From positions 1,196,501 through 1,260,500 of the forward strand of contig NZ_CP015247.1 in the NCBI RefSeq assembly GCF_001891125.1: a DNA stretch of 64,000 nt, written 5' to 3'. The notes below the pieces were generated by a model. It was not told the origin of the DNA and made no database searches. It saw only the letters and a list, made by a program, of their open reading frames with translations. Position numbers and translations under genes: made by a program. This document shows, in pieces, positions 1 through 64,000 of this stretch. Every line of letters begins with the position of its first letter. Within the stretch, counting starts at the first letter, position 1. This DNA comes from Leuconostoc suionicum. Its GTDB lineage: Bacteria > Bacillota > Bacilli > Lactobacillales > Lactobacillaceae.

Positions 1-360
1 CCCTTTGTACAATATGTTCGTATTTTGTTCATTTCTGTATGTCATTACGAAAATACCTCTCTTAAAATAAAAATGTACTAATTTGTATCAAAGTTCGTAT
101 TTACGGATCCGCTATTTGGTATTGCAGTCTACTCTACATACTTATCAATTTTATTTCATTAGTTAAATTGCCTTTTTAAAAATATAATTTGTATAAATTA
201 CACAAATAACATCTTTTTTTCAGTAACAAAAAAAGTATACCCAAGTAGGTATACTTATTTTTAAAAAATCATTTACTCGCAATATTTAAAGAATCTTATC
301 TTGGTTCCACTGAATAAATGCTATAATCGATTAACAACTTTTTTTGAAAGTTTGGTTAGT
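1..360. other. Gene-free intergenic stretch
   Basis: No convincing reading frame with a ribosome-binding site is visible here. The DNA is strongly AT-rich. It holds one clear intrinsic-terminator hairpin near 232-256 (listed separately) and a TATAAT-like box at about 322-327 that could be the -10 element of the decayed LysR gene that follows; the matching -35 is poor. I see nothing else in the stretch. Confidence 0.5.
226..262. terminator. Bidirectional intrinsic terminator
   Basis: A 9-bp perfect stem AAGTATACC/GGTATACTT (233-241 and 248-256) has a 6-base loop and is followed by ATTTTT on the plus strand. Read on the minus strand it is followed by an even longer T run. It can end transcripts arriving from either side, probably from a gene left of the window. 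Confidence 0.7.
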
Positions 361-1255
361 ATGGAAATTAAACAACTAGAATATCTTGTTACTGCCCATA
401 ACTGAGGTAGATTGAGCAAAGCCGCCGCTAAACTGTTTACACCCCAGCCAAATGTCAGCAGGGTCATCAAACTTTTTGAAAAAGAGTTAGGCTCTCCTCT
501 GTTTGAACGAACTAGTAAAGGATTGAAACTAACAGCGTATGGCAAATCAATTTATAGTTATGCTGAAAATATTTTAAAAAACGTGAATTTGATTACTGAT
601 ACAAACTCTATATCAAGTAATAGTAATTTTTCCGTAGCAACATATCCCAGTAGTATCATGTCATGGCTGTTAGTTGAACTATACCAGAAACACCTAGGTA
701 TGATGCTTTCTCACCAACAAGGTACCGTTGAATAAATAACGACTCGAGTTTCACAATGATTCTCTGAGCTAGGCATTCTATACGTTTCTCAAAACCAGTT
801 AAAGGCTTTTCGCCATATTATTTCTCACAAGGAACTAAAATTTATTGAGATTGAAAAAAAGAGAGGCGTGTATTTATGTCGGACATAACAACCCGCTTTA
901 CAATAAAACCTCAATCTCTTTTGAAGAACTACTAAAATTAAAATTTGTCCACGGATTAAATGACTTTTTCTCTATGGAACAAGTTAATGGAGGTGGCTTC
1001 GCTACAGATACGCTACAACCAACTGTTTACACCAATAACAAGCATCAGTTAAAAAATATCATTTTAGAAACAGATGTCGTTGAGCTAGATATTAACATGG
1101 TTTCTCCTGACAATAAACAATATGATATCAAAAATTTAAAAATTGAAGGAGAAGATGCCTACTTAACATTTGGTTATGTGATCCAGCAGGATCACAACTT
1201 CAGTCATAATGCGCAAGAACTACTAAAAAGTCTCGAAAAATTTCTAAAGCCATAA
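361..1255 (+). pseudogene. Decayed LysR-family transcriptional regulator
   Basis: The start MEIKQLEYLVTAHN is followed by an in-frame TGA at 403-405, and the same frame then continues through a typical LysR winged-helix motif (LSKAAAKLFTPQPNVSRVIK, then LFERTSKGLKLT). Two further stops occur in that frame, TAA at 733-735 and TGA at 757-759. The frame continues as ELGILYVSQNQLKAF up to about 860. The remaining effector-binding half (EACIYVGHNNPLYN onward to 1255) lies in another frame, so there is also a frameshift near 850-870. Joined together the pieces give about 298 residues, the normal LysR length. A working regulator would need readthrough of three stops and a frameshift, so I call it dead. 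A hairpin terminator overlaps its end. Its former target is unknown; no divergent partner gene is present. Confidence 0.88.
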
Positions 1256-1274
1256 CAAAATGTTATGGCTTTTT
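1249..1274 (+). terminator. Intrinsic terminator of the LysR remnant
   Basis: A perfect 9-bp stem GCCATAACA/TGTTATGGC with a 3-base loop is followed by TTTTT. It overlaps the last codons of the pseudogene, so the gene's terminator outlived its reading frame. Confidence 0.85.
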
Positions 1275-1403
1275 ACCTATAAGCTGGTAATTGTTCTAAA
1301 TAATTATATCGGGCATAGTGATTGTATATTAATCATTCGAAAAAGGCCACTTTTGAATGAAACCATCATTATACTTTAAAACTTCAAATTAGCGATAATT
1401 TGT

Positions 1404-2141
1404 TCAATGTCCTAATGTCCAACCACCGTCAATTGGTACCACTGTACCATTAATATAATCAGCTTGAGGACTTGTCAAAAACATTGTTAAATCTGCGACT
1501 TCCTGTGGTGCAGCCCAGCGTTTTGCGGGGGTTTGATCGGCAACTTGTTGGGCCATACTAGCATCGCCAGCAAAATCTTTGGCATTCATTGGTGTTTTAA
1601 TTGCTCCCGGCGCGATAGCATTAATATGTAATCCCTTTGAAGCGTAATCAAAAGCCAACTGCTTGGTATATCCAATAATTGCATGCTTACTAGTTGTATA
1701 TGCCGCCCCGCCCCCACCAGCAGTAAAGCCAGCTATGGATGCCATGTTAATAATATGTCCATATCCAGCGACAATCATCTTGGGTAATACAGCATTCGAT
1801 AAAATAAACATCGGTGTTAAGTTTGTATCCATCACCTGTTGCCAAGTATCTAAGTCAATGGTTAAAGATGGTTGGTAATCATCTAAGATTCCTGCTGTAT
1901 TCAATAGAATGTCAATTGAAACATCACTGGTTATGTGCTCCACCAACATTTCTAGTTTTTTGTGTTGTCTAATGTCAATTTGATACGTATGCAAATGTTC
2001 GTGCGTATACGTAATTTTTTCTTTGTCTAAAGCATACACTGTTGCGCCTTGAGACAAATAAGTTTTCAATTGCGAAAAACCGATGCCTGAAGCAGCACCG
2101 GTTAATAAAACATTTTTATTTGTATAATTTTGTTCAATCAT
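1404..2141 (-). CDS. Short-chain dehydrogenase/reductase (SDR), FabG-like
   Basis: The 245-residue protein is a classical SDR: the NAD(P)-binding motif TGAASGIG lies near residues 15-22, NTAGILD (variant of the NNAG motif) near residue 81, and the catalytic YTTSK about residue 148 with a Ser upstream in NMASIAG. The C-terminus GAIKTPMN and DGGWTLGH are usual for FabG-like members. The family reduces carbonyl groups or oxidises alcohols with NAD(P); the substrate cannot be read from the sequence. An acidic residue (LDKEK) after the second strand suggests NAD rather than NADP preference, which is an inference. The start codon overlaps the stop of queT by 4 bases (ATGA), so the two genes are translationally coupled and the SDR would also be under the preQ1 riboswitch. 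That pairing may be incidental, because no queuosine step requires this enzyme. Confidence 0.88.
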   Translation of the reverse strand: MIEQNYTNKNVLLTGAASGIGFSQLKTYLSQGATVYALDKEKITYTHEHLHTYQIDIRQHKKLEMLVEHITSDVSIDILLNTAGILDDYQPSLTIDLDTWQQVMDTNLTPMFILSNAVLPKMIVAGYGHIINMASIAGFTAGGGGAAYTTSKHAIIGYTKQLAFDYASKGLHINAIAPGAIKTPMNAKDFAGDASMAQQVADQTPAKRWAAPQEVADLTMFLTSPQADYINGTVVPIDGGWTLGH

Positions 2142-2695
2142 TTGTCTAATTTAATAATCTTACTAAGTGCAAAAATCAAAATACCACCAACAATCAATGA
2201 CACAATTTCTCCTGGCAAAACACTAATATAGTACGCCAACCATTGTGAAAAAAGACCGCCTGATGCGCCTGAAGGAAACGAACCACTGGCACCAATATTA
2301 AAGGCAAATTTAAACTCTGCTGCTAAAATGCCCATTCCCAATGTAGAAACTACAAAAGAGCTAATTAAAATTTTTAACAGCGTGTTTGTTACTTTCCGAG
2401 TCAAAAGATAAGTTACGGTTGTCATAATCAAGGTACCTGCTGTACCAAATATCCAATCAACCCAACCTAATGGCGACATGAGATTGGCAATAAAAACGCC
2501 GAGCCCCAAAGCCAAAATATATCGTTTATTCCACGCGGATAAGTGATTTAAGCCCTCAGATAAACGTAACTGAACTGGTCCAAATCCGATTGGCGCTATA
2601 ACTAACGTGATTGCTGCATACAACGCAGCAACAATCGCTGTTAATGTGATATTTCTTGTGCGATTGCTTTGTCGCACACTTACTGTTTTTTGCAT
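2138..2695 (-). CDS. queT: QueT family queuosine-precursor transporter
   Basis: This 185-residue hydrophobic protein has about six membrane segments and the QueT hallmark FGPVQLRLSEGLNHL near residues 36-52. QueT proteins are substrate-binding (S) components of energy-coupling factor transporters and bring in a queuosine precursor such as preQ1, for species that salvage rather than make queuine. A preQ1-I riboswitch sits directly upstream, which independently supports the assignment. The start ATG follows AGGAG, which is the 3' end of the riboswitch itself. The general ECF module (EcfA, EcfA', EcfT) is not in this window and must be shared from elsewhere. The gene follows rpoD with no visible terminator between them. 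Confidence 0.92.
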   Translation of the reverse strand: MQKTVSVRQSNRTRNITLTAIVAALYAAITLVIAPIGFGPVQLRLSEGLNHLSAWNKRYILALGLGVFIANLMSPLGWVDWIFGTAGTLIMTTVTYLLTRKVTNTLLKILISSFVVSTLGMGILAAEFKFAFNIGASGSFPSGASGGLFSQWLAYYISVLPGEIVSLIVGGILIFALSKIIKLDK

Positions 2696-2703
2696 AAATA
2701 GTA

Positions 2704-2742
2704 TCTCCTAGTTTTTTTAAGCGGGATGGTTGATGAACCGCT
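2704..2742 (-). promoter_or_regulatory. preQ1-I riboswitch controlling queT
   Basis: On the minus strand the leader reads AGCGGTTC, a short loop, ACCATCCCGC, then TTAAAAAAACTAGGAG. This matches the class I preQ1 aptamer: a GCGG/CCGC P1 stem, a C-rich loop, and an A-rich tail that docks into P1. The tail ends in the AGGAG ribosome-binding site of queT, so ligand binding should hide the site and block translation. Only about 26 bases separate it from the rpoD stop codon. Confidence 0.9.
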
Positions 2743-2768
2743 ATTATTAAGTCTCAGAACATAATCAA

Positions 2769-4067
2769 TTAATTCGTACTCTCATCCATGAAATCCTTCA
2801 ATTGTTTTGAACGACTTGGATGACGCAACTTTCGTAACGCTTTCGCTTCAATTTGACGAATACGTTCACGTGTTACACCAAATACGCGGCCAACTTCTTC
2901 CAATGTACGTGTACGCCCGTCTTCTAATCCGAAGCGCAAACGCAAGACATTTTCTTCTCGATCAGTCAATGTATCCAAAACAGATTCCAATTGTTCCCTG
3001 AGCATTTCATATGCCGCAGAGTCAGCTGGAGAAACTGCCTCATTATCTTCGATGAAATCACCCAAATGAGAATCATCTTCTTCACCAATAGGTGTTTCAA
3101 GTGATACTGGTTCTTGAGCAATTTTTAAGATTTCACGTACTTTGTCGGCCGTCAAATCCATTTCAGCACCGATTTCTTCTGGAAGAGGTTCACGTCCCAA
3201 ATCTTGTAACAATTGACGCTGTATACGAATCAGCTTATTAATCGTTTCAACCATGTGGACTGGAATACGAATCGTCCGTGCTTGATCGGCGATAGCGCGT
3301 GTAATGGCCTGACGAATCCACCATGTTGCATACGTCGAGAACTTAAATCCTTTAGTATAATCGAACTTATCTACGGCTTTCATTAAGCCCATATTTCCTT
3401 CTTGGATTAAATCCAAGAATTGCATGCCACGACCAACGTAACGCTTGGCAATCGAGACAACCAACCGTAAGTTGGCTTCTGCTAACTCTTGCTTGGCTTC
3501 GACGTCCCCATTCTCAATACGTTTAGCGATATCAATCTCTTCATTTCCCTTCAACAAATTGACACGGCCAATTTCTTTGAGGTACATACGCACTGGATCA
3601 TTAATTTTAATACCAGCTGGGGTTTCCTCAGCTTCTGCTAACTCTTGATCAGTGGGTTTGTTTTGCTTGGCCTTTAACACTTCTGGCGCTGGATCACCAT
3701 TGTCATCAACAATTGCTATACCGGCATCTTCAACTTTTTCCATCAGACGTTCGATGTTTTCTTCATCTAAATTAAAAGGTTCAGCTAAACGCTTTGATAG
3801 CGCTGCATATGTTATTTGTTTTGCTGCTTTATACTCAGCAATTAGCGCTTTAGTTGCCTTATCGTACTCAGGATTTTTTAGTGGACCAGACTTTTTGGCT
3901 GATTTTGGCTTTGAAGCTTTTCCAGCTGCTGCCGCTTGTTCAGGAGTCTTTCCTTGAGCCAAAGCCAATAATTCAGCCTTCTTTGCGCGACTATTATAAG
4001 CGATTTTTTGCTCATCAAGATAATCTTTAATATCTGAAATTTTACTTGAACTTGAAATAATTGTCAT
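2769..4067 (-). CDS. rpoD: Primary sigma factor RpoD (SigA)
   Basis: The 432-residue protein carries the vegetative sigma factor regions in order. Region 1.1-like and Lys/Ala-rich sequence fills roughly residues 1-125, region 1.2 starts at [11 protein letters not shown] (about 157), and region 2 includes [20 protein letters not shown] and [14 protein letters not shown] (-10 recognition and melting). Region 3 follows, and region 4 contains [20 protein letters not shown], the helix-turn-helix that reads the -35 box. It directs RNA polymerase to housekeeping promoters. The start ATG follows AGGAG at 5 bases. It lies 49 bases behind dnaG on the same strand, the usual dnaG-rpoD macromolecular synthesis pair. 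Confidence 0.98.
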
Positions 4068-4116
4068 TTTTACTCCTATATTTTACAATGAGGCTATTTA
4101 ATTAACATCGAATCGA

Positions 4117-5979
4117 TTAATGTTGTCGTTTTTTTATGTTAATTAATTCAGTTGAAAGTTGAACTAATTTGGCATCATCATGCTGTTGCTTAGCAATTTC
4201 AATTAGTTGTTTTAATTCCTGAACACGATTTGAAACGGGTGCTTCTTCCATAATTATACGCAAATAATCTTGAACCGCATCATTTTCGACCTTTATATCA
4301 CCAAAACTGTGATCAATGGCCATAATTTTTTGATTCAAATTTGGTTTTTGTATAAAATCCATAAATTGAGCAATATCAAATGTCCCCAAGTGATCTCGTT
4401 GATAAATTTCAGTCAGCATCATTAGCAATTGATACTCAGGATGAACAAAAGCAAATCCCGCCGTCGATTTAACACGTTCCAGTGTATACGGATCTTTAAT
4501 CATTGCCATGATTAAGGCACGTTCTGCCAATTCTACCTTTGAAATTTTTTGATATCGATTAGGCTCAACTGGAAAACCAAATTCATATTCAGGGGCCTTT
4601 GGGCTAAAGTCACTAGCAACATGAGATGATTGCGAGACTGATTGATGACTATTTTGCCCTTTTACTGACTGCTTAGTTTGTTGTAGCTGTGCTTGTAGTG
4701 CTTGCTTTGATGTACCAAACTCATTTGCAATCCGAGTCAGCTGAATATCTTGTTCAACTGGTGTAGCTGTATATAAGATCTGCATGACTTCATGCAAGAA
4801 CGTTAGATACTGCGCTTGATTACTTAGATTCTTACCATTTCTGGCTGCATTAACCAAGAACTCAATTGGTGTTAAAATGCTTTGATTAAGTGCCTTTTTT
4901 AAAACTGGTAATCCGCGCTGTACTCGAACTTCATCCGGATCAAGCAAGTCAGGCAGATGGACAACACCGACCTCTATATCTTTAGCATTATTTTTAAAGA
5001 GCTCAATTGAACGTCTTGCAGCATTTTGCCCCGCTTCATCACTATCATAAATAAGAAGCACTCTTTTCGCAATGCGTGAAAGCTGTCGGATATGATCAGG
5101 TGTTAGCGCGGTTCCCATGGTTGCAACGCCAACTTTTTCATCGGCCATATGTGCTGAAATAACATCCATAAAGCCTTCAAAAATCATCGCCGTACCCGTT
5201 TGTTTAATGACATTTTTGGCCCGATTTAAATTATATAAAACACGTCCTTTAGTAAAAAATGGGCTTTCTGGACTATTCATATATTTGATTGAATTTTCAG
5301 CGTCTAGTGCTCGGCCAGAAAAGCCAACAACTTGACCTCGTTCAGTTTTAATTGGCCAAACGATACGCCCTGAAAAACGATCACGCATGTCACCACTCAC
5401 ACTATTCGTGATAAATAGCTCGGAAGCCATTAATACTTCATGAGATAAATTTTTCTCCTTCGCATAACTCAATAGAAGGTTATCGTCCGGAACAAAACCA
5501 ATCCCAAATTCCTTAATAATGTCATCACTTAACTGCCTTTTATCATGTAGATAGGCCAGTGCCTGTTCACCAGAAGTGGTGTTAAGCAATGTATGCTGAT
5601 ACAATCGTTGCGCATCAGTGTGTAGCTGATAGATTGCTTGTGTTGTGCCATCAATTTGATTACCATTATTCGCAGAAATACTTGAGTCAATTGGAATATC
5701 AACACTTTCCGCTAATGATAAGATTGCCTCAGGATAGCTGTATCCTTCCTTTTCCATAATAAAAGAGAAAACAGAACCAGAGCGACCACATGAAAAACAA
5801 TTAAAGACTTGCTTGTTTTCTTCAACAAATAAGGAAGGATGCCTGTCATCATGAAAAGGGCATGAGCCCGTCCATTGTCGGCCTTTTTTTACCAATTGTG
5901 TATACTGGCCGATAACATCAACAATATTTACTTTTGATCGCACATTATCAATAAAAGCTTGCGGAATACGACTTGCCAA
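4117..5979 (-). CDS. dnaG: DNA primase DnaG
   Basis: The protein makes RNA primers for chromosome replication together with the replicative helicase. The N-terminal CHC2 zinc finger is visible (CPFHDDRHPSLF, then FNCFSCGRSG), followed by the TOPRIM catalytic core with EGFMDVISAH and LIYDSDEAGQ, and a C-terminal helicase-binding region. I start it at the TTG at 5979, giving 620 residues (LASRIPQAF): AGGTGG lies 5 bases upstream of this TTG, whereas a GTG three codons earlier is itself part of that Shine-Dalgarno sequence. It is the first gene before rpoD. A strong promoter and a leader hairpin lie upstream. Confidence 0.95.
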   Translation of the reverse strand: MASRIPQAFIDNVRSKVNIVDVIGQYTQLVKKGRQWTGSCPFHDDRHPSLFVEENKQVFNCFSCGRSGSVFSFIMEKEGYSYPEAILSLAESVDIPIDSSISANNGNQIDGTTQAIYQLHTDAQRLYQHTLLNTTSGEQALAYLHDKRQLSDDIIKEFGIGFVPDDNLLLSYAKEKNLSHEVLMASELFITNSVSGDMRDRFSGRIVWPIKTERGQVVGFSGRALDAENSIKYMNSPESPFFTKGRVLYNLNRAKNVIKQTGTAMIFEGFMDVISAHMADEKVGVATMGTALTPDHIRQLSRIAKRVLLIYDSDEAGQNAARRSIELFKNNAKDIEVGVVHLPDLLDPDEVRVQRGLPVLKKALNQSILTPIEFLVNAARNGKNLSNQAQYLTFLHEVMQILYTATPVEQDIQLTRIANEFGTSKQALQAQLQQTKQSVKGQNSHQSVSQSSHVASDFSPKAPEYEFGFPVEPNRYQKISKVELAERALIMAMIKDPYTLERVKSTAGFAFVHPEYQLLMMLTEIYQRDHLGTFDIAQFMDFIQKPNLNQKIMAIDHSFGDIKVENDAVQDYLRIIMEEAPVSNRVQELKQLIEIAKQQHDDAKLVQLSTELINIKKRQH

Positions 5980-6003
5980 TGGAACCACCTTTCAAACAAT
6001 AAA

Positions 6004-6029
6004 AGTCGCAAACTATTTGGTTTGCGACT
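6004..6029 (-). promoter_or_regulatory. Stem-loop in the dnaG leader
   Basis: A perfect 10-bp inverted repeat AGTCGCAAAC/GTTTGCGACT with a 6-base loop lies between the dnaG promoter and the dnaG start. On the minus strand it is followed by TTTTATTG, so it may act as a weak attenuator or stabilise the transcript. Confidence 0.5.
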
Positions 6030-6049
6030 GAAATCATTTAACTGTTTTA

Positions 6050-6079
6050 ATTATAATAGTTTAAACGAATCTTGTCAAC
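6050..6079 (-). promoter_or_regulatory. Sigma-A promoter for dnaG-rpoD
   Basis: On the minus strand TTGACA (6074-6079) and TATAAT (6050-6055) are both perfect consensus boxes separated by 18 bases. It points into the dnaG leader. Confidence 0.85.
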
Positions 6080-6160
6080 CCCTGGTTTCGAGGTAAAAAC
6101 ACTTCTATACCAGTGTTTAAAGCTATTTTTATTTTAAGAGGTATAGGTATTATGTTAACT

Positions 6161-6192
6161 AAAAAGGTTTCTCTGTTTAGACAGAGAAACCT
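6161..6192 (-). terminator. Terminator of the PTS operon
   Basis: On the minus strand an 11-bp perfect stem AGGTTTCTCTG/CAGAGAAACCT with a 6-base loop is followed by TTTT. It closes the mannose-family PTS operon just after the small membrane protein gene. Confidence 0.88.
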
Positions 6193-6199
6193 CTAATAT

Positions 6200-6493
6200 T
6201 TATTTAGCTTTGATTAGTTCATCATATCGTTCGACAATCACACTAACATTTTGTTGCCCTCTATAAATTGCATAACCAATGATGAAAACAATTAAAATAT
6301 TGATTGTGCCTAAAACCAAACCTGCACCAAATAACCAAATATTTTGATGGACAAAGAAATAAGTAAGAAGAATGCTTAGACCAACAATCATTGAGAAAAA
6401 GGATTGCCAATGTTGAAGATTTTTAATCATTTTCTGCTGATAAGAAATTTCATTTTGATATCCCTTGTCCAAATTTTGTATGCTCTTTGCCAT
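6200..6493 (-). CDS. Small two-helix membrane protein of the PTS operon, unknown function
   Basis: I do not recognise this 97-residue protein. It has a Gln/Lys-rich N-terminal stretch of about 35 residues, two hydrophobic segments (around SMIVGLSILLTYFFV and LFGAGLVLGTINILIVFIIG) and a short charged tail. It is not ManO/DUF956, which lacks this hairpin architecture. The ATG at 6493 has AAGG 8 bases upstream; an upstream in-frame GTG is too close to that site. It follows the IID gene by only about 20 bases and precedes the operon terminator, so it is the last gene of the PTS operon and may be an accessory to the permease. That role is inferred from position alone. Confidence 0.75.
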   Translation of the reverse strand: MAKSIQNLDKGYQNEISYQQKMIKNLQHWQSFFSMIVGLSILLTYFFVHQNIWLFGAGLVLGTINILIVFIIGYAIYRGQQNVSVIVERYDELIKAK

Positions 6494-6514
6494 AATAAAC
6501 ACCTTCTCTATTCC

Positions 6515-7357
6515 TTAATAACTCAATCCAGGATTGAAGAATCCGACTAACACGCCAATCAGGGCAACAACCACCAAAATGAGCATAACCCGAATAGGTG
6601 AAATGTTTTTCTTAGCCATTAACCACCAACAAAATACAATAAACAAAGCAGTCAATAATCCTGGATAAACCGAGTCCAATTTGTCTTGCAAAACTAAGTA
6701 GGCTTTTCCAGATGAGTTAGTTAATTTAAAGGACGTTTTTACGGTCACCCAAGTGGCAGCGACGCCACCGACAACCATACCGCCAACAGTTGCAATCGCT
6801 TTACGAATTGCTTTTCCTTGAGCGCCGACTAAAATTCCTACCGCCTTGTCTCCTAATTCATAACCTTTAAAGTAAGCAAAACGCATACCAAAGTATCCAA
6901 GCAAATTCCAGACAATAATATAGAATATTGCACCAAGCGGTGATCCACCGTCGGACATCCCCAAAGCAATTCCAAGAATAACTGGGATCAATGTACCGAC
7001 AACTAGTGAGTCACCAATTCCTGCAATTGGGCCCATTAGACCGGCTCGTAGACCATTGATTGTTGTATCATCAACATTGCCATGATTGGCTCTTGCCTCT
7101 TCCAAACTAGCCGTAACACCGACTATAACAGTCCCTAACTGTGGCTCTGTATTGAAAAAAGCCGTGTAGGTTTTCATTGCCTTTTCTTGATCTTCCTTAT
7201 TGTCGTACAATTCTTCCACAATAGGTAACATTGAAGTCAAATAACCAAATGTCTGCATATGTTCTTGAGAGAACGCTGTAAGATGACCATAAAACCAGTA
7301 ATGAAACGACTTGTTTAAAGTCTTACGAGAAATTTTCTTTTTTTCTAAGTTATCCAT
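6515..7357 (-). CDS. PTS mannose/fructose/sorbose-family IID component
   Basis: The 280-residue membrane protein belongs to the EIID family, which pairs with IIC to form the sugar channel of mannose-class phosphotransferase systems. Family features include FHYWFYGHLTAFSQEHMQ near the start, GLRAGLMGPIAGIGDSL in the middle, and C-terminal membrane segments ending in VLVGFFNPG. I choose the ATG at 7357 (MDNLEKKK): GAGGA lies 8 bases upstream and it begins directly after the IIC stop codon, whereas longer frames run back into the IIC coding region. The sugar carried cannot be told from this subunit. Confidence 0.93.
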   Translation of the reverse strand: MDNLEKKKISRKTLNKSFHYWFYGHLTAFSQEHMQTFGYLTSMLPIVEELYDNKEDQEKAMKTYTAFFNTEPQLGTVIVGVTASLEEARANHGNVDDTTINGLRAGLMGPIAGIGDSLVVGTLIPVILGIALGMSDGGSPLGAIFYIIVWNLLGYFGMRFAYFKGYELGDKAVGILVGAQGKAIRKAIATVGGMVVGGVAATWVTVKTSFKLTNSSGKAYLVLQDKLDSVYPGLLTALFIVFCWWLMAKKNISPIRVMLILVVVALIGVLVGFFNPGLSY

Positions 7358-7358
7358 C

Positions 7359-8222
7359 TTAAATATCCTCGTCTTCCTCATCATCAACGGTCACATCAGT
7401 ATTTGCTCCCGGAGATGCAACTTGTCGATTGGTGCTGATTGCCATGTCTAACTTGTATGAGATCATAGCAAAAATTAATGAAACAACTGTCACTGAGACT
7501 AAGTTCAAACCTAGAGAAGCAGCAAATGTAAAGCCTACGAAAAACGGAATGAAATCAAGTGGGCTATCTACTATTTGCTTCAACAAAATTGCAATACCTA
7601 CACAGGGAAGTAAGGCACCAACTGTGAACAAGGTTTTCATTGGAATACCATCCATTGGTAATGCTGTCTTCAATGCAGTAACAGCACTAGACCCAAAATG
7701 TGTCATGAATAGTGTTGGAATAAATGAGAAGAAAAAGTGTGAGATCCATGGGAGTCCCCAATCCACAACATACAATTTCTTAAATTGCCCTTTTTCAACT
7801 GCTCGCCATCCAATGTGTTGCCAAACCAAGTTCATAGTTGCTGTTCCGTAGAACAACACCGTTCCAACAGTTCCGACTAACGTACCCATTGATTTAGCTA
7901 AATCAGCAGCATTTCCTGATGTTGCTACTAATCCTTGAGCATGAATAGCAACCATTGCTAATGGTATACCGATGTAAGAGACCGCTCGAAGATCCGCCGA
8001 AACAGTTCCTCCAGGAGTAACCAGTGCGATATAGACTAACTGCATCGCGACACCAGCAGCAATGCCTGTTTTAAGATCTCCCAAAACCAATCCACAGACT
8101 AAGCCACCCACTAACGGACGCCCCAGTGTGTAATTTCCAATTGTGGATCCTGCCATGCCTGGCATGGAAGACAAACTTGCAAAAATACCTAAAATACTTG
8201 CTTGCATCCAACTAATTGTCAT
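7359..8222 (-). CDS. PTS mannose/fructose/sorbose-family IIC component
   Basis: This 287-residue integral membrane protein is the EIIC subunit. It has several hydrophobic segments and the family pattern MPGMAGSTIGNYTLGRPLVGG and GGTVSADLRAVSYIGIPLA. With IID it moves the sugar through the membrane while IIA and IIB pass on phosphate. Its C-terminus is unusually acidic (VDDEEDEDI), a feature also seen at the end of the IIA subunit of the same operon. The start ATG has AGAGG 9 bases upstream. Confidence 0.93.
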   Translation of the reverse strand: MTISWMQASILGIFASLSSMPGMAGSTIGNYTLGRPLVGGLVCGLVLGDLKTGIAAGVAMQLVYIALVTPGGTVSADLRAVSYIGIPLAMVAIHAQGLVATSGNAADLAKSMGTLVGTVGTVLFYGTATMNLVWQHIGWRAVEKGQFKKLYVVDWGLPWISHFFFSFIPTLFMTHFGSSAVTALKTALPMDGIPMKTLFTVGALLPCVGIAILLKQIVDSPLDFIPFFVGFTFAASLGLNLVSVTVVSLIFAMISYKLDMAISTNRQVASPGANTDVTVDDEEDEDI

Positions 8223-8247
8223 ATTTCTAACCTCTTTTTATGTTAGA

Positions 8248-8742
8248 CTACAGATTAAATTTTCCTCTAAAGGCATCCCAATAACCAATTGATACATCAG
8301 GCAACAATTGAAACTTAACTTGGTACCCTTTCGCTTGAATATCATCAAATGCTCTAGCTTCCTCAGATGTAATGGACTGATTATTTCCTAATTTCACTGC
8401 ATCGGGCCGATCGTTGGCTGGACCAACAATCACTGTTTTTACATCATCAGGCTTGAACCCAAAATCAACCAAAATTTTTTTCATATCTTGTGGTGTTTTC
8501 GTAATTAGAAAATATTGTCGATTGGAATCCAAAACTTGTTGTGCTTTTTCTTGAAAATGATCCAGTGTCCAAACAAATGTTTTCTTTTCTGAGGCACTTT
8601 TGAATGCATCCTTTAGAATAGGATTTGTGGCTGCTGCATCATTAACTGCTATCAGGCCATCACAAGGATATTCTTTAGCCCAGCGGGTCACGGTCTGTCC
8701 GTGAATAATTCTATCATCAATACGTACAAATGAAATACTCAT
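8248..8742 (-). CDS. PTS mannose/fructose/sorbose-family IIB component
   Basis: The 164-residue cytoplasmic protein is an EIIB of the mannose/sorbose class. The phosphorylated histidine sits in the signature RIDDRIIHGQT near residues 7-17. It takes phosphate from the IIA protein encoded just upstream and gives it to the sugar as it crosses IIC-IID. Length is normal for a stand-alone IIB. AAAGGA precedes the ATG. The family spans mannose, sorbose, N-acetylgalactosamine and fructose systems, and I cannot separate these here. Confidence 0.93.
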   Translation of the reverse strand: MSISFVRIDDRIIHGQTVTRWAKEYPCDGLIAVNDAAATNPILKDAFKSASEKKTFVWTLDHFQEKAQQVLDSNRQYFLITKTPQDMKKILVDFGFKPDDVKTVIVGPANDRPDAVKLGNNQSITSEEARAFDDIQAKGYQVKFQLLPDVSIGYWDAFRGKFNL

Positions 8743-8757
8743 AATTACTTCGTCCTT

Positions 8758-9189
8758 TCAAATCTCATCATCGTCCTCTGGATCATCATTAATCTCAAAT
8801 TGTTTCAACGCAGAGGCGCCTTCACGCAATACACTGCTAATTAGGTCGTCTTTACTGGCACTGTCTTTCAAGATAGTAGCATTGAGTGCCATTGGAAAAT
8901 TCATCCCACCAAGAACAATTGTACTTTCTAATCTATTTTCTTGATTCAACACGTTTACAACGGTAGTCAGTGGACTACCACCGATGATGTCCCCAAGAAT
9001 AAGCAATTCTGAATTTTGTTCAAGTGTCGATAGTAAAGATCTGAAACGATTTTCAAAATGGTCAGTATCTTCACCTGATTGGAGTCCTATTGCTTTCACA
9101 GTTTTAATACCATCACCAACAAACATTTCCAGAGCGTCCTTGAGCCCCACCGAGAACTGGCCATGGCTAACCAAAATAAGATAGTTCAT
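8758..9189 (-). CDS. PTS mannose/fructose/sorbose-family IIA component
   Basis: The 143-residue EIIA starts MNYLILVSHGQFSVGLKDAL; the His in SHG (about residue 9) is the phosphoryl acceptor from HPr. LGDIIGGSPLTTV and LGGMNFPM are further family marks. It is the first gene of a IIA-IIB-IIC-IID-small membrane protein operon, with each gene following closely. The last residues (DDPEDDDEI) form an acidic tail. A cre-like box lies upstream, so expression probably falls when a preferred sugar is present. Confidence 0.93.
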   Translation of the reverse strand: MNYLILVSHGQFSVGLKDALEMFVGDGIKTVKAIGLQSGEDTDHFENRFRSLLSTLEQNSELLILGDIIGGSPLTTVVNVLNQENRLESTIVLGGMNFPMALNATILKDSASKDDLISSVLREGASALKQFEINDDPEDDDEI

Positions 9190-9258
9190 TCTTTTCTCCT
9201 ATCTTTCATAAACGGAATGTTGTTTCATTGTTACTATGAAACCCTTTGTCAGGTATTA

Positions 9259-9272
9259 TGTAAGCGCTTGCA
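9259..9272 (-). promoter_or_regulatory. cre-like box upstream of the PTS operon
   Basis: TGTAAGCGCTTGCA is a near-perfect palindrome and departs from the CcpA consensus TGWNANCGNTNWCA at one position. It lies 70 bases upstream of the IIA start. A possible promoter on the minus strand (TTGTAT, 17 bases, TAGAAT, around 9285-9315) lies just before it, which would place the box downstream of the promoter as a roadblock. Confidence 0.75.
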
Positions 9273-9351
9273 TAACCTAAATCTTATTCTACTCTTACTA
9301 TCGATAAAATACAATAATAAATAACAATATTATATGAAGTCTCTCATAACT

Positions 9352-9378
9352 AAAAAACCATAGCTCTTTGCTATGGTT
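9352..9378 (-). terminator. Terminator of the TetR gene
   Basis: On the minus strand the stem AACCATAGC/GCTATGGTT with a 5-base loop is followed by TTTTTA. The stop codon of the TetR gene (TAG at 9371-9373) lies inside the stem. Confidence 0.85.
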
Positions 9379-9946
9379 CATCATGTACTTCCTTTAAAGA
9401 TGTAAACATCTCAAGTATTTTCTTTCTGATGTTTTCCACAAATAACAACGTTTCATCATCAATGCCATTTTCAAAAGTCCAGTTAAGCGTGTCAAAGACA
9501 ATACTAGCGCCAAATTTTGCAATCAATTCGTTATACTTCAAAGATGTTTTTTCACCGAGATACTTCAGCCAATGCTGATATAATGTATCCTCAAATTTTT
9601 GTTTTAAATTAAATTCCGGTTCGTTGATTGTAAATAAAGCTTGAATAGTCTGTTTGTTGTTGACTAATTCATTGTAGAAATGTGTAATCGTTTCTTCAAA
9701 TTGCCCAGAAATCAACCCCTCAACCCTTTTATCCACAATTTTTTCAAAAACTGAAAACTGTCTTTCAACAAGCTGATTTAAAAGGTCATATTTATCTAAA
9801 TAGTGCAGATAAAATGTTGATCGGCTTGTCATAGCTTGCTTACAAATTTCGTCCACAGTTATTGATTTAAAATTTCGTTCATTCAGTAAGGTAACAAAGG
9901 CCATCTCAATGTTTTTTTTCGTCTTTATTTTTCTAATATCCGCCAT
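9371..9946 (-). CDS. TetR/AcrR family transcriptional regulator
   Basis: The 191-residue protein has a TetR-type N-terminal DNA-binding domain: FKSITVDEICKQAMTSRSTF and YLHYLDKYDLLNQL (about residues 24-57). This is followed by a mostly helical ligand-binding domain of low conservation. Such proteins normally repress a neighbouring gene and let go of DNA when a small molecule binds. It is divergent from an alpha/beta hydrolase gene, and two copies of one inverted repeat lie in the shared 141-base gap, so it very probably controls itself and the hydrolase. The inducer is unknown. AAAGGA precedes the ATG. Confidence 0.9.
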   Translation of the reverse strand: MADIRKIKTKKNIEMAFVTLLNERNFKSITVDEICKQAMTSRSTFYLHYLDKYDLLNQLVERQFSVFEKIVDKRVEGLISGQFEETITHFYNELVNNKQTIQALFTINEPEFNLKQKFEDTLYQHWLKYLGEKTSLKYNELIAKFGASIVFDTLNWTFENGIDDETLLFVENIRKKILEMFTSLKEVHDEP

Positions 9947-9961
9947 ACAAATAATCCTTTT

Positions 9962-10007
9962 CTGTCCATAACTAGACAGGTCAAATCATATCGTCCATTT
10001 ATGGACA
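9962..10007. promoter_or_regulatory. Tandem TetR-type operators
   Basis: Two 16-base inverted repeats of one pattern sit in the divergent region: TGTCCATAACTAGACA (9963-9978, plus strand) and TGTCCATAAATGGACG (9992-10007, read on the minus strand). Both fit TGTCCATAANTRGACR. Their centres are 29 bases apart, close to three helical turns. The second contains the perfect half-sites GTCCAT/ATGGAC. Confidence 0.72.
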
Positions 10008-10087
10008 TTATTAACATCAACTGATAATTGTTTGACCTTATTTTATTAATTATAATGAGTTCAACAAATAAAGAAAGAGGCACTAAT

Positions 10088-11224
10088 ATGTTTTATGAAT
10101 ATATCGAAAATAACCCACAATGGAATTTGCAAATAAATCGTCAACTTGAAGGAATCAAAGAAAGTTCAAAAGTGAAAGATGATTTAAAAATAATCATACC
10201 TAAACTAACAAATGATGCTTCTTGGTACGAAACTTGGTTCTCATTCGGTGAATTAAGAGAAAAAGAAGAAGATCATGCTCTCGCTTGCGCTTATTTTGGC
10301 CTTGCTCAGTTTTACTTAAACCAAGGTGACGAAAATAAGCAAACGGTTGTTCATCGATACTTAAATAATTTTTACCGTGCACATACTGAAATTGATTATA
10401 ATAGTTATCAAGTGCCCTATCAAAAAACATTTTTGCCTGCCATAAAGGTCAATATAAATCCCACAGCCACTAAAACTTTGATTATCATCAACGGTTTTGA
10501 TAGTTTTATGGAAGAAATATTAATTGCGGTCAATTTTTTTAAAGGAACCGATTATAATGTGATTTTATTTGACGGCCCCGGTCAAGGACGAGCCTTAATT
10601 GATAATAACATCAAGTTCACACCATATTTTGAAAATCCTGTCAGTGCAATCATTGATTATTTTAATTTAGACGAAGTTGATGCGATGGGTGTTTCATGGG
10701 GCGGTTATTTCGTTATTCGTGCTGCTGCCTACGAAAAGCGAATCAAGAACGTTGTTTGTTATGATTTCTTTTATGACGGATTAAATACTTTTTTAAAAGA
10801 TTTTTCAAAAGACACACGAAATCATATTCGTCAATTACTACAAAATAACGATGTTGAAAAAACAAATCAATTAGTCCCTCCTTTGATTAATTCTGATGCC
10901 AACTTAACCTTTCTCTTTACAAAAGGTTATGAAAATACTGGTACTAACACCCCTTACTCACTACTAAAAGAAATTGAAAAGCATACAGTGAAAGGAATTG
11001 GACATTTAGTGAATCAAAATGTATTATTACTCGCCGGAAAGGATGATCAATACGTCCCTTTTAATGACTTGGTACTAGAACAACAAGAATTAACAAACGC
11101 AAAATCACTTGAAACTAAAATTTTCACTAAAGAAACTGGTGGTGAACAGCATTGTCAAGCTGGAAGGTATGATTTAGCTTTAGTTGCCATTCAAAAATTT
11201 TTAGCCGTACACAGTGAGGGTTAA
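10088..11224 (+). CDS. Alpha/beta-hydrolase family protein
   Basis: The 378-residue protein has an N-terminal helical part of about 130 residues and then an alpha/beta-hydrolase core. A likely catalytic triad is visible: Ser in GVSWGGYF (about residue 216), Asp in AGKDDQYVPF (about 320), and His in EQHCQAGRY (about 357). DGPGQGR is the usual loop after strand 4. The layout resembles FrsA/acyl-peptidase-like hydrolases with a helical cap, but the substrate is unknown. I start it at the ATG at 10088, which has AGAGG 7 bases upstream; an in-frame ATG 20 codons earlier would place the promoter region inside the gene. It lies opposite the TetR gene and is probably its target, so a detoxifying or esterase role is a reasonable guess only. 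Confidence 0.85.
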   Translation: MFYEYIENNPQWNLQINRQLEGIKESSKVKDDLKIIIPKLTNDASWYETWFSFGELREKEEDHALACAYFGLAQFYLNQGDENKQTVVHRYLNNFYRAHTEIDYNSYQVPYQKTFLPAIKVNINPTATKTLIIINGFDSFMEEILIAVNFFKGTDYNVILFDGPGQGRALIDNNIKFTPYFENPVSAIIDYFNLDEVDAMGVSWGGYFVIRAAAYEKRIKNVVCYDFFYDGLNTFLKDFSKDTRNHIRQLLQNNDVEKTNQLVPPLINSDANLTFLFTKGYENTGTNTPYSLLKEIEKHTVKGIGHLVNQNVLLLAGKDDQYVPFNDLVLEQQELTNAKSLETKIFTKETGGEQHCQAGRYDLALVAIQKFLAVHSEG

Positions 11225-11293
11225 AATACGCTGGTTTAATCAATACTTTTGGTTATTTTATCCGATTCATTTTTTTGAAATCTGAACCTATGG

Positions 11294-11299
11294 TATAAT
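11294..11299 (+). promoter_or_regulatory. Extended -10 promoter for the small basic protein gene
   Basis: TGGTATAAT gives a perfect TATAAT with the TG of an extended -10 element, 27 bases before the start codon. The -35 region is T-rich and weak, as is common for extended -10 promoters. Confidence 0.65.
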
Positions 11300-11325
11300 G
11301 GGAACTTCAAAAGGAGTTTAAAAAC

Positions 11326-11469
11326 ATGGGACGATATCAAATTGACTTTAAACAGAAACAGGCTAATGCTAAGTACAAGTCTAGTCAACAAACGCAAGCT
11401 ACTAAAGCCGAAAAAGTCGCTGCTATCAAGTCAGCCTTACTTTCACAAGCAAAAAAACAAGATAAGTAA
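11326..11469 (+). CDS. Small basic protein, 47 residues, unknown function
   Basis: This short gene is easily missed. It begins MGRYQIDFKQKQANAKYK and is rich in Lys, Gln and Ala (about 11 Lys, 2 Arg/His-like, few acids), so it is strongly basic and probably helical. It has all the parts of a real gene: an extended -10 promoter, AAGGAG 9 bases before the ATG, and its own terminator whose stem begins at the last codons. I do not recognise a family. A role in binding nucleic acid or the ribosome would fit its charge, but that is only a guess. Confidence 0.75.
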   Translation: MGRYQIDFKQKQANAKYKSSQQTQATKAEKVAAIKSALLSQAKKQDK

Positions 11470-11483
11470 TTATCTTGTTTTTT
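11455..11483 (+). terminator. Terminator of the small basic protein gene
   Basis: The stem AAACAAGATAA/TTATCTTGTTT has a 4-base loop and is followed by TTT. It overlaps the stop codon of the small gene. Confidence 0.85.
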
Positions 11484-11508
11484 GTTTGTTCGAAAAAAAC
11501 TAAATTAA

Positions 11509-12375
11509 TCAGCTAAAGGTTCGCACACTTTCAACGACTTCTTCTGATCGACTAATTAATTTTGCACCTAATTGTAATAACTCATTAGTTCCCTGAGAAT
11601 TTTCAGAGAAAATAGGCCCTGGTACAGACAACACTTCTCTGTTATTTTGCAGCGCATAGTTGGCAGTTATTAAACTTCCAGACTTTATTTTAGCTTCAAT
11701 AACCAATGTAGCCGATGATAGACCCGCAATGATACGGTTTCTTGCTGGAAAATGAGACTTATGTGGCCCAACATCATGTGCATATTCACTTAAGACAATG
11801 CCATGTTGTGCAACTTGTTGTTGTAATACTCTATTCTTTGCAGGATAAGCAATGTTCAAGCCAGTCCCTATAACTGCTATAGGCACACCCTGATTGGCAA
11901 ATGTAACTTGGTGCGCCATTACATCGATACCGTTAGCTAGTCCCGAAACAATGGCTGTCCCTCTATTTATTACGTTTGGCAATAGTGATCGTAAACACTC
12001 TAGTCCATAGGGCGTTGCAGTTCTTGTGCCCACTACTGCTAAATTAGGTAATTTCAGTGCGTTTAAATTACCTTCATAAAAAAGAATTAATGGCGGGTCA
12101 AATATTTCTTTTAGTTGTATCGGATAACAGTCATCAAAATAAGTAAAATAATTTTCCTGACTTGTTGCTGCCTTCTGACAAGCTACTGCATATGTAGCTT
12201 TTATTTTAGCAATATGTTGCGGTAATGGTTTGACTACTGCTAGTAAAGTTTCAATATTCCAAGGATAATTCTCCGATATCAAATGTTTATCAATTACTTC
12301 AATCACTCGCTTTTCTCCAGCATGACCAATGCCTGAAGTTAAATGTAAACCTAATAAAAACTGTTTTAAAATCAT
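11509..12375 (-). CDS. dprA: DNA-processing protein DprA (Smf)
   Basis: The 288-residue protein holds the Rossmann-like DprA core: VVGTRTATPYGLE, SGLANGIDVMAHQ, AVIGTGLNIAYPAKN, SEYAHDVGPHKSHFPARNR and EAKIKSGSLITANYAL. DprA binds incoming single-stranded DNA during natural transformation and loads RecA. The C-terminal winged-helix domain found in some members is missing, as is usual for short forms. I choose the ATG at 12375 (MILKQFLLGL) because GAGG stands 8 bases upstream; an earlier in-frame start lacks a site. It lies 54 bases behind the ABC-F gene, separated by that gene's terminator. Its presence does not by itself show that the strain is competent. Confidence 0.94.
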   Translation of the reverse strand: MILKQFLLGLHLTSGIGHAGEKRVIEVIDKHLISENYPWNIETLLAVVKPLPQHIAKIKATYAVACQKAATSQENYFTYFDDCYPIQLKEIFDPPLILFYEGNLNALKLPNLAVVGTRTATPYGLECLRSLLPNVINRGTAIVSGLANGIDVMAHQVTFANQGVPIAVIGTGLNIAYPAKNRVLQQQVAQHGIVLSEYAHDVGPHKSHFPARNRIIAGLSSATLVIEAKIKSGSLITANYALQNNREVLSVPGPIFSENSQGTNELLQLGAKLISRSEEVVESVRTFS

Positions 12376-12411
12376 ATTATTTTCCTCTTGAAATAATACG
12401 AAACCCAAAAA

Positions 12412-12440
12412 TAAAAAGCTTATGATTTATCACAAGCCTT
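12412..12440 (-). terminator. Terminator of the ABC-F gene
   Basis: On the minus strand an 11-bp stem AAGGCTTGTGA/TCATAAGCTTT, with three G-U pairs and a short loop, is followed by TTA-rich DNA. It overlaps the ABC-F stop codon. Confidence 0.65.
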
Positions 12441-14307
12441 CCACAATTTCACTCAAATATTCCCAGCGATTCATTTTTTCTTCCAGGGCCTCATTTAGCG
12501 AATCTAACTCTTTTTGTAAATCGCCTAACAAGACATAATTTGTACCATTTTGAGCCATCTCTTCAGGAATTTCAGAGATTCTTTGTTCAATTGAAGCTAT
12601 ATCATCTTCAATTGTTTGCCACTCTTTTTTTTCATTGTATGTTAACTTCTTTTTTTGCGGCTTCTTATCAGTAACTACTTTTTCTTCTTTTTGTGCTGGT
12701 GCTGATTTCGCTAAGTCCATCGCCAGATAGTCACTGAACAGGCCATCAAAGCGTTTGACAACACCATTCCCTTCAAACATATATAGTTGATTAGCAACTT
12801 TATCCAAAAAATAACGATCATGGGAAACAGTAATTACGGCCCCAGCAAAACCAGACAGGAAATCTTCTAGAACAGTTAATGTTCCAATATCAAGATCATT
12901 CGTCGGCTCATCAAGCAAAAGCACATTAGGTTGTTGTAGTAGCAGTTTCAATAAGTACAGTCGCCTTTTTTCACCACCAGACAACTGCCGAATTAATGTC
13001 CCATGCATAAATGGTGGAAATAGAAATTGCTCTAATAAGTCCGAGACACTAATTTGATTCCCGTCTTTGTCCTTTACAGTAGTTGCAACGTCTGACAAAT
13101 AAGCAATCACACGCTTATCATCTGGAATCTCTTCAGTAACCTGTGTATAATAAGCCATCTTTACAGTTTCACCTAATTCAATGATTCCGCTAGTTAATGG
13201 CACTCTCCCAGCTATTGCATTCAAAAAAGTAGATTTTCCCGCGCCATTGGCACCTGTAATACCTATACGATCACCTGAGGAAACTCGTAAATTGAAATTT
13301 TCAAATATTTTTTTATTGTCAAATTGAATAGTCGCATCTTCAATAACAATTACTTTTTTTCCTAAACGTTGCTGTCCAAGATTAACAGCAACATCTTCAT
13401 CGAGCTGTAGTGTACCCATGTTAGCTTCTAGCTCAGCAAAAGCATTCTCTCGCCCTTTTTGTTTGGTTGTTCGGGCACGAGCAGATTTACGCATCCATGC
13501 TAGCTCTTGTTTGTATAGTTGCTGTTGCTTGTGTTCAGCGACCTTGCCCTGCTCAATACGCTGAGACTTTCCACTCATATAATCTTGGTAGTTACCTTGA
13601 TATTCATACAAATCGCCAAATGATAATTCGAATATTCTTGTTGTGACAGCATCCAAAAAATAACGATCATGAGTAACAACTAAAACTGCCCCCTTATAGG
13701 TAGCTAAATACTTTTCTAACCAAGAAATAGAATCAAAATCTAAATGGTTAGTAGGTTCATCCAATATCAATAAGTCTGGCTCTTGAATCAAGACTTGGGC
13801 TAATCCAACTCTTTTCCGTTGTCCCCCTGAAAGTTCGCTCACTTTTTTATGCAACTCTGGCATATGTAGCTGTGTTAGAATTGTTTTTACCTGAGATTCC
13901 GTTGTCCAGGCATCATCTCGGTCCATGGCATCTTGTGCTTTTTCAAAATTTTGGGCAACTTTTTCATCTGTGGGCTGCTCTCCGAATTTCCGCAACGCAT
14001 ATTCATACTGTCGTATCGTCTGGAATACTGGTTGATCACCAGACAAGATTGCATCCATCAATAAGGAATGGTCATCCAAATACGGCTCTTGCGCCAGATA
14101 TCCGATTGTATAGTCATTTTGCTTCGTGATTGTTCCAGCATCAGCTGGCTTTTTGCCAGAAATGGCATTCAGAAGAGAAGTTTTTCCACTGCCGTTTACA
14201 CCAATTAAACCAATTCGATCACCTTCCGTAATCAAAAATGAAATATCATTGAAAAGAACCTTTTCGCCATATGTACTTTTTAAATTGTCTACTCTAAATT
14301 GTTTCAT
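12430..14307 (-). CDS. ABC-F family ATPase (Uup-like)
   Basis: The 625-residue soluble protein has two ATP-binding cassettes without membrane segments. Cassette one has GVNGSGKTSLLN (about residue 36), LSGGQRKRVGLAQ and LLILDEPTNHLD; cassette two has GANGAGKSTFLN, LSGGEKRRLYLL and LLLDEPTNDLD. The linker after cassette one is rich in Arg and Lys (MRKSARARTTKQKGREN), as in ABC-F proteins that work on the ribosome. A C-terminal coiled coil (about 555-625) places it nearer to Uup than to EttA. ABC-F proteins act on ribosomes, and some protect against antibiotics; nothing here shows resistance. There is no Shine-Dalgarno sequence before the ATG, and a TATAAT box ends only 6 bases upstream, so the mRNA may be leaderless. 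Confidence 0.9.
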   Translation of the reverse strand: MKQFRVDNLKSTYGEKVLFNDISFLITEGDRIGLIGVNGSGKTSLLNAISGKKPADAGTITKQNDYTIGYLAQEPYLDDHSLLMDAILSGDQPVFQTIRQYEYALRKFGEQPTDEKVAQNFEKAQDAMDRDDAWTTESQVKTILTQLHMPELHKKVSELSGGQRKRVGLAQVLIQEPDLLILDEPTNHLDFDSISWLEKYLATYKGAVLVVTHDRYFLDAVTTRIFELSFGDLYEYQGNYQDYMSGKSQRIEQGKVAEHKQQQLYKQELAWMRKSARARTTKQKGRENAFAELEANMGTLQLDEDVAVNLGQQRLGKKVIVIEDATIQFDNKKIFENFNLRVSSGDRIGITGANGAGKSTFLNAIAGRVPLTSGIIELGETVKMAYYTQVTEEIPDDKRVIAYLSDVATTVKDKDGNQISVSDLLEQFLFPPFMHGTLIRQLSGGEKRRLYLLKLLLQQPNVLLLDEPTNDLDIGTLTVLEDFLSGFAGAVITVSHDRYFLDKVANQLYMFEGNGVVKRFDGLFSDYLAMDLAKSAPAQKEEKVVTDKKPQKKKLTYNEKKEWQTIEDDIASIEQRISEIPEEMAQNGTNYVLLGDLQKELDSLNEALEEKMNRWEYLSEIVEGL

Positions 14308-14313
14308 AATACT

Positions 14314-14319
14314 ATTATA
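14314..14319 (-). promoter_or_regulatory. -10 box adjacent to the ABC-F start codon
   Basis: TATAAT on the minus strand is followed by six bases and then the ATG of the ABC-F gene. Transcription would begin at or within a base of the start codon. The -35 region is poorly conserved. Confidence 0.55.
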
Positions 14320-14400
14320 ACCATTATTGGGGGTTTATATCTCAATAAGTTTTAGATATAATAAGATAACCATTTTAAGGTAACAGAAAGGATTATTTTC

Positions 14401-15339
14401 ATGAATTTAACTGCTAACATCGCTGGTTTCAACTTCGACCACATTTTACTCAACGCTGCAGGTGTTGTGTGCCAGACTAGCGACGAATTAGATAGTGTTC
14501 TAGCATCTGACTACACGGGCGCTGTTGTGACGAAATCAGCAACTCCAAGCCTTCGCCCAGGGAACGTCTCGCCTCGATATCATGAATTGACCAATGGCTT
14601 AGGCACGATTAATTCAATGGGCTTACCAAATGAGGGCTTTGCATATTACATGGATTATGTTACCCAAAAACAAACAGACAAGCCAATCTTCTTCTCAGTT
14701 GCTGGTTTATCCAAGCAAGAGAACTTAGATATGTTGCACAAGATAGAAGAATCAAAATTCAATGGCCTTGTTGAACTAAATCTATCTTGTCCTAATGTGC
14801 CCGGCAAGCCTCAAACAGCTTATGATTTTGAAACAACTGAAGAAATTTTAACTGAAGTATTTTCATTTTTCACCAAGCCTCTTGGCGTTAAGTTGCCACC
14901 CTACTTTGATATTGTGCATTTTGACAATATTGCAAATATTTTAAATAAATTTCCATTAGCCTTTGTCAATGCCATCAACTCAATTGGTAATGGCCTAGTG
15001 ATTGATGAAGAAACTGACACAGTTGTGATTAAACCAAAAGGTGGTTTTGGTGGTGTCGGTGGTCCCATTGTCAAAGCAACAGCGCTAGCCAATGTTAGAG
15101 CACTACGTCAGCGGTTAAGCCCAACTATTAAAATGATTGGTACTGGTGGGGTTACTTCTGGACGTGATGTTTATGAACACGTTTTGTGTGGCGCTGACTT
15201 AGTTGAAGTTGGTTCACAATTAGCAATCGAAGGAATATCTGTTTTTGAACGTTTGGAAAAAGAGTTAACAGCTATTTTAACAGAAAAAGGCTATAATTCT
15301 CTTGATGAAGTTCGTGGGCAGTTGAAAATAATTGAGTAA
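14401..15339 (+). CDS. pyrD: Dihydroorotate dehydrogenase, class 1A (fumarate-type)
   Basis: The 312-residue FMN enzyme oxidises dihydroorotate to orotate in pyrimidine synthesis. The active-site loop NLSCPNVPGKPQ (about residues 128-139) carries Cys as the catalytic base, which marks class 1; the length, and the lack of a pyrK partner next to it, point to class 1A, which uses fumarate. The C-terminal FMN-phosphate site GTGGVTSGRDVYEHVLCGA is present. AAAGGA precedes the ATG at 8 bases. It stands alone here, away from other pyr genes, with a TATAAT at 14357-14362 and an 8-bp inverted repeat TTATATCT/AGATATAA around it. Confidence 0.95.
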   Translation: MNLTANIAGFNFDHILLNAAGVVCQTSDELDSVLASDYTGAVVTKSATPSLRPGNVSPRYHELTNGLGTINSMGLPNEGFAYYMDYVTQKQTDKPIFFSVAGLSKQENLDMLHKIEESKFNGLVELNLSCPNVPGKPQTAYDFETTEEILTEVFSFFTKPLGVKLPPYFDIVHFDNIANILNKFPLAFVNAINSIGNGLVIDEETDTVVIKPKGGFGGVGGPIVKATALANVRALRQRLSPTIKMIGTGGVTSGRDVYEHVLCGADLVEVGSQLAIEGISVFERLEKELTAILTEKGYNSLDEVRGQLKIIE

Positions 15340-15342
15340 ATA

Positions 15343-15370
15343 AAAAAAGTTGGCTTACGCCAACTTTTTT
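15343..15370. terminator. Bidirectional terminator between pyrD and ackA
   Basis: The stem AAAAAAGTTGGC/GCCAACTTTTTT has a 4-base loop (TTAC) with A and T runs on both flanks. It serves pyrD on the plus strand and ackA on the minus strand. Confidence 0.92.
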
Positions 15371-16625
15371 ATTTTGTGTTTTGTAATGTTACCACATCAC
15401 GTGCAATCATTAATTCCTCATTTGTCGGAATCAATAACCCAGTTACTTTAGAACTGGACGATGTAATAATTGTTTCTTTACCACGAACATTGTTTGCTTC
15501 TTCATCTAGATCAACGCCTGCAAATGCCAATGATTTCAATACTTTAGCGCGTGTTACTGCATCGTTTTCACCGATACCTGCTGTGAAAATAATAGCATCC
15601 ACACGACCTAGTTCAGCAAAATACTGCCCTGCATAACGAATCACACGATCGTAGAACATGTCCAATGCCAATTGCGCATGAGTATTGGTTTCCTGAACAT
15701 TTTCCAAATCACGCATGTCACTTGAAATAGTTGAGATACCTAATAGACCAGACTTTTTATTTAAGACATTAAGCATTTCTTCATTTGAAAGGCCTTCACG
15801 TTCTTGAATATAATAAATTAATGATGGATCCACATCTCCAGAACGAGTCGCCATTGTCAAGCCAGCAAGCGGTGTGAATCCCATTGACGTATCGTATGAC
15901 TTACCATTTTTAATTGCCGTTACTGACGCTCCAGCACCCAAATGAAATGAAATCGCATTGAATTCATCTAATGGTATTCCTAATTTGTCTGCCGCTCGTT
16001 CAGTTACATAACGGTGTGAAGTTCCATGCGCACCATATTTACGAGCACCGTAGCGTGCGTAATATTCATATGGCAAGCTATATAGATAATTTTTTTCAGG
16101 CATTGTTTGATGAAATGATGTATCAAACACTGCAACAGAAGTTGCATGTGGCAACAATTTTTGGAATGCCCGAATTCCCATTGCATTAGCTGGGTTGTGC
16201 AATGGTGCGTAATCAGCTAAGCGATCTATCTTGGATAACACCTCATCATCAACAATAACTGAATGATTGAACCATTCACCACCAGCAACAACGCGATGGC
16301 CGACACCTGTTATTTCTTGAAAATCTTTAATAATTCCTAAATCTGATAACTTTTTTAACATCAAATCAATCGCTTCATGATGATTTTTAATTGGTAATTC
16401 AGCTTCATATTTCTGATCACCACTTTTAGTTAATGAAATTGTACCATCTTCAGTACCAACCAAACGAACAGGTTCAACATCTGCACCATACTTAATTGTA
16501 ATGATTGCATCGTCCATACCAATTCGTTCGATTACCCCTTGTGTAATAACTATTTCCTCGGGCATTTCTAACAATTGAAACTTAAGTGAAGAACTTCCGG
16601 CGTTTACTGCCATTATTTTTGACAT
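15369..16625 (-). CDS. ackA: Acetate kinase
   Basis: The 418-residue enzyme converts acetyl phosphate and ADP to acetate and ATP, the energy-yielding end step when a heterofermenter does not have to make ethanol. Motifs include VNAGSSSLKF at the N-terminus, GHRVVAGGE, HNPANAMGI, VFDTSFHQTMP, GAHGTSHRYV, HLGAGASVTAIKNGKS, MGFTPLAGLTMATRSGDVDP and FTAGIGEN. Length is slightly above the usual 400 residues. A cre-like box lies 87 bases upstream. It has no operon partner. Confidence 0.97.
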   Translation of the reverse strand: MSKIMAVNAGSSSLKFQLLEMPEEIVITQGVIERIGMDDAIITIKYGADVEPVRLVGTEDGTISLTKSGDQKYEAELPIKNHHEAIDLMLKKLSDLGIIKDFQEITGVGHRVVAGGEWFNHSVIVDDEVLSKIDRLADYAPLHNPANAMGIRAFQKLLPHATSVAVFDTSFHQTMPEKNYLYSLPYEYYARYGARKYGAHGTSHRYVTERAADKLGIPLDEFNAISFHLGAGASVTAIKNGKSYDTSMGFTPLAGLTMATRSGDVDPSLIYYIQEREGLSNEEMLNVLNKKSGLLGISTISSDMRDLENVQETNTHAQLALDMFYDRVIRYAGQYFAELGRVDAIIFTAGIGENDAVTRAKVLKSLAFAGVDLDEEANNVRGKETIITSSSSKVTGLLIPTNEELMIARDVVTLQNTK

Positions 16626-16711
16626 CTGCGTCTACTCTTTTAATCCTTTTCTTTTCTAAAACTATATTATACAGTAAATTTAAGATAATAACGATAATAT
16701 ATTCAAAATTA

Positions 16712-16725
16712 AGTAAGCGTTTTCA
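16712..16725 (-). promoter_or_regulatory. cre-like box upstream of ackA
   Basis: On the minus strand the site reads TGAAAACGCTTACT, one mismatch from the CcpA consensus. In other Firmicutes ackA is activated by CcpA from an upstream cre; the position before ackA fits that, but the site also precedes the divergent amidase gene. Confidence 0.7.
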
Positions 16726-16781
16726 AAAATAAAAATATGGTAAACTACTATATATAAATAGAAAATGTGCGCAAGGATATT

Positions 16782-17645
16782 ATGGTTAAAAAATGGCTTT
16801 TAAGTAATTTGATTGGCATTATCATTACTGTCAGTATATTAATTACAGTGGTAGGATTAATTATTTCACTCGTTTCAAAAGAAGAGATTATTACCCATCC
16901 CAACAATGTTCAGTTTCGAAATGGCCCTGGGCGACAATACAAATCATTAGCTTCACTAAAAAGTGGTACACGATTAATTGTAATAGACAAGAAACATGGC
17001 TGGTGGCAAGTTCGCCGTTCTGACAATGAAAAAGTCGGCTGGGTGGCCAGTTGGGTGGCAAATTCAACCATCTTAAAAACAGCAAAACCGATTAGTGAAG
17101 CCACTATTGTTTTAGACCCTGGTCACGGCGGTTCCGATACCGGTGCCCTATCATCAAACGGCAAGTACAAAGAAAAAACATACACTTTGCGCACTGCAAG
17201 GCATGTTAGGGCGGCCTTAAAATCGACTGGTGCTCGTGTCATCATGACAAGAGACAGTGATAAAATTGTGCCACTTTTGGAAATACCCATTCCTGGCGAA
17301 AAGAATAAAGCCGATGCACAGATATCCTTTCACTTTGATTCTTCAGCAGAAGGTACCAAAGCAACCGGTATTTCACAATATTATTATCACAAAAATTCTA
17401 AAACGCTAGCAGAAGTAGTTAGCTCCTCATTAAATAATATGCCGTTGAATAACCGTGGTGTTGATACAGCTGCTTATATAGCAATAAAAAATACTAGTCA
17501 ACCTGCAATTTTACTTGAGAATGGCTTCATCAATAACAATGCTGACTTGAAATATATTCGTAAAAGCAGTTATCAAAAGAAAATTGCCAAAAACTTAACT
17601 ACGGCCCTAACGACTTACTTTAAACAAAACACGGAGATGAAATAA
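16782..17645 (+). CDS. N-acetylmuramoyl-L-alanine amidase with SH3b domain
   Basis: The 287-residue protein has an N-terminal membrane segment (about 8-32), a bacterial SH3 wall-binding domain (VQFRNGPGRQYKSL to GWVASW, about 43-95), and an Amidase_3 domain to the end. Zinc ligands can be picked out: His in LDPGHGGSD, Glu in KEKTYTL, and His in ISFHFDSS; the catalytic Glu is in LLENGF. Amidase_3 enzymes cut the bond between MurNAc and the stem peptide, for daughter-cell separation or wall turnover. The ATG at 16782 has AAGGA 4 bases upstream, which is short; a GTG five codons earlier lacks any site. Its stop overlaps the next ATG by one base (TAATG). Confidence 0.92.
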   Translation: MVKKWLLSNLIGIIITVSILITVVGLIISLVSKEEIITHPNNVQFRNGPGRQYKSLASLKSGTRLIVIDKKHGWWQVRRSDNEKVGWVASWVANSTILKTAKPISEATIVLDPGHGGSDTGALSSNGKYKEKTYTLRTARHVRAALKSTGARVIMTRDSDKIVPLLEIPIPGEKNKADAQISFHFDSSAEGTKATGISQYYYHKNSKTLAEVVSSSLNNMPLNNRGVDTAAYIAIKNTSQPAILLENGFINNNADLKYIRKSSYQKKIAKNLTTALTTYFKQNTEMK

Positions 17646-17944
17646 TGTCACTATTTAAAAAAGCAAAATCACAAATTGAAGAACATGCAGCCAATCAAGC
17701 CACAGAAACAGTTGAAAATCGTTTAGATGGTATGATTGTCCAACCGTTTGCTTATAAAAAATTACTTATTATCTACCGTATCGAACAATATCCTAGTACT
17801 AGTAATCACATTGAAAACAAAATATTATCATTTGATCGCAAGGAACCATTGTCCGAAGATCGTTATAACGAAATTATTACTCGCTTGAAAAACGATGAAA
17901 GTGATCGTATCGCCATTGTTAATATCTTACCTCTAGTTGATTAA
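17645..17944 (+). CDS. Conserved-looking 99-residue cytoplasmic protein, unknown function
   Basis: I do not recognise this protein. It has no signal peptide or membrane segment. The first 30 residues are charged and likely helical (FKKAKSQIEEHAANQATET), and the rest alternates short strands and helices (YKKLLIIYRIEQYP, RIAIVNILPLVD). It is translationally coupled to the amidase gene through a one-base stop/start overlap and the pair ends at a shared terminator, so the two proteins are probably made together. A role in wall metabolism is only a guess from that. Confidence 0.75.
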   Translation: MSLFKKAKSQIEEHAANQATETVENRLDGMIVQPFAYKKLLIIYRIEQYPSTSNHIENKILSFDRKEPLSEDRYNEIITRLKNDESDRIAIVNILPLVD

Positions 17945-17952
17945 TGAAAATT

Positions 17953-17986
17953 AAAAACCTTACCTGCTAAGCGGTAAGGTTTTTTT
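17953..17986. terminator. Bidirectional terminator between the amidase operon and tex
   Basis: The stem AAAAACCTTACC/GGTAAGGTTTTT has an 8-base loop, with T-rich DNA on both outer sides. It ends the plus-strand amidase operon and the minus-strand tex gene. Confidence 0.9.
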
Positions 17987-18003
17987 ATTATAAGCAACGT
18001 CTG

Positions 18004-20196
18004 TTATTGCGGCGTCAACATGGTTAATCCAATGCGATTTCTTTTTTCATCAACATCAACAATCCAGACCTCAACAATATCACCAACGGATACAATTTCA
18101 GATGGATGTTTAATACGACGTGTACTCATTCTAGAAATATGCACAAGTCCATCGTGTTTGACACCCAGATCCACAAATGCACCAAAATCCACAACATTGC
18201 GAACGGTACCTTGTAGTTTCATACCTGCTTTCAAATCTTCAATGTGCATAACATCAGATTTTAGCAATGCCCCTACCATTTCTGAACGACCATCTCGTCC
18301 CGGTTTTTGTAAGCTCATTACCATATCATGCAACGTTTGTATACCAACATCTAATTGCTCCGCTGTGTGCTCATTATCTAATCGGTTCAATACCGCATTA
18401 GCTTCATCTGTCGCTAGGTTTACTGGGCTTATGTTTGCTAATGACAATAACTTTTTAGCAGCGGCATAACTTTCTGGATGAATATCCGTGTTATCTAATA
18501 TATTCTTACCATCCACAATACGTAAAAATCCAGCAGCCTGTTCATACGCTTTAGGTCCTAAACGTGGTACTTTCTTGATTTGTGTACGCGACGTAAATTC
18601 ACCAAAATCGTTTCGATAATTAACGATATTTTGAGCCAAATTTTTATTTAGACCTGCAATGTGAGCTAATAACGCTGGTGAAGCTGTATTTAAATTAACT
18701 CCAACTTGGTTAACTGCTGTTTCGACAACGTTGTCTACTTGTTCATCTAGTGTTTTTGCATTCAAATCATGCTGATATTGGCCAACACCAACGGACTTTG
18801 GATCAATTTTGATTAACTCAGCTAACGGATCCTGAATCCGGCGCCCAATAGAAATCGCACTACGCTCTTCCACGTGCAAATCGGGAAATTCTTCCCGCGC
18901 CTGTTCGGAAGCAGAATATACGGAGGCGCCCGCTTCGTTGACAATAGTATACTTTACACCAGTCGGTAGATTTTCCGCAACAAACTCTTCAGATTCACGA
19001 GACGCTGTGCCATTCCCAATTGCTACCAGCTCTACCTTGTAGTCTGATACCAACTGTTTGAAAATGCTAATTGCTTCGGCTCGTTTCTGCACATTAGCTG
19101 GTTTATGCGGATAGATAACCTGCTTAGCTAAAAATTTGCCATTGCTATCAATAATTGCTAATTTTGATCCTGTACGAAATCCTGGATCAAACCCCATCAC
19201 AATTTTATTCTTCAGAGGAGCTTGCATCAAAAGATGATAAAGATTGTCGCCAAATACCTTAATGGCTTGTTCTTGTGCTTGGATTGTCAATTCTTGTCTA
19301 ATTTCTCTTTCGACTGCTGGACGAATAAAACGTTTATAAGCATCTTCAATGGCATGGTGCAATATCTCATATCCCTGGCCTGTTGGATTTTGTCCATTCA
19401 ACTCTTTCGTTTGAATAAAGTGCATCATACGTGCCTCAGAAAAATCAATTTTTACAGATAATATGCCCTCCTTTTCACCTCTATTTACCGCTAAAATACG
19501 AAACTTATTGTTAAGAAGTGATTTAATTGTTTCAGTGAAATCGTAATATTGCTCGTAAACTTTTTGCTCATCTTTGTCAGCCATACCACGCTTTAAACTA
19601 GAAACCAACATCCCATCTACAGCCATTCTCAAGCGTAGCCACTGACGATAATTAGCCTTTTCGCCGATTTGTTCAGCCAAAATTTCATGCACTCCTGCAC
19701 GCACATCAACCATCGTTGGTAAATCTTCATTAACGTAATTTGGAAGAACCTCATCAATATTATTATTAATATGCGTCATTAACCAGTCGGCAAGTGGTTG
19801 CAGACCATTTTCCCGTGCAACCATCGCCTTGGTCCGCCGTTTTTGTTTATATGGTAAATATATATCTTCCAGTTCCTGAAGCGTCTGAGCGTTTTGAATA
19901 CTCTTTTGCAAAGCATCAGTTAATTTACGTTGTTCAAAAATGGCTTTTAAAACTGTATTTTTTCGTTCTACTAACTCTTTTGACCTTTTTGCAATAGATT
20001 GGATATCACGAATCTGTACTTCATCCAGTTCACCCGTCATTTCTTTTCGATATCTGGCGATGAAAGGGACAGTTGATCCTTCGTTAAGCAAGGTTAGTGT
20101 AGCATTAATTTGCTTTTTAGTTATATTCGTTACTTTAGCCGCAACACTTTGCGCAATAACGTCTTGCGTTGACTCATGTTGTATTAATTCTGTCAT
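18004..20196 (-). CDS. tex: Tex family RNA-binding transcription accessory protein
   Basis: The 730-residue protein matches the full Tex layout: an N-terminal Tex domain with FIARYRKEMTGELDEVQIRD, a YqgF/RNase H-like fold (VMGFDPGFRTGSKLAIID, about residue 325), a helix-hairpin-helix region (VNQVGVNLNTASPALLAHIAGL), and a C-terminal S1 domain (VDFGAFVDLGVKHDGLVHIS). Tex binds nucleic acid and affects transcription and translation fidelity; its exact role in lactic acid bacteria is unclear. The stop is just left of a bidirectional terminator. GGAGG stands 13 bases before the ATG, longer than ideal. Confidence 0.95.
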   Translation of the reverse strand: MTELIQHESTQDVIAQSVAAKVTNITKKQINATLTLLNEGSTVPFIARYRKEMTGELDEVQIRDIQSIAKRSKELVERKNTVLKAIFEQRKLTDALQKSIQNAQTLQELEDIYLPYKQKRRTKAMVARENGLQPLADWLMTHINNNIDEVLPNYVNEDLPTMVDVRAGVHEILAEQIGEKANYRQWLRLRMAVDGMLVSSLKRGMADKDEQKVYEQYYDFTETIKSLLNNKFRILAVNRGEKEGILSVKIDFSEARMMHFIQTKELNGQNPTGQGYEILHHAIEDAYKRFIRPAVEREIRQELTIQAQEQAIKVFGDNLYHLLMQAPLKNKIVMGFDPGFRTGSKLAIIDSNGKFLAKQVIYPHKPANVQKRAEAISIFKQLVSDYKVELVAIGNGTASRESEEFVAENLPTGVKYTIVNEAGASVYSASEQAREEFPDLHVEERSAISIGRRIQDPLAELIKIDPKSVGVGQYQHDLNAKTLDEQVDNVVETAVNQVGVNLNTASPALLAHIAGLNKNLAQNIVNYRNDFGEFTSRTQIKKVPRLGPKAYEQAAGFLRIVDGKNILDNTDIHPESYAAAKKLLSLANISPVNLATDEANAVLNRLDNEHTAEQLDVGIQTLHDMVMSLQKPGRDGRSEMVGALLKSDVMHIEDLKAGMKLQGTVRNVVDFGAFVDLGVKHDGLVHISRMSTRRIKHPSEIVSVGDIVEVWIVDVDEKRNRIGLTMLTPQ

Positions 20197-20275
20197 GTTT
20201 AGTGTGTTTCCTCCACAAAAACCATTATACTAGATTATTGATGGAATATATTTAGAATAATAAGCACGACTACAC

Positions 20276-20301
20276 AAAAAAAACACTACTAAAAAGTAGC
20301 G
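20276..20301 (-). terminator. Terminator of the usp gene
   Basis: On the minus strand the 7-bp stem CGCTACT/AGTAGTG (one G-U pair) is followed by eight T. It lies 18 bases after the usp stop codon. Confidence 0.8.
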
Positions 20302-20319
20302 TAGTCATCTTTATCAAAT

Positions 20320-20751
20320 TTATTGCACTAACAGTACACTGGTTTCAGCATGCTCTGAAACATATCGAGCCGTTGAACCCATGAACACACGCATAACAAT
20401 ATTAGTACCGGTTTTTCCCATTACGATTAAATCAGGACTGAGTTGTTCAGGGACCTGATCTGCCAAAACAAAACGAGCATCACCCTGTAAGACATGTGTA
20501 TCAACTGCAATTTCAGCATCTTTGACAACAGCCGCTGCCTCATCAAGTTTTGCTGATGCTGTATTAGTCATTCTCTGAACCAAAGAATCATAAAAAGATT
20601 GGTCAGAGTCGTAATAAGTGATGGTTGGATACTGAATTACATTAACAATATCTATTTTAGCATCAAATTTCTTTGCCAATTCGACGCTAAAATCGACAGC
20701 TCTTTGAGCGGCTTCGCTACCGTCTATCGCAACAACAATTCTACTAATCAT
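20320..20751 (-). CDS. Universal stress protein, UspA family
   Basis: The 143-residue protein begins with ISRIVVAIDGSEAAQRAVDF and ends with the ATP-binding signature GKTGTNIVMRVFMGSTARYV, in which G-x2-G-x9-GST is complete. It is therefore an ATP-binding type Usp that likely forms dimers in the cytoplasm and is made under stress. I start it at the ATG at 20751, with GAGG 8 bases upstream, not at a codon 10 residues earlier. It lies directly downstream of a Lacto-usp/6S-like RNA on the same strand, an arrangement that gave that RNA motif its name. Confidence 0.93.
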   Translation of the reverse strand: MISRIVVAIDGSEAAQRAVDFSVELAKKFDAKIDIVNVIQYPTITYYDSDQSFYDSLVQRMTNTASAKLDEAAAVVKDAEIAVDTHVLQGDARFVLADQVPEQLSPDLIVMGKTGTNIVMRVFMGSTARYVSEHAETSVLLVQ

Positions 20752-20830
20752 AAGTGCTTCCTCTCTGATATAATCATGCATGCTACGCTACTTAAATAAA
20801 TTATCTGTTAGCATACCATCGTTTTGAGTA

Positions 20831-21016
20831 ACAAAAAACAACTTGCTCCTTGACGAAAACTGCCCAAGGTTCTTACTTTGGGGAACATAATCATCATCTT
20901 GCTTAAACTAGTCATTTAACATCATGCACGTGGCAATACTTGTAAACTGATAGCATAAACTACGCACAAGTTGTTTTGGGGTCAGCTAACCGTCTCTAGA
21001 AACTCATCTAACCTAT
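20831..21016 (-). ncRNA. Lacto-usp RNA (probable 6S RNA)
   Basis: About 185 bases on the minus strand lie between a strong promoter and the usp gene. Near the ends the RNA carries ACAACTTG and CAAGTTGT, which pair over about 120 bases to form a long closing stem. Just inside is the small hairpin GCGTAGTTTATGC, then CCCCAAAG/CCTTGGG elements and CCTTG/CAAGG on the 3' side. The 3' end runs into six T. The Lacto-usp motif, described by comparative genomics (Weinberg and co-workers), occurs in lactic acid bacteria upstream of usp and was proposed to be 6S RNA, the regulator that mimics an open promoter and binds sigma-A polymerase. Size, position and shape all agree. The exact ends are estimated from the promoter and the T run. 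Confidence 0.75.
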
Positions 21017-21022
21017 AACTTC

Positions 21023-21051
21023 AGTATAACCCTTATTGATTTCTTTTGCAA
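21023..21051 (-). promoter_or_regulatory. Promoter of the Lacto-usp RNA
   Basis: On the minus strand TTGCAA (21046-21051) and TATACT (21023-21028) are separated by 17 bases. The start of transcription should fall near 21016. A cre-like box covers the -35 element. Confidence 0.75.
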
Positions 21052-21060
21052 ACGCTTACA
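21047..21060 (-). promoter_or_regulatory. cre-like box over the Lacto-usp promoter
   Basis: TGCAAACGCTTACA (TGTAAGCGTTTGCA on the minus strand) departs from the CcpA consensus at one position and overlaps five bases of the -35 box. Binding there would compete with RNA polymerase and repress. Confidence 0.68.
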
Positions 21061-21091
21061 GGTTGGCCAAAAAGTCTCTGCTTGATATGAA

Positions 21092-21568
21092 TCAATCCCT
21101 TTTCTCTTCGGTTTGATTCAATAATTTTTCTTGCAGATTAACTGATTTCTTGAGTAGCTCATTGGTTTCATGCTGTATCTTAATCAACTTTTTCGTTTCT
21201 TCAAGTTGTGCGTTATAACCCAAAGTCTCTGAGGCCTCTTTGATTAAAAATTTATTGACCAATTTAACAAAGAAAAAGACACATGCAGCAATAGTACATA
21301 ACGTTAGAAAGTTTTCAAAAACAGTGCGCAATGGGTCCAAAACTAAGTTACTTTTGGCCGAGTGGTTTTTTGAAAATAGCAGTAAAGACAAATAATAAAA
21401 CAAATTAGAAGCAAAACTAATCACACTCTTGATTAAATCAGTCAAACTGCCACCGACGATGACACCAATAGATAACTGAATAATGGCTGGAGAAGTTATA
21501 AACTTTCTAAATTCATTAACCTGTTCGGTAGCAATATTATCGGTTATTGGTAGTTTTATTTTTTGCAT
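21092..21568 (-). CDS. MscL-like mechanosensitive channel family protein
   Basis: The 158-residue protein resembles MscL in layout. The first helix has EFRKFITSPAIIQLSIGVIVGG (shortened here: key part IGVIVGGSLTDLIKSVIS), a periplasmic-side loop follows, and a second helix FLTLCTIAACVFFFVKLVNK is followed by a long charged helix. In MscL the GVIVG-type segment lines the pore and the protein opens under osmotic downshock. The loop is shorter and more hydrophobic and the C-terminal coiled coil (about 110-158) is longer than in typical MscL, so it may be a divergent relative rather than the main channel. It stands alone between the 6S-like RNA and the surface protein. Confidence 0.6.
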   Translation of the reverse strand: MQKIKLPITDNIATEQVNEFRKFITSPAIIQLSIGVIVGGSLTDLIKSVISFASNLFYYLSLLLFSKNHSAKSNLVLDPLRTVFENFLTLCTIAACVFFFVKLVNKFLIKEASETLGYNAQLEETKKLIKIQHETNELLKKSVNLQEKLLNQTEEKRD

Positions 21569-21674
21569 ATTTTCATCCTTTTAGTCTGCCATTAGTATAA
21601 TGACAAAATAATGTTTAATAATTACCTGTTTATTATTCCATGTTGCACTAAATTTTTCAACTAACCATTCTAAT

Positions 21675-21703
21675 CAAAAAACCGTTTATAATAAACGGTT
21701 TTC
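21675..21703 (-). terminator. Terminator of the surface protein gene
   Basis: On the minus strand the hairpin AAAACCGTTTA/TAAACGGTTTT with a short loop is followed by TT. It lies about 25 bases after the stop codon. Confidence 0.85.
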
Positions 21704-21725
21704 TAGCGATTCATGAAAATAATTA

Positions 21726-24080
21726 TTATTTAGTCCCTTTTGATGTTCTATACTTAGCTCTTAATCCAGCTAACAAACCAACCTGTACCAATATTGCAAT
21801 TAAACTAGACAGCACACTAGCGTTACTAGTCCCTGTTTTTGGTAAGGATGAGGATGATGAAGTAGCGACTTTTGTACTCTCGGCTTTGTCATCATTTTCG
21901 CTTGTTATTGATGTTTTATTAGTGGCAGTCGTCACTGATAAAACATTGTCTGCGGGATCATTACTTGTTTGAAGCGTTTGTTCAGCATCGTTGCTTTCTG
22001 AGTCAGCCGTAACTGTTACAGTGCTGTCAAGTGACTCAACCGTATTGGATGAGTTTGTGTCCGTTTCGCCAATAGAGTCTTCTGCAACTACTGTTGAAGC
22101 ATCTTCTGTTTTGGGCGCTGACGATGTGGCCGAATCATTATCTGCTGACGCACTGTTATTAGTTGATTCTTGGGCATTGTTTTCAGAAGTACTTGGGATA
22201 CTCTCTCCTGATGGTGCTGACGGTGCACTATCCGGCTTATTTGCAGGTGCTTCTCCACTAGGAAAACTACCATTACCTGGAAAAGTTCCTTGACCAAATT
22301 GGCCATCTGGTGGTGTCCCCATGTTATCCATACCATCTACAGCGGTCATACCTGAGCCACCACCTTGACCAGCAATGATATCCTTTGAGGTACCGTTAAC
22401 GCTTACTTGATACGTTTCACCAGATACAATGCCCTCCGTTGAGATATTTAGATACGTTGTCGCGTCAGGAATAGTTGTGGAGAAAATTTCCTGCCCATCT
22501 TTTGAAATAACAATTGTTGCCCCAGCTGTTACGGATCCAATAGCTACATAGCTTTGAGTTGATTCCGTATCTGGCGTCCCTTCAGTTCCGGTTCCGCCCC
22601 AAATAATTGTTCCACCTGTAAATGTAATTGTCCCATCTGCATCAATCGCACCATTATCAGGCGTTGAATTAATTAAATCTATGATTGTACCGCCACTAAT
22701 ATTGATGTCACCGTTGGAATCTAACCCATCACCATTTCCTCGGATGGTTAAGATGCCACCATTAATATTAATTGCTTGTGTGTCAGTAGATCCTGCATCG
22801 TATTTAGTTTGATCTAACTGAGCATTGATAATATCGTCACTTGAATTCAGGTTAATCGTTCCACCGTTAATTGTTACGATTTCCCCTTCCAAAGCTTCAT
22901 ACGACTTAGTAATATTTAACGTACCAGAATTAATAGTTAAGGTACCATCAGAGGATATACCATTCATAGTTGAACTAATATTTAAGGTACCATCACCATC
23001 AATTGTTAAGTCGCCATTAGCATATATGGCGCCATTCGGATTTGTTGTATCTAATGACTCTTCATCTTCAACGACTACAGAAGTTGTGATATTATTTGTA
23101 CCCACTACTTCAATCGACAAACTACCAAATTGCTTACCATTAAGCACAGCACCAATTTGGTTGGCTAAATCAACATTGTTAAATACTAACTTTACTGCCG
23201 CAGTTATTGGTGCGTTAACAATTATTTGTGCATCAGTCGCTGTACCCTCAATATTGTAAGTCCCAGCTTCGTTAATTGTAACTGTGTTTCCATCACTAGT
23301 TGCACCATCTCCTGTAATTGTTGCTGAAGATGAATTGAATGTTATATTACTCGTGTTTCCCGTAGATGCATTTAACGTATTACTTGTTATGTCAGTCACG
23401 CTACTTGTTGTCTCGCCTGTACTATCAGAATCTGATTTTGATGTATCTGTCGTACTGCTCGTTGTCTCGCTTGTGCTATCAGCTGCTGTTGATGTAGCTG
23501 CCGCACTGCTTGTTGTCTCGCCTGTACTATCAGCCGTTGTTGACTCCTCTGTCGCACTGCTTGTTGTATCACTTGTGCTATCTGCTGTTGATGATGTATC
23601 CGTCGTACTGCTTGTTGTGTCACTTGTACTATCAGCCGTCGTTGATGTTTCCGTCGCACCGCTTGTTGTCTCGCTTGTGCTATCTGCTGTTGATGTTGAT
23701 GATGCATCCGTCGTACTGCTTGTTGTATCACTTGTACTATCAGCCGTCGTTGATGCTTCCGTCGCACCGCTTGTTGTCTCGCTTGTGCTATCAGCCGTCG
23801 TTGATGCTTCCGTCGCACCGCTTGTTGTCTCGCTTGTGCTCTCTGTTGTTGATGATGCATCCGTCGTACTGCTTGTTGTGTCGCTTGCACTATCTGTTGT
23901 TGATGCTGTGTCCGTCGTATAGATAGAGTCTGTCGATGTGGTATCCGCACTAGCAGTGATTTGACCAAGACCACCAATAACTAAGGCAGATAAACCAGCA
24001 AATAGCCAAACCTTACCAGCCTTATACATTTTATAGCGTTTTGAAATAACAGCATGTGCAACCTGAGACTTTTTATTCAT
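21726..24080 (-). CDS. LPxTG cell-wall protein with Ser/Thr repeats and a carbohydrate-binding beta-helix
   Basis: The 784-residue protein has a KxYKxGKxW-type signal peptide (KMYKAGKVW, residues 17-25) and a hydrophobic core to about 45. A low-complexity Ser/Thr/Ala/Asp region with 14-20 residue repeats (core ETTSGATEASTTADSTS) spans about 50-245. A region of stacked short strands with Asn/Gly/Asp turns (NGDLTIDGDGTLNISS, INGGILTIRGNGDGLDSNGD) spans about 250-560 and matches the Cthe_2159-type carbohydrate-binding domain (formerly DUF4353), a parallel beta-helix. A Gly/Pro/Asn then Ser-rich stalk follows, and LPKTG lies near residue 746 with a hydrophobic segment and positive tail for sortase. 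It should be a surface adhesin or polysaccharide binder. The start at 24080 has GAGG 6 bases upstream. The partner sortase and SecA2 genes are not here. Confidence 0.9.
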   Translation of the reverse strand: MNKKSQVAHAVISKRYKMYKAGKVWLFAGLSALVIGGLGQITASADTTSTDSIYTTDTASTTDSASDTTSSTTDASSTTESTSETTSGATEASTTADSTSETTSGATEASTTADSTSDTTSSTTDASSTSTADSTSETTSGATETSTTADSTSDTTSSTTDTSSTADSTSDTTSSATEESTTADSTGETTSSAAATSTAADSTSETTSSTTDTSKSDSDSTGETTSSVTDITSNTLNASTGNTSNITFNSSSATITGDGATSDGNTVTINEAGTYNIEGTATDAQIIVNAPITAAVKLVFNNVDLANQIGAVLNGKQFGSLSIEVVGTNNITTSVVVEDEESLDTTNPNGAIYANGDLTIDGDGTLNISSTMNGISSDGTLTINSGTLNITKSYEALEGEIVTINGGTINLNSSDDIINAQLDQTKYDAGSTDTQAININGGILTIRGNGDGLDSNGDINISGGTIIDLINSTPDNGAIDADGTITFTGGTIIWGGTGTEGTPDTESTQSYVAIGSVTAGATIVISKDGQEIFSTTIPDATTYLNISTEGIVSGETYQVSVNGTSKDIIAGQGGGSGMTAVDGMDNMGTPPDGQFGQGTFPGNGSFPSGEAPANKPDSAPSAPSGESIPSTSENNAQESTNNSASADNDSATSSAPKTEDASTVVAEDSIGETDTNSSNTVESLDSTVTVTADSESNDAEQTLQTSNDPADNVLSVTTATNKTSITSENDDKAESTKVATSSSSSLPKTGTSNASVLSSLIAILVQVGLLAGLRAKYRTSKGTK
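23400..23910. repeat. In-gene tandem repeats of about 51 bp
   Basis: The Ser/Thr-rich region of the surface protein is built from imperfect direct repeats; two neighbouring copies of a 51-base unit (17 codons, ETTSGATEASTTADSTS) near 23740-23850 are nearly identical, and shorter variants flank them. Such repeats tend to expand or contract by slippage or recombination. Confidence 0.85.
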
Positions 24081-24248
24081 TTTTTTCCTCACTTATTCAG
24101 TAGTGTTTTACCAGCAGAGATCAAATTACTCATTGAAAGTCACATCATTGTGACAACCCTTAATTGGCATACGTTTATCATATAGACTGGAAATTAAAAG
24201 AGGATTAATTTAAAATTCTATCAATATTAAAATCACTTCCAACATTGT

Positions 24249-24277
24249 TTGACAAAATATTTTATCTATAGTATATT
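24249..24277 (+). promoter_or_regulatory. Promoter of the cysteine operon
   Basis: TTGACA (24249-24254, perfect) and TATATT (24272-24277) are separated by 17 bases. Transcription should begin near 24284, so the leader RNA before cysK is about 230 bases. Confidence 0.85.
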
Positions 24278-24305
24278 TAACTCAATTCATAACTAGGAGT
24301 TCATT

Positions 24306-24380
24306 ATGGTGTTACCTTTTGCTACATTTAATTCAACATGCTGCAGTACAACGCGTTTTCGATGTTGTACTGTTTATTGA
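24306..24380 (+). CDS. Cys-rich leader peptide of the cysteine operon
   Basis: A 24-codon frame with AGGAG six bases before its ATG encodes a peptide with two Cys-Cys pairs: MVLPFATFNSTCC, then STTRFRCCTVY and TGA. The Cys codons are TGC TGC at 24339-24344 and TGT TGT at 24363-24368. Cysteine is otherwise rare in this genome's proteins, so four in 24 codons right before a cysteine-synthesis operon is hard to explain by chance. The first pair abuts the 5' arm of a 9-bp hairpin and the second lies at the start of its 3' arm. It is very probably a sensor of charged tRNA-Cys through ribosome stalling. The peptide itself need not have a function. Confidence 0.78.
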   Translation: MVLPFATFNSTCCSTTRFRCCTVY

Positions 24381-24475
24381 GCATGAATTTTTTGGGTATA
24401 TCATAACTTAAAATTTTCTACTTACACAGTTAAACTATCAAAACGCGGGAATTCAATTGAATTTTCGCGTTTTTT
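24330..24475 (+). promoter_or_regulatory. Transcription attenuator before cysK
   Basis: Two terminator-like structures lie after the promoter. The first has the perfect stem CAGTACAAC/GTTGTACTG (24344-24352 and 24364-24372), can extend outward through TGCT/AGCA and AATTCA/TGAATT, and is followed by six T at 24388-24393. The second is a 15-bp stem with G-U pairs, AAAACGCGGGAATTC/GAATTTTCGCGTTTT (24440-24473), ending in a T run, 38 bases before the cysK start. The loop of the first hairpin contains CGCGTTTT (24352-24359), the exact complement of AAAACGCG (24440-24447), and after one bulged C the next bases GAT match ATC just upstream. That pairing would break the second terminator, so it can serve as an antiterminator. 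Confidence 0.72.
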
Positions 24476-24512
24476 GTTTGTTTTTTACTAAGAAAATATA
24501 CAAGGATACATT

Positions 24513-25427
24513 ATGCTAATCAAAAACATACATCAATTAGTTGGCCAAACACCGATAATTGAACTGCAAATACCTGTCCCAAACCAAAGTCGCATTTTTG
24601 CAAAACTGGAGATGTTCAATCCTGGTGGTAGCATTAAAGACCGTTTAGGACAATTCTTAATATCAGATGCTTGGCAGCGAAATCTAATTAATCAAAATTC
24701 AACGATTATTGAACCGACTGCCGGAAATACTGGTATTGGCTTGGCATTAGCAGCGCAACAATATAAATTACCCACTATTCTTGTTGTACCTGAGAAATTC
24801 AGCGCTGAAAAACAGCAACTCATGAAAGCATTAGGCGCAACAATCATCAACACACCTTCTAGCGAAGGCATTAAAGGTGCCATTTCCAAAGCAAAAGCGT
24901 TAGCAGCCGAAATTGAAAACAGCTACTTACCAATGCAATTTGCTAATCCTGCTAATCCTGAAACATATTACCAAACGCTAGCACCAGAAATCGTTAAAGA
25001 CTTGAAAAACGAAAAGATTGATGCTTTTGTTGCTGGTGCTGGTAGTGGTGGAACTTTTGCTGGAATTGCCAAATACCTTAGTGAATATGATGCAACTATA
25101 AAAAATATTGTTGTAGAACCCGAAGGATCTATTTTAAATGGTGGCCCAGCGCATGCTCACCGCACAGAAGGTATTGGTGTTGAATTTGTGCCACCATTCT
25201 TCGAATCAATTCACATTGACAAAACATTAACTATTAGCGATGACAGTGCCTTTCAGCAAGTTCGATATGTTGCCGAGAACCTAGGACTTTTTATCGGTAG
25301 TTCAAGTGGCGCAGCCTTAGCTGCTAGTTTACAAATGGCAGAAACATTACCGCCACAAAGTAATATTGTCACGATATTCCCAGACAGCAGCGAACGATAC
25401 ATGAGCACAAATATTTATGGAAACTGA
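24513..25427 (+). CDS. cysK: Cysteine synthase / cystathionine beta-synthase family PLP enzyme
   Basis: The 304-residue PLP enzyme has the lysine that binds the cofactor in NPGGSIKDR (about residue 41), the TAGNTG substrate loop, [15 protein letters not shown] for the phosphate group and SSSGAALA near the end. It forms cysteine from O-acetylserine and sulfide, or cystathionine from serine (O-acetylserine) and homocysteine; members of this cysK-lyase-cysE cluster in lactic acid bacteria have been linked to the second reaction. The first gene after the Cys-codon leader, it is followed after 10 bases by the cystathionine lyase gene. The ATG at 24513 has AAGGA 7 bases upstream. Confidence 0.92.
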
Positions 25428-25437
25428 GGAAAGAAAA

Positions 25438-26577
25438 ATGAAATTTGATACACAACTTATTCATGGTGGCATTAGTCTTGACCAATCAACTGGCGCCGTA
25501 TCTGTCCCAATTCATATGGCTTCAACCTTTAAGCAAACTAAAATTGGCGAGGCAAAATATGAATATTCAAGATCTGGTAACCCAACTCGTGAAGCCGTAG
25601 AAAGCTTAATTGCAGACTTAGAAAATGGTACTGCTGGCTTTGCTTTTGCATCAGGATCTGCGGCGATAAGTACTATTTTTTCACTTTTTTCATCTGGGGA
25701 TCACATTATTGTTGGAAACGATGTTTATGGTGGTACATTTAGGCTAATTGACAATGTTCTAAAAAGAACAGGTCAGACATTTACAATTGTCGATACCCGT
25801 GATTTATCTGCTATTCAGGAAGCTATTCAAGATAATACTGTCGCCATTTACCTTGAAACACCAACTAATCCTCTATTACGCATTAGTGATATCAAGGCAA
25901 TTTCTGAACTTGCTCATCGTCATAATTTATTAAGTATTGTTGACAACACATTTGCTTCTCCCTATGTACAAAAACCAATTGATTTAGGTGTGGATATTGT
26001 TGTTCACAGTGCTTCAAAGTATTTAGGTGGTCATAGCGACCTTATTGCTGGCTTAGTTGTTACCAAAGGCGAGGAACTTAGTGAGAAAATTAAGTTCTTA
26101 CAAAATGCGATTGGTGCAATCCTGGCCCCTCAGGAAAGTTGGCTCCTACAACGAGGTATGAAAACGCTCGGTTTAAGAATGCGTGCTCACCAGTCAAATG
26201 CTCAAACAATATTTGACTACCTTAAAACACAAGATAAAGTTGCTAAGATATATTTCCCTGGTGATCCTGATAATCCTGACCACGCTTTAGCCAAACAACA
26301 GATGAATGGTTTTGGTGCCATGATTTCATTTGAGCTAAAGGTTGGGCTAGATCCAGAACAATTCATTAGTAACTTAAAAATCATTACCTTAGCAGAGAGT
26401 TTAGGTGCACTTGAAAGCCTAATTGAAATTCCAGCTAAAATGACTCACGGCGCCATTCCTCGTAATATCCGAATTTCTCATGGTATTCAAGACGAACTAA
26501 TCCGTCTCTCTGTGGGTGTTGAAGATATTGCAGATTTAATTGAAGATCTAGAACAAAGTTTTAATCAATTGAAATAA
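25438..26577 (+). CDS. Cystathionine gamma-lyase / gamma-synthase family PLP enzyme
   Basis: The 379-residue protein belongs to the Cys/Met metabolism PLP family: YEYSRSGNPTREAVESLIADL, FASGSAAIS, GNDVYGGTFR, ETPTNPLLRISDI, VDNTFASPYVQKP, and the PLP lysine in VHSASKYLGGHSD (about residue 195). Members cut cystathionine to cysteine (lyase) or make it (synthase) or release methanethiol from methionine. Sitting between cysK and cysE it is most likely the lyase of reverse transsulfuration (called ctl or cgl in relatives). The ATG at 25438 follows GAGGAAAG; it begins 10 bases after cysK stops. Confidence 0.92.
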   Translation: MKFDTQLIHGGISLDQSTGAVSVPIHMASTFKQTKIGEAKYEYSRSGNPTREAVESLIADLENGTAGFAFASGSAAISTIFSLFSSGDHIIVGNDVYGGTFRLIDNVLKRTGQTFTIVDTRDLSAIQEAIQDNTVAIYLETPTNPLLRISDIKAISELAHRHNLLSIVDNTFASPYVQKPIDLGVDIVVHSASKYLGGHSDLIAGLVVTKGEELSEKIKFLQNAIGAILAPQESWLLQRGMKTLGLRMRAHQSNAQTIFDYLKTQDKVAKIYFPGDPDNPDHALAKQQMNGFGAMISFELKVGLDPEQFISNLKIITLAESLGALESLIEIPAKMTHGAIPRNIRISHGIQDELIRLSVGVEDIADLIEDLEQSFNQLK

Positions 26578-26590
26578 TAGTGGAGAAAAA

Positions 26591-27085
26591 ATGTTTTTTA
26601 CTGCTAAATCAATTCTAAAGCGCGATCCGGCCGCAAAAAGCCTTGTGATGGTGATTTTAACTTACCCTGGTTTACATGCACTGTGGTTTCACCGCATTGC
26701 TCATTGGCTTCATATTCATCACCGTTATTTGCTTGCCGCTATCGTTGCTCGTTGGTCAGCCAAACGAACTGATATATTTATTGCACCCGGTGCACAAATT
26801 GGGCGTGGCGTGTTTATTGATCACGGCGTAGGTGTTGTTATTGGTGAAACTGCAATTATTGACGATGGTGTAACCATATTACATGGCGTCACTCTGGGTG
26901 CTCGTCATACGGTGACAGAACGTAGACACCCTCATATCGAGAGCTACAGCTTCATTGGTGCTCATGCGCAACTATTGGGCAATATTACTATCGGTGCAAA
27001 TAGTAAAGTGGGTGCTAATGCAGTTGTTTTAAACGATGTCCCCGCCTATTCTACTGCTGTGGGTAATCCTGCACGCCTAGTCTAG
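26591..27085 (+). CDS. cysE: Serine O-acetyltransferase, short form
   Basis: The 164-residue protein has the left-handed beta-helix acyltransferase fold: hexapeptide turns such as IFIAPGAQIGRGVFIDHGVG and VVIGETAIIDDGVTI, then LGARHTVTERRHPHIE. It makes O-acetylserine from serine and acetyl-CoA, the substrate of the cysK product. It lacks most of the N-terminal helical domain of the enteric enzyme (about 270 residues), as usual in Firmicutes. It is the last gene of the leader-cysK-lyase-cysE operon and begins 13 bases after the lyase. No strong terminator follows it directly. Confidence 0.93.
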   Translation: MFFTAKSILKRDPAAKSLVMVILTYPGLHALWFHRIAHWLHIHHRYLLAAIVARWSAKRTDIFIAPGAQIGRGVFIDHGVGVVIGETAIIDDGVTILHGVTLGARHTVTERRHPHIESYSFIGAHAQLLGNITIGANSKVGANAVVLNDVPAYSTAVGNPARLV

Positions 27086-27252
27086 TCGCTTTTTATCGAG
27101 ATCAATTAATGCGGTACCAATGCGTCATTTTTTTATGATTACTTTTATAATTTTGAGAATTAAGCCGTATATTTTTGTTTAAGCGTTTGTAAAGTGGTAT
27201 TCTTAAGTTACTAGCTCATTTAGAGTTAAGTAAAATTTATAAGGGGGTTCAT

Positions 27253-27453
27253 ATGGCTTTTAATAAACAAGTTGCCGATATGATAAAGGAAAAAGTTGAA
27301 AAGGGCGAAACAGGATTCTGTTTATCGCAATTCAATCAAATTGATGTTGCTAATACTGCGAATGCACTCGCAGAAGAATTAAACCTCGTTCACACGGATA
27401 TTTATCCTGAGGTAAACGCTGTTGTCAGTGTTCGTTCGCATAAATCTCTTTAA
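27253..27453 (+). CDS. Small 66-residue protein, unknown function
   Basis: I do not recognise this protein. It is short, soluble and mildly acidic, with a likely N-terminal helix (FNKQVADMIKEKVEKGETG) and a single Cys. An AAGGGGG sequence 5 bases before the ATG makes a very strong ribosome-binding site, and a hairpin terminator follows 32 bases after the stop, so it looks like an independent, well-expressed gene. It is unlikely to belong to the cys operon because 167 bases separate it from cysE. Confidence 0.7.
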   Translation: MAFNKQVADMIKEKVEKGETGFCLSQFNQIDVANTANALAEELNLVHTDIYPEVNAVVSVRSHKSL

Positions 27454-27484
27454 ATACCACACTAGTAATACTCATACTCAATCT

Positions 27485-27517
27485 AATGAATTCCATAATG
27501 ACATGGAATTCATTTTT
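27485..27517 (+). terminator. Terminator of the 66-residue protein gene
   Basis: The perfect 12-bp stem AATGAATTCCAT/ATGGAATTCATT has a 6-base loop and is followed by TTTAAA. Confidence 0.82.
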
Positions 27518-27640
27518 AAATTGACTGACCGCTTTGCCGACCTTTTTCATACGTCTTCTCAATATTTTGATTTAGTCTAGTCATAATTTTAGATTGTATC
27601 TAGCCACTTACCTTAATGATTATTTAAAACACCATACTAA

Positions 27641-27676
27641 AAAGAAAAAGAGCAAGCCCATGTTGAGCTTGCTCTT
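27641..27676 (-). terminator. Terminator of hup
   Basis: On the minus strand the perfect 10-bp stem AAGAGCAAGC/GCTTGCTCTT with a 9-base loop is followed by TTTCTTTTT. It lies 90 bases after the hup stop, giving a long 3' untranslated region. Confidence 0.85.
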
Positions 27677-27765
27677 AATATACTGGATAATATTAGGAAT
27701 CAATAAGTTGCTTTCCCAAATCTTCCCCAGAAACGCTGTAAAACAGCGGTATAAATGGCTACTAA

Positions 27766-28041
27766 TTACTTAACGGCATCCTTCAAAGCTTTACCTGGCT
27801 TAAATGCAGGTACCTTTGAGGCAGCAATTTGAATTTCTTCACCAGTTTGTGGGTTACGGCCCTTACGAGCAGCACGATCACGAACTTCAAAGTTACCAAA
27901 GCCGATCAATTGAACCTTTTCACCGTTCTTCAATGCTTCTTCGATTGATGCAAAAACTGCGTCAACTGATGCAGTAGCATCCTTCTTTGTCAAACCTGTT
28001 GCCTTAGCAACTGAATCTACTAATTCTTGCTTGTTAGCCAT
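27766..28041 (-). CDS. hup: Histone-like DNA-binding protein HU
   Basis: The 91-residue basic protein is a standard [22 protein letters not shown] at the start, [21 protein letters not shown] with the DNA-intercalating Pro in RNPQTG, and [13 protein letters not shown] at the end. It bends and packs DNA as a dimer. It is monocistronic, with its own terminator. GGAG stands upstream of the ATG. It lies next to der, a common neighbour in lactic acid bacteria. Confidence 0.98.
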
Positions 28042-28214
28042 TTTCTTGTCTCCTAATAAGAGTTTTTTTAACGCATGATGCGCTCCGTGAAATCTGTCGA
28101 AACATTATTTCATGTAACTAGAATAACATAAGAATCGCCAAATGTGTAGTGTTATCAAGGGTTTTCGGGATTTCGTAACATTTGTGTTACATTAAAAACA
28201 TCTTTTTGCAACGT

Positions 28215-29525
28215 TTACTTTCGTGCACGAACAATGAGTTTGATTGGCGTACCAGTAAAGTCAAATGATTCTCGAATTTTATTTTCTAAGAATCGTTCGT
28301 ATGAAAAATGCATGAGTTCGACATCATTAACAAATATGACAAATGTTGGTGGTTGCGTTGCGACTTGTGTCGCATAATATACACGTAAACGACGACCATT
28401 ATCCGAAGGTGTTGGATTTATTGCAATAGCATCCATAATGACATCATTTAATGTTGAAGATGTTATACGCTTACGATGATTATCATCAACATCTTTAACC
28501 ATTTGTGGTAATCTATCTAAACGTTGCCCTGTCTTGGCAGAAACAAACACAATTGGTGCATAATCTAAGAATTTAAATTCTTCACGAATTAGATTCTCAA
28601 AATCAGACATTGTTCGATCATTCTTTTCAATCGCATCCCATTTATTGACAACAATAATCATTGCTCGCCCAGCTTCATGAGCAAATCCAGCCACGTGTTT
28701 ATCTTGTTCTCTAATTCCTGCTTCCGCATCAATAACCATCAGAATAACGTTGCTATCGTCAATCGCTTTCATAGCACGCATCACGGAATACTTTTCAGTA
28801 TTCTCATAGATTTTCCCGCGCTTACGCATACCGGCTGTATCAACCATCACAAATTCGTCACCCTCTTCAGTCACAAATCGTGTATCAATAGCGTCACGCG
28901 TGGTCCCTTCAATATCAGAAACGATCACACGTTTTTCACCAAGCATAGCGTTGACAATTGATGATTTACCAACATTTGGACGGCCAATTATACTAAAACG
29001 AATCGCTTCGTCTTCTTGTTCGGCAGCTTCATCAGGAAAATGCTTTACGATTTCATCAAGTAAATCACCTAAGCCCAAACCGTGTGATCCAGATACTGGG
29101 AATGGATCCCCCAGACCTAGTGCATAAAAATCATAGATATCATGGCGCATTTCAGGATTATCTACTTTGTTGACAGCCAGAACAACAGGCTTATCAGATT
29201 TGTATAGCATACGTGCAACTACTTCATCAGCCTCAGTTAATCCTTCTCGGCCGGAAACAACCATCACAATAACATCAGCTTCATTAATTGCTAATTCTAC
29301 CTGTCCACGTATTTCCGCTAAAAACGGTGCATCGCCGATTTCAATACCACCGGTATCAATCATTCGAAATTCATAATTTAACCATTCAGCTGGTGCATAC
29401 AAGCGATCTCGCGTGACACCGGGCATGTCTTCAACGATCGCAATTCTTTCTCCCGCCATACGGTTGAAAATAGTTGATTTACCAACGTTTGGTCGACCGA
29501 CAATTGCTACTATTGGTGCTGACAT
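28215..29525 (-). CDS. der: Ribosome-assembly GTPase Der (EngA)
   Basis: The 436-residue protein has two GTPase domains in tandem, each with GRPNVGKS (about residues 10 and 183), plus DMPGVTRD and DIEGTTRD switch sequences, NKVD and NKWD, and a C-terminal KH-like domain. Der is essential and acts in assembly of the large ribosomal subunit. The start codon has AGGAGG about 5 bases upstream. It follows rpsA on the same strand but a terminator stands between them. Confidence 0.98.
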
Positions 29526-29559
29526 TTTGGCACCTCCTTTGTATAAATAAATTTATCAT

Positions 29560-29588
29560 AAAAAAAGAACTGGCGAACCAGTTCTTTT
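29560..29588 (-). terminator. Terminator of rpsA
   Basis: On the minus strand the perfect 11-bp stem AAAAGAACTGG/CCAGTTCTTTT with a 4-base loop is followed by TT. Confidence 0.88.
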
Positions 29589-29599
29589 CAATAGAATTC

Positions 29600-30790
29600 T
29601 TAGAACTTACCATCAAAGAGGTCGCCCAATGTTGCAGCTGAATCATCTTGTTGCTTATAAGCAGCAATATCTGCACGTGATGCTGAGCTATCCTTTGAAT
29701 TTCCACGATCTTCACGTTCTGGCTTTTCTTCCAGTGCCTTCATTGACAATGAAATGCGTTCTTCGGCAGGCTTAACGTCCAAAACTTGAACTTGAACTTT
29801 GTCGCCTGACTTCAAAACTTCTGAAGGGTTTTCGATACGCTTGTGTGAAATTTGTGACACGTGAACTAATCCTTCGATACCAGGGAAGATTTCAACGAAT
29901 GCTCCGAAGTCTTTTACACGCTTAACAGTTCCTTCAAGAACTGTTCCGGCAGGAGCTTCTTCAGCAACCTTATCCCAAGGTCCAGGTTGTGTAGCCTTGA
30001 TTGACAATGAAATACGTCCCTTTTCAGCATCCAAGGCTAAAATTTTAACGTTAACTGTTTCACCCTTTGTCAAAACATCAGCAGGATTCTTAACACGATC
30101 ATGAGAAATTTCTGAAACGTGTACTAAGCCATCAACGCCACCCAAGTCAACGAATGCTCCGAAGTCAGTCAAGCGAGCAACTTTACCTTCAACAACTTCA
30201 CCAACTGATAGCTTTTCAAATGCTTCTGCTAATTGTGCTGCACGTTCTTGTGCTGCAACTGCCTTACGTGACAAGATTAAGCGTGCCTTGGCAGCATCAA
30301 TTTCAATAACTTGTGCTTTAATGTCTTTATTCTTAAACTGGTTCAAATCTGACACGAAACGATCAGCGACCATTGATGCAGGTACAAAGCCACGAACACC
30401 ATTAACATCGACAACTAAACCACCACGTACGGCATTGATAACCTTAGCATCAACTGTGTCACCTTCACCAAATGACAAGTTTTCCCATGCCTTACGTGCT
30501 TCTAAACGCTTCTTTGACAACAAGTAAGATACGCCTTCCTTGTCGCTTGTTACATTAGAGATGACAACAGCTTCAACACTGTCACCAACCTTCAATTCGT
30601 CTGCCAGATTAATGTTACGATCGTCTGAGTACTCACGCGCTGGCACAACTCCTTCTTCACCGGTATGCAAACCAATAACTGCTTGGTTATCGTTATCAAC
30701 GGCTAGCACTTCGCCTGTAACGACATCTCCTACCTTAATTTGATCTGCACTCTCGAGAGCTGCTAAAAGCTCGTTGTTTGTTTCACTCAT
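29600..30790 (-). CDS. rpsA: 30S ribosomal protein S1
   Basis: The 396-residue protein has four S1 RNA-binding domains, with repeated cores such as GLVVDVNGVRGFVPASM, FGAFVDLGGVDGLVHVS and FGAFVEIFPGIEGLVHVS. It helps load mRNA on the ribosome. I start it at the ATG at 30790 (MSETNNE), which has AGGAGG 12 bases upstream; a frame extending 26 codons upstream has no ribosome-binding site and is not like the family. The C-terminus is charged and ends DLFDGKF. It lies behind cmk, as in many Gram-positive genomes, with a terminator-like hairpin between. Confidence 0.96.
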   Translation of the reverse strand: MSETNNELLAALESADQIKVGDVVTGEVLAVDNDNQAVIGLHTGEEGVVPAREYSDDRNINLADELKVGDSVEAVVISNVTSDKEGVSYLLSKKRLEARKAWENLSFGEGDTVDAKVINAVRGGLVVDVNGVRGFVPASMVADRFVSDLNQFKNKDIKAQVIEIDAAKARLILSRKAVAAQERAAQLAEAFEKLSVGEVVEGKVARLTDFGAFVDLGGVDGLVHVSEISHDRVKNPADVLTKGETVNVKILALDAEKGRISLSIKATQPGPWDKVAEEAPAGTVLEGTVKRVKDFGAFVEIFPGIEGLVHVSQISHKRIENPSEVLKSGDKVQVQVLDVKPAEERISLSMKALEEKPEREDRGNSKDSSASRADIAAYKQQDDSAATLGDLFDGKF

Positions 30791-30859
30791 GACGTCAAAC
30801 GTCCTCCTACAATTTACACTATGAATATAGTGTACCAAATATTTTAGTTCTTGTATAGT

Positions 30860-30881
30860 AAAAAACACGGTTTAACCGTGT
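30860..30881 (-). terminator. Hairpin between cmk and rpsA
   Basis: On the minus strand ACACGGT/ACCGTGT with a 3-base loop is followed by TTTTTT just after the cmk stop. It should end or reduce transcription into rpsA, implying rpsA has its own promoter. Confidence 0.75.
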
Positions 30882-30884
30882 AAA

Positions 30885-31559
30885 TTAAAAACTAATTTTA
30901 TTTTCAATAATATTGGCTATTTTAGACACAACTTCGTCAATACTTTTTCCTGTTGTATCCACTAAAATAGCGTCCTTCGCTTGTATCAGTGGACTAATTT
31001 GACGATGAGAATCTTTGTAATCTCGTGCTTCAATTTCGTGCTTCAATGTTTCGAGATCAGTAGTTATTCCTTTAGCAACATTTTCTTTATAACGTCGTTG
31101 GGCACGTTCATCAACACTTGCTACAAGAAAAATTTTGATATCTGCTTCTGGTAACACAGTTGTGCCAATATCACGGCCGTCCATAATCACACTGTTACTA
31201 TTAGCTATTTCGCGTTGACGATTGACTAAGTTAGAACGTACATCCGCAAAGGAAGCCACTACAGATACATTGTTTGTCACTTCAGCGGAACGAATTTCGT
31301 CCGTGACATCGGTATCATTCAAAAATACACGTTGAACTGGTGTACCAGGTTCAAAGCGTATTTTCGTTTGCGACAATAATTTTTTTATTTTTTCTTCATC
31401 ATTATAAGCAATGCCGTTCTTTTTTGCAGCTAAAGTTATTGTTCTGTACATTGCACCTGTGTCAACATACACAAAATTTAGCTTTGTTGCTAAAATTTTG
31501 GCAATAGTAGACTTACCGGCAGAAGCTGGGCCATCAATGGCAACTTGAAAATTCGTCAT
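30885..31559 (-). CDS. cmk: Cytidylate kinase
   Basis: The 224-residue enzyme phosphorylates CMP and dCMP. The P-loop is [13 protein letters not shown] (about residues 8-20), followed by [31 protein letters not shown] and [15 protein letters not shown]. Length is that of the usual bacterial form. It lies 18 bases behind the LysM protein gene, which suggests one operon, and in front of rpsA. Confidence 0.97.
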
Positions 31560-31577
31560 AATAATAAAAAAGTCCTC

Positions 31578-32135
31578 TTACTGAATGTTTAGTGCAGTAC
31601 CAGCATACTGTGTGTAATTGTCAACTGTTAACCCTGGATTTAATGCAATAACTTGGCTAGTTGTCATCCCGTGTGTAACTGCAAAATTATACAATGTTTG
31701 ACTAGTACCCAAAACTGCAGTGGTGGTTGTGGAACTACTTGATGCTGAACTGGATTCAGCCGTCTCAGTAGAAGATGAACTAGCAGCTTCCTCACTTGAA
31801 GCGGCTTCACTGCTACTTACTGATTCTTCTTCAGAAGAACTTGATACACTTGACTCGGATGATGATGATTCAGAAGACTCAGATGATGTAGATTTAGTAG
31901 TTGATGAACGCTTTGTACTTGATGAAACAGCCGTTTGTGGCTTGGATGATTTTTGGTTAGTAATCATGCCATACACAGGCACAAAAGATATAATTGCAAG
32001 CGCTAATACAACAAGCAGAACACGAAACCCTTTATTCGGGGATTTTGAATCTGACTTTCGAGAAAATTTTGGTTCGAGTTTATCTTTTTTGGGCCGCTTT
32101 GATCGGCTCATGTTGTTTGGGTCAAAATCGTTCAT
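31578..32135 (-). CDS. Membrane-anchored LysM peptidoglycan-binding protein
   Basis: The 185-residue protein has a positively charged cytoplasmic N-terminus (RSKRPKKDKLEPKFSRKSD), one membrane segment (RVLLVVLALAIISFVPVYGM, about 46-65), a Ser/Thr/Glu-rich linker of about 70 residues, and a C-terminal LysM domain (TLYNFAVTHGMTTSQVIALN). It would sit in the membrane with its LysM held in the wall. The ATG at 32135 has GGAGG 8 bases upstream. It precedes cmk, a placement seen in related bacteria. Its job in the wall is not evident. Confidence 0.88.
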   Translation of the reverse strand: MNDFDPNNMSRSKRPKKDKLEPKFSRKSDSKSPNKGFRVLLVVLALAIISFVPVYGMITNQKSSKPQTAVSSSTKRSSTTKSTSSESSESSSSESSVSSSSEEESVSSSEAASSEEAASSSSTETAESSSASSSSTTTTAVLGTSQTLYNFAVTHGMTTSQVIALNPGLTVDNYTQYAGTALNIQ

Positions 32136-32208
32136 AGAAACGACCTCCATTTTATTGGTTCACATAAAATTTTACCACACCAACACCGACTTTGCTCATA
32201 ATGTTTTG

Positions 32209-32799
32209 TTAAGAATGAAACCTTCTCTGTAATGGCTGTATTGCCCTTAATATGATCATACTCACGACAAACCATATAATACCCTCAATAAGATTAAACG
32301 GTAATACCATTCCGATAAAATAGTTTTTTAAACCAATGAATTTAGCAATATCGAAATTAGCAAATCTCGCATACAAGGGTATAGCTACAAACCAATTGAT
32401 GACAATCGCAACAATTGTCATGACAAACGTGCTGCTCGTTAACGGTATGATTTTTTTTTGCCAACTACTATACTGCTCCAGATTAGACATTGTAATTTTT
32501 AAAACTGTGACAAAAGCTAACACAACCAATAAATTAACCGGTAATCCTAAATAAGTGTTGACCCCCTCATTTGCCAAAATTAACTTTAGCAAGGTACGGA
32601 TTAAAATAATCCATAGCGAAGCAGAATAATTTAACCAATATAAGCCAATGACAACTGGTACGATTGAAAAATCTAGTTTTAAAAAATCGGCACTAGGAAT
32701 GATTGGCACTTGGGGAAACAGCATCAAACCAAATGAAACAGCGCTTAGTATTGCAATTAATGTAGTACGTTGCACTCGCGTTACAGGAACAATTGACAT
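32209..32799 (-). CDS. ribU: Riboflavin ECF transporter S component
   Basis: The 196-residue membrane protein has about six hydrophobic segments and features of RibU: FPQVPIIPSADFLKLDFSI near residues 32-50 and a C-terminal RAIQPLQRRF. RibU binds riboflavin outside the cell and uses the shared ECF module to import it. An FMN riboswitch upstream confirms the substrate class. I start it at the ATG at 32799, with GAGG 8 bases upstream; a longer frame would run into the riboswitch expression platform. No riboflavin biosynthesis genes are in the window apart from the ribT-like gene. Confidence 0.93.
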   Translation of the reverse strand: MSIVPVTRVQRTTLIAILSAVSFGLMLFPQVPIIPSADFLKLDFSIVPVVIGLYWLNYSASLWIILIRTLLKLILANEGVNTYLGLPVNLLVVLAFVTVLKITMSNLEQYSSWQKKIIPLTSSTFVMTIVAIVINWFVAIPLYARFANFDIAKFIGLKNYFIGMVLPFNLIEGIIWFVVSMIILRAIQPLQRRFHS

Positions 32800-32811
32800 A
32801 TTTCTTTCCTC

Positions 32812-32844
32812 TTGTTTGCTTACCTCACCGGTAGATGCAAACAA
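32812..32844 (-). promoter_or_regulatory. Expression-platform hairpin before ribU
   Basis: On the minus strand TTGTTTGC and GCAAACAA pair around a 17-base loop, and the second arm directly touches the GAGG ribosome-binding site of ribU. This suggests that the FMN riboswitch controls translation, though a transcriptional effect is not excluded. Confidence 0.5.
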
Positions 32845-32904
32845 AAAACCACAGATTTTGTCAGGGTACAACAAAAAATGCAGCTTTCACTTTCTTTTTT
32901 AGAC

Positions 32905-33031
32905 TTCTTTATACCCGACTTTACGGTCGGCTCTGGATTTTGACCAGATCAGCTGCAAAAGCAGGTCGCGGGCTTACCATGAAAATTCATGTCTCACCGC
33001 CGGTTGGGAATCACACCCGACCCTGAAGTTA
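32905..33031 (-). promoter_or_regulatory. FMN riboswitch (RFN element) controlling ribU
   Basis: On the minus strand the conserved RFN blocks occur in order: CTTCAGGGTCGGGTGTGATT, CCCAACCGGCGGT, AAGCCCGCGA, GATCTGGTCAAAATCCAGAG, and GCCGACCGTAAAGTCGGG. Together they form the six-helix junction of the FMN aptamer. FMN binding should switch off the riboflavin importer. Confidence 0.96.
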
Positions 33032-33062
33032 TTATTAAATTTGATTTTATTGTATCACGGTG

Positions 33063-33812
33063 TTACTTACGACGCAACAATTTGTAATCTTGTGCCTTTA
33101 AGCGTTTGATCTCTACGCTTGTTAATTTACGATACTCGCCCGGCTGTAGACCAGTGACATCAAAAAAGGCATACTGCTCACGCTTGAGCTTTTGTACTGG
33201 TAGGCCAACCTTCGCGAGCATGTTTTTGACCTGATGATTACGACCTTCATGAATAGTTAGACGGACCATACTTGTTCTCTTTGTTGGCTCAATTCTTTCA
33301 ATGGAAACGCGAGCTGGAGCAGTTTTACGACCTTTTAGGACCACCCCACGTTTCAAAGGAGCTAACTTTTCTTCGGTTGCAATGCCTTCAACTTTTGCAA
33401 CATAAGTCTTATCGACTTTAGTTTTAGGATGCATTAATTGGTTGGCAACTACACCATCATTGGTTAATAACAAAACACCAGTTGTATCATAATCTAAACG
33501 GCCAACTGGATAAACGCGTTGATCCACATCCTCTAAGATATCCAACACCGTACGACGACCTTTTTCATCATCATTGGTTGTCACAACCCCACGAGGCTTA
33601 TTTAACAAGTAATAAACTAACTTCTCACGCCCTTCAATTGGCGCCCCGTCGACCTGTACTTTATCATTTGCAGTAACTTTTGTACCTAATTCAGTAACAG
33701 TTTGCCCATTAACTTGGACACGTCCTTTGATGATCAATTCTTCGGCGCCCCGTCGGGATGCTAGACCCGCTTGGGCAATAATTTTTTGCAGTCGCTGTGC
33801 TTCTTCAGACAT
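33063..33812 (-). CDS. rluB: rRNA pseudouridine synthase, RluB/RsuA family
   Basis: The 249-residue enzyme has an N-terminal S4 RNA-binding domain (RLQKIIAQAGLASRRGAEEL) and a catalytic domain with the Asp in VGRLDYDTTGVLLLTNDG (about residue 100). Other family blocks are LNKPRGVVTT and HEGRNHQVKNMLAKVG. It turns a uridine of 23S rRNA into pseudouridine. Its ATG overlaps the 3' end of scpB by 8 bases (ATGTCTGA), so the two are coupled. Assignment to RluB rather than RluE/F or RsuA follows the scpA-scpB context common in Gram-positives. Confidence 0.93.
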   Translation of the reverse strand: MSEEAQRLQKIIAQAGLASRRGAEELIIKGRVQVNGQTVTELGTKVTANDKVQVDGAPIEGREKLVYYLLNKPRGVVTTNDDEKGRRTVLDILEDVDQRVYPVGRLDYDTTGVLLLTNDGVVANQLMHPKTKVDKTYVAKVEGIATEEKLAPLKRGVVLKGRKTAPARVSIERIEPTKRTSMVRLTIHEGRNHQVKNMLAKVGLPVQKLKREQYAFFDVTGLQPGEYRKLTSVEIKRLKAQDYKLLRRK

Positions 33813-34404
33813 TTTCTTTTTCACTTTCTGATTGATGTACATCAAATGCACTCGTAAATAATTCTCCATCAATATCATCACCTAACTCTAACATATTAAA
33901 ATCAGGTAACGGAGGTAGTTCTTCAATACTTTTCAAACCAAAATAGTCCAAAAATTCATCGGTAGTACCAAACATGATGGGACGTCCTGGTTCGTCTTTT
34001 CTGCCAACTTCGTGGACTAGTTGCCTTAATGCTAGCTTCTGTAAAGTCCCTGAGGATTGCACACCACGAATTGTATCAATTTCAACACGTGTAATTGGTT
34101 GCTTATAAGCGACAATAACCAGTGTTTCGAGTTGTGCTTGCGATAATGTTGCATTTACGGGTGAATCAAAATACTGTTTTACTGTGCCACCAAGTTCCGG
34201 TTTAGTCACTAGGCGATACACATCGTCACTTTCACGAATTTGTAATGCACTGCTTAAATCAGTATCATACTTTACCACAAGTTCTTCAAGCAATCCTTGT
34301 ATTGCTGAACGGTCAAATCCAGTGATAATGCTCATATTTTTCATGGAAATGCCCTCATCGCCAGATACGAACAATAGTGCTTCTATTTGACTTAAATTAT
34401 TCAT
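33805..34404 (-). CDS. scpB: Segregation and condensation protein B
   Basis: The 199-residue protein has two winged-helix domains typical of ScpB: NLSQIEALLFVSGDEGISM at the start and the conserved block LETLVIVAYKQPITRVEIDTIRGV. With ScpA it binds Smc to form condensin for chromosome packing and segregation. The ATG at 34404 overlaps the 3' end of scpA by 8 bases. A slightly longer start is possible but lacks a clear site. Confidence 0.95.
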   Translation of the reverse strand: MNNLSQIEALLFVSGDEGISMKNMSIITGFDRSAIQGLLEELVVKYDTDLSSALQIRESDDVYRLVTKPELGGTVKQYFDSPVNATLSQAQLETLVIVAYKQPITRVEIDTIRGVQSSGTLQKLALRQLVHEVGRKDEPGRPIMFGTTDEFLDYFGLKSIEELPPLPDFNMLELGDDIDGELFTSAFDVHQSESEKENV

Positions 34405-35173
34405 CTTCGCCAAACGCCTCAATTTCTACATAAATTTCTTGTTGTTGGTGTTCTTGGTGTAATTTTAATCTTTTATCTTTGGCCATTTCTAATAACGCCA
34501 AAAAAGTGACTACCAAATGTTCCCGCTCGTAAATATCATCAAAAAAAGAAGCAAATGGAATCATCTCACCCGTTTGATGCTGCAAAAAATGTTTATTGAT
34601 GTTATTAACAGCTTCCTTAAGAGAATATGTTTCCGCAGTAACATGCCTTCTGATAGGTTTTTCCTGCTTTTTTCGCCGCAATAGTTGAGCAAAAGCTGTT
34701 TGTAAATCCCCTAACGATAAACCAGGAGCTAAAGTTATGGGTTGTTCCAAATTATCAGGAGCCTTCATTTGAGTACGTGGAAAGGATTGTTGTTTTAATT
34801 GTTCACGTTCACGCAAAGATTCGCTTGCCACTTGAAATTGTTTGTAGGTCAATAATTGTAGCATCAACTCTTCACGTGGATCCGCATACTCTTCATCTAC
34901 GGCATAATCATCTGGCTCTTCTTCTGGTAACAAATCAGCGGACTTTATCTTAACTAAAGTAGCAGCCATCACTAAATATTCACTTGCTACATCAAGCTGC
35001 ATAGCCTGTTGTGCATGAATAAAATCTAAATACTGAGATGTAATGTCAGCAATTTGTAAATCAAAGATATTCATCTCGGATTTCTTAATTAAGTGTAATA
35101 ACAGATCGATTGGCCCTTCAAAGTCACTTAATTTAATTGTTAGACCGTTTTGCGCGATGTTGCTTTTCTCCAT
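34397..35173 (-). CDS. scpA: Segregation and condensation protein A
   Basis: The 258-residue kleisin has the N-terminal block FEGPIDLLLHLIKKSEMNIFD and the C-terminal winged helix with VTFLALLEMAKDKRLKLHQE. It bridges the two heads of Smc and binds ScpB. The start overlaps the end of the RibT-like gene by 34 bases, so the two are translationally coupled. The ribosome-binding site before this ATG is weak. Confidence 0.95.
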   Translation of the reverse strand: MEKSNIAQNGLTIKLSDFEGPIDLLLHLIKKSEMNIFDLQIADITSQYLDFIHAQQAMQLDVASEYLVMAATLVKIKSADLLPEEEPDDYAVDEEYADPREELMLQLLTYKQFQVASESLREREQLKQQSFPRTQMKAPDNLEQPITLAPGLSLGDLQTAFAQLLRRKKQEKPIRRHVTAETYSLKEAVNNINKHFLQHQTGEMIPFASFFDDIYEREHLVVTFLALLEMAKDKRLKLHQEHQQQEIYVEIEAFGEDE

Positions 35174-35514
35174 TTGTTAATTAACTTTTGATTATCCAAG
35201 GTACCCATTAAAAAGGTTTCAGGATGTTGCGCTTGATAATCAGAAATCATGTCAAAGTAGTTTCTGACACTGCGTGACTCTGGGGTCAAGGCAACATGAC
35301 GAATTATAGCAATATTGTTATTGTAGATCTCAACACCTAGAACACCAAGTACTTGTCCTTGGGACTCTTTTTGCCAAACATATAAAGATCTTGCTTCATT
35401 ATCATGATACCATGCTATTTCCGCATTTAAATGAGATATTTCACGTAGGCCTGGCAGCAACGATAAAATACCCATAATTGTTTTTTCATCTGATTGTCTT
35501 GATTGTGTCAACAT
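35140..35514 (-). CDS. ribT: RibT-like GNAT family protein
   Basis: The 124-residue protein resembles RibT, a small GNAT-fold protein of about 124 residues named from the Bacillus rib operon whose reaction is uncertain. Features are LPGLREISHLNAEIAWYHDN at the start and IAIIRHVALTPESRSVRNYF, which holds the acetyl-CoA-loop region. In lactobacilli and relatives it lies between xerD and scpA, exactly as here, so naming rests partly on position. It need not be tied to riboflavin. Confidence 0.75.
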   Translation of the reverse strand: MLTQSRQSDEKTIMGILSLLPGLREISHLNAEIAWYHDNEARSLYVWQKESQGQVLGVLGVEIYNNNIAIIRHVALTPESRSVRNYFDMISDYQAQHPETFLMGTLDNQKLINKWRKATSRKTV

Positions 35515-35519
35515 AATTT

Positions 35520-36416
35520 TTACGCTCTGGGGTGGTATTCATCATACACTTCACTAAGTCTTTTTTTCGAAATATGGGTATAAATTTGCGTTGTCGAAAT
35601 ATCCGCATGTCCCAATAATTCTTGAACTATACGCAAATCGGCGCCGTTTTCTAAAATATGAGTAGCAAAAGAATGACGAAGTGTATGGGGAGAAACATCT
35701 TTAGTTATTCCAGCAGTTGTTACTAACTTTTTTATAATCTTCCATATGCCCTGTCGTGAAATTTGATTTCCACGATCGTTTAAGAAAACATAAGGAGATT
35801 CTTTGTCTTTAAGTAAAACGGTACGGCTTTCATTAAAATATCGAGTCAGCCAATCAATCGCAATTTCTCCAATTGGAATAATACGTTCTTTGTCACCTTT
35901 TCCAAGCGTTTGAATCAGTCCTAATTGCAAATGAAGGTCACTCATTTTTAAATTAACCAATTCACTGACACGCAATCCAGTTGCGTACATAACTTCTAAC
36001 AATGTTCTATTTCGAAGACCAAGCGGTGTATCTTCTATCGGTACTTGTAATAAACGGTCAATTTCTTCGATGCTCAAAACTGCTGGTAGGTGCTCCGCTT
36101 TTTTGGGCGGGCGAACATCACTCATTGGATTATGAGCGACGACTTTTTCTCGCACTAAATAGCCAAAAAAGTTGCGCAATGTTGTAACCATTCTAATCAC
36201 TGAGCTATTGGATTTGCCTAGATCTCTGAGTTGATTCAACCATGACAAGATAACAATATGATCAACTTGATCAAGCACCAGTTTTTCACTATTTAGATAC
36301 TCACCAAATTGTACCAAATCTTGGTGGTAACTCTTAATTGTGTTTTCAGATAAACCACGTTCAATTCGAATATAGTGTAGATAGTCTACTACCGCATTGT
36401 CAATTTCTTGCATCAT
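35520..36416 (-). CDS. xerD: Tyrosine recombinase XerD
   Basis: The 298-residue recombinase has the N-terminal core-binding SAM-like domain (DYLHYIRIERGLSENTIKSY) and the catalytic domain with the full set of active residues: Arg in ATGLRVSEL, Lys in LGKGDKER, HTLRH with His and Arg, His in LLGHADIS, and the nucleophile Tyr in TTQIYTHI. With XerC (or alone as XerS in some genera) it resolves chromosome dimers at dif. The context cvfB-xerD-ribT-scpA-scpB is chromosomal housekeeping, so it is not a mobile-element integrase. Its start overlaps the cvfB stop by 4 bases. Confidence 0.93.
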   Translation of the reverse strand: MMQEIDNAVVDYLHYIRIERGLSENTIKSYHQDLVQFGEYLNSEKLVLDQVDHIVILSWLNQLRDLGKSNSSVIRMVTTLRNFFGYLVREKVVAHNPMSDVRPPKKAEHLPAVLSIEEIDRLLQVPIEDTPLGLRNRTLLEVMYATGLRVSELVNLKMSDLHLQLGLIQTLGKGDKERIIPIGEIAIDWLTRYFNESRTVLLKDKESPYVFLNDRGNQISRQGIWKIIKKLVTTAGITKDVSPHTLRHSFATHILENGADLRIVQELLGHADISTTQIYTHISKKRLSEVYDEYHPRA

Positions 36417-37276
36417 TTCTCAACTAATTTTATGCCATCGTCAATTTGTTCAATGAGTCTATCCTTGTATAAATGACCCAAGGCTCGTTTGAACTGACTC
36501 TTACTAAATCCAAATTGACGCTTAATAGCCTCTGGGTTACTTTTATCATTGAATGGTAAGAAATGATCTGCCCGTCGTTGCAATTGCAACAATAAGAATT
36601 GTGCATCCTCATCCATTGTCTTATAGGCCAAAGGCTTCAGTGATAGATTTAATGTGCCATCATCACGGACGCCAATAACACGTGCATCAACAACTTGTCC
36701 TAAACGTGGCTCATCGTCACGTTGCGAAGGATGAATAAAACCAAGGTAATATTCATCAGTAATAACCAAAGTACCTGCCATTTTGTTACGATAAACTGTA
36801 GCCTTAACTGTGGTCGACTTAATACTTTCCGGTGCACGACGTGATACAGCATTAATAATATGCTGTTGTGCTATTTCGCCCCACAAACGCCCTTTATGAT
36901 CTTCTTTAATAGCAATCATCAACTTATCGCCTTTTTGTGGCCAAAGTGTTGAAATCGTTGGTAGATCATCAAGAGAAACAACGATATCCTTATTCGGCAA
37001 ACCGATTGAAACAAAGACGCCCAAATCATGTCGATTCGCTACGACTGTTCCCCAACCGTATACTAATTTCTGTACAGTAGGTGTTTTCTTGGTGATTTGT
37101 AATTTGTGTCCTTCATTTTCATATGCAAATCCGGTCACAAATCCGCCGATTTTGAGTGGCTTCTCAAGTTCTGTCTTGTCAATTTCATATGTAAAGCCAT
37201 CGACTTGTGCAAAGAAATATTTCTCATTTTCATCAGTAACGTTTGCTTTAATTATTGTTCCAACTTTTGGATTCAT
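36413..37276 (-). CDS. cvfB: CvfB family S1 RNA-binding protein
   Basis: The 287-residue protein has several S1-like domains (VYGWGTVVANRHDLGVFVSI; VVDARVIGVRDDGTLNLSL) and a C-terminal winged helix (FGFSKSQFKRALGHLYKDRL). This layout matches CvfB/YitL, which in staphylococci binds RNA and affects virulence gene expression. The ATG at 37276 has AAGGA 7 bases upstream. It heads the cvfB-xerD-ribT-scpA-scpB-rluB run, in which most neighbours overlap. Confidence 0.9.
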   Translation of the reverse strand: MNPKVGTIIKANVTDENEKYFFAQVDGFTYEIDKTELEKPLKIGGFVTGFAYENEGHKLQITKKTPTVQKLVYGWGTVVANRHDLGVFVSIGLPNKDIVVSLDDLPTISTLWPQKGDKLMIAIKEDHKGRLWGEIAQQHIINAVSRRAPESIKSTTVKATVYRNKMAGTLVITDEYYLGFIHPSQRDDEPRLGQVVDARVIGVRDDGTLNLSLKPLAYKTMDEDAQFLLLQLQRRADHFLPFNDKSNPEAIKRQFGFSKSQFKRALGHLYKDRLIEQIDDGIKLVEK

Positions 37277-37364
37277 AGCGTTTTCCTTAACGTACGCAAC
37301 ATCACGCACTTTTTATAATACCTATAGTTTACCATGTGTGGTTTACATAATCTATAATGGCCGA

Positions 37365-37811
37365 TTAACCTTTTAACAGATTTTTCACTTGATTAGCAAC
37401 AAATTTACCGTCAGCCCTTCCTTTGACTTGAGGTGTGACAATACCCATCACTTTACCCATATCTTTTGGAGATGTAGCGCCGGTCTTTTGGATTGCGTCC
37501 TTCACCAATTCAATAACTCCTTCGTCACTCAAAGGTTCTGGCAAATACTTTGCTAAAACAGCTAGCTCTGCGCGAATACCAGCAGCTAAATCTTCTCGAT
37601 TGCCTTTCTCAAACTCTGTCAACGAATCTTGGCGCTGTTTAACTTCACGTGAGAGGACTGTTAATTCTTCTTCCTTTGTTAAATCATGGCCTAAATTAAT
37701 CTGCTCGTTCATAACCGTTGATTTAACCATGCGAATCACTGACAAAATATCCTTGTTTTTGTCTTTCATAGCCTGCTTCATATCATTATTTAACTCTTCT
37801 AATAAACTCAT
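37365..37811 (-). CDS. yqeY: GatB/YqeY domain protein
   Basis: The 148-residue protein is a YqeY family member with MSLLEELNNDMKQAMKDKNK at the start and the C-terminal GatB-tail-like domain GKVMGIVTPQVKGRADGKFV. In GatB this domain contacts tRNA during amidation of Asp or Glu on tRNA; the stand-alone protein has no proven reaction. It follows rpsU, the usual Gram-positive pair, though a hairpin stands between them. GAAAGG precedes the ATG by 9 bases. Confidence 0.93.
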   Translation of the reverse strand: MSLLEELNNDMKQAMKDKNKDILSVIRMVKSTVMNEQINLGHDLTKEEELTVLSREVKQRQDSLTEFEKGNREDLAAGIRAELAVLAKYLPEPLSDEGVIELVKDAIQKTGATSPKDMGKVMGIVTPQVKGRADGKFVANQVKNLLKG

Positions 37812-37855
37812 GTATATCAACCTTTCAAAATTCAATCTATTGTTATTCTACCATA

Positions 37856-37884
37856 AAAGAAAAACGCCACCTAAGTGACGTTTT
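37856..37884 (-). terminator. Terminator of rpsU
   Basis: On the minus strand the 10-bp stem AAAACGTCAC/GTGGCGTTTT (one G-U pair) with a 4-base loop is followed by TTC. It separates rpsU from yqeY. Confidence 0.82.
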
Positions 37885-37893
37885 AGAATCGAA

Positions 37894-38079
37894 TTAACGA
37901 CCCTTCTTCTTGTTACGCTTTTGTGCTGCTTCAGACTTCAATTTACGAGCAACTGAAGGCTTAACATAGTATTCGCGCTTACGGTATTCTTGGAGAGTAC
38001 CGTCTTTTGAAACACCACGCTTGAAGCGACGCAATGCATCATCCAAAGATTCGTTCTTACGTACGATGACCTTTGCCAT
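37894..38079 (-). CDS. rpsU: 30S ribosomal protein S21
   Basis: The 61-residue basic protein has the S21 features [20 protein letters not shown] and [20 protein letters not shown]. It is part of the small-subunit platform and helps base pairing with the Shine-Dalgarno sequence. GGAGG precedes the ATG. It is followed by its own terminator and yqeY. Confidence 0.98.
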
Positions 38080-38215
38080 GTGATAACCCTCCTTTCTCGC
38101 ATTTTATTTCGTTAAACGACATGCAGTAAATACTTATTTATTATGACAGACTTTCGCGTAATCGTCAATACTATCAACTCTGTAATCATGCATTTTATAG
38201 CAATTTCCAACATAA

Positions 38216-39484
38216 TTAGTGATCAAGCTTAGATGTATGCTTTGTATCCGTCATGCGCCAATAAACTAGCAAACTAATGAACACAACCACAGTGACATAG
38301 ACGAAAAACAAATTTTCATGATTTATTTTTTTCAGGTACAGGGCAACATATTCCACCGTGCCACCAAAAATGGCGACCGTCAAGCCATAAGGCAATCCAA
38401 CACCTAACGCACGAATTTCAGTTGGAAACATTTCAGCTTTAACAATTGCATTAATTGACGTATAACCTGTAACAATAATCAATCCAGCCAGCATGAGCAA
38501 GAAAGCCCCCATCCCCGTTTTCACTTGTTGCAAAGTGAGAAAAATAGGAATTGTAAATATTGTCCCCATAATACCAAACCAAAACAATAATGGTTTACGA
38601 CCGATTTTATCCGATAATGCACCAGCGATAGGTTGTAAAATCATAAAAATAAATAATGCTGCAAAGTTGATTAGCGTGACTTCTTGTGTTGGTAACCCAA
38701 CAGAATTAATCATAAACTTTTGTAAATAAGTTGTATACGTGTAGAAAGCGATTGTTCCACCAAGTGTTAAGCCAACTACCGTCATGACAGATTTTGGATA
38801 CTTTAACAAGAGTCGTAGACTACCATTATTGTTTTTCTTTTGTGCCTTAAATTGGTCAGATTCTTCCATGCTCAAACGAAGGAACAATACCACGATAGCT
38901 CCTAGAGAACCAATAACAAATGGAATACGCCAACCCCAGTCAGTCAACATCTCTTCTGATAATATTGATTGTAAAATAATTTGAACACCCAAGGCAATGA
39001 GCTGTCCACTGATTAATGTCACATATTGAAATGAGGCATAAAAGCCACGATGCCCACGGCTGGCCATTTCAGAAAGGTAAGTTGCTGAAGTACCATATTC
39101 TCCACCCAACGATAACCCTTGGAACAGCCTTGCCAGCACCAAGATGATTGGTGCAGCAATTCCTATTACATGGTAACTAGGTGTTACCGCAATTACAAGC
39201 GATCCTGCAGCCATAATCAATACTGATAAGGTTAATGCGGCCCGGCGACCATGTTGATCCGCATATTTACCTAACACTAGACTTCCTAAAGGTCTCATCA
39301 AAAATCCAATTGCAAAGACTCCTGCCGTACTTAATAATGCAGCCGTTTTGTCATGGCTTGGGAAAAATGATGGGGCAAAATAGATAGAGAACGAGGCATA
39401 AACATACCAATCGAACCACTCAATTAAGTTACCTAAAGATCCCTTTAAAATATTGCTGACAATTTTCTTTTCTGTACGTTGCAT
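38216..39484 (-). CDS. MFS transporter, metabolite:H+ symporter (MHS/ProP-like) family
   Basis: The 422-residue protein has 12 expected membrane segments and MHS features: GSLGNLIEWFDWYVYA at the start, FLMRPLGSLVLGKYADQHGRR between helices 2 and 3, and LARLFQGLSLGGEYG at helix 4. Relatives carry organic acids, proline/betaine, shikimate or alpha-ketoglutarate with protons; I cannot choose among them. It lies divergent from a PucR-type regulator across 139 bases and is probably its target. GAGG stands 7 bases before the ATG. Confidence 0.9.
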   Translation of the reverse strand: MQRTEKKIVSNILKGSLGNLIEWFDWYVYASFSIYFAPSFFPSHDKTAALLSTAGVFAIGFLMRPLGSLVLGKYADQHGRRAALTLSVLIMAAGSLVIAVTPSYHVIGIAAPIILVLARLFQGLSLGGEYGTSATYLSEMASRGHRGFYASFQYVTLISGQLIALGVQIILQSILSEEMLTDWGWRIPFVIGSLGAIVVLFLRLSMEESDQFKAQKKNNNGSLRLLLKYPKSVMTVVGLTLGGTIAFYTYTTYLQKFMINSVGLPTQEVTLINFAALFIFMILQPIAGALSDKIGRKPLLFWFGIMGTIFTIPIFLTLQQVKTGMGAFLLMLAGLIIVTGYTSINAIVKAEMFPTEIRALGVGLPYGLTVAIFGGTVEYVALYLKKINHENLFFVYVTVVVFISLLVYWRMTDTKHTSKLDH

Positions 39485-39568
39485 ACGCTCACCTCATAAT
39501 GTTTTCTTTACTGTAACGAACGCATAAAAAATAATCATCGTCATATTGCACAACATTTTTAATTTTAT

Positions 39569-39597
39569 TTGTACACAATAAGCAAACATGGCATAAT
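39569..39597 (+). promoter_or_regulatory. Promoter of the pucR-like gene
   Basis: TTGTAC (39569-39574) and CATAAT (39592-39597) are separated by 17 bases and lie 27 bases before the start codon. Confidence 0.65.
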
Positions 39598-39623
39598 AGT
39601 AACAATACAATTGGAGGTCAATT

Positions 39624-41171
39624 ATGAATGTTAAAGAATTATTAGCTAACCCCGTATTAGCAGAATACCCAATTTTAGCAGGCGCCGAAGGGCTCAATCG
39701 TGAGATCAGTCAAGTGGGTATGATTGATGCACCAGATTTTGATGAATATATTGCTCCTGGTCAATTACTGCTCACTACTGGCTTTTTGTTCAAAGAAGAT
39801 TGGACATTACTGCGAGACTTAATTATCGCGCTTGATCATCATAATGCTGCTGGCTTGGGCATTAAGACGAATCGGCATTTATCACAGTTGCCTCGTGATA
39901 TTATTATATTAGCCAACAAACGTCGAGTGCCAATTCTCATGACCCCAGATGATGAATTGATGCCACAAACAATTCAAAATATTACTGATATTATTCTGAA
40001 CACTCATACGGGCGAATTACATCAAATCGTTAATATTAACCATCAGCTATCAACAATGCAAACTAATAATACTTATCAACATCTGCTAAATCTGAGCGCG
40101 GAAATTTTAGAAGCACCACTAACCCTATTGGACTCACATTTTCGTGCCTTATATGCTAGTACTGATTTACTTCCGCAACGTGACTTTTTCACCAAATTTT
40201 TACGAGAAGAATCCGGGATTGATTATTTAAATTTAACTCAAAAAGTTCACGTTACCTTCAATAACACAATTTTTGAGATTTCTCCTATTTTTTCTGCTCT
40301 AAACGAAAATAAAGCCTTTGTAGCTATTATGAGTCCAAATAAGACATTATCAGATTTTGAACTTTTAAAACGCGAACAGGTAATTACTGCATTGGGATTT
40401 TCAAATTCGAGAACCGATTTGTTAAATGAAACTGAGTTTCGCAACCGTTCTGGTTTCTTTTTGAACATCATGCAACATGGACTAAGTGATGATGCAATTG
40501 ACAATTATCTAAAGAACGCAAACATTGATTCTAAGAATCCCTATCGCGTAGCGGTTATTGATTTTACAGCGAAAAAAACAGTAATTGAAACACATCAATT
40601 TGAAATATTACAAGCACTGACACGCTGGTTTGTTAACGAGTCAAACTGGTCTGTGCTGCTATTTTCCTATAAACAGCAACTAATTTTGTTAGTTGACAAT
40701 AAAATTGATACACGCGCATTTCTCAAAGAATTATACGATTTTCTAACATCACAATCAAAGTTAGAATATGATTTTACTATTGGCTTTTCTCGAGTCGCAG
40801 AGCCCATTCGTGCATTAGCAGATCTTTATGAGCAAGCTAACCATGCACTTCAATTGACATCAGTAGCACATCCAATTATGCGGTTTAGACCTAAGAGTGC
40901 ACAAGAAATGTTAAACTTATTACCTAAGCAAGAAAGTAATGCTTTTGTGGAAAGAATACTGGGTCCAATTTTAGACAATCCAAGTCTTCTCAAAACATTA
41001 GAAACCTATATGTTCTTACATCAAAATGTAACAGCCGTCGCTTCTGACATGTTTGTTCACCGGAATACTATTAATTATCGCTTGAAAAAGATATCTGAGT
41101 TATTAGATGTTAACCTTGATATGCCTGATGTTTTGGTCGATATTCAATTGGCTTTTTTGTTACTTGATTAG
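39624..41171 (+). CDS. PucR family transcriptional regulator
   Basis: The 515-residue protein has the N-terminal PucR ligand-sensing domain (NVKELLANPVLAEYPILAGA, GQLLLTTGFLFKED) and a C-terminal helix-turn-helix of the PucR/CdaR type (LKTLETYMFLHQNVTAVASD, FVHRNTINYRLKKISELL). Such regulators usually activate use of purines, amino acids or organic acids next to them. Here the neighbours are a divergent MHS transporter and a downstream amino-acid permease, 101 bases away on the same strand, so it may sense an organic or amino acid. AGGAGG-like GGAGG precedes the ATG. Confidence 0.9.
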   Translation: MNVKELLANPVLAEYPILAGAEGLNREISQVGMIDAPDFDEYIAPGQLLLTTGFLFKEDWTLLRDLIIALDHHNAAGLGIKTNRHLSQLPRDIIILANKRRVPILMTPDDELMPQTIQNITDIILNTHTGELHQIVNINHQLSTMQTNNTYQHLLNLSAEILEAPLTLLDSHFRALYASTDLLPQRDFFTKFLREESGIDYLNLTQKVHVTFNNTIFEISPIFSALNENKAFVAIMSPNKTLSDFELLKREQVITALGFSNSRTDLLNETEFRNRSGFFLNIMQHGLSDDAIDNYLKNANIDSKNPYRVAVIDFTAKKTVIETHQFEILQALTRWFVNESNWSVLLFSYKQQLILLVDNKIDTRAFLKELYDFLTSQSKLEYDFTIGFSRVAEPIRALADLYEQANHALQLTSVAHPIMRFRPKSAQEMLNLLPKQESNAFVERILGPILDNPSLLKTLETYMFLHQNVTAVASDMFVHRNTINYRLKKISELLDVNLDMPDVLVDIQLAFLLLD

Positions 41172-41272
41172 GCAGAATGCACAATAGATCATCCTGTTTT
41201 TTGTTCACTAATAAATGAGGGTTTAATGATAAATGTGTTAGAATTGTTATCAATCGAGGAGGCATAATATTT

Positions 41273-42679
41273 ATGAGTCAACAAAAAAAAGCAACGATGA
41301 ATGCCGATGGTACCATACGTGGTTTGAAAAAAAAGCACGTACAGATGATTGCCATTGGTGGTACCATTGGTACAGGACTTTTCTTGGGAGCTGGAAACTC
41401 TATTGCTAAAACTGGGCCATCAATTTTGATCGTATATGCAGTGCTTGGTGCATTTTTCTTTATGATGATGCGGGGAATTGGTGAAATGCTTTATGCAGAC
41501 CCTTCCCAACATACATTTGTTTCTTTTATTAGTAAGTATGTTGGTGCTGGAGCCGGATATTTCGCTGGATGGTCCTATTGGATTGGACTACTTTTCGTAG
41601 CTATGGCAGAATTAACAGCCGTATCAACTTACGTTAAGTTTTGGTTCCCAAGTTGGAAAACTTGGATAATTCAAATTATCTTTTTGTTTGTTTTAACTAT
41701 GATTAACCTAATTGCCGTCAGAGTATTTGGTGAAACAGAATACTGGTTTGCCATGATTAAGATCATTGCTATTGTAGCGATGATTGTAACGGGTCTAGTA
41801 TTAATCTTTACAGGATTTAAGGCACCCGCAAGTGGTGGTCATACTGTCGCTTCATTTAGTAACGTATTCTCAAACTTTTCACTATTTCCAAATGGTGCTT
41901 CGATGTTCTTCGCTGCCTTTCCAATGGTATTTTTCGCCTTCCAAGGTATGGAATTCGTCGGTATCACAACAGCTGAAACGGAGAACCCACGTGAAGTTCT
42001 ACCAAAAGCCATTAACACAATCATTATCCGTATTTTGATTTTCTATTTAGGTGCCATGATTATTATTATGTCAATCATTAATTGGCATGTTATCGCTAAA
42101 ACACCGGAATCAAGTCCCTTCGTTATGGTGTTCCAATTGGCTGGATTCAAAGCGGCTGCTACAATAATTAACTTTGTCGTACTAACATCCGCTGCTTCAG
42201 CCTTAAACTCAGCCATCTATTCTGCAGGACGACACTTTTACCAATTAGCTGAAGAATCAGATTCAAAGTTTATGATTAATTTTCGTGAAATTTCATCAAA
42301 TGGCGTTCCTGCTAAAGCAATCATATTCACAGCTATCTTAGTGTTAATATCACCTGTTATTAATTCAATACCACAGATTACCAGTGCATTCAGTTTAATT
42401 ACATCAATCTCATCAAACATGTATATCATTGTTTATGCAATGACAATGTATGCCCATCGTAAATTCCGCGAATCAACTAATTTTATGCCAGATGGCTTCT
42501 TGATGCCAGGATACAAGTGGACTAGTCCACTAACATTGCTATTCTTCGTCAGCATTTACGCCAGTTTGTTCTTTCAAGCAGACTCTCGTGTTGCTGCCAT
42601 CGGCGCAATTTTGTTCACGATAGTATTCGGTTACCTTTCCCACCGCAAGTTTTCTACTAAAAATGCAGTAACCGTGTAA
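41273..42679 (+). CDS. Amino-acid permease, APC superfamily (AAT-like)
   Basis: The 468-residue protein has about 12 membrane segments and the APC consensus HVQMIAIGGTIGTGLFLGAG near residues 20-40 and EFVGITTAETENPREVLPKA near 215-240. These mark the amino acid-H+ symporter branch, which carries aromatic amino acids, proline, GABA, or D-Ala/Gly/Ser. The exact substrate is not visible. GAGGAGG lies before the ATG. It stands behind the PucR-like gene with its own possible promoter region and ends at a strong terminator. Confidence 0.92.
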   Translation: MSQQKKATMNADGTIRGLKKKHVQMIAIGGTIGTGLFLGAGNSIAKTGPSILIVYAVLGAFFFMMMRGIGEMLYADPSQHTFVSFISKYVGAGAGYFAGWSYWIGLLFVAMAELTAVSTYVKFWFPSWKTWIIQIIFLFVLTMINLIAVRVFGETEYWFAMIKIIAIVAMIVTGLVLIFTGFKAPASGGHTVASFSNVFSNFSLFPNGASMFFAAFPMVFFAFQGMEFVGITTAETENPREVLPKAINTIIIRILIFYLGAMIIIMSIINWHVIAKTPESSPFVMVFQLAGFKAAATIINFVVLTSAASALNSAIYSAGRHFYQLAEESDSKFMINFREISSNGVPAKAIIFTAILVLISPVINSIPQITSAFSLITSISSNMYIIVYAMTMYAHRKFRESTNFMPDGFLMPGYKWTSPLTLLFFVSIYASLFFQADSRVAAIGAILFTIVFGYLSHRKFSTKNAVTV

Positions 42680-42689
42680 AAAATAAAAT

Positions 42690-42725
42690 AAAAAAGGAGA
42701 CAACATCATGTTGTCTCCTTTTTTA
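42690..42725. terminator. Bidirectional terminator between the permease and yitT genes
   Basis: AAAAAAGGAGACAACAT and ATGTTGTCTCCTTTTTT form a near-perfect stem with a very short loop and T runs on either side. Confidence 0.93.
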
Positions 42726-42726
42726 A

Positions 42727-43593
42727 CTATAACTCTGGCTCGTAGAAACGTCCCACAGTATGTTCGATTTTCCAAGTGGAAGAGAAAGCTTGTTCATCAA
42801 CCTCTTTGATCGCTTCTCGTAACTCAAATCGTTCTTGCTGCGTGATAACGGTTAGTAGCACCGAACGCTCTCTCCCAGTGTAACCACCACGCGCCTCGTC
42901 GATAATGGTAACACCTCGTCGAAGCTTATTTTGAATACTATCCACCATTTCATCTGGTTTAGTAGTAATAATCATCACTTGCATTTGCTGCTGACGTGTA
43001 TAGAAAACATCTATCATTCGTGAACTAATAATAACACCTACAATTGAGTACAGAGCATACTTCCAACCATATGTTAGCCCAGCACCAACCATAATCAAGG
43101 CATTGAAAGATAAATTAATTGGTCCCATTTTAAAGCCGTAATGCTTCTTAACTAAGAGACCGATAACATCTAACCCGCCTGTTCCGACGCCATACCGCAA
43201 CGCTGTACCAACCGCCATACCATTAAGCGCACCACCAAACATAGCATTTATTAACGGGTCCGTTGTTAAAACACACGTGGTATCAAAGACGGGAATCAAC
43301 GCCGAACTGAGCAAAACTGCTAAAGTCGTAAAGATAGCAAATCTCCACGACAGCTTCCACCATGCAATGGCTAACATTGGTAAGTTAACCAAGGCTAGCG
43401 CTAAAGCGACGGGAATTCTATCACCGGTTAAAGTTGAAACAAGTTGGGCAAATCCTGTGAATCCAGAAGAATAAATATGCCCTGGATGCCAAAAATAATT
43501 CATTGCAAAAGCAACGATTACACCATAAAATACCGCGCCACCAATACGACCTGCGTATTGGTTTTTCATAAAATTGTGAACAATTTTTTGCAT
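42727..43593 (-). CDS. YitT family membrane protein (DUF161/DUF2179)
   Basis: The protein of about 288 residues has five or six membrane segments (GGAVFYGVIVAFAMNYF, FAIFTTLAVLLSSALIP, ALYSIVGVIISSRMIDVFY) followed by a C-terminal DUF2179 domain (VMIITTKPDEMVDSIQNKLRRGVTII, VLLTVITQQERFELREAIKE). The family is widespread in Firmicutes but its transport substrate is unknown. The start is uncertain: neither the ATG at 43593 nor the one at 43569 (MKNQYAG) has a good ribosome-binding site. A perfect palindrome lies between these two codons and could be an operator if the later start is right. Confidence 0.85.
   Translation of the reverse strand: MQKIVHNFMKNQYAGRIGGAVFYGVIVAFAMNYFWHPGHIYSSGFTGFAQLVSTLTGDRIPVALALALVNLPMLAIAWWKLSWRFAIFTTLAVLLSSALIPVFDTTCVLTTDPLINAMFGGALNGMAVGTALRYGVGTGGLDVIGLLVKKHYGFKMGPINLSFNALIMVGAGLTYGWKYALYSIVGVIISSRMIDVFYTRQQQMQVMIITTKPDEMVDSIQNKLRRGVTIIDEARGGYTGRERSVLLTVITQQERFELREAIKEVDEQAFSSTWKIEHTVGRFYEPEL
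43570..43587. promoter_or_regulatory. Perfect palindrome at the yitT start
   Basis: AAAATTGTGAACAATTTT is an 18-base palindrome with two 8-base arms. It overlaps the first codons of the longer version of the YitT gene and would be just upstream of the shorter one. Confidence 0.4.
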
Positions 43594-43694
43594 AATCAAT
43601 ATGCATGTTATACGAGAAAAAATCTAATATATAACACACATTTTTCTCCAAGTTTTATCTAAGCTAATAATAACACGAATTTGTATGATAACAA

Positions 43695-45470
43695 TTACTC
43701 TGCATCTGGAACAAACAACCCTAATTCGTTCAGTTGTTTGCCTTCAACACGGGTTGGTGCCTCAGTCATTGGTTCAGTAGCTCGTGAATTCTTCGGGAAA
43801 GCAATTACTTCACGAATGTTTTCTTGGCCAGCTAGTAGCATTGCCAAACGATCCAGTCCTAGTGCGATACCACCCATTGGTGGGAAACCATATTCCATAC
43901 CCTCAAGCAAAAATCCAAAGGCTTCATGTGCCTTTTCAGGAGTAAATCCAAGTGCCTTTAGCATTTTTTCTTGAATATCCATACGATGAATACGAATTGA
44001 TCCAGATCCTAGTTCGTAACCATTTAGCACTAAATCGTAGCTTTGAGCATGCGCCTTATGAGGATCTTCACCATCATTCAAGTAGTGTAAGTCTTCTTCA
44101 TTTGGCATCGTGAATGGGTGATGAGCAGCAATCCAGCGGTCAAAGTCTTCAGAGTATTCAAACAATGGCCAGTCCACAATCCATGCAAATGCCCAAGGAT
44201 TAGTTTGATCAATCAAATCTAATGCTTGAGCTGTTTCACGACGCAAATAATCTAGAGTCGCTGAAACAATATCCGCACGTCCGGCACCAAATAACAACAA
44301 ATCTCCGACTTGAGCGTCTACCGAAGCAATCAGTGCTGCCTGTGCTTCGTCATCAAAGAATTTAGCAATAGGACCAGTCAGGCCTTCTTGCGCTACTTTC
44401 ATCCAAGCTAAACCTTTTGCGCCGAAACGTTCGATGTATTTTGTTAGCTTGTCAATGTCTTTACGTGAATAATGGTCAGCTCCACCAGGAACAGCCAACG
44501 CTTTAACAACACCGCCGCCTTTAATAGCATTTGCAAACACACCAAATTCACTATTCTTTACTGTTTCAGACAAATCCTTGATTTCGTAGGCTATACGTAA
44601 ATCTGGCTTATCAGTACCAAAGCGATCCATAGACTCTTGCCATGTCAAAGTTGGAATTTTAGCTGTATCAAGATCAAAATCCACAACGTCATGCATCATC
44701 GCCTTAACCCATGCATTGACCAATTCACGGATTTCATCGGCTGTCATAAATGACGTTTCTACGTCCATTTGTGTAAATTCTGGTTGACGGTCACCACGCA
44801 AATCTTCATCACGGAAGGCGCGGGCAATTTGGAAATAACGATCGAACCCTGCACCCATCAACAATTGTTTAAATAATTGTGGTGATTGTGGCAAGGCATA
44901 AAATGATCCTGGGAAAACACGAGATGGCACTAAATAGTCACGAGCACCTTCTGGTGTTGATTTTGCTAGTACTGGCGTTTCGATGTTAATAAAATCATGA
45001 GTATCCATAAAATGCATGGCGCTACTCATAATTTTTGAACGAATGCGTAAGTTTTTTTGCATCTCAGGGCGGCGCAAATCTAAGTAACGATACTGTAACT
45101 TCAATTCTTCATTGGCATTCACATCATCTTCAATATAAAATGGTGGTGTTTTTGACGTTGATAAAATTTCCGCCTCTGTTACATCGACTTCGATTGTTCC
45201 AGATTTTATTTTTGTGTTAATTTGATTTTCAGCACGTTCAATCACATGACCGGTAATCTTTAGAACATATTCACTACGAACTTTTTCTGCGACTGCTAGG
45301 GCGTCAGCATTTGTTGCGTTAAAAGTTAATTGAACGATACCTTCTCGATCACGTAAATCAACGAATATCAAGTCTCCAAAATCACGTCGTTTTTGTACCC
45401 AACCGGTCAATGTTACTGTCTGGCCTAAATAAGTTTCATCAATTAATCCTGCGTAATTAGTACGTTTCAT
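43695..45470 (-). CDS. aspS: Aspartyl-tRNA synthetase
   Basis: The 591-residue class II synthetase has an N-terminal OB-fold anticodon-binding domain ([20 protein letters not shown]), motif 1, motif 2 ([20 protein letters not shown]), a GAD insertion, and motif 3 ([15 protein letters not shown]) near the end. The start overlaps the hisS stop by 4 bases (ATGA), so it is the second gene of a hisS-aspS operon with a single T-box leader. Confidence 0.98.
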
Positions 45471-46768
45471 TCCTTGTCCCCTTCTGCATCCATGATAAGT
45501 GGTAAATTGGTATAAAGCTCTGACAATTGAACAGACTTTTGTTCGCCATTTGTCATATTCTTGATGTTAACAATTTGTTCTTCAAGTTCCTGCTCGCCAA
45601 TCGTTATGACATATTTGGCATGATGACGATCAGCTGCCTTGAACTGTGCTTTCGCTGATTTTGACAAATAATCACGTTCAGCAACGTAACCAAATGATCG
45701 AACAGCTTGAACAATTTTTGTTGCAACAACATCAGTAGTGTCGCCGATGTTAACTACATAAAAGTCTAAATTCTGTTCCTCTGTTGGGGCAACATTTTGC
45801 GCTTGCAATAAATCTAGCAATCGTTCTACACCAATACCAAAGCCAACAGCTGGTGTTTCCGGACCACCAAATTCCTCAACCAGACCAGAATAACGACCGC
45901 CACCAGCAATCGTTGCAGCACCTTTTAGGCTGTCATCTGTAGTCATGATTTCAAAAATTGTGTCGTTATAATAATCCAATCCTCGAACCATTGTTGTGTC
46001 AATGTCAAAGTCTAAATTCAATGCAGTTAAAATAGCTTGCAACTTTTCCCAGTGTTTAGTCGATTTTTCAGACAAAAAGTCCAGGATTGATGGTGCATCT
46101 GCAACAAAGACCTGATCACGGGGATCTTTAGAGTCCAATACACGTAATGGATTTTTTTCTAAACGAGCTTGTGAATCTGCAGATAGTTCATCAAAATGTG
46201 GCTTCAGATAATCAATTAATGCTTGTCGGTAAGCATCCCTGGACTCTTTATCTCCCAAGGTATTAATCGCAACCTTCAAATTTTTTAACCCGAGCGTTTG
46301 AAAAAAGTCAATAACCATCGCAATTACTTCAGCATCTAATGCGGGCGAGTCTGATCCAAATACCTCTGCACCTATTTGATGGAATTGACGGAAACGACCA
46401 GCCTGTGGCCGTTCATAGCGGAACATTGGCCCCATGTAAAATGCCTTATAAGGTTTGTCAAATTCCGGTCCATATAATTTATTTTCCACATATGCTCGAA
46501 CGACACCTGCGGTACCTTCTGGACGCAAAGCGATGTGACGGTCACCCTTATCATGAAAATCATACATTTCTTTTGTCACAACATCAGATGTATCACCAGC
46601 TGATCGTGAAAAGACTTCGAAGTTTTCAAATAACGGTGTGCGAATTTCTTTGAAGTTATAGTCACCAAATAAAACACGGGCGACTGCTTCTACATGTTGC
46701 CACTGTACTGTTTTTTGAGGCAGTAAATCTGCTGTTCCTTTGGGACGTTGAAATATAGGTTTTGCCAT
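45467..46768 (-). CDS. hisS: Histidyl-tRNA synthetase
   Basis: The 433-residue class II enzyme has [20 protein letters not shown] at the start, motif 2 with [19 protein letters not shown], the histidine-specific block [13 protein letters not shown], and motif 3 [13 protein letters not shown], then an anticodon-binding domain. It is the first gene after the T-box. No clear Shine-Dalgarno sequence stands before the ATG (the upstream DNA is T-rich), which is unusual for this window. Confidence 0.98.
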
Positions 46769-46909
46769 AGTTGTTATCGTTTTTAGTGTTTTTTATCAGA
46801 ATTTTGAAGTATACGACCTATTAGTTAACATATTCATCGCTATCCAAAAATAATCAACAACTGCAAACGTATTTCCTCCATTACTTTTTATCTTGCTATT
46901 TAAAATCCG

Positions 46910-47138
46910 AAAAAAGCGCCCTCAACGATTTCTCGTTAAGGGCGCAAATGCACGGTACCACCTTAGATTTTAACATTTTCATGTTACTTTAATTGCTTAA
47001 CGCGCAACCACGAGCTATCTTGATCAATAGCAACCTCCAAGGTGTCCAAAATTACGTCTTTGTTTTGCTCGCATCTTCCGCAAAATTTCTTCATGTCCTG
47101 ACGGTAATTTTTCCAATTCATCGGTTCTAATATAGATA
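46910..47138 (-). promoter_or_regulatory. T-box leader of hisS-aspS
   Basis: On the minus strand the T-box sequence AAGGTGGTACCGTGCA (46950-46965) is followed by the terminator GCGCCCTTAACGA/TCGTTGAGGGCGC (46916-46945) and six T. Upstream, GATGA and GGA form the K-turn at the base of stem I, and the specifier region reads GGACACC (47041-47047). In the usual register GAC (Asp) is followed by the expected purine A; CAC (His) overlaps it by one base. Uncharged tRNA binding should form the antiterminator and switch on both synthetases. Confidence 0.93.
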
Positions 47139-47167
47139 ATCATAGCTGTAAGGCTGAATAAAGTCAA
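47139..47167 (-). promoter_or_regulatory. Promoter of the hisS-aspS operon
   Basis: On the minus strand TTGACT (47162-47167) and TATGAT (47139-47144) are separated by 17 bases. The -35 box starts 10 bases after the galM stop codon. Confidence 0.8.
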
Positions 47168-47176
47168 GTGAAATAT

Positions 47177-48172
47177 TTAATCTGTTATCTTATAAGTCAC
47201 CGTGTATTCTTTCACCTGGTTAGCTGGCAGCACAATGTCGCCAAATCCCTCATGATTCACGGCGTCCGGCAATGTTTGCATTTCAACAGCGAGAGCTGTG
47301 AATGGTGCATTTTCTGCCCAATCATCATCGTGATCTTTGATTCCTGGATTAGTCATAAAAATAACAACACCATTCCGATCTGAATCGACTGTTAGTGTTC
47401 GGCCACTAACAGGCTCTCGCACAATAACACCAACTTCATCACGCTGCTCATCTAGCAACCAGGCATCATCAAATTGATCATCCCCTATTTTACGTAGCTG
47501 TGCGAAGTCAAATTTGGAATGCTGATTTTCTACCAATCGGCCAGTAGGAATTGTTTCGGCATCTACTTCAACATGTTTGTGAGATGCCACTCGCAACTCA
47601 TGATTTGTGATATCGGCATCTTTTCCAGCTAAGTTGAAATAAACATGTGTCATAGGATTATACAGTGTTGGTTCTGTTGATTCACCACTGAACTTAATCG
47701 TTAACTTATCGTCGTCATAAAGTGTATAAGTCACATTCATCTGTAATTGACCAGGAAATTCATCGTCAAACGTATGTGACAAAACTACTTCTGCAGCTGT
47801 ACCCATGTTGCGTGCTGTTCCTTGCCAGTTAATCGTATCAAAACCATTTACACTTGAATGTAAGACATGCCCATTTTCATTTGGTGTTAATGTAAATGCC
47901 GTGCCAGATAAATTGTATGAAGTTTTAGATAGTCGACCACCCACACGTCCAATAGTATTTCCAAAATGGAAAGGATTGTCTAAGTAATGCTCTAAATCAT
48001 CAAATTGAACCAGCAATTCTTTTTTCTCTCCTAATCGCTCAATAGAAAAAGACTGCCATGTCGCTCCATACGATATAACCGTTACTTGAGTATGATTAAT
48101 GTTTTCTAACGTGAACGCGGTTACCTTTTCGCCATTAGGCAATGTACCAAACACTTCTTCTGTAACTTTCAT
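47177..48172 (-). CDS. galM: Aldose 1-epimerase (galactose mutarotase)
   Basis: The 331-residue beta-sandwich enzyme interconverts alpha and beta anomers of galactose, giving the form used by GalK. Motifs include NTIGRVGGRLS, the catalytic His region NPMTHVYFNLAGK, and NGHVLHSSVNGFD; the catalytic Glu lies in FTALAVEMQTLPDA near the end. AGAGG precedes the ATG. It is divergent from the AraC regulator, with a cre-like box in the gap, and part of the split lac/gal region. Confidence 0.95.
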   Translation of the reverse strand: MKVTEEVFGTLPNGEKVTAFTLENINHTQVTVISYGATWQSFSIERLGEKKELLVQFDDLEHYLDNPFHFGNTIGRVGGRLSKTSYNLSGTAFTLTPNENGHVLHSSVNGFDTINWQGTARNMGTAAEVVLSHTFDDEFPGQLQMNVTYTLYDDDKLTIKFSGESTEPTLYNPMTHVYFNLAGKDADITNHELRVASHKHVEVDAETIPTGRLVENQHSKFDFAQLRKIGDDQFDDAWLLDEQRDEVGVIVREPVSGRTLTVDSDRNGVVIFMTNPGIKDHDDDWAENAPFTALAVEMQTLPDAVNHEGFGDIVLPANQVKEYTVTYKITD

Positions 48173-48306
48173 ATGATACCTCTTTCATTTAGTTAAAAAA
48201 TTTGTTTAAACTATTTATCTAACCTAATCATAAATCACTTGGATAACACACAACAAGCATTATCTCTTAATTCAATAAATGTTTTTAAAAAATGATATAC
48301 TAATGT

Positions 48307-48320
48307 TGGAAGCGCTATCA
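48307..48320. promoter_or_regulatory. cre-like box between galM and the AraC gene
   Basis: TGGAAGCGCTATCA matches the CcpA consensus at all but one position. It lies 25 bases before the AraC start and 134 bases before galM, so it may serve either gene. Confidence 0.68.
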
Positions 48321-48345
48321 TTTATTTTAAAAAGGTCGTTAAATT

Positions 48346-49275
48346 ATGGAAAAATCATTATTTAATATCGTTAATGAGCACACGCTTGAATCAAGTATAT
48401 TCTTTGATTTCTCTGGCGTAAGTAAAACTTTCTCTGGTCATGCTTCTGGCCCATTAAAACGTTCACATTATCTGCTTCACTTTGTCTTAGAAGGCCAAGG
48501 AACCTACTTTACCATGAACCGTAAATATACACTGGAAGCAGGTGACCTTTTCCTTATACGACCTGACGAAACAATTTTTTATCAAGCCGATTTGAATAAT
48601 CCGTGGCACTATGCATGGATATCCATTGGTGGTTCTGAAACAGCACAATTAATTGAGAACTTCTCGCCTTTTCGTAATCACCATGATACTTTCTCTTGCG
48701 CAACTGTTGAAAATTATCTTAAATTAATTGTTGAATCACTAACGTTAACAAGTCATGGGCCACAAACCGAATTGCGATTAAATCAAATTGCTAGTGAAAT
48801 ACTCCTGTTGCTAATGAAGGAAAACACGTGGAACGTCGTTGAGCAACAAAACGCAACAATACGCCCCATGTCAGAATACACTAAATTATCATTGGCCTAT
48901 ATCAATAATAATTTTACTTACGACACATCTATTACTGACATAGCTGATGCTATCAAAATCAACCGTTCTTACCTTTCACGACTCTTTCGACGAGATGTAG
49001 GTATTTCACCAAAGAAATTTTTATTACGACTTCGTATTAACGAAGCTTGCCAATTACTTCAAACAACTCAGTTATCAATTAATCAAATTTCCGAAAAGGT
49101 TGGTTTTAGCAACCCTTCTGTTTTCGGCCACTCATTTACAGAGCTCATCCATGAAACACCTAGTGCATATCGAAAACGAAGAAGTTTCAATAGTATCCAA
49201 GAACAACACTCATTAGAATGGCAACAGATCAATGATATTTTAGGACAATTAAGTGCTGTGCGGCAATCTACTTAA
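48346..49275 (+). CDS. AraC family transcriptional regulator of the lac/gal genes
   Basis: The 309-residue protein has an N-terminal cupin-type sugar-binding domain ([45 protein letters not shown]) and a C-terminal pair of helix-turn-helix motifs ([40 protein letters not shown]). This layout fits activators such as those of lactose, raffinose and melibiose genes in Gram-positives. Its place between galM and galK makes these, the GPH transporter and lacZ the likely targets. Its 3' end overlaps the 3' end of galK by 4 bases, tail to tail. Confidence 0.9.
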
Positions 49276-50444
49276 TCATTAAGCTTAGTCGTGCCATTAC
49301 CGACATGTGCCACGTAAAATTCTGGGGCATAGCCGACCACATTCATATAGTCATCATAGACTTTGTTTTCAAAATTAGAAATGGCTGTTTCTTTAACAAG
49401 TGCTATTGCACAACCACCGAATCCAGCACCTGTCATTCGTGCTCCTAAAACGCCTGGCTGTTTTTGTGCGGACTGAACTAGCGTATCTAATTCAAGTCCA
49501 GTAACTTCATAATCTTCTTTTAAAGAGGCATGAGAATCATTCATTAGTTGTCCAAATGTTTGCAAATCACCGTCGGACAATGCTTTTTTTGCTTTTAAAG
49601 TGCGCTGATTTTCATAAACTGCATGACGCGCTCGTTTTACGAGTATTTCATCGTGAATCAATGCAACATTGTCATCAAACTCTTCATCAGTCAATTCACC
49701 TAATGACTTAATATTAAGTTCCGTTTGTAGTAACTTTAACGCAGTTTCACATTGTGCGCGCCTTTCGTTGTACTTCGAATCGCCTAACTCACGACGTTTA
49801 TTCGTATTCATAATAACAATCGCATATTCACCAAGGACAATAGGAACTAACTCATACGTCAAAGTATTTGTATCTAACAAGATAGCTTTTTGTTCTTGAC
49901 CAAAACCAATTGCAAACTGATCCATAATGCCAGTATTGAGACCAAAATATTCATTTTCAACTTTTTGACCAATTTTAACTAATGATAACCTAGAAACATC
50001 CAGTTTAAACAAATCCTTTAAAATAACACCTACTAGTAACTCTAACGACGCCGATGAAGAAAGACCTGCACCATTGGGAATGTTGCCCTCGACCAACAGA
50101 TCAAACCCTGTGTCGAGTACATACCCCTGCTCTATTAATTTGACGATAACGCCTTTAACATAGTTGGTCCACCCATCATTTACATCAAAATCAAGTTTCT
50201 TATAGTCTAACTGCACTACGCCTTTTTCATCAAAATTAACCGAATAAACTAAAATACGATTATCATCTCGTTTTCTGGCAACACCATAAGTCCCATAAGT
50301 GATTGCAGCGGGAAAAACGTGACCGCCATTATAGTCCGTGTGCTCACCAATTAGATTAATCCGCCCTGGCGAAAAATACTGTTGGGTTTCGTGAGGACCA
50401 AACTTTTCAGCAAACTTCGTGTTTAGTGCTTTAATTCTTTTCAT
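49272..50444 (-). CDS. galK: Galactokinase
   Basis: The 390-residue GHMP kinase has the galactokinase signature [21 protein letters not shown] (key part [13 protein letters not shown], about residue 27), the ATP loop [18 protein letters not shown], and [17 protein letters not shown] near the end. It makes galactose 1-phosphate, first step of the Leloir pathway. It lies 28 bases after the GPH sugar transporter, likely in one operon. galT and galE do not follow, so the next steps must be encoded elsewhere. Confidence 0.97.
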
Positions 50445-50472
50445 GAGTAGTCAACCTTTCAAATTATACTGA

Positions 50473-51885
50473 TTACTTCTTGCTGTAGCGTAATTCGAGT
50501 TCTGCAACTATCTTAGCGTGCTTTTTTTCAGTTAGTGTCACTTTAAACATGAAAATAAGTAAGGAAACAATCATCAATGCTGCAGGAATATAAAATGCAT
50601 ATAATTTATAAGTATGGATGCCACTGGCCGTCATATCATTAAATGTCGCATTACCAGTCATACCAGCAGCTATTGCGACAAACCCAACAATAGCATTTGA
50701 GAATGCGCCAGCTAATTTATCTAATAAAGGGCGCAATGACAGTGTTACAGCCTCATTCCGCTGACCATTTTTCCATTGCCCATACTCCACAGAATCTGTA
50801 ATCGTCATTAATACTGACAAAAAGATAAGTTGTTGTGGGAAATAAAAGAATATTAATCCCAAACCAACAATCCACAAGTTGGTACCAGCAATTGTAAACA
50901 TGACATAGCTTAACACCATGAGCCCAATACCACTAGCAAATACATAACGACGTGTCATTAGTTTGGCTAAAAACGGAAACAGAGGTACAGCAATAATACC
51001 CGTAATCATAGATATCACACCTACCATTGCAAACTCTGTCACCTGACCAATGACGAACTTGAAATAAAATAATAACACACCAGTCGTGGCCACATTAGCG
51101 ATAGCATAGAACATGTAAGATAATGCTAACCAAAGTAACTGGTCATTTTTGATAATGGCTTTAAATACATCCAAAATATTATACTTTTCGCTGGCTTGTG
51201 TTCTTAAAACGGTTTCATTTTCTTTTGAAAATTTAGCCGTTACTATTGCTGAACCAGCTGACAAAACCCCAACAATTAATGCAAACCAAAACCAACCCGT
51301 TGCACTCTCTTTACCACTACCACCCGTGAGCACAGTGAAGAATGCCACAATAGGAACAACCAAAGCAGTTGTACCGTTAGCACCCAGTGATGAACCAAAG
51401 CGAGCAAATGTTGCTAAAGTACCACGTTCCGCGGTATCAGTTGATAACGCCGGAATCATTGACCAAAAGGCAATATCTTTGAATGAGTAGAAACTATCCA
51501 AAATGATAAAAACAATTGTAAACAGTACGAGGTAAAGTGTCGGGTTACTAACAGATAAACCAAAGAAGTTTGTGAAGATTACCAGTAAGGATACACCCGA
51601 GATAACTCCGCCAATCACTAACCAAGGTTTGAATTTTCCAAATTTGGTTCGTGTATTATCAATAACACTACCAATAATCGGATCAAAAATAATTTCTACT
51701 AAGCGAATACCGACGACCAGTGAGGTAACAATACCAATATACTTGGACTCAGTCGCCTTATCACTACCCGCAAATAGTGTGCTCGTAACAAAAATCATGA
51801 AATATGTTGATAACGTTACGTAATACGCATCATGGCCAAATGCACCAAATGCGTATGAAAAACGCTGCTTCATTTTATCAGACAT
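50473..51885 (-). CDS. GPH family sugar transporter (LacS/MelB-like, without IIA domain)
   Basis: The 470-residue protein has about 12 membrane segments of the glycoside-pentoside-hexuronide family: AFGAFGHDAYYVTLSTYFM at the start and FDPIIGSVIDNTRTKFGKFK with the cation site region near residues 70-90. The match to LacS is good, but the protein ends at ELELRYSKK and lacks the C-terminal IIA-like domain (about 160 residues) through which HPr controls streptococcal LacS. It likely carries lactose or galactose with a cation, or in exchange for galactose. A perfect cre box precedes it and galK follows. Confidence 0.9.
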   Translation of the reverse strand: MSDKMKQRFSYAFGAFGHDAYYVTLSTYFMIFVTSTLFAGSDKATESKYIGIVTSLVVGIRLVEIIFDPIIGSVIDNTRTKFGKFKPWLVIGGVISGVSLLVIFTNFFGLSVSNPTLYLVLFTIVFIILDSFYSFKDIAFWSMIPALSTDTAERGTLATFARFGSSLGANGTTALVVPIVAFFTVLTGGSGKESATGWFWFALIVGVLSAGSAIVTAKFSKENETVLRTQASEKYNILDVFKAIIKNDQLLWLALSYMFYAIANVATTGVLLFYFKFVIGQVTEFAMVGVISMITGIIAVPLFPFLAKLMTRRYVFASGIGLMVLSYVMFTIAGTNLWIVGLGLIFFYFPQQLIFLSVLMTITDSVEYGQWKNGQRNEAVTLSLRPLLDKLAGAFSNAIVGFVAIAAGMTGNATFNDMTASGIHTYKLYAFYIPAALMIVSLLIFMFKVTLTEKKHAKIVAELELRYSKK

Positions 51886-51936
51886 CTTTCGACTCCTTAT
51901 ATTTTATTCTGTTCAGGATATGTATCAACAATACTA

Positions 51937-51950
51937 TGTAAGCGTTTACA
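51937..51950 (-). promoter_or_regulatory. Perfect cre box upstream of the GPH transporter
   Basis: TGTAAGCGTTTACA fits the CcpA consensus at all positions and is a near-palindrome. It lies 52 bases before the start codon, within the probable promoter (TTGCAC upstream). Confidence 0.85.
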
Positions 51951-52006
51951 ATAATAGTGCAATTTGTTTCCTCTTTTCGTTGTTTTGTGATATTTTTTGA
52001 TTTGAA

Positions 52007-52038
52007 ATAAAAAACTATCGCTGTTACACGATAGTTTT
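52007..52038 (-). terminator. Terminator of the ugp operon
   Basis: On the minus strand the perfect 10-bp stem AAAACTATCG/CGATAGTTTT with an 8-base loop is followed by TTATTT. It lies 15 bases after the last gene of the operon. Confidence 0.9.
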
Positions 52039-52053
52039 GGCCGGTAAGAAACT

Positions 52054-52725
52054 TTATTCTAGACTATGTTGATTATATTGATGTAATGTCATTTTAAGAT
52101 TGTCTTTCATTTCAAAAATAGATATTGAAGCATTGTCAGGATTGTTATGGTAGGAATGTGTGATCCGAGTTGCTAACTTACGAATCAAGGCTCCATGAGT
52201 GACAACCAAAATCTTGTCTCCATCTTGTGACTCAGAAAAGACATGTTGTAATCCTTGCTCAATACGACTCCAAAATTCTAACGAATTCTCTGCATCATGC
52301 GTGGGATCAATTAACTTAAATTGATCCATAATATCGTCTTCAGGAAAATATTTTGCTAATTCACTATCATTTTCTACAGTAGTTTTATTAATCTTTTTCA
52401 AATCAAACAACTTTGAAAATATATTGAGCTTATCTCCTTCAAAAGAACCGAAAAATTGTTCACGAAAATTAGGAATATATTCTAATGGAATCGTTTGTTT
52501 ATTTTTGTTTTCTGACAATATGATGGCAGTAGTTGCTTTAGCACGACCTAAATCACTGGAATATACTTTGGCAAATGGCACTCGATTGATTGTTTTTCCA
52601 ACATGAGAAACATTATTAACTCCCTCATTAGTTAACAACGAATCTGACCAACCTTGTATTTTTTGACAAGTATTAAAGTATGTTTCGCCGTGGCGAACAA
52701 AATATAATTGAACTTTTTTTAACAT
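52054..52725 (-). CDS. Histidine phosphatase family protein (phosphoglycerate mutase-like)
   Basis: The 223-residue protein has the RHG motif in LYFVRHGETYFNT (about residues 8-20) with the phospho-histidine, FREQFFGSFEGDKL, and VTHGALIRKLATR with the second catalytic His. The family removes or transfers phosphate from many small compounds. Its ATG begins one base after the stop of the glycerophosphodiesterase gene, so it belongs to the ugp operon, and it may act on a phosphate ester made there. A role as main glycolytic mutase is unlikely. Confidence 0.88.
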   Translation of the reverse strand: MLKKVQLYFVRHGETYFNTCQKIQGWSDSLLTNEGVNNVSHVGKTINRVPFAKVYSSDLGRAKATTAIILSENKNKQTIPLEYIPNFREQFFGSFEGDKLNIFSKLFDLKKINKTTVENDSELAKYFPEDDIMDQFKLIDPTHDAENSLEFWSRIEQGLQHVFSESQDGDKILVVTHGALIRKLATRITHSYHNNPDNASISIFEMKDNLKMTLHQYNQHSLE

Positions 52726-52726
52726 T

Positions 52727-53446
52727 TCAATTCCCCAACTTTTCTCGCAGTTGCATGGCCATCTCAAAATCATCTGTAAAAATACCAGTCATTTGAAGAG
52801 AAAATAATTTTTTCATCTGTTCTTCATCGTTAACCGTCCAAATCCGCTGTTCAATATTAGTTTCCGATAAAGACTCATAGTTTAAATGTAATGCTTGGAG
52901 ATGATTATCAGATATCACTTTTTCTGGATCTAATATCTTAAATGGACTTAAAAATGCTAGGTTCAGTGTGTTATCAATTTGATACAAACGGTTTAAGGTT
53001 TGAATATTAAAAGAAGAAAATACTATTGGTTGTTTAAAATCATAGTCTTTGAGTGTATTTAATACTATTTCTTCTATACCTGGATATTCGAATTGATCTG
53101 TTTTCAACTCAATATTTAATTGAATATTCGAATGATTAAAAACCGCTAACACATCATCAAAGGTTGGGATATGTTCATCATGGATTTTATTTTGATTTTT
53201 TCTGTTTTCATCGTTTACTAGATAAATAGCGTGTAAATCTGCAAAATTGATATCTTTAATATAGCCAGAACTATCAGTTGTTCGATCTAATTTTTCATCA
53301 TGAATAATAACAGGAACATTATCCTTTGTTAAATGTACATCAAACTCAACAGCTTCACCATTCTGTGCTAAATATTCAAATCCAGAAATAGAATTTTCAA
53401 CAAATTTTACTGGCATACCACGATGACCAAAAATTGTTGTTGACAT
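52727..53446 (-). CDS. ugpQ: Glycerophosphodiester phosphodiesterase (UgpQ-like)
   Basis: The 239-residue TIM-barrel protein has the GDPD marks FGHRGMPVKFVENSISGF (active His and Arg), AVEFDVHLTKDNVPVIIHDEKLDRTT (metal-binding Glu/Asp and second His), and WTVNDEEQM near the end. It cuts glycerophosphodiesters such as glycerophosphocholine to glycerol 3-phosphate and an alcohol. There is no signal peptide, so it works in the cytoplasm after uptake. It begins 3 bases after the ugpB-like gene, within the ugp operon. Confidence 0.93.
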   Translation of the reverse strand: MSTTIFGHRGMPVKFVENSISGFEYLAQNGEAVEFDVHLTKDNVPVIIHDEKLDRTTDSSGYIKDINFADLHAIYLVNDENRKNQNKIHDEHIPTFDDVLAVFNHSNIQLNIELKTDQFEYPGIEEIVLNTLKDYDFKQPIVFSSFNIQTLNRLYQIDNTLNLAFLSPFKILDPEKVISDNHLQALHLNYESLSETNIEQRIWTVNDEEQMKKLFSLQMTGIFTDDFEMAMQLREKLGN

Positions 53447-53449
53447 GTG

Positions 53450-54778
53450 TTATTCTCCTGTTTGTTCGTTTGCTTCCTTAATATCAGCAGTTGTTTGCTT
53501 TGCTGCCTTGCTAAGCTCCGAATCAACGTCCTTACCATTAATAACATTTTCCATGGCATTTTGTGTATTAACACGTTCTTTGGACATTGCTGTAATCAAT
53601 GCGCCTGCACTAGCTGCATTAATCTTTGTGGCTTTCAATTGATTGACTGGTGCTGCTAAAATAGGCGTTTCCTTAAAGGCATCTTTTAGTAGTTTCGTAT
53701 CATATGATTTAGTATTAACAGCAAAGTACCCTGTGTCAATTGACCACTGTGCTTGTTCCTTAGCCGATGTAGCAAACTTCAAAAATTCAAATGAACCTTT
53801 CTGAACTTTAGTAGACTTTCCCTTTGAAAGCCAGATACTAGCACCACCAATAACAACACCGTTGGCTTTTGTACCTTCTGGATGAGGCAAATAAGTTACG
53901 CCAACATTAAAATTAGCATTTTTCTTGATATTACCTAATGAAGCTGATGAGTTCATAAACATATCTATTTGACCAGAGGTAAAGGCTGAAACTTCATTGT
54001 CTCCTGCATTTGCGCCCGTTCCATAGTCAACTAATGTACCAGCTGTAGCATTTGTTTTGATCCAGTTCAGAATGTTTTTACCAGCTTTATTATTAAAGGT
54101 AGCTTTGGTAGCTGTCTTTTTACGACCATTGCTATTGTTGACTAACGTTTGATTTTGATTAGCAAGCAATTCTTCAAAAGTCCATCCGTAAGGAAGAATT
54201 GATAACTTTGCACTACCAGTTTTTTCCTTCAGTTTTTTTGCAGCAGCAGTGACCTGTTCATAAGTTGGATTTGTTGGTAAATCATCAATACCTGCATCTT
54301 TAAAGGCATCCTTATTATAATAAAGCACTGGTGCACTTGAGTTGAAAGGCATTGAATACAATTTTCCATCAATAGTATAATAATTCAAAATATTTTTTCG
54401 CAAATTTTTAGTATTATAATTATACTTTTTAATCAATGTTTCCATAGGTTCAATCATACCTGATGTAGATAATTGCTTAGTCGAAATTTCGTTTGACTGG
54501 AATAAGTCGGGTGCCTTACTTGTGCCACCAACAGACAAAAACTTTGGTAATGCTTCGACATATTGCCCCTGGAATTCTGGTGTAACTTTATACTTTGTCT
54601 GTGACGCATTGAAATCATTAACAATACGTTCAATCGCTTGCTGGTTTTGTCCCGTCATCGAATGCCAAAACACAATGTTTTGACGTTTGGTTTCTGCAGC
54701 ATGAACCTGCGTTAATGGCAACAAAGAGCTTAATCCGATAGTTGCCAGCGCAGTATACTTTGCAAAATTTTCAAGCAT
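53450..54778 (-). CDS. ugpB: ABC transporter substrate-binding protein (UgpB-like)
   Basis: The 442-residue protein is a family 1 solute-binding protein with ETKRQNIVFWHSMTGQNQQA after the signal peptide and features of UgpB, such as PDLFQSNEISTKQL and LYSMPFNSSAPVLYYN. The N-terminal signal ends in QVHAAET, a normal signal peptidase I site. No lipobox Cys is present, which is unusual because Gram-positive binding proteins are mostly lipoproteins. The ATG has AGGAG 8 bases upstream, so a longer, lipobox-bearing form is unlikely. It follows the UgpE-like permease by 61 bases. Confidence 0.9.
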   Translation of the reverse strand: MLENFAKYTALATIGLSSLLPLTQVHAAETKRQNIVFWHSMTGQNQQAIERIVNDFNASQTKYKVTPEFQGQYVEALPKFLSVGGTSKAPDLFQSNEISTKQLSTSGMIEPMETLIKKYNYNTKNLRKNILNYYTIDGKLYSMPFNSSAPVLYYNKDAFKDAGIDDLPTNPTYEQVTAAAKKLKEKTGSAKLSILPYGWTFEELLANQNQTLVNNSNGRKKTATKATFNNKAGKNILNWIKTNATAGTLVDYGTGANAGDNEVSAFTSGQIDMFMNSSASLGNIKKNANFNVGVTYLPHPEGTKANGVVIGGASIWLSKGKSTKVQKGSFEFLKFATSAKEQAQWSIDTGYFAVNTKSYDTKLLKDAFKETPILAAPVNQLKATKINAASAGALITAMSKERVNTQNAMENVINGKDVDSELSKAAKQTTADIKEANEQTGE

Positions 54779-54839
54779 TTTATATTCTCCTATTTACTAT
54801 ATCAATTAATGGACTCTTCTCTATAAAAAGATAAACAAA

Positions 54840-55658
54840 CTACTTAATTACACCATTTGTTAAACCTTTTTTAAAATATTTCTGACCTAGGAATATGATC
54901 AACAAGGTAGGAATGACTGAAACGATTGTTGCCGCCATAATCAGTCCCCAATTACTTGCTGTATCTTGCGAACGTAATTGTCTCAACCCAATTTGAACCG
55001 TTCGAACCTTATCATTTGTTGTGGAAATCAGTGGCCACAAATACATATTCCAATTTGTTAAAAAGCTATACAACGCAAACGTAATAATACTAACTCTGGT
55101 ATAAGGCATCACAACTCTTGTAGCAAATTGAAAATGATTTAATCCCTCGATGTCACTCAATTGTCGTAAGGCCGTAGGAATTTGTTCAAAGCTTGTCTTC
55201 ATCATAAATGTGCCGAAAGCCGACGCCAAAAATGGCAATCCTATTGCTGCGTAAGTATTCAATAAGTTCAAATCACGCATTGTTGCAAAATTAGGAATAA
55301 TTTGTGCTTCAAATGGCAACATCATCGTACTTAAAAATAATATAAAGGTAACTTTTTTGAATTTAAACTTCAAAAAAACAAATGCATAGGCTGCCATAAT
55401 TGACAAAATAACTTGTCCAATCATAACTAGTCCCGAAACAATAAAACTATGCAATAGAAATTTAGTCATCGGTGTATTAGTAAAAACTTTAACATAATTT
55501 CCAAATTCAAGATGTTTGGGCCAGAGATTTCCCTGAGCAATGGATTGACTTGAAGACAAACTCAACGAAATACCTAAAAAAAGTGGTAATAACAGTAGTA
55601 TTGTTAAAATAATTAGTGAAATTAGGCGAAAGGTTTTTTGAAAGTTACTAGTTTGCAT
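54840..55658 (-). CDS. ugpE: ABC transporter permease (UgpE-like)
   Basis: The 272-residue protein has six membrane segments and the EAA loop near DIEGLNHFQFATRVVMPYTR (about residues 186-205). It forms half of the membrane channel with the UgpA-like permease. The two genes overlap by 11 bases. The family (MalG-like) carries sugars or polyols; the glycerol 3-phosphate assignment rests on the whole operon. Confidence 0.9.
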   Translation of the reverse strand: MQTSNFQKTFRLISLIILTILLLLPLFLGISLSLSSSQSIAQGNLWPKHLEFGNYVKVFTNTPMTKFLLHSFIVSGLVMIGQVILSIMAAYAFVFLKFKFKKVTFILFLSTMMLPFEAQIIPNFATMRDLNLLNTYAAIGLPFLASAFGTFMMKTSFEQIPTALRQLSDIEGLNHFQFATRVVMPYTRVSIITFALYSFLTNWNMYLWPLISTTNDKVRTVQIGLRQLRSQDTASNWGLIMAATIVSVIPTLLIIFLGQKYFKKGLTNGVIK

Positions 55659-56547
55659 CTTTAGCCCCTTTCTTATTTTTCACATAAAATTGAATCATCG
55701 TGAATACCATAATAATTATTGTCAAAATAACAGATTGTGCACTTGCTCGACCAACACTATGATTGACGAAGGCGTCTTGATAAATAGCATATACTAGCAA
55801 ATTAGTATGATAATCCGGACCACCGGAGGTTAAAATATCAACTTGTCCAAATGTTTGAAATGCATTAATCAACGTTACAACAGTAACAAAAAATATCGTA
55901 GCACTGGTTGCTGGAATCGTAATTTTTCTAAGCCTCATCCACCAAGATGCGCCATCTAAATCAGCAACTTGATACAGGTCTTGTGGAATCCCCTGAATGG
56001 CGCCTAGTAAAATTAAAAATGAAAACCCAAGATTCATCCAAACTGTCGTACCAATAATTGCTACCAGTGACCAAGTTTGATCAGATAAAAAATTAATTTG
56101 TGGTAAATGCAGTAAAGTAAGTATTTTACTAAACAAACCAATTTGTGGATTAAACATAAACAGCCATAAAATTGAAGCAACAGTTACAGAAACACCCATC
56201 GTCGATGAAAACATTGTTCGAAAGATGGCGATTCCTTTCATTTTTTGGCTGGCAAGAACAGCCATCAGATATGACATGATTAACGTTGCTATCGTTGAGA
56301 AAAATACAAATATCAATGTCACTGTAAATGATGTACCAAAACTATCTGAACTAAACAAATTTGAGAAATTTTTAAACCCAATAAATTTAATTGGATTTCC
56401 CATTAAATCAGTTAATTGCATGCTGAGAATAAATGTTTTTACCATTGGATAAAAAACAAAAATTCCTAGAATAATGAACGACGGTAACAATAGCGACCAT
56501 GCCAATAAATTTTGACTCGACGATTGTACCTTTTTATTTTTTTTCAT
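55648..56547 (-). CDS. ugpA: ABC transporter permease (UgpA-like)
   Basis: The 299-residue protein has a short basic N-terminus, six membrane segments and the EAA-type loop QVADLDGASWWMRLRKITIP (about 207-226). It pairs with the UgpE-like protein and is driven by the ATPase encoded 33 bases upstream. MalF-like family; substrate specificity is inferred from context. Confidence 0.9.
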   Translation of the reverse strand: MKKNKKVQSSSQNLLAWSLLLPSFIILGIFVFYPMVKTFILSMQLTDLMGNPIKFIGFKNFSNLFSSDSFGTSFTVTLIFVFFSTIATLIMSYLMAVLASQKMKGIAIFRTMFSSTMGVSVTVASILWLFMFNPQIGLFSKILTLLHLPQINFLSDQTWSLVAIIGTTVWMNLGFSFLILLGAIQGIPQDLYQVADLDGASWWMRLRKITIPATSATIFFVTVVTLINAFQTFGQVDILTSGGPDYHTNLLVYAIYQDAFVNHSVGRASAQSVILTIIIMVFTMIQFYVKNKKGAKDAN

Positions 56548-56580
56548 AATATTTTAATCCAACTTCTTAACAGGTATTTT

Positions 56581-57657
56581 TTAAATAGCAGCTAACTCTG
56601 ATTGACCAATTTTAATCAAATTACCTTCTGCTGTGAAAAGTAATACCTTATCTAGCAAGATATCGAAGTTAACTGAATCTCCCAAAGTTAAATTAATTTG
56701 TTCACTAGCTTTAATTCTAAAAGATTTACCAAAACCAATCTCAACTTCTATATTTGTACCATCCCCCAATGGCTCAATATGCGTCACTTTTCCTGTTAGT
56801 TTTCCAGTATTATTCATAACTATATTTTCCGGACGAACACCTAACTTAAAATTACCTTGAACCTTTTCAAAATTAAACGGTATCTTGAAAGTCTTATTTA
56901 ATTCTAAAATATCATTTTTAATACTGACATCGACTAAGTTAATCGCTGGGGATCCAAAAAAATCAGCTACAAATGTATTGGCTGGAACATTATAAAGATC
57001 TAAGGGCGAACCAATTTGCTCTATCTTACCATCGTTCAATAACATGACTTGATCGCCCATTGTCATTGCTTCTGTTTGATCATGTGTAACATAGATAACT
57101 GTTATACCAAGTTGTTGTTGTAATGAGCGTATCTCTTTGCGCATTTCAGCTCGAAGTTTAGCATCTAAATTTGATAATGGTTCATCCATTAATATAATTT
57201 GAGCATCGGATACTAATGCCCGCGCCAAAGAAACACGTTGTCGCTGACCACCAGATAAATTACCTGGCTTTTTATCTTTATATTCTTCTAAATGAACTAA
57301 ATTTAATACTTCACGTAGTTTTTTTTGTTGAATATCTTTAGCAGTATGTCTTGCTGCTAAACCAAATACAATATTTTCTGAAACTGTCAAATTAGGCATC
57401 AATGCATAATTTTGAAAGACCATAGACAAATTTCTGTTTTTTGGCGGTAATTGCGTTACATCTTTACCATCAATAACAATTGCTCCCTCGTCTATGGGAA
57501 TAAATCCTGCAATAGCATTTAAAATAGTACTTTTACCTGATCCTGATGCACCAACTAATATATAGAATTGTCCATTTTCAATTGTTGTATTAATATCTGT
57601 TAGAACCTCTTCTCCATTTTCATACGTCTTTTTCAAATGTTGCAATTCAATCGACAT
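56581..57657 (-). CDS. ugpC: ABC transporter ATP-binding protein (UgpC/MalK family)
   Basis: The 358-residue ATPase has Walker A GASGSGKSTILN (about residue 37), the signature LSGGQRQRVSLARAL, Walker B ILMDEPLSNLD and the switch His in VTHDQTEA. A C-terminal TOBE-like domain (about 275-355) is typical of MalK-type subunits. It is the first gene of the operon ugpC-ugpA-ugpE-ugpB-ugpQ-phosphatase. AGAG stands before the ATG. A gene-free 200 bases lies upstream and likely holds the operon's promoter. Confidence 0.92.
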   Translation of the reverse strand: MSIELQHLKKTYENGEEVLTDINTTIENGQFYILVGASGSGKSTILNAIAGFIPIDEGAIVIDGKDVTQLPPKNRNLSMVFQNYALMPNLTVSENIVFGLAARHTAKDIQQKKLREVLNLVHLEEYKDKKPGNLSGGQRQRVSLARALVSDAQIILMDEPLSNLDAKLRAEMRKEIRSLQQQLGITVIYVTHDQTEAMTMGDQVMLLNDGKIEQIGSPLDLYNVPANTFVADFFGSPAINLVDVSIKNDILELNKTFKIPFNFEKVQGNFKLGVRPENIVMNNTGKLTGKVTHIEPLGDGTNIEVEIGFGKSFRIKASEQINLTLGDSVNFDILLDKVLLFTAEGNLIKIGQSELAAI

Positions 57658-57793
57658 ACCATTAGCTCTCTTTCATTTCGCATCGATGCCATCATATTTG
57701 TTAACATTTCAACTATAACAACTGTTTGTAAATGCAAATACTAAAAAATGTAAATTGTATAAACGCAAAGTAATCAATAAGTATTTTTTACGT

Positions 57794-57834
57794 AAAAAAA
57801 CATCACATTACTATTTAAAGCTTGCGATGTTTTA
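57794..57834 (-). terminator. Terminator of the lacZ-aldo/keto reductase operon
   Basis: On the minus strand ACATCGCA/TGTGATGT (one G-U pair) form a stem around a 15-base loop followed by seven T. It lies just after the aldo/keto reductase gene. Confidence 0.82.
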
Positions 57835-57858
57835 AAAAAATATAATTTTTGATGAAAT

Positions 57859-62011
<4,153 letters not shown>

Positions 62012-62028
62012 TCATCGATGTTCAAAAA

Positions 62029-62042
62029 TGTAAACGCTTACT
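62029..62042 (-). promoter_or_regulatory. cre-like box upstream of lacZ
   Basis: TGTAAACGCTTACT matches the CcpA consensus at 13 of 14 positions and lies 63 bases before the start codon of lacZ. Confidence 0.75.
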
Positions 62043-62189
62043 TATCGGAGTTCATCTACTTTTGGGACTTAACGAACTTGTTAACCCTTTAGCTACCACT
62101 ATTGAATAGGTTGAATACGACAGCAACTGCAACTATAATGAAGGAATTAGGAGTGTTGTATTAATTTCAATGATTCATTGGAGGAAATA

Positions 62190-63545
62190 ATGGACAAGAA
62201 TAGTAATCCACACGTGTTAAAAAAAATACCTTTGTCTTTACGCCATCACATGACGATTCCTTGGGCCAGTTTTATTAAAAGCAAAAATATTCCAGCTAAA
62301 AATGCTAGCCTCCAGGAACGCGCCTCAATTGTTGGTCGAATTGGTATTCTCATGTTGTCTTGCGGTACTGGAGCATGGCGTGTGCGAGATGCAATGAATA
62401 AGGTCGCTAGAAAACTAGATCTTACATGCTCTGCCGATATTGGATTAATTTCATTGGAATATACTTGTTTTAGCAATAATCAAAGTTATACTCAAGTATT
62501 ATCCTTGCCAAATACAGGTGTAAATACCGACAAGCTAAATATTTTAGAGCATTTCGTTAACAATATCCAAGATGATTTTTCATCTTTAACTATTGGTCAA
62601 ATTCATCATACGATTAACGACATTCAGAATAGACCAAAGCAATATACGCCGCTCACCTCAGGCCTCGCTGCTGCTCTAGCATGTAGCGCGTTCATTTTTT
62701 TACTTGGCGGTGGTATTCCAGAGATGATCTGTTCATTTATTGGTGCTGGAATTGGAAACTATGTCCGTTCAATTTTAGGTAAACATGCTATAACTACTAT
62801 TGTGGGCGTCGCTATCAGTGTTGCCACAGCATGTATCACCTATATGTTTGCATTTAGAATATTCGAATTTTATTTCCATATTTTAGCTCAGCATGAAGCC
62901 GGATATATTGGGGCTATGCTCTTCGTTATTCCTGGTTTTCCTTTTATTACTAGCATGTTAGATATCTCTAAATTAGACATGCGCTCTGGTTTGGAAAGAC
63001 TAGCTTACGCCATAATGATCACGCTAATTGCCACATTAGTGGGCTGGTTAGTCGCTTCGCTGGTTCATTTTCGACCAGCAAACTTTTTGCCACTTGGCTT
63101 ATCGTCAGTCACACTGATGTTACTTCGTATCCCAGCCAGTTTTTGCGGTGTATTTGGTTTCTCAATCATGTTTAACAGCTCGAAAAAAATGGCTGCTGTA
63201 GCTGGTTGTATTGGGGCAATTGCCAACACTTTGCGACTAGAACTGGTCGATTTAACTACTATTCCTCCCGCAGCGGCGGCATTTGTTGCTGCTTTGGTTG
63301 CTGGATTAATCGCATCGATGGTCAATCGTTACAATGGTTATCCAAGAATTTCCTTAACTGTTCCTTCCATCGTCATTATGGTGCCTGGTTTGTATATCTA
63401 TCGTGCAGTATATAATATTGGTAACAATCAAATCGGTATTGGCGCGCTATGGATGACCAAAGCTGCTTTAATTATCATGTTCTTACCACTCGGATTGTTT
63501 GTGGCACGTGCCATACTAGATAAAGACTGGCGGCATTTTGATTAA
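62190..63545 (+). CDS. ThrE-type threonine/serine exporter family protein
   Basis: The 451-residue protein fuses the two ThrE parts: an N-terminal soluble and first membrane half (SIVGRIGILMLSCGTGAWRV, a DUF1212 mark), with segments such as GLAAALACSAFIFLLGGG, and a second half with five more segments (ThrE_2). The family exports threonine and serine. The ATG at 62190 has GGAGG 5 bases upstream. It stands alone, divergent from lacZ, and ends at a strong terminator. The true substrate is not proven. Confidence 0.87.
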   Translation: MDKNSNPHVLKKIPLSLRHHMTIPWASFIKSKNIPAKNASLQERASIVGRIGILMLSCGTGAWRVRDAMNKVARKLDLTCSADIGLISLEYTCFSNNQSYTQVLSLPNTGVNTDKLNILEHFVNNIQDDFSSLTIGQIHHTINDIQNRPKQYTPLTSGLAAALACSAFIFLLGGGIPEMICSFIGAGIGNYVRSILGKHAITTIVGVAISVATACITYMFAFRIFEFYFHILAQHEAGYIGAMLFVIPGFPFITSMLDISKLDMRSGLERLAYAIMITLIATLVGWLVASLVHFRPANFLPLGLSSVTLMLLRIPASFCGVFGFSIMFNSSKKMAAVAGCIGAIANTLRLELVDLTTIPPAAAAFVAALVAGLIASMVNRYNGYPRISLTVPSIVIMVPGLYIYRAVYNIGNNQIGIGALWMTKAALIIMFLPLGLFVARAILDKDWRHFD

Positions 63546-63552
63546 TATAAAC

Positions 63553-63596
63553 AAAAAAGCAGTAATACGCTAAATTAGCGTATTACTGCTTTTTTA
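63553..63596. terminator. Bidirectional terminator
   Basis: The perfect 15-bp stem GCAGTAATACGCTAA/TTAGCGTATTACTGC with a tiny loop has A and T runs on both sides. It ends the ThrE gene on the plus strand and the dehydrogenase gene on the minus strand. Confidence 0.95.
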
Positions 63597-63604
63597 AACA
63601 AGTA

Positions 63605-64000
63605 TCAATATCCTTTATCTAGATCAACGACATTTTGAACAAACGTACCATTAGCCATAAATGAAGGCACATTTTTTTCAAATAAACGAAATAGTCCACC
63701 TACACGACCAGCACTTTCTTGTTCACCCCAACTTGTGTGTTGTGTCAACAAAATCTGTGGTCGCTCAAATAATGGATGATTCATTGGTAATGGTTCAGGT
63801 GTTGTGACGTCTAATGCAGCATATTTGACACGAGAATCATCAATTGCTGAAAGTAGATCGTCCTGATTCAAAGTTGTGCCACGCCCAATATTGATAAACA
63901 AAAACAATTGATTAAACTGTTGGAAAAAATGCTCATCAAAAAAGTTTTCAGTTTCTTTTGTCCCTGGTAATCCGTCAACAACAACTTGCGATTTAGCTAG
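63605..64000 (-). CDS. D-isomer 2-hydroxyacid dehydrogenase, C-terminal part (cut by window edge)
   Basis: The 131 residues in the window are open to the right edge, so the start lies outside. They hold the end of the NAD-binding domain of the D-2-hydroxyacid dehydrogenase family: LPGTKETENFF, FINIGRGTTLNQDDL, AALDVTTPEPLP, and the catalytic His in LTQHTSWGE. VDGLPGTKET replaces the more common LPLT at the first block. The family reduces 2-oxoacids to D-hydroxyacids with NAD(P)H. It could be a glyoxylate/hydroxypyruvate reductase-like member; which one is not decidable from the tail. Confidence 0.85.
   Translation of the reverse strand, partial: LAKSQVVVDGLPGTKETENFFDEHFFQQFNQLFLFINIGRGTTLNQDDLLSAIDDSRVKYAALDVTTPEPLPMNHPLFERPQILLTQHTSWGEQESAGRVGGLFRLFEKNVPSFMANGTFVQNVVDLDKGY

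Follow-up and report, generated by a model that had tools for sequence, protein, structure and literature searches.

A candidate Cys-codon transcription attenuator upstream of the cysK-ctl-cysE operon of Leuconostoc suionicum and its relatives in the Lactobacillales

What controls the cysK-ctl-cysE operon of Leuconostoc suionicum, which lies behind a short reading frame with Cys codons and an intrinsic terminator? Control of amino acid genes in Firmicutes is usually ascribed to T-boxes and repressors; ribosome-mediated attenuators are known from the trp, his, leu, and ilv operons of enterobacteria. Analysis of the window (the whole stretch of 64,000 nucleotides around this locus) and of related genomes makes it very likely that a ribosome-mediated transcription attenuator that senses cysteinyl-tRNA controls cysK-ctl-cysE. 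Its anatomy, conservation, covariation, and state-dependent folding were computed, and four of the elements by which an attenuator is recognized are found: a conserved frame with a Shine-Dalgarno sequence (SD), tandem codons for the end product, a terminator candidate, and a mutually exclusive antiterminator.

The elements of the leader and the genes behind it are listed in the table. An original prediction, made from this DNA alone, had described a strong promoter, an AGGAG, a 24-codon frame with two Cys-Cys pairs, and a 9-bp hairpin overlapping the Cys codons, and each of these is present where it was placed. The 15-bp terminator is also real, with the full 15 pairs, but the spacer between its stem and the ATG of cysK is 39 rather than 38 bases. 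Similarly, the loop strand CGCGTTTT (positions 24352 to 24359) is the exact complement of positions 24440 to 24447, as had been proposed, but beyond the bulged C24360 there are four further pairs, not three (24361 to 24364 with 24436 to 24439, one of them G-U).

Table. Features of the leader and of the downstream operon (positions in the window)
Feature	Position	Strand	Basis or detail
Promoter, sigma-70 type, TTGACA-17-TATATT	24249-24277	+	11 of 12 promoter positions match
TTGACA box	24249-24254		spacer of 17 nt to next box
TATATT box	24272-24277
Shine-Dalgarno AGGAG of leader frame	24295-24299	+	read from sequence; SD in relatives too
Leader peptide frame MVLPFATFNSTCCSTTRFRCCTVY	24306-24380	+	ATG 24306, 24 codons, TGA 24378-24380
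Regulatory Cys codons TGC TGC (codons 12-13), predicted stall site	24339-24344	+	state-dependent folding
Second Cys pair (codons 20-21), in 3' arm of hairpin 1	24363-24368	+	folding: 0 antiterminator pairs
Hairpin 1 (1:2), 9-bp stem 24344-24352 / 24364-24372	24344-24372	+	folding, covariation
Antiterminator strand 2 (hairpin 1 loop and start of its 3' arm)	24352-24364	+	pairing, swap test
Antiterminator partner (strand 3), overlaps terminator 5' arm	24436-24447	+	pairing, swap test, folding
Intrinsic terminator hairpin (3:4), 15 pairs, T-rich tail after	24440-24473	+	terminator scan
cysK-like PLP enzyme (cysteine synthase / cystathionine beta-synthase type)	24513-25427	+	best NCBIfam model cysK, 314.9 bits (cut-off 350.95)
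ctl, cystathionine gamma-synthase/lyase family	25438-26577	+	best model 567.6 bits (under cut-off 642)
cysE / EpsC serine O-acetyltransferase	26591-27085	+	NF041874, 198.7 bits (over cut-off 150)

The promoter and terminator listed are the strongest of their kinds in a scan of positions 24100 to 27200. The numbers of sites in that scan were not above chance, with 10 promoter-like sites compared to 9.8 in shuffled sequences and one terminator-like site compared to 2.1, and the case that the leader did not arise by chance therefore rests on its relatives. The 200-nt leader itself folds more stably than its shuffled versions (z = −5.3; none of 200 shuffles was equally stable). Since the scores of the cysK- and ctl-like genes fall under the cut-offs of the curated models, their names hold at the family level. 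Divergently transcribed upstream of the leader (21726 to 24092, minus strand) is a gene for a Ser/Thr-repeat surface protein with a KxYKxGKxW signal, a Cthe_2159 domain, and LPKTG near its end. Elsewhere in the window, Rfam matches were obtained for an FMN riboswitch (32898 to 33034, minus strand) and a PreQ1 riboswitch (2702 to 2747, minus strand).

Homologues of this cysK were sought in 397 genomes of the family, 162 of which had a match at an E value of ≤1e-60. Down to an E value of 8.1e-72 there were 108 places, and removal of two without a gene start (G263:C15 and G371:C110) left 106 orthologues. In a further search, 60 of the 73 genomes with a match belong to other families of the order, and 37 of these were scanned. 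A leader was defined as a frame of 10 to 45 codons with at least two consecutive Cys codons and an SD, and dinucleotide shuffles and paralogous cysK genes served as controls for its frequency. Such a leader precedes 103 of the 106 family orthologues (4.1% of shuffles) and 32 of the 37 from other families (4.5% of shuffles), so that the conservation anticipated by the original prediction is borne out; three consecutive Cys codons are found before 67 of the 106 (0.2% of shuffles). Leader-bearing relatives include Ligilactobacillus apodemi, Marinilactibacillus psychrotolerans, and Enterococcus hermanniensis. A leader before any cysK whatever is ruled out, as only 1 of 20 paralogues (38 to 44% identity) has one, which is the level of the shuffles. 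Among the best 80 loci, none of the eight Bacillales-type relatives (L194, L195, and L197 to L202) carries the leader; the order is presumed from the organism names, L194 being taken as Bacillota. The window's genus is represented by 19 genomes, 7 of which yielded no cysK of this type at an E value of ≤1e-60.

The 143 loci scanned yielded 138 with a leader, which were used for tests of pairing, frame, and geometry; L071, L075, and L157 were admitted by a looser rule than that used for the count of 103 in 106. The five without a leader were L105, where a contig end cuts it, L133, L154, L159, and L162. A promoter-like site lies 5′ of the leader in 123 of the 138, by a loose scan without a control. 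An SD and ATG lie 8 to 16 codons 5′ of the Cys run, with no intervening stop codon, in 125 of the 138 leaders when the Cys frame is read and in none when either other frame is. The first of these figures is largely a matter of construction, because a Cys run and, except under a fallback rule, a start and SD in frame were required of the leaders; the zeros reflect the rarity of chance starts, and the count free of this bias is 103 of 106. The Cys run begins at codon 10 to 14 in 135 of the 138, counted from the start chosen by script, which sometimes took a later in-frame start (in the window GTG 24309, not ATG 24306), leaving Cys positions unaffected. The second Cys-Cys pair is real but not general, as only 29 of 138 leaders have another CC further along the peptide. 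In seven genomes of one genus (L034, L036, L049, L052, L055, L056, and L061), the terminator lies ∼170 to 320 bases before cysK, and in L034 a repeated hairpin-like unit, read on the other strand, stands between the two.

Pairing of the leader strands was assessed in alignments and across loci. In an alignment of 24 leaders, on which the tested structure of hairpin 1 had itself been drawn and which therefore favors it, 88.3% of cells were paired (69.3% when shuffled), two-sided changes occurred in 52 cells (20.4), and the covariation score was 0.603 (0.258), none of which was reached by any of 500 shuffles. Two further measures did not decide the matter: eight pairs had a two-sided change, compared with 6.3 in shuffles (38 of 500 as high), and there were 17 further pair types, compared with 17.0 (334 of 500 as high). 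Shifting the partner by one to three columns left at most 43% paired. A terminator candidate is present in all 138 leaders (a count without a shuffle control), and the strand just 3′ of the Cys run pairs with its 5′ arm to give the antiterminator.

The antiterminator was examined with a swap test, in which the two strands of 74 distinct, though mutually related, leaders gave a native duplex with a mean energy of −16.8 kcal/mol compared with −11.8 kcal/mol for swapped partners; none of 5,000 permutations reached the native value, and the native duplex was better than the median swapped partner in 68 of the 74. The complementary segments thus co-vary, as the original prediction had expected. Its position is also constrained: in 97 of 105 family loci the first paired base lies at +9 to +16, counted from the first base of the Cys run, compared with 29% of shuffled segments, and only 2.4% of shuffled segments fall there with an energy matching the native one. 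In an alignment of 11 closely related leaders, strand 2 has CGCG opposite CGCG in the arm in three rows and CACG opposite CGTG or CGTA in eight; the change in strand 2 is synonymous (ACG/ACA, Thr), and the co-change may be one evolutionary event. Taken locus by locus, no more than 76 of 138 leaders show a significant duplex (P ≤ 0.05), and in the CCCMV-type leaders (L160, L161, and L163 to L170) no significant simple antiterminator was found in 9 of 10.

The position of the ribosome was introduced into the folding. The front edge of a stalled ribosome was set at approximately +12, with the A-site codon's first base as the origin, and the RNA was folded from this edge to just beyond the 5′ arm of the terminator. 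In the window, the predicted antiterminator has 13, 10, 5, 5, and 2 pairs with the A site at codons 12 to 16, respectively, and none from codon 17. Stalling at the first Cys pair would thus free the antiterminator strand, as originally proposed, since a long antiterminator is predicted only with the ribosome on this pair (13 and 10 pairs). With the A site on the second pair it has no pairs, and on these folds that pair was rejected as a likely sensor; it is probably a by-product of the 3′ arm of hairpin 1.

The same profile was computed for the 105 family loci. An antiterminator of at least six pairs forms in all 105 with the A site at the first Cys codon and at the next codon, and in 86, 42, and 17 at +2, +3, and +4; the mean number of pairs falls from 12.3 at the first Cys codon to 3.1 at +4, and the stretch of high pairing coincides with the Cys codons. 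Antiterminators of this length return further along (24, 35, 32, and 25 of 105 at +5, +6, +8, and +10) and are found in 4 of 105 with the A site at the stop codon. In other families, with runs like CCCxCC, the permissive stretch is longer, and 28 of 33 loci still have the antiterminator at +6. The six-pair count is weak alone, as 72% of shuffled segments reach it, and the argument is carried by the swap test and the position; 10 pairs are reached by 47% of shuffled segments and by 98 of the 105 native ones. If no ribosome is present and polymerase has reached the 5′ arm of the terminator, the antiterminator is already the preferred fold, both in the window and in 66 of the 105 family loci. For the complete transcript, folding gives the terminator as the stable structure, and antitermination must therefore be kinetic.

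These folds suggest the following sequence of events. Transcription would start at approximately position 24284, judging from the promoter, and a ribosome would trail the polymerase on the leader frame. With ample cysteine, the ribosome would clear codons 12 and 13 and cover strand 2, allowing the terminator to form and transcription to end before cysK. When charged tRNA-Cys is scarce, the ribosome would stall as its A site takes up the first or second Cys codon. The greater part of the hairpin 1 5′ arm would then be masked, whereas strand 2 would stay free and could pair with positions 24436 to 24447 before the 3′ arm of the terminator exists, giving read-through into cysK-ctl-cysE. Translation of the leader, stalling, tRNA charging as the signal, and read-through in vivo are what we infer from this arrangement.

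The geometry would be equal if the leader peptide itself stalled the ribosome, with free cysteine, a thiol, or oxidants as the signal instead of tRNA charging, and in 94 of 138 leaders the Cys run does have Asn, Thr, or Ser ahead of it. The residues ahead of the run nevertheless vary widely and differ between clades, while the Cys codons alone are constant and are a synonymous mixture (290 TGT and 82 TGC). Arrest peptides are not known to vary so widely, and we consider nascent-peptide arrest improbable.

Direct binding of cysteine or tRNA-Cys by the 5′ untranslated region (5′-UTR), as a riboswitch or T-box with an incidental Cys-rich frame, would fit the frequency of T-boxes or S-boxes at sulfur genes of Firmicutes noted in PMC6004538, and the high 5′-UTR coverage reported there for a related operon is compatible with any premature terminator. 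The leader has no match to any Rfam family at gathering score, the best reaching 20.2 bits compared with the 58.7 required, and neither do 20 related loci, by which T-box, S-box/SMK-box, and other Rfam riboswitches or known RNAs were rejected. In addition, the frame and its Cys run are retained while the remaining peptide varies, and the available text of PMC6004538 reports that no T-box was found at the Lactobacillus paracasei operon; direct ligand binding is most improbable. That the palindrome is the operator of a transcription factor and the frame encodes a small functional Cys-rich peptide is scarcely credible, since, although PMC6004538 cites Liu et al. (2012) as having listed a similar motif and the palindrome is conserved, it has a T-run behind it and covaries with an upstream RNA strand, and the peptide beyond the Cys run differs between clades.

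The attenuator also bears on a published cysteine response. The cysK2-ctl1-cysE2 operon of L. paracasei FAM18149 is upregulated without cysteine and repressed by cysteine and, in the available text, has high read coverage of its 5′-UTR, no T-box, and a terminator motif, with a mechanism that “is yet to be discovered” in the words of its authors in 2018 (PMC6004538). On plasmid pFAM18149.25, the 5′-UTR of this operon carries the leader MSQSMFNAINCCCRTTRFWRCSAC, and the motif, as published, is exactly its terminator. The published response, as far as described there, agrees with control by an attenuator, which becomes a candidate for the missing mechanism by which the mobile cysK-ctl-cysE cluster of cheese lactobacilli responds to cysteine, a question left open in PMC6004538, and which predicts that mechanism codon by codon.

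The enterobacterial trp, his, leu, and ilv attenuators share with this leader a short frame with end-product codons, 1:2, 2:3, and 3:4 pairings, and an intrinsic terminator; here, the codons are for Cys, the order belongs to the Firmicutes, and the start of strand 2 falls within the hairpin 1 loop. Judged by its description, one close counterpart with Cys codons is the uORFC-8-2 motif before cysS of Rhodobacterales, for which a Cys upstream frame with a terminator was proposed: it has two tandem Cys codons (usually 14 and 15) in the first of two stems, a terminator, and equal proposed logic, but is alphaproteobacterial and precedes a tRNA synthetase gene (PMC8632094). Runs of Cys codons also characterize leader peptides at cys and cbs operons of Mycobacterium, Propionibacterium, and Bifidobacterium, but no conserved terminator hairpin was found at these, according to the text available, and Rho was suggested (PMC1262725). 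Leader-peptide attenuation in Firmicutes is represented by Rli60 of Listeria, which was tested by mutation and concerns branched-chain amino acids (PMC5864092), and by the hisS/hisZ leader of bacilli, with His rather than Cys (PMC2965389). The literature searched, which took in few subscription papers and no bioRxiv preprints, gave no account of such a leader with Cys codons from Lactobacillales; the mechanism is classical and, as far as searched, its cysteine-specific version is new for this order. Mycobacterial Cys leader peptides were reportedly the subject of later work by Canestrari et al.

The leader is not confined to the cysK operon. A covariance model (R1) of hairpin 1 and the frame was run on 201 family genomes, with strict filters that lose weak matches, and 47 genomes gave a match at an E value of ≤0.01 per genome, compared with approximately two expected by chance; the window's own genome has one match. 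Thirteen matches lie beyond the cysK operon (L302 to L314; E values of 1.9e-10 to 0.008). They stand before ctl-type genes, alone or first downstream (L303, L305, L310, and L311), ctl with a cystine-type ABC transporter behind it (L302 and L304), cystine-type ABC transporters (L308, L309, and L313), a metA-like gene with a further cysK after it (L307), a gene for an OppA-like binding protein (L306), and genes for SDF-family symporters (L312 and L314). The genes of L302, L309, and L311 were assigned by frame likeness, and most NCBIfam scores are under the curated cut-offs. The antiterminator is significant (P ≤ 0.035) in 9 of the 13, failing in L303, L306, L312, and L314. Four leaders have a broken run (CFC, CLC, and CPC) or, in L313, a single Cys (CAS) but keep the first Cys codon, and in three of these (L308, L309, and L313, not L303) the antiterminator is significant.

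Because the leader also stands before ctl, cystine transporter, metA-cysK, and symporter genes, this collection of cysteine and cystine operons looks like a regulon. What had been proposed as an attenuator before one cysteine operon is supported for that operon and extends to the order and to several operons. We think it rather probable that a single class of Cys-codon attenuator is a main control of cysteine supply across Lactobacillales, having spread or been copied among operons of transsulfuration, serine-acetyltransferase-like, and cystine-uptake genes, both chromosomal and plasmid-borne, that it fills the role of the T-boxes or CymR of other Firmicutes, and that its antiterminator is tuned at codon resolution to the first Cys codons. 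The regulator CmbR is confined to Streptococcaceae in the available text of a regulon study of lactic acid bacteria (PMC3616900). The results suggest that classical leader-peptide attenuation is used across a whole order of Firmicutes and at several operons, and the Cys leader offers a handle for annotating cysteine and cystine genes and for testing the control of sulfur flavor formation. In L302, a segment of ∼1 kb with short frames (about positions 530 to 1560) lies between the terminator and ctl and is possibly an inserted element.
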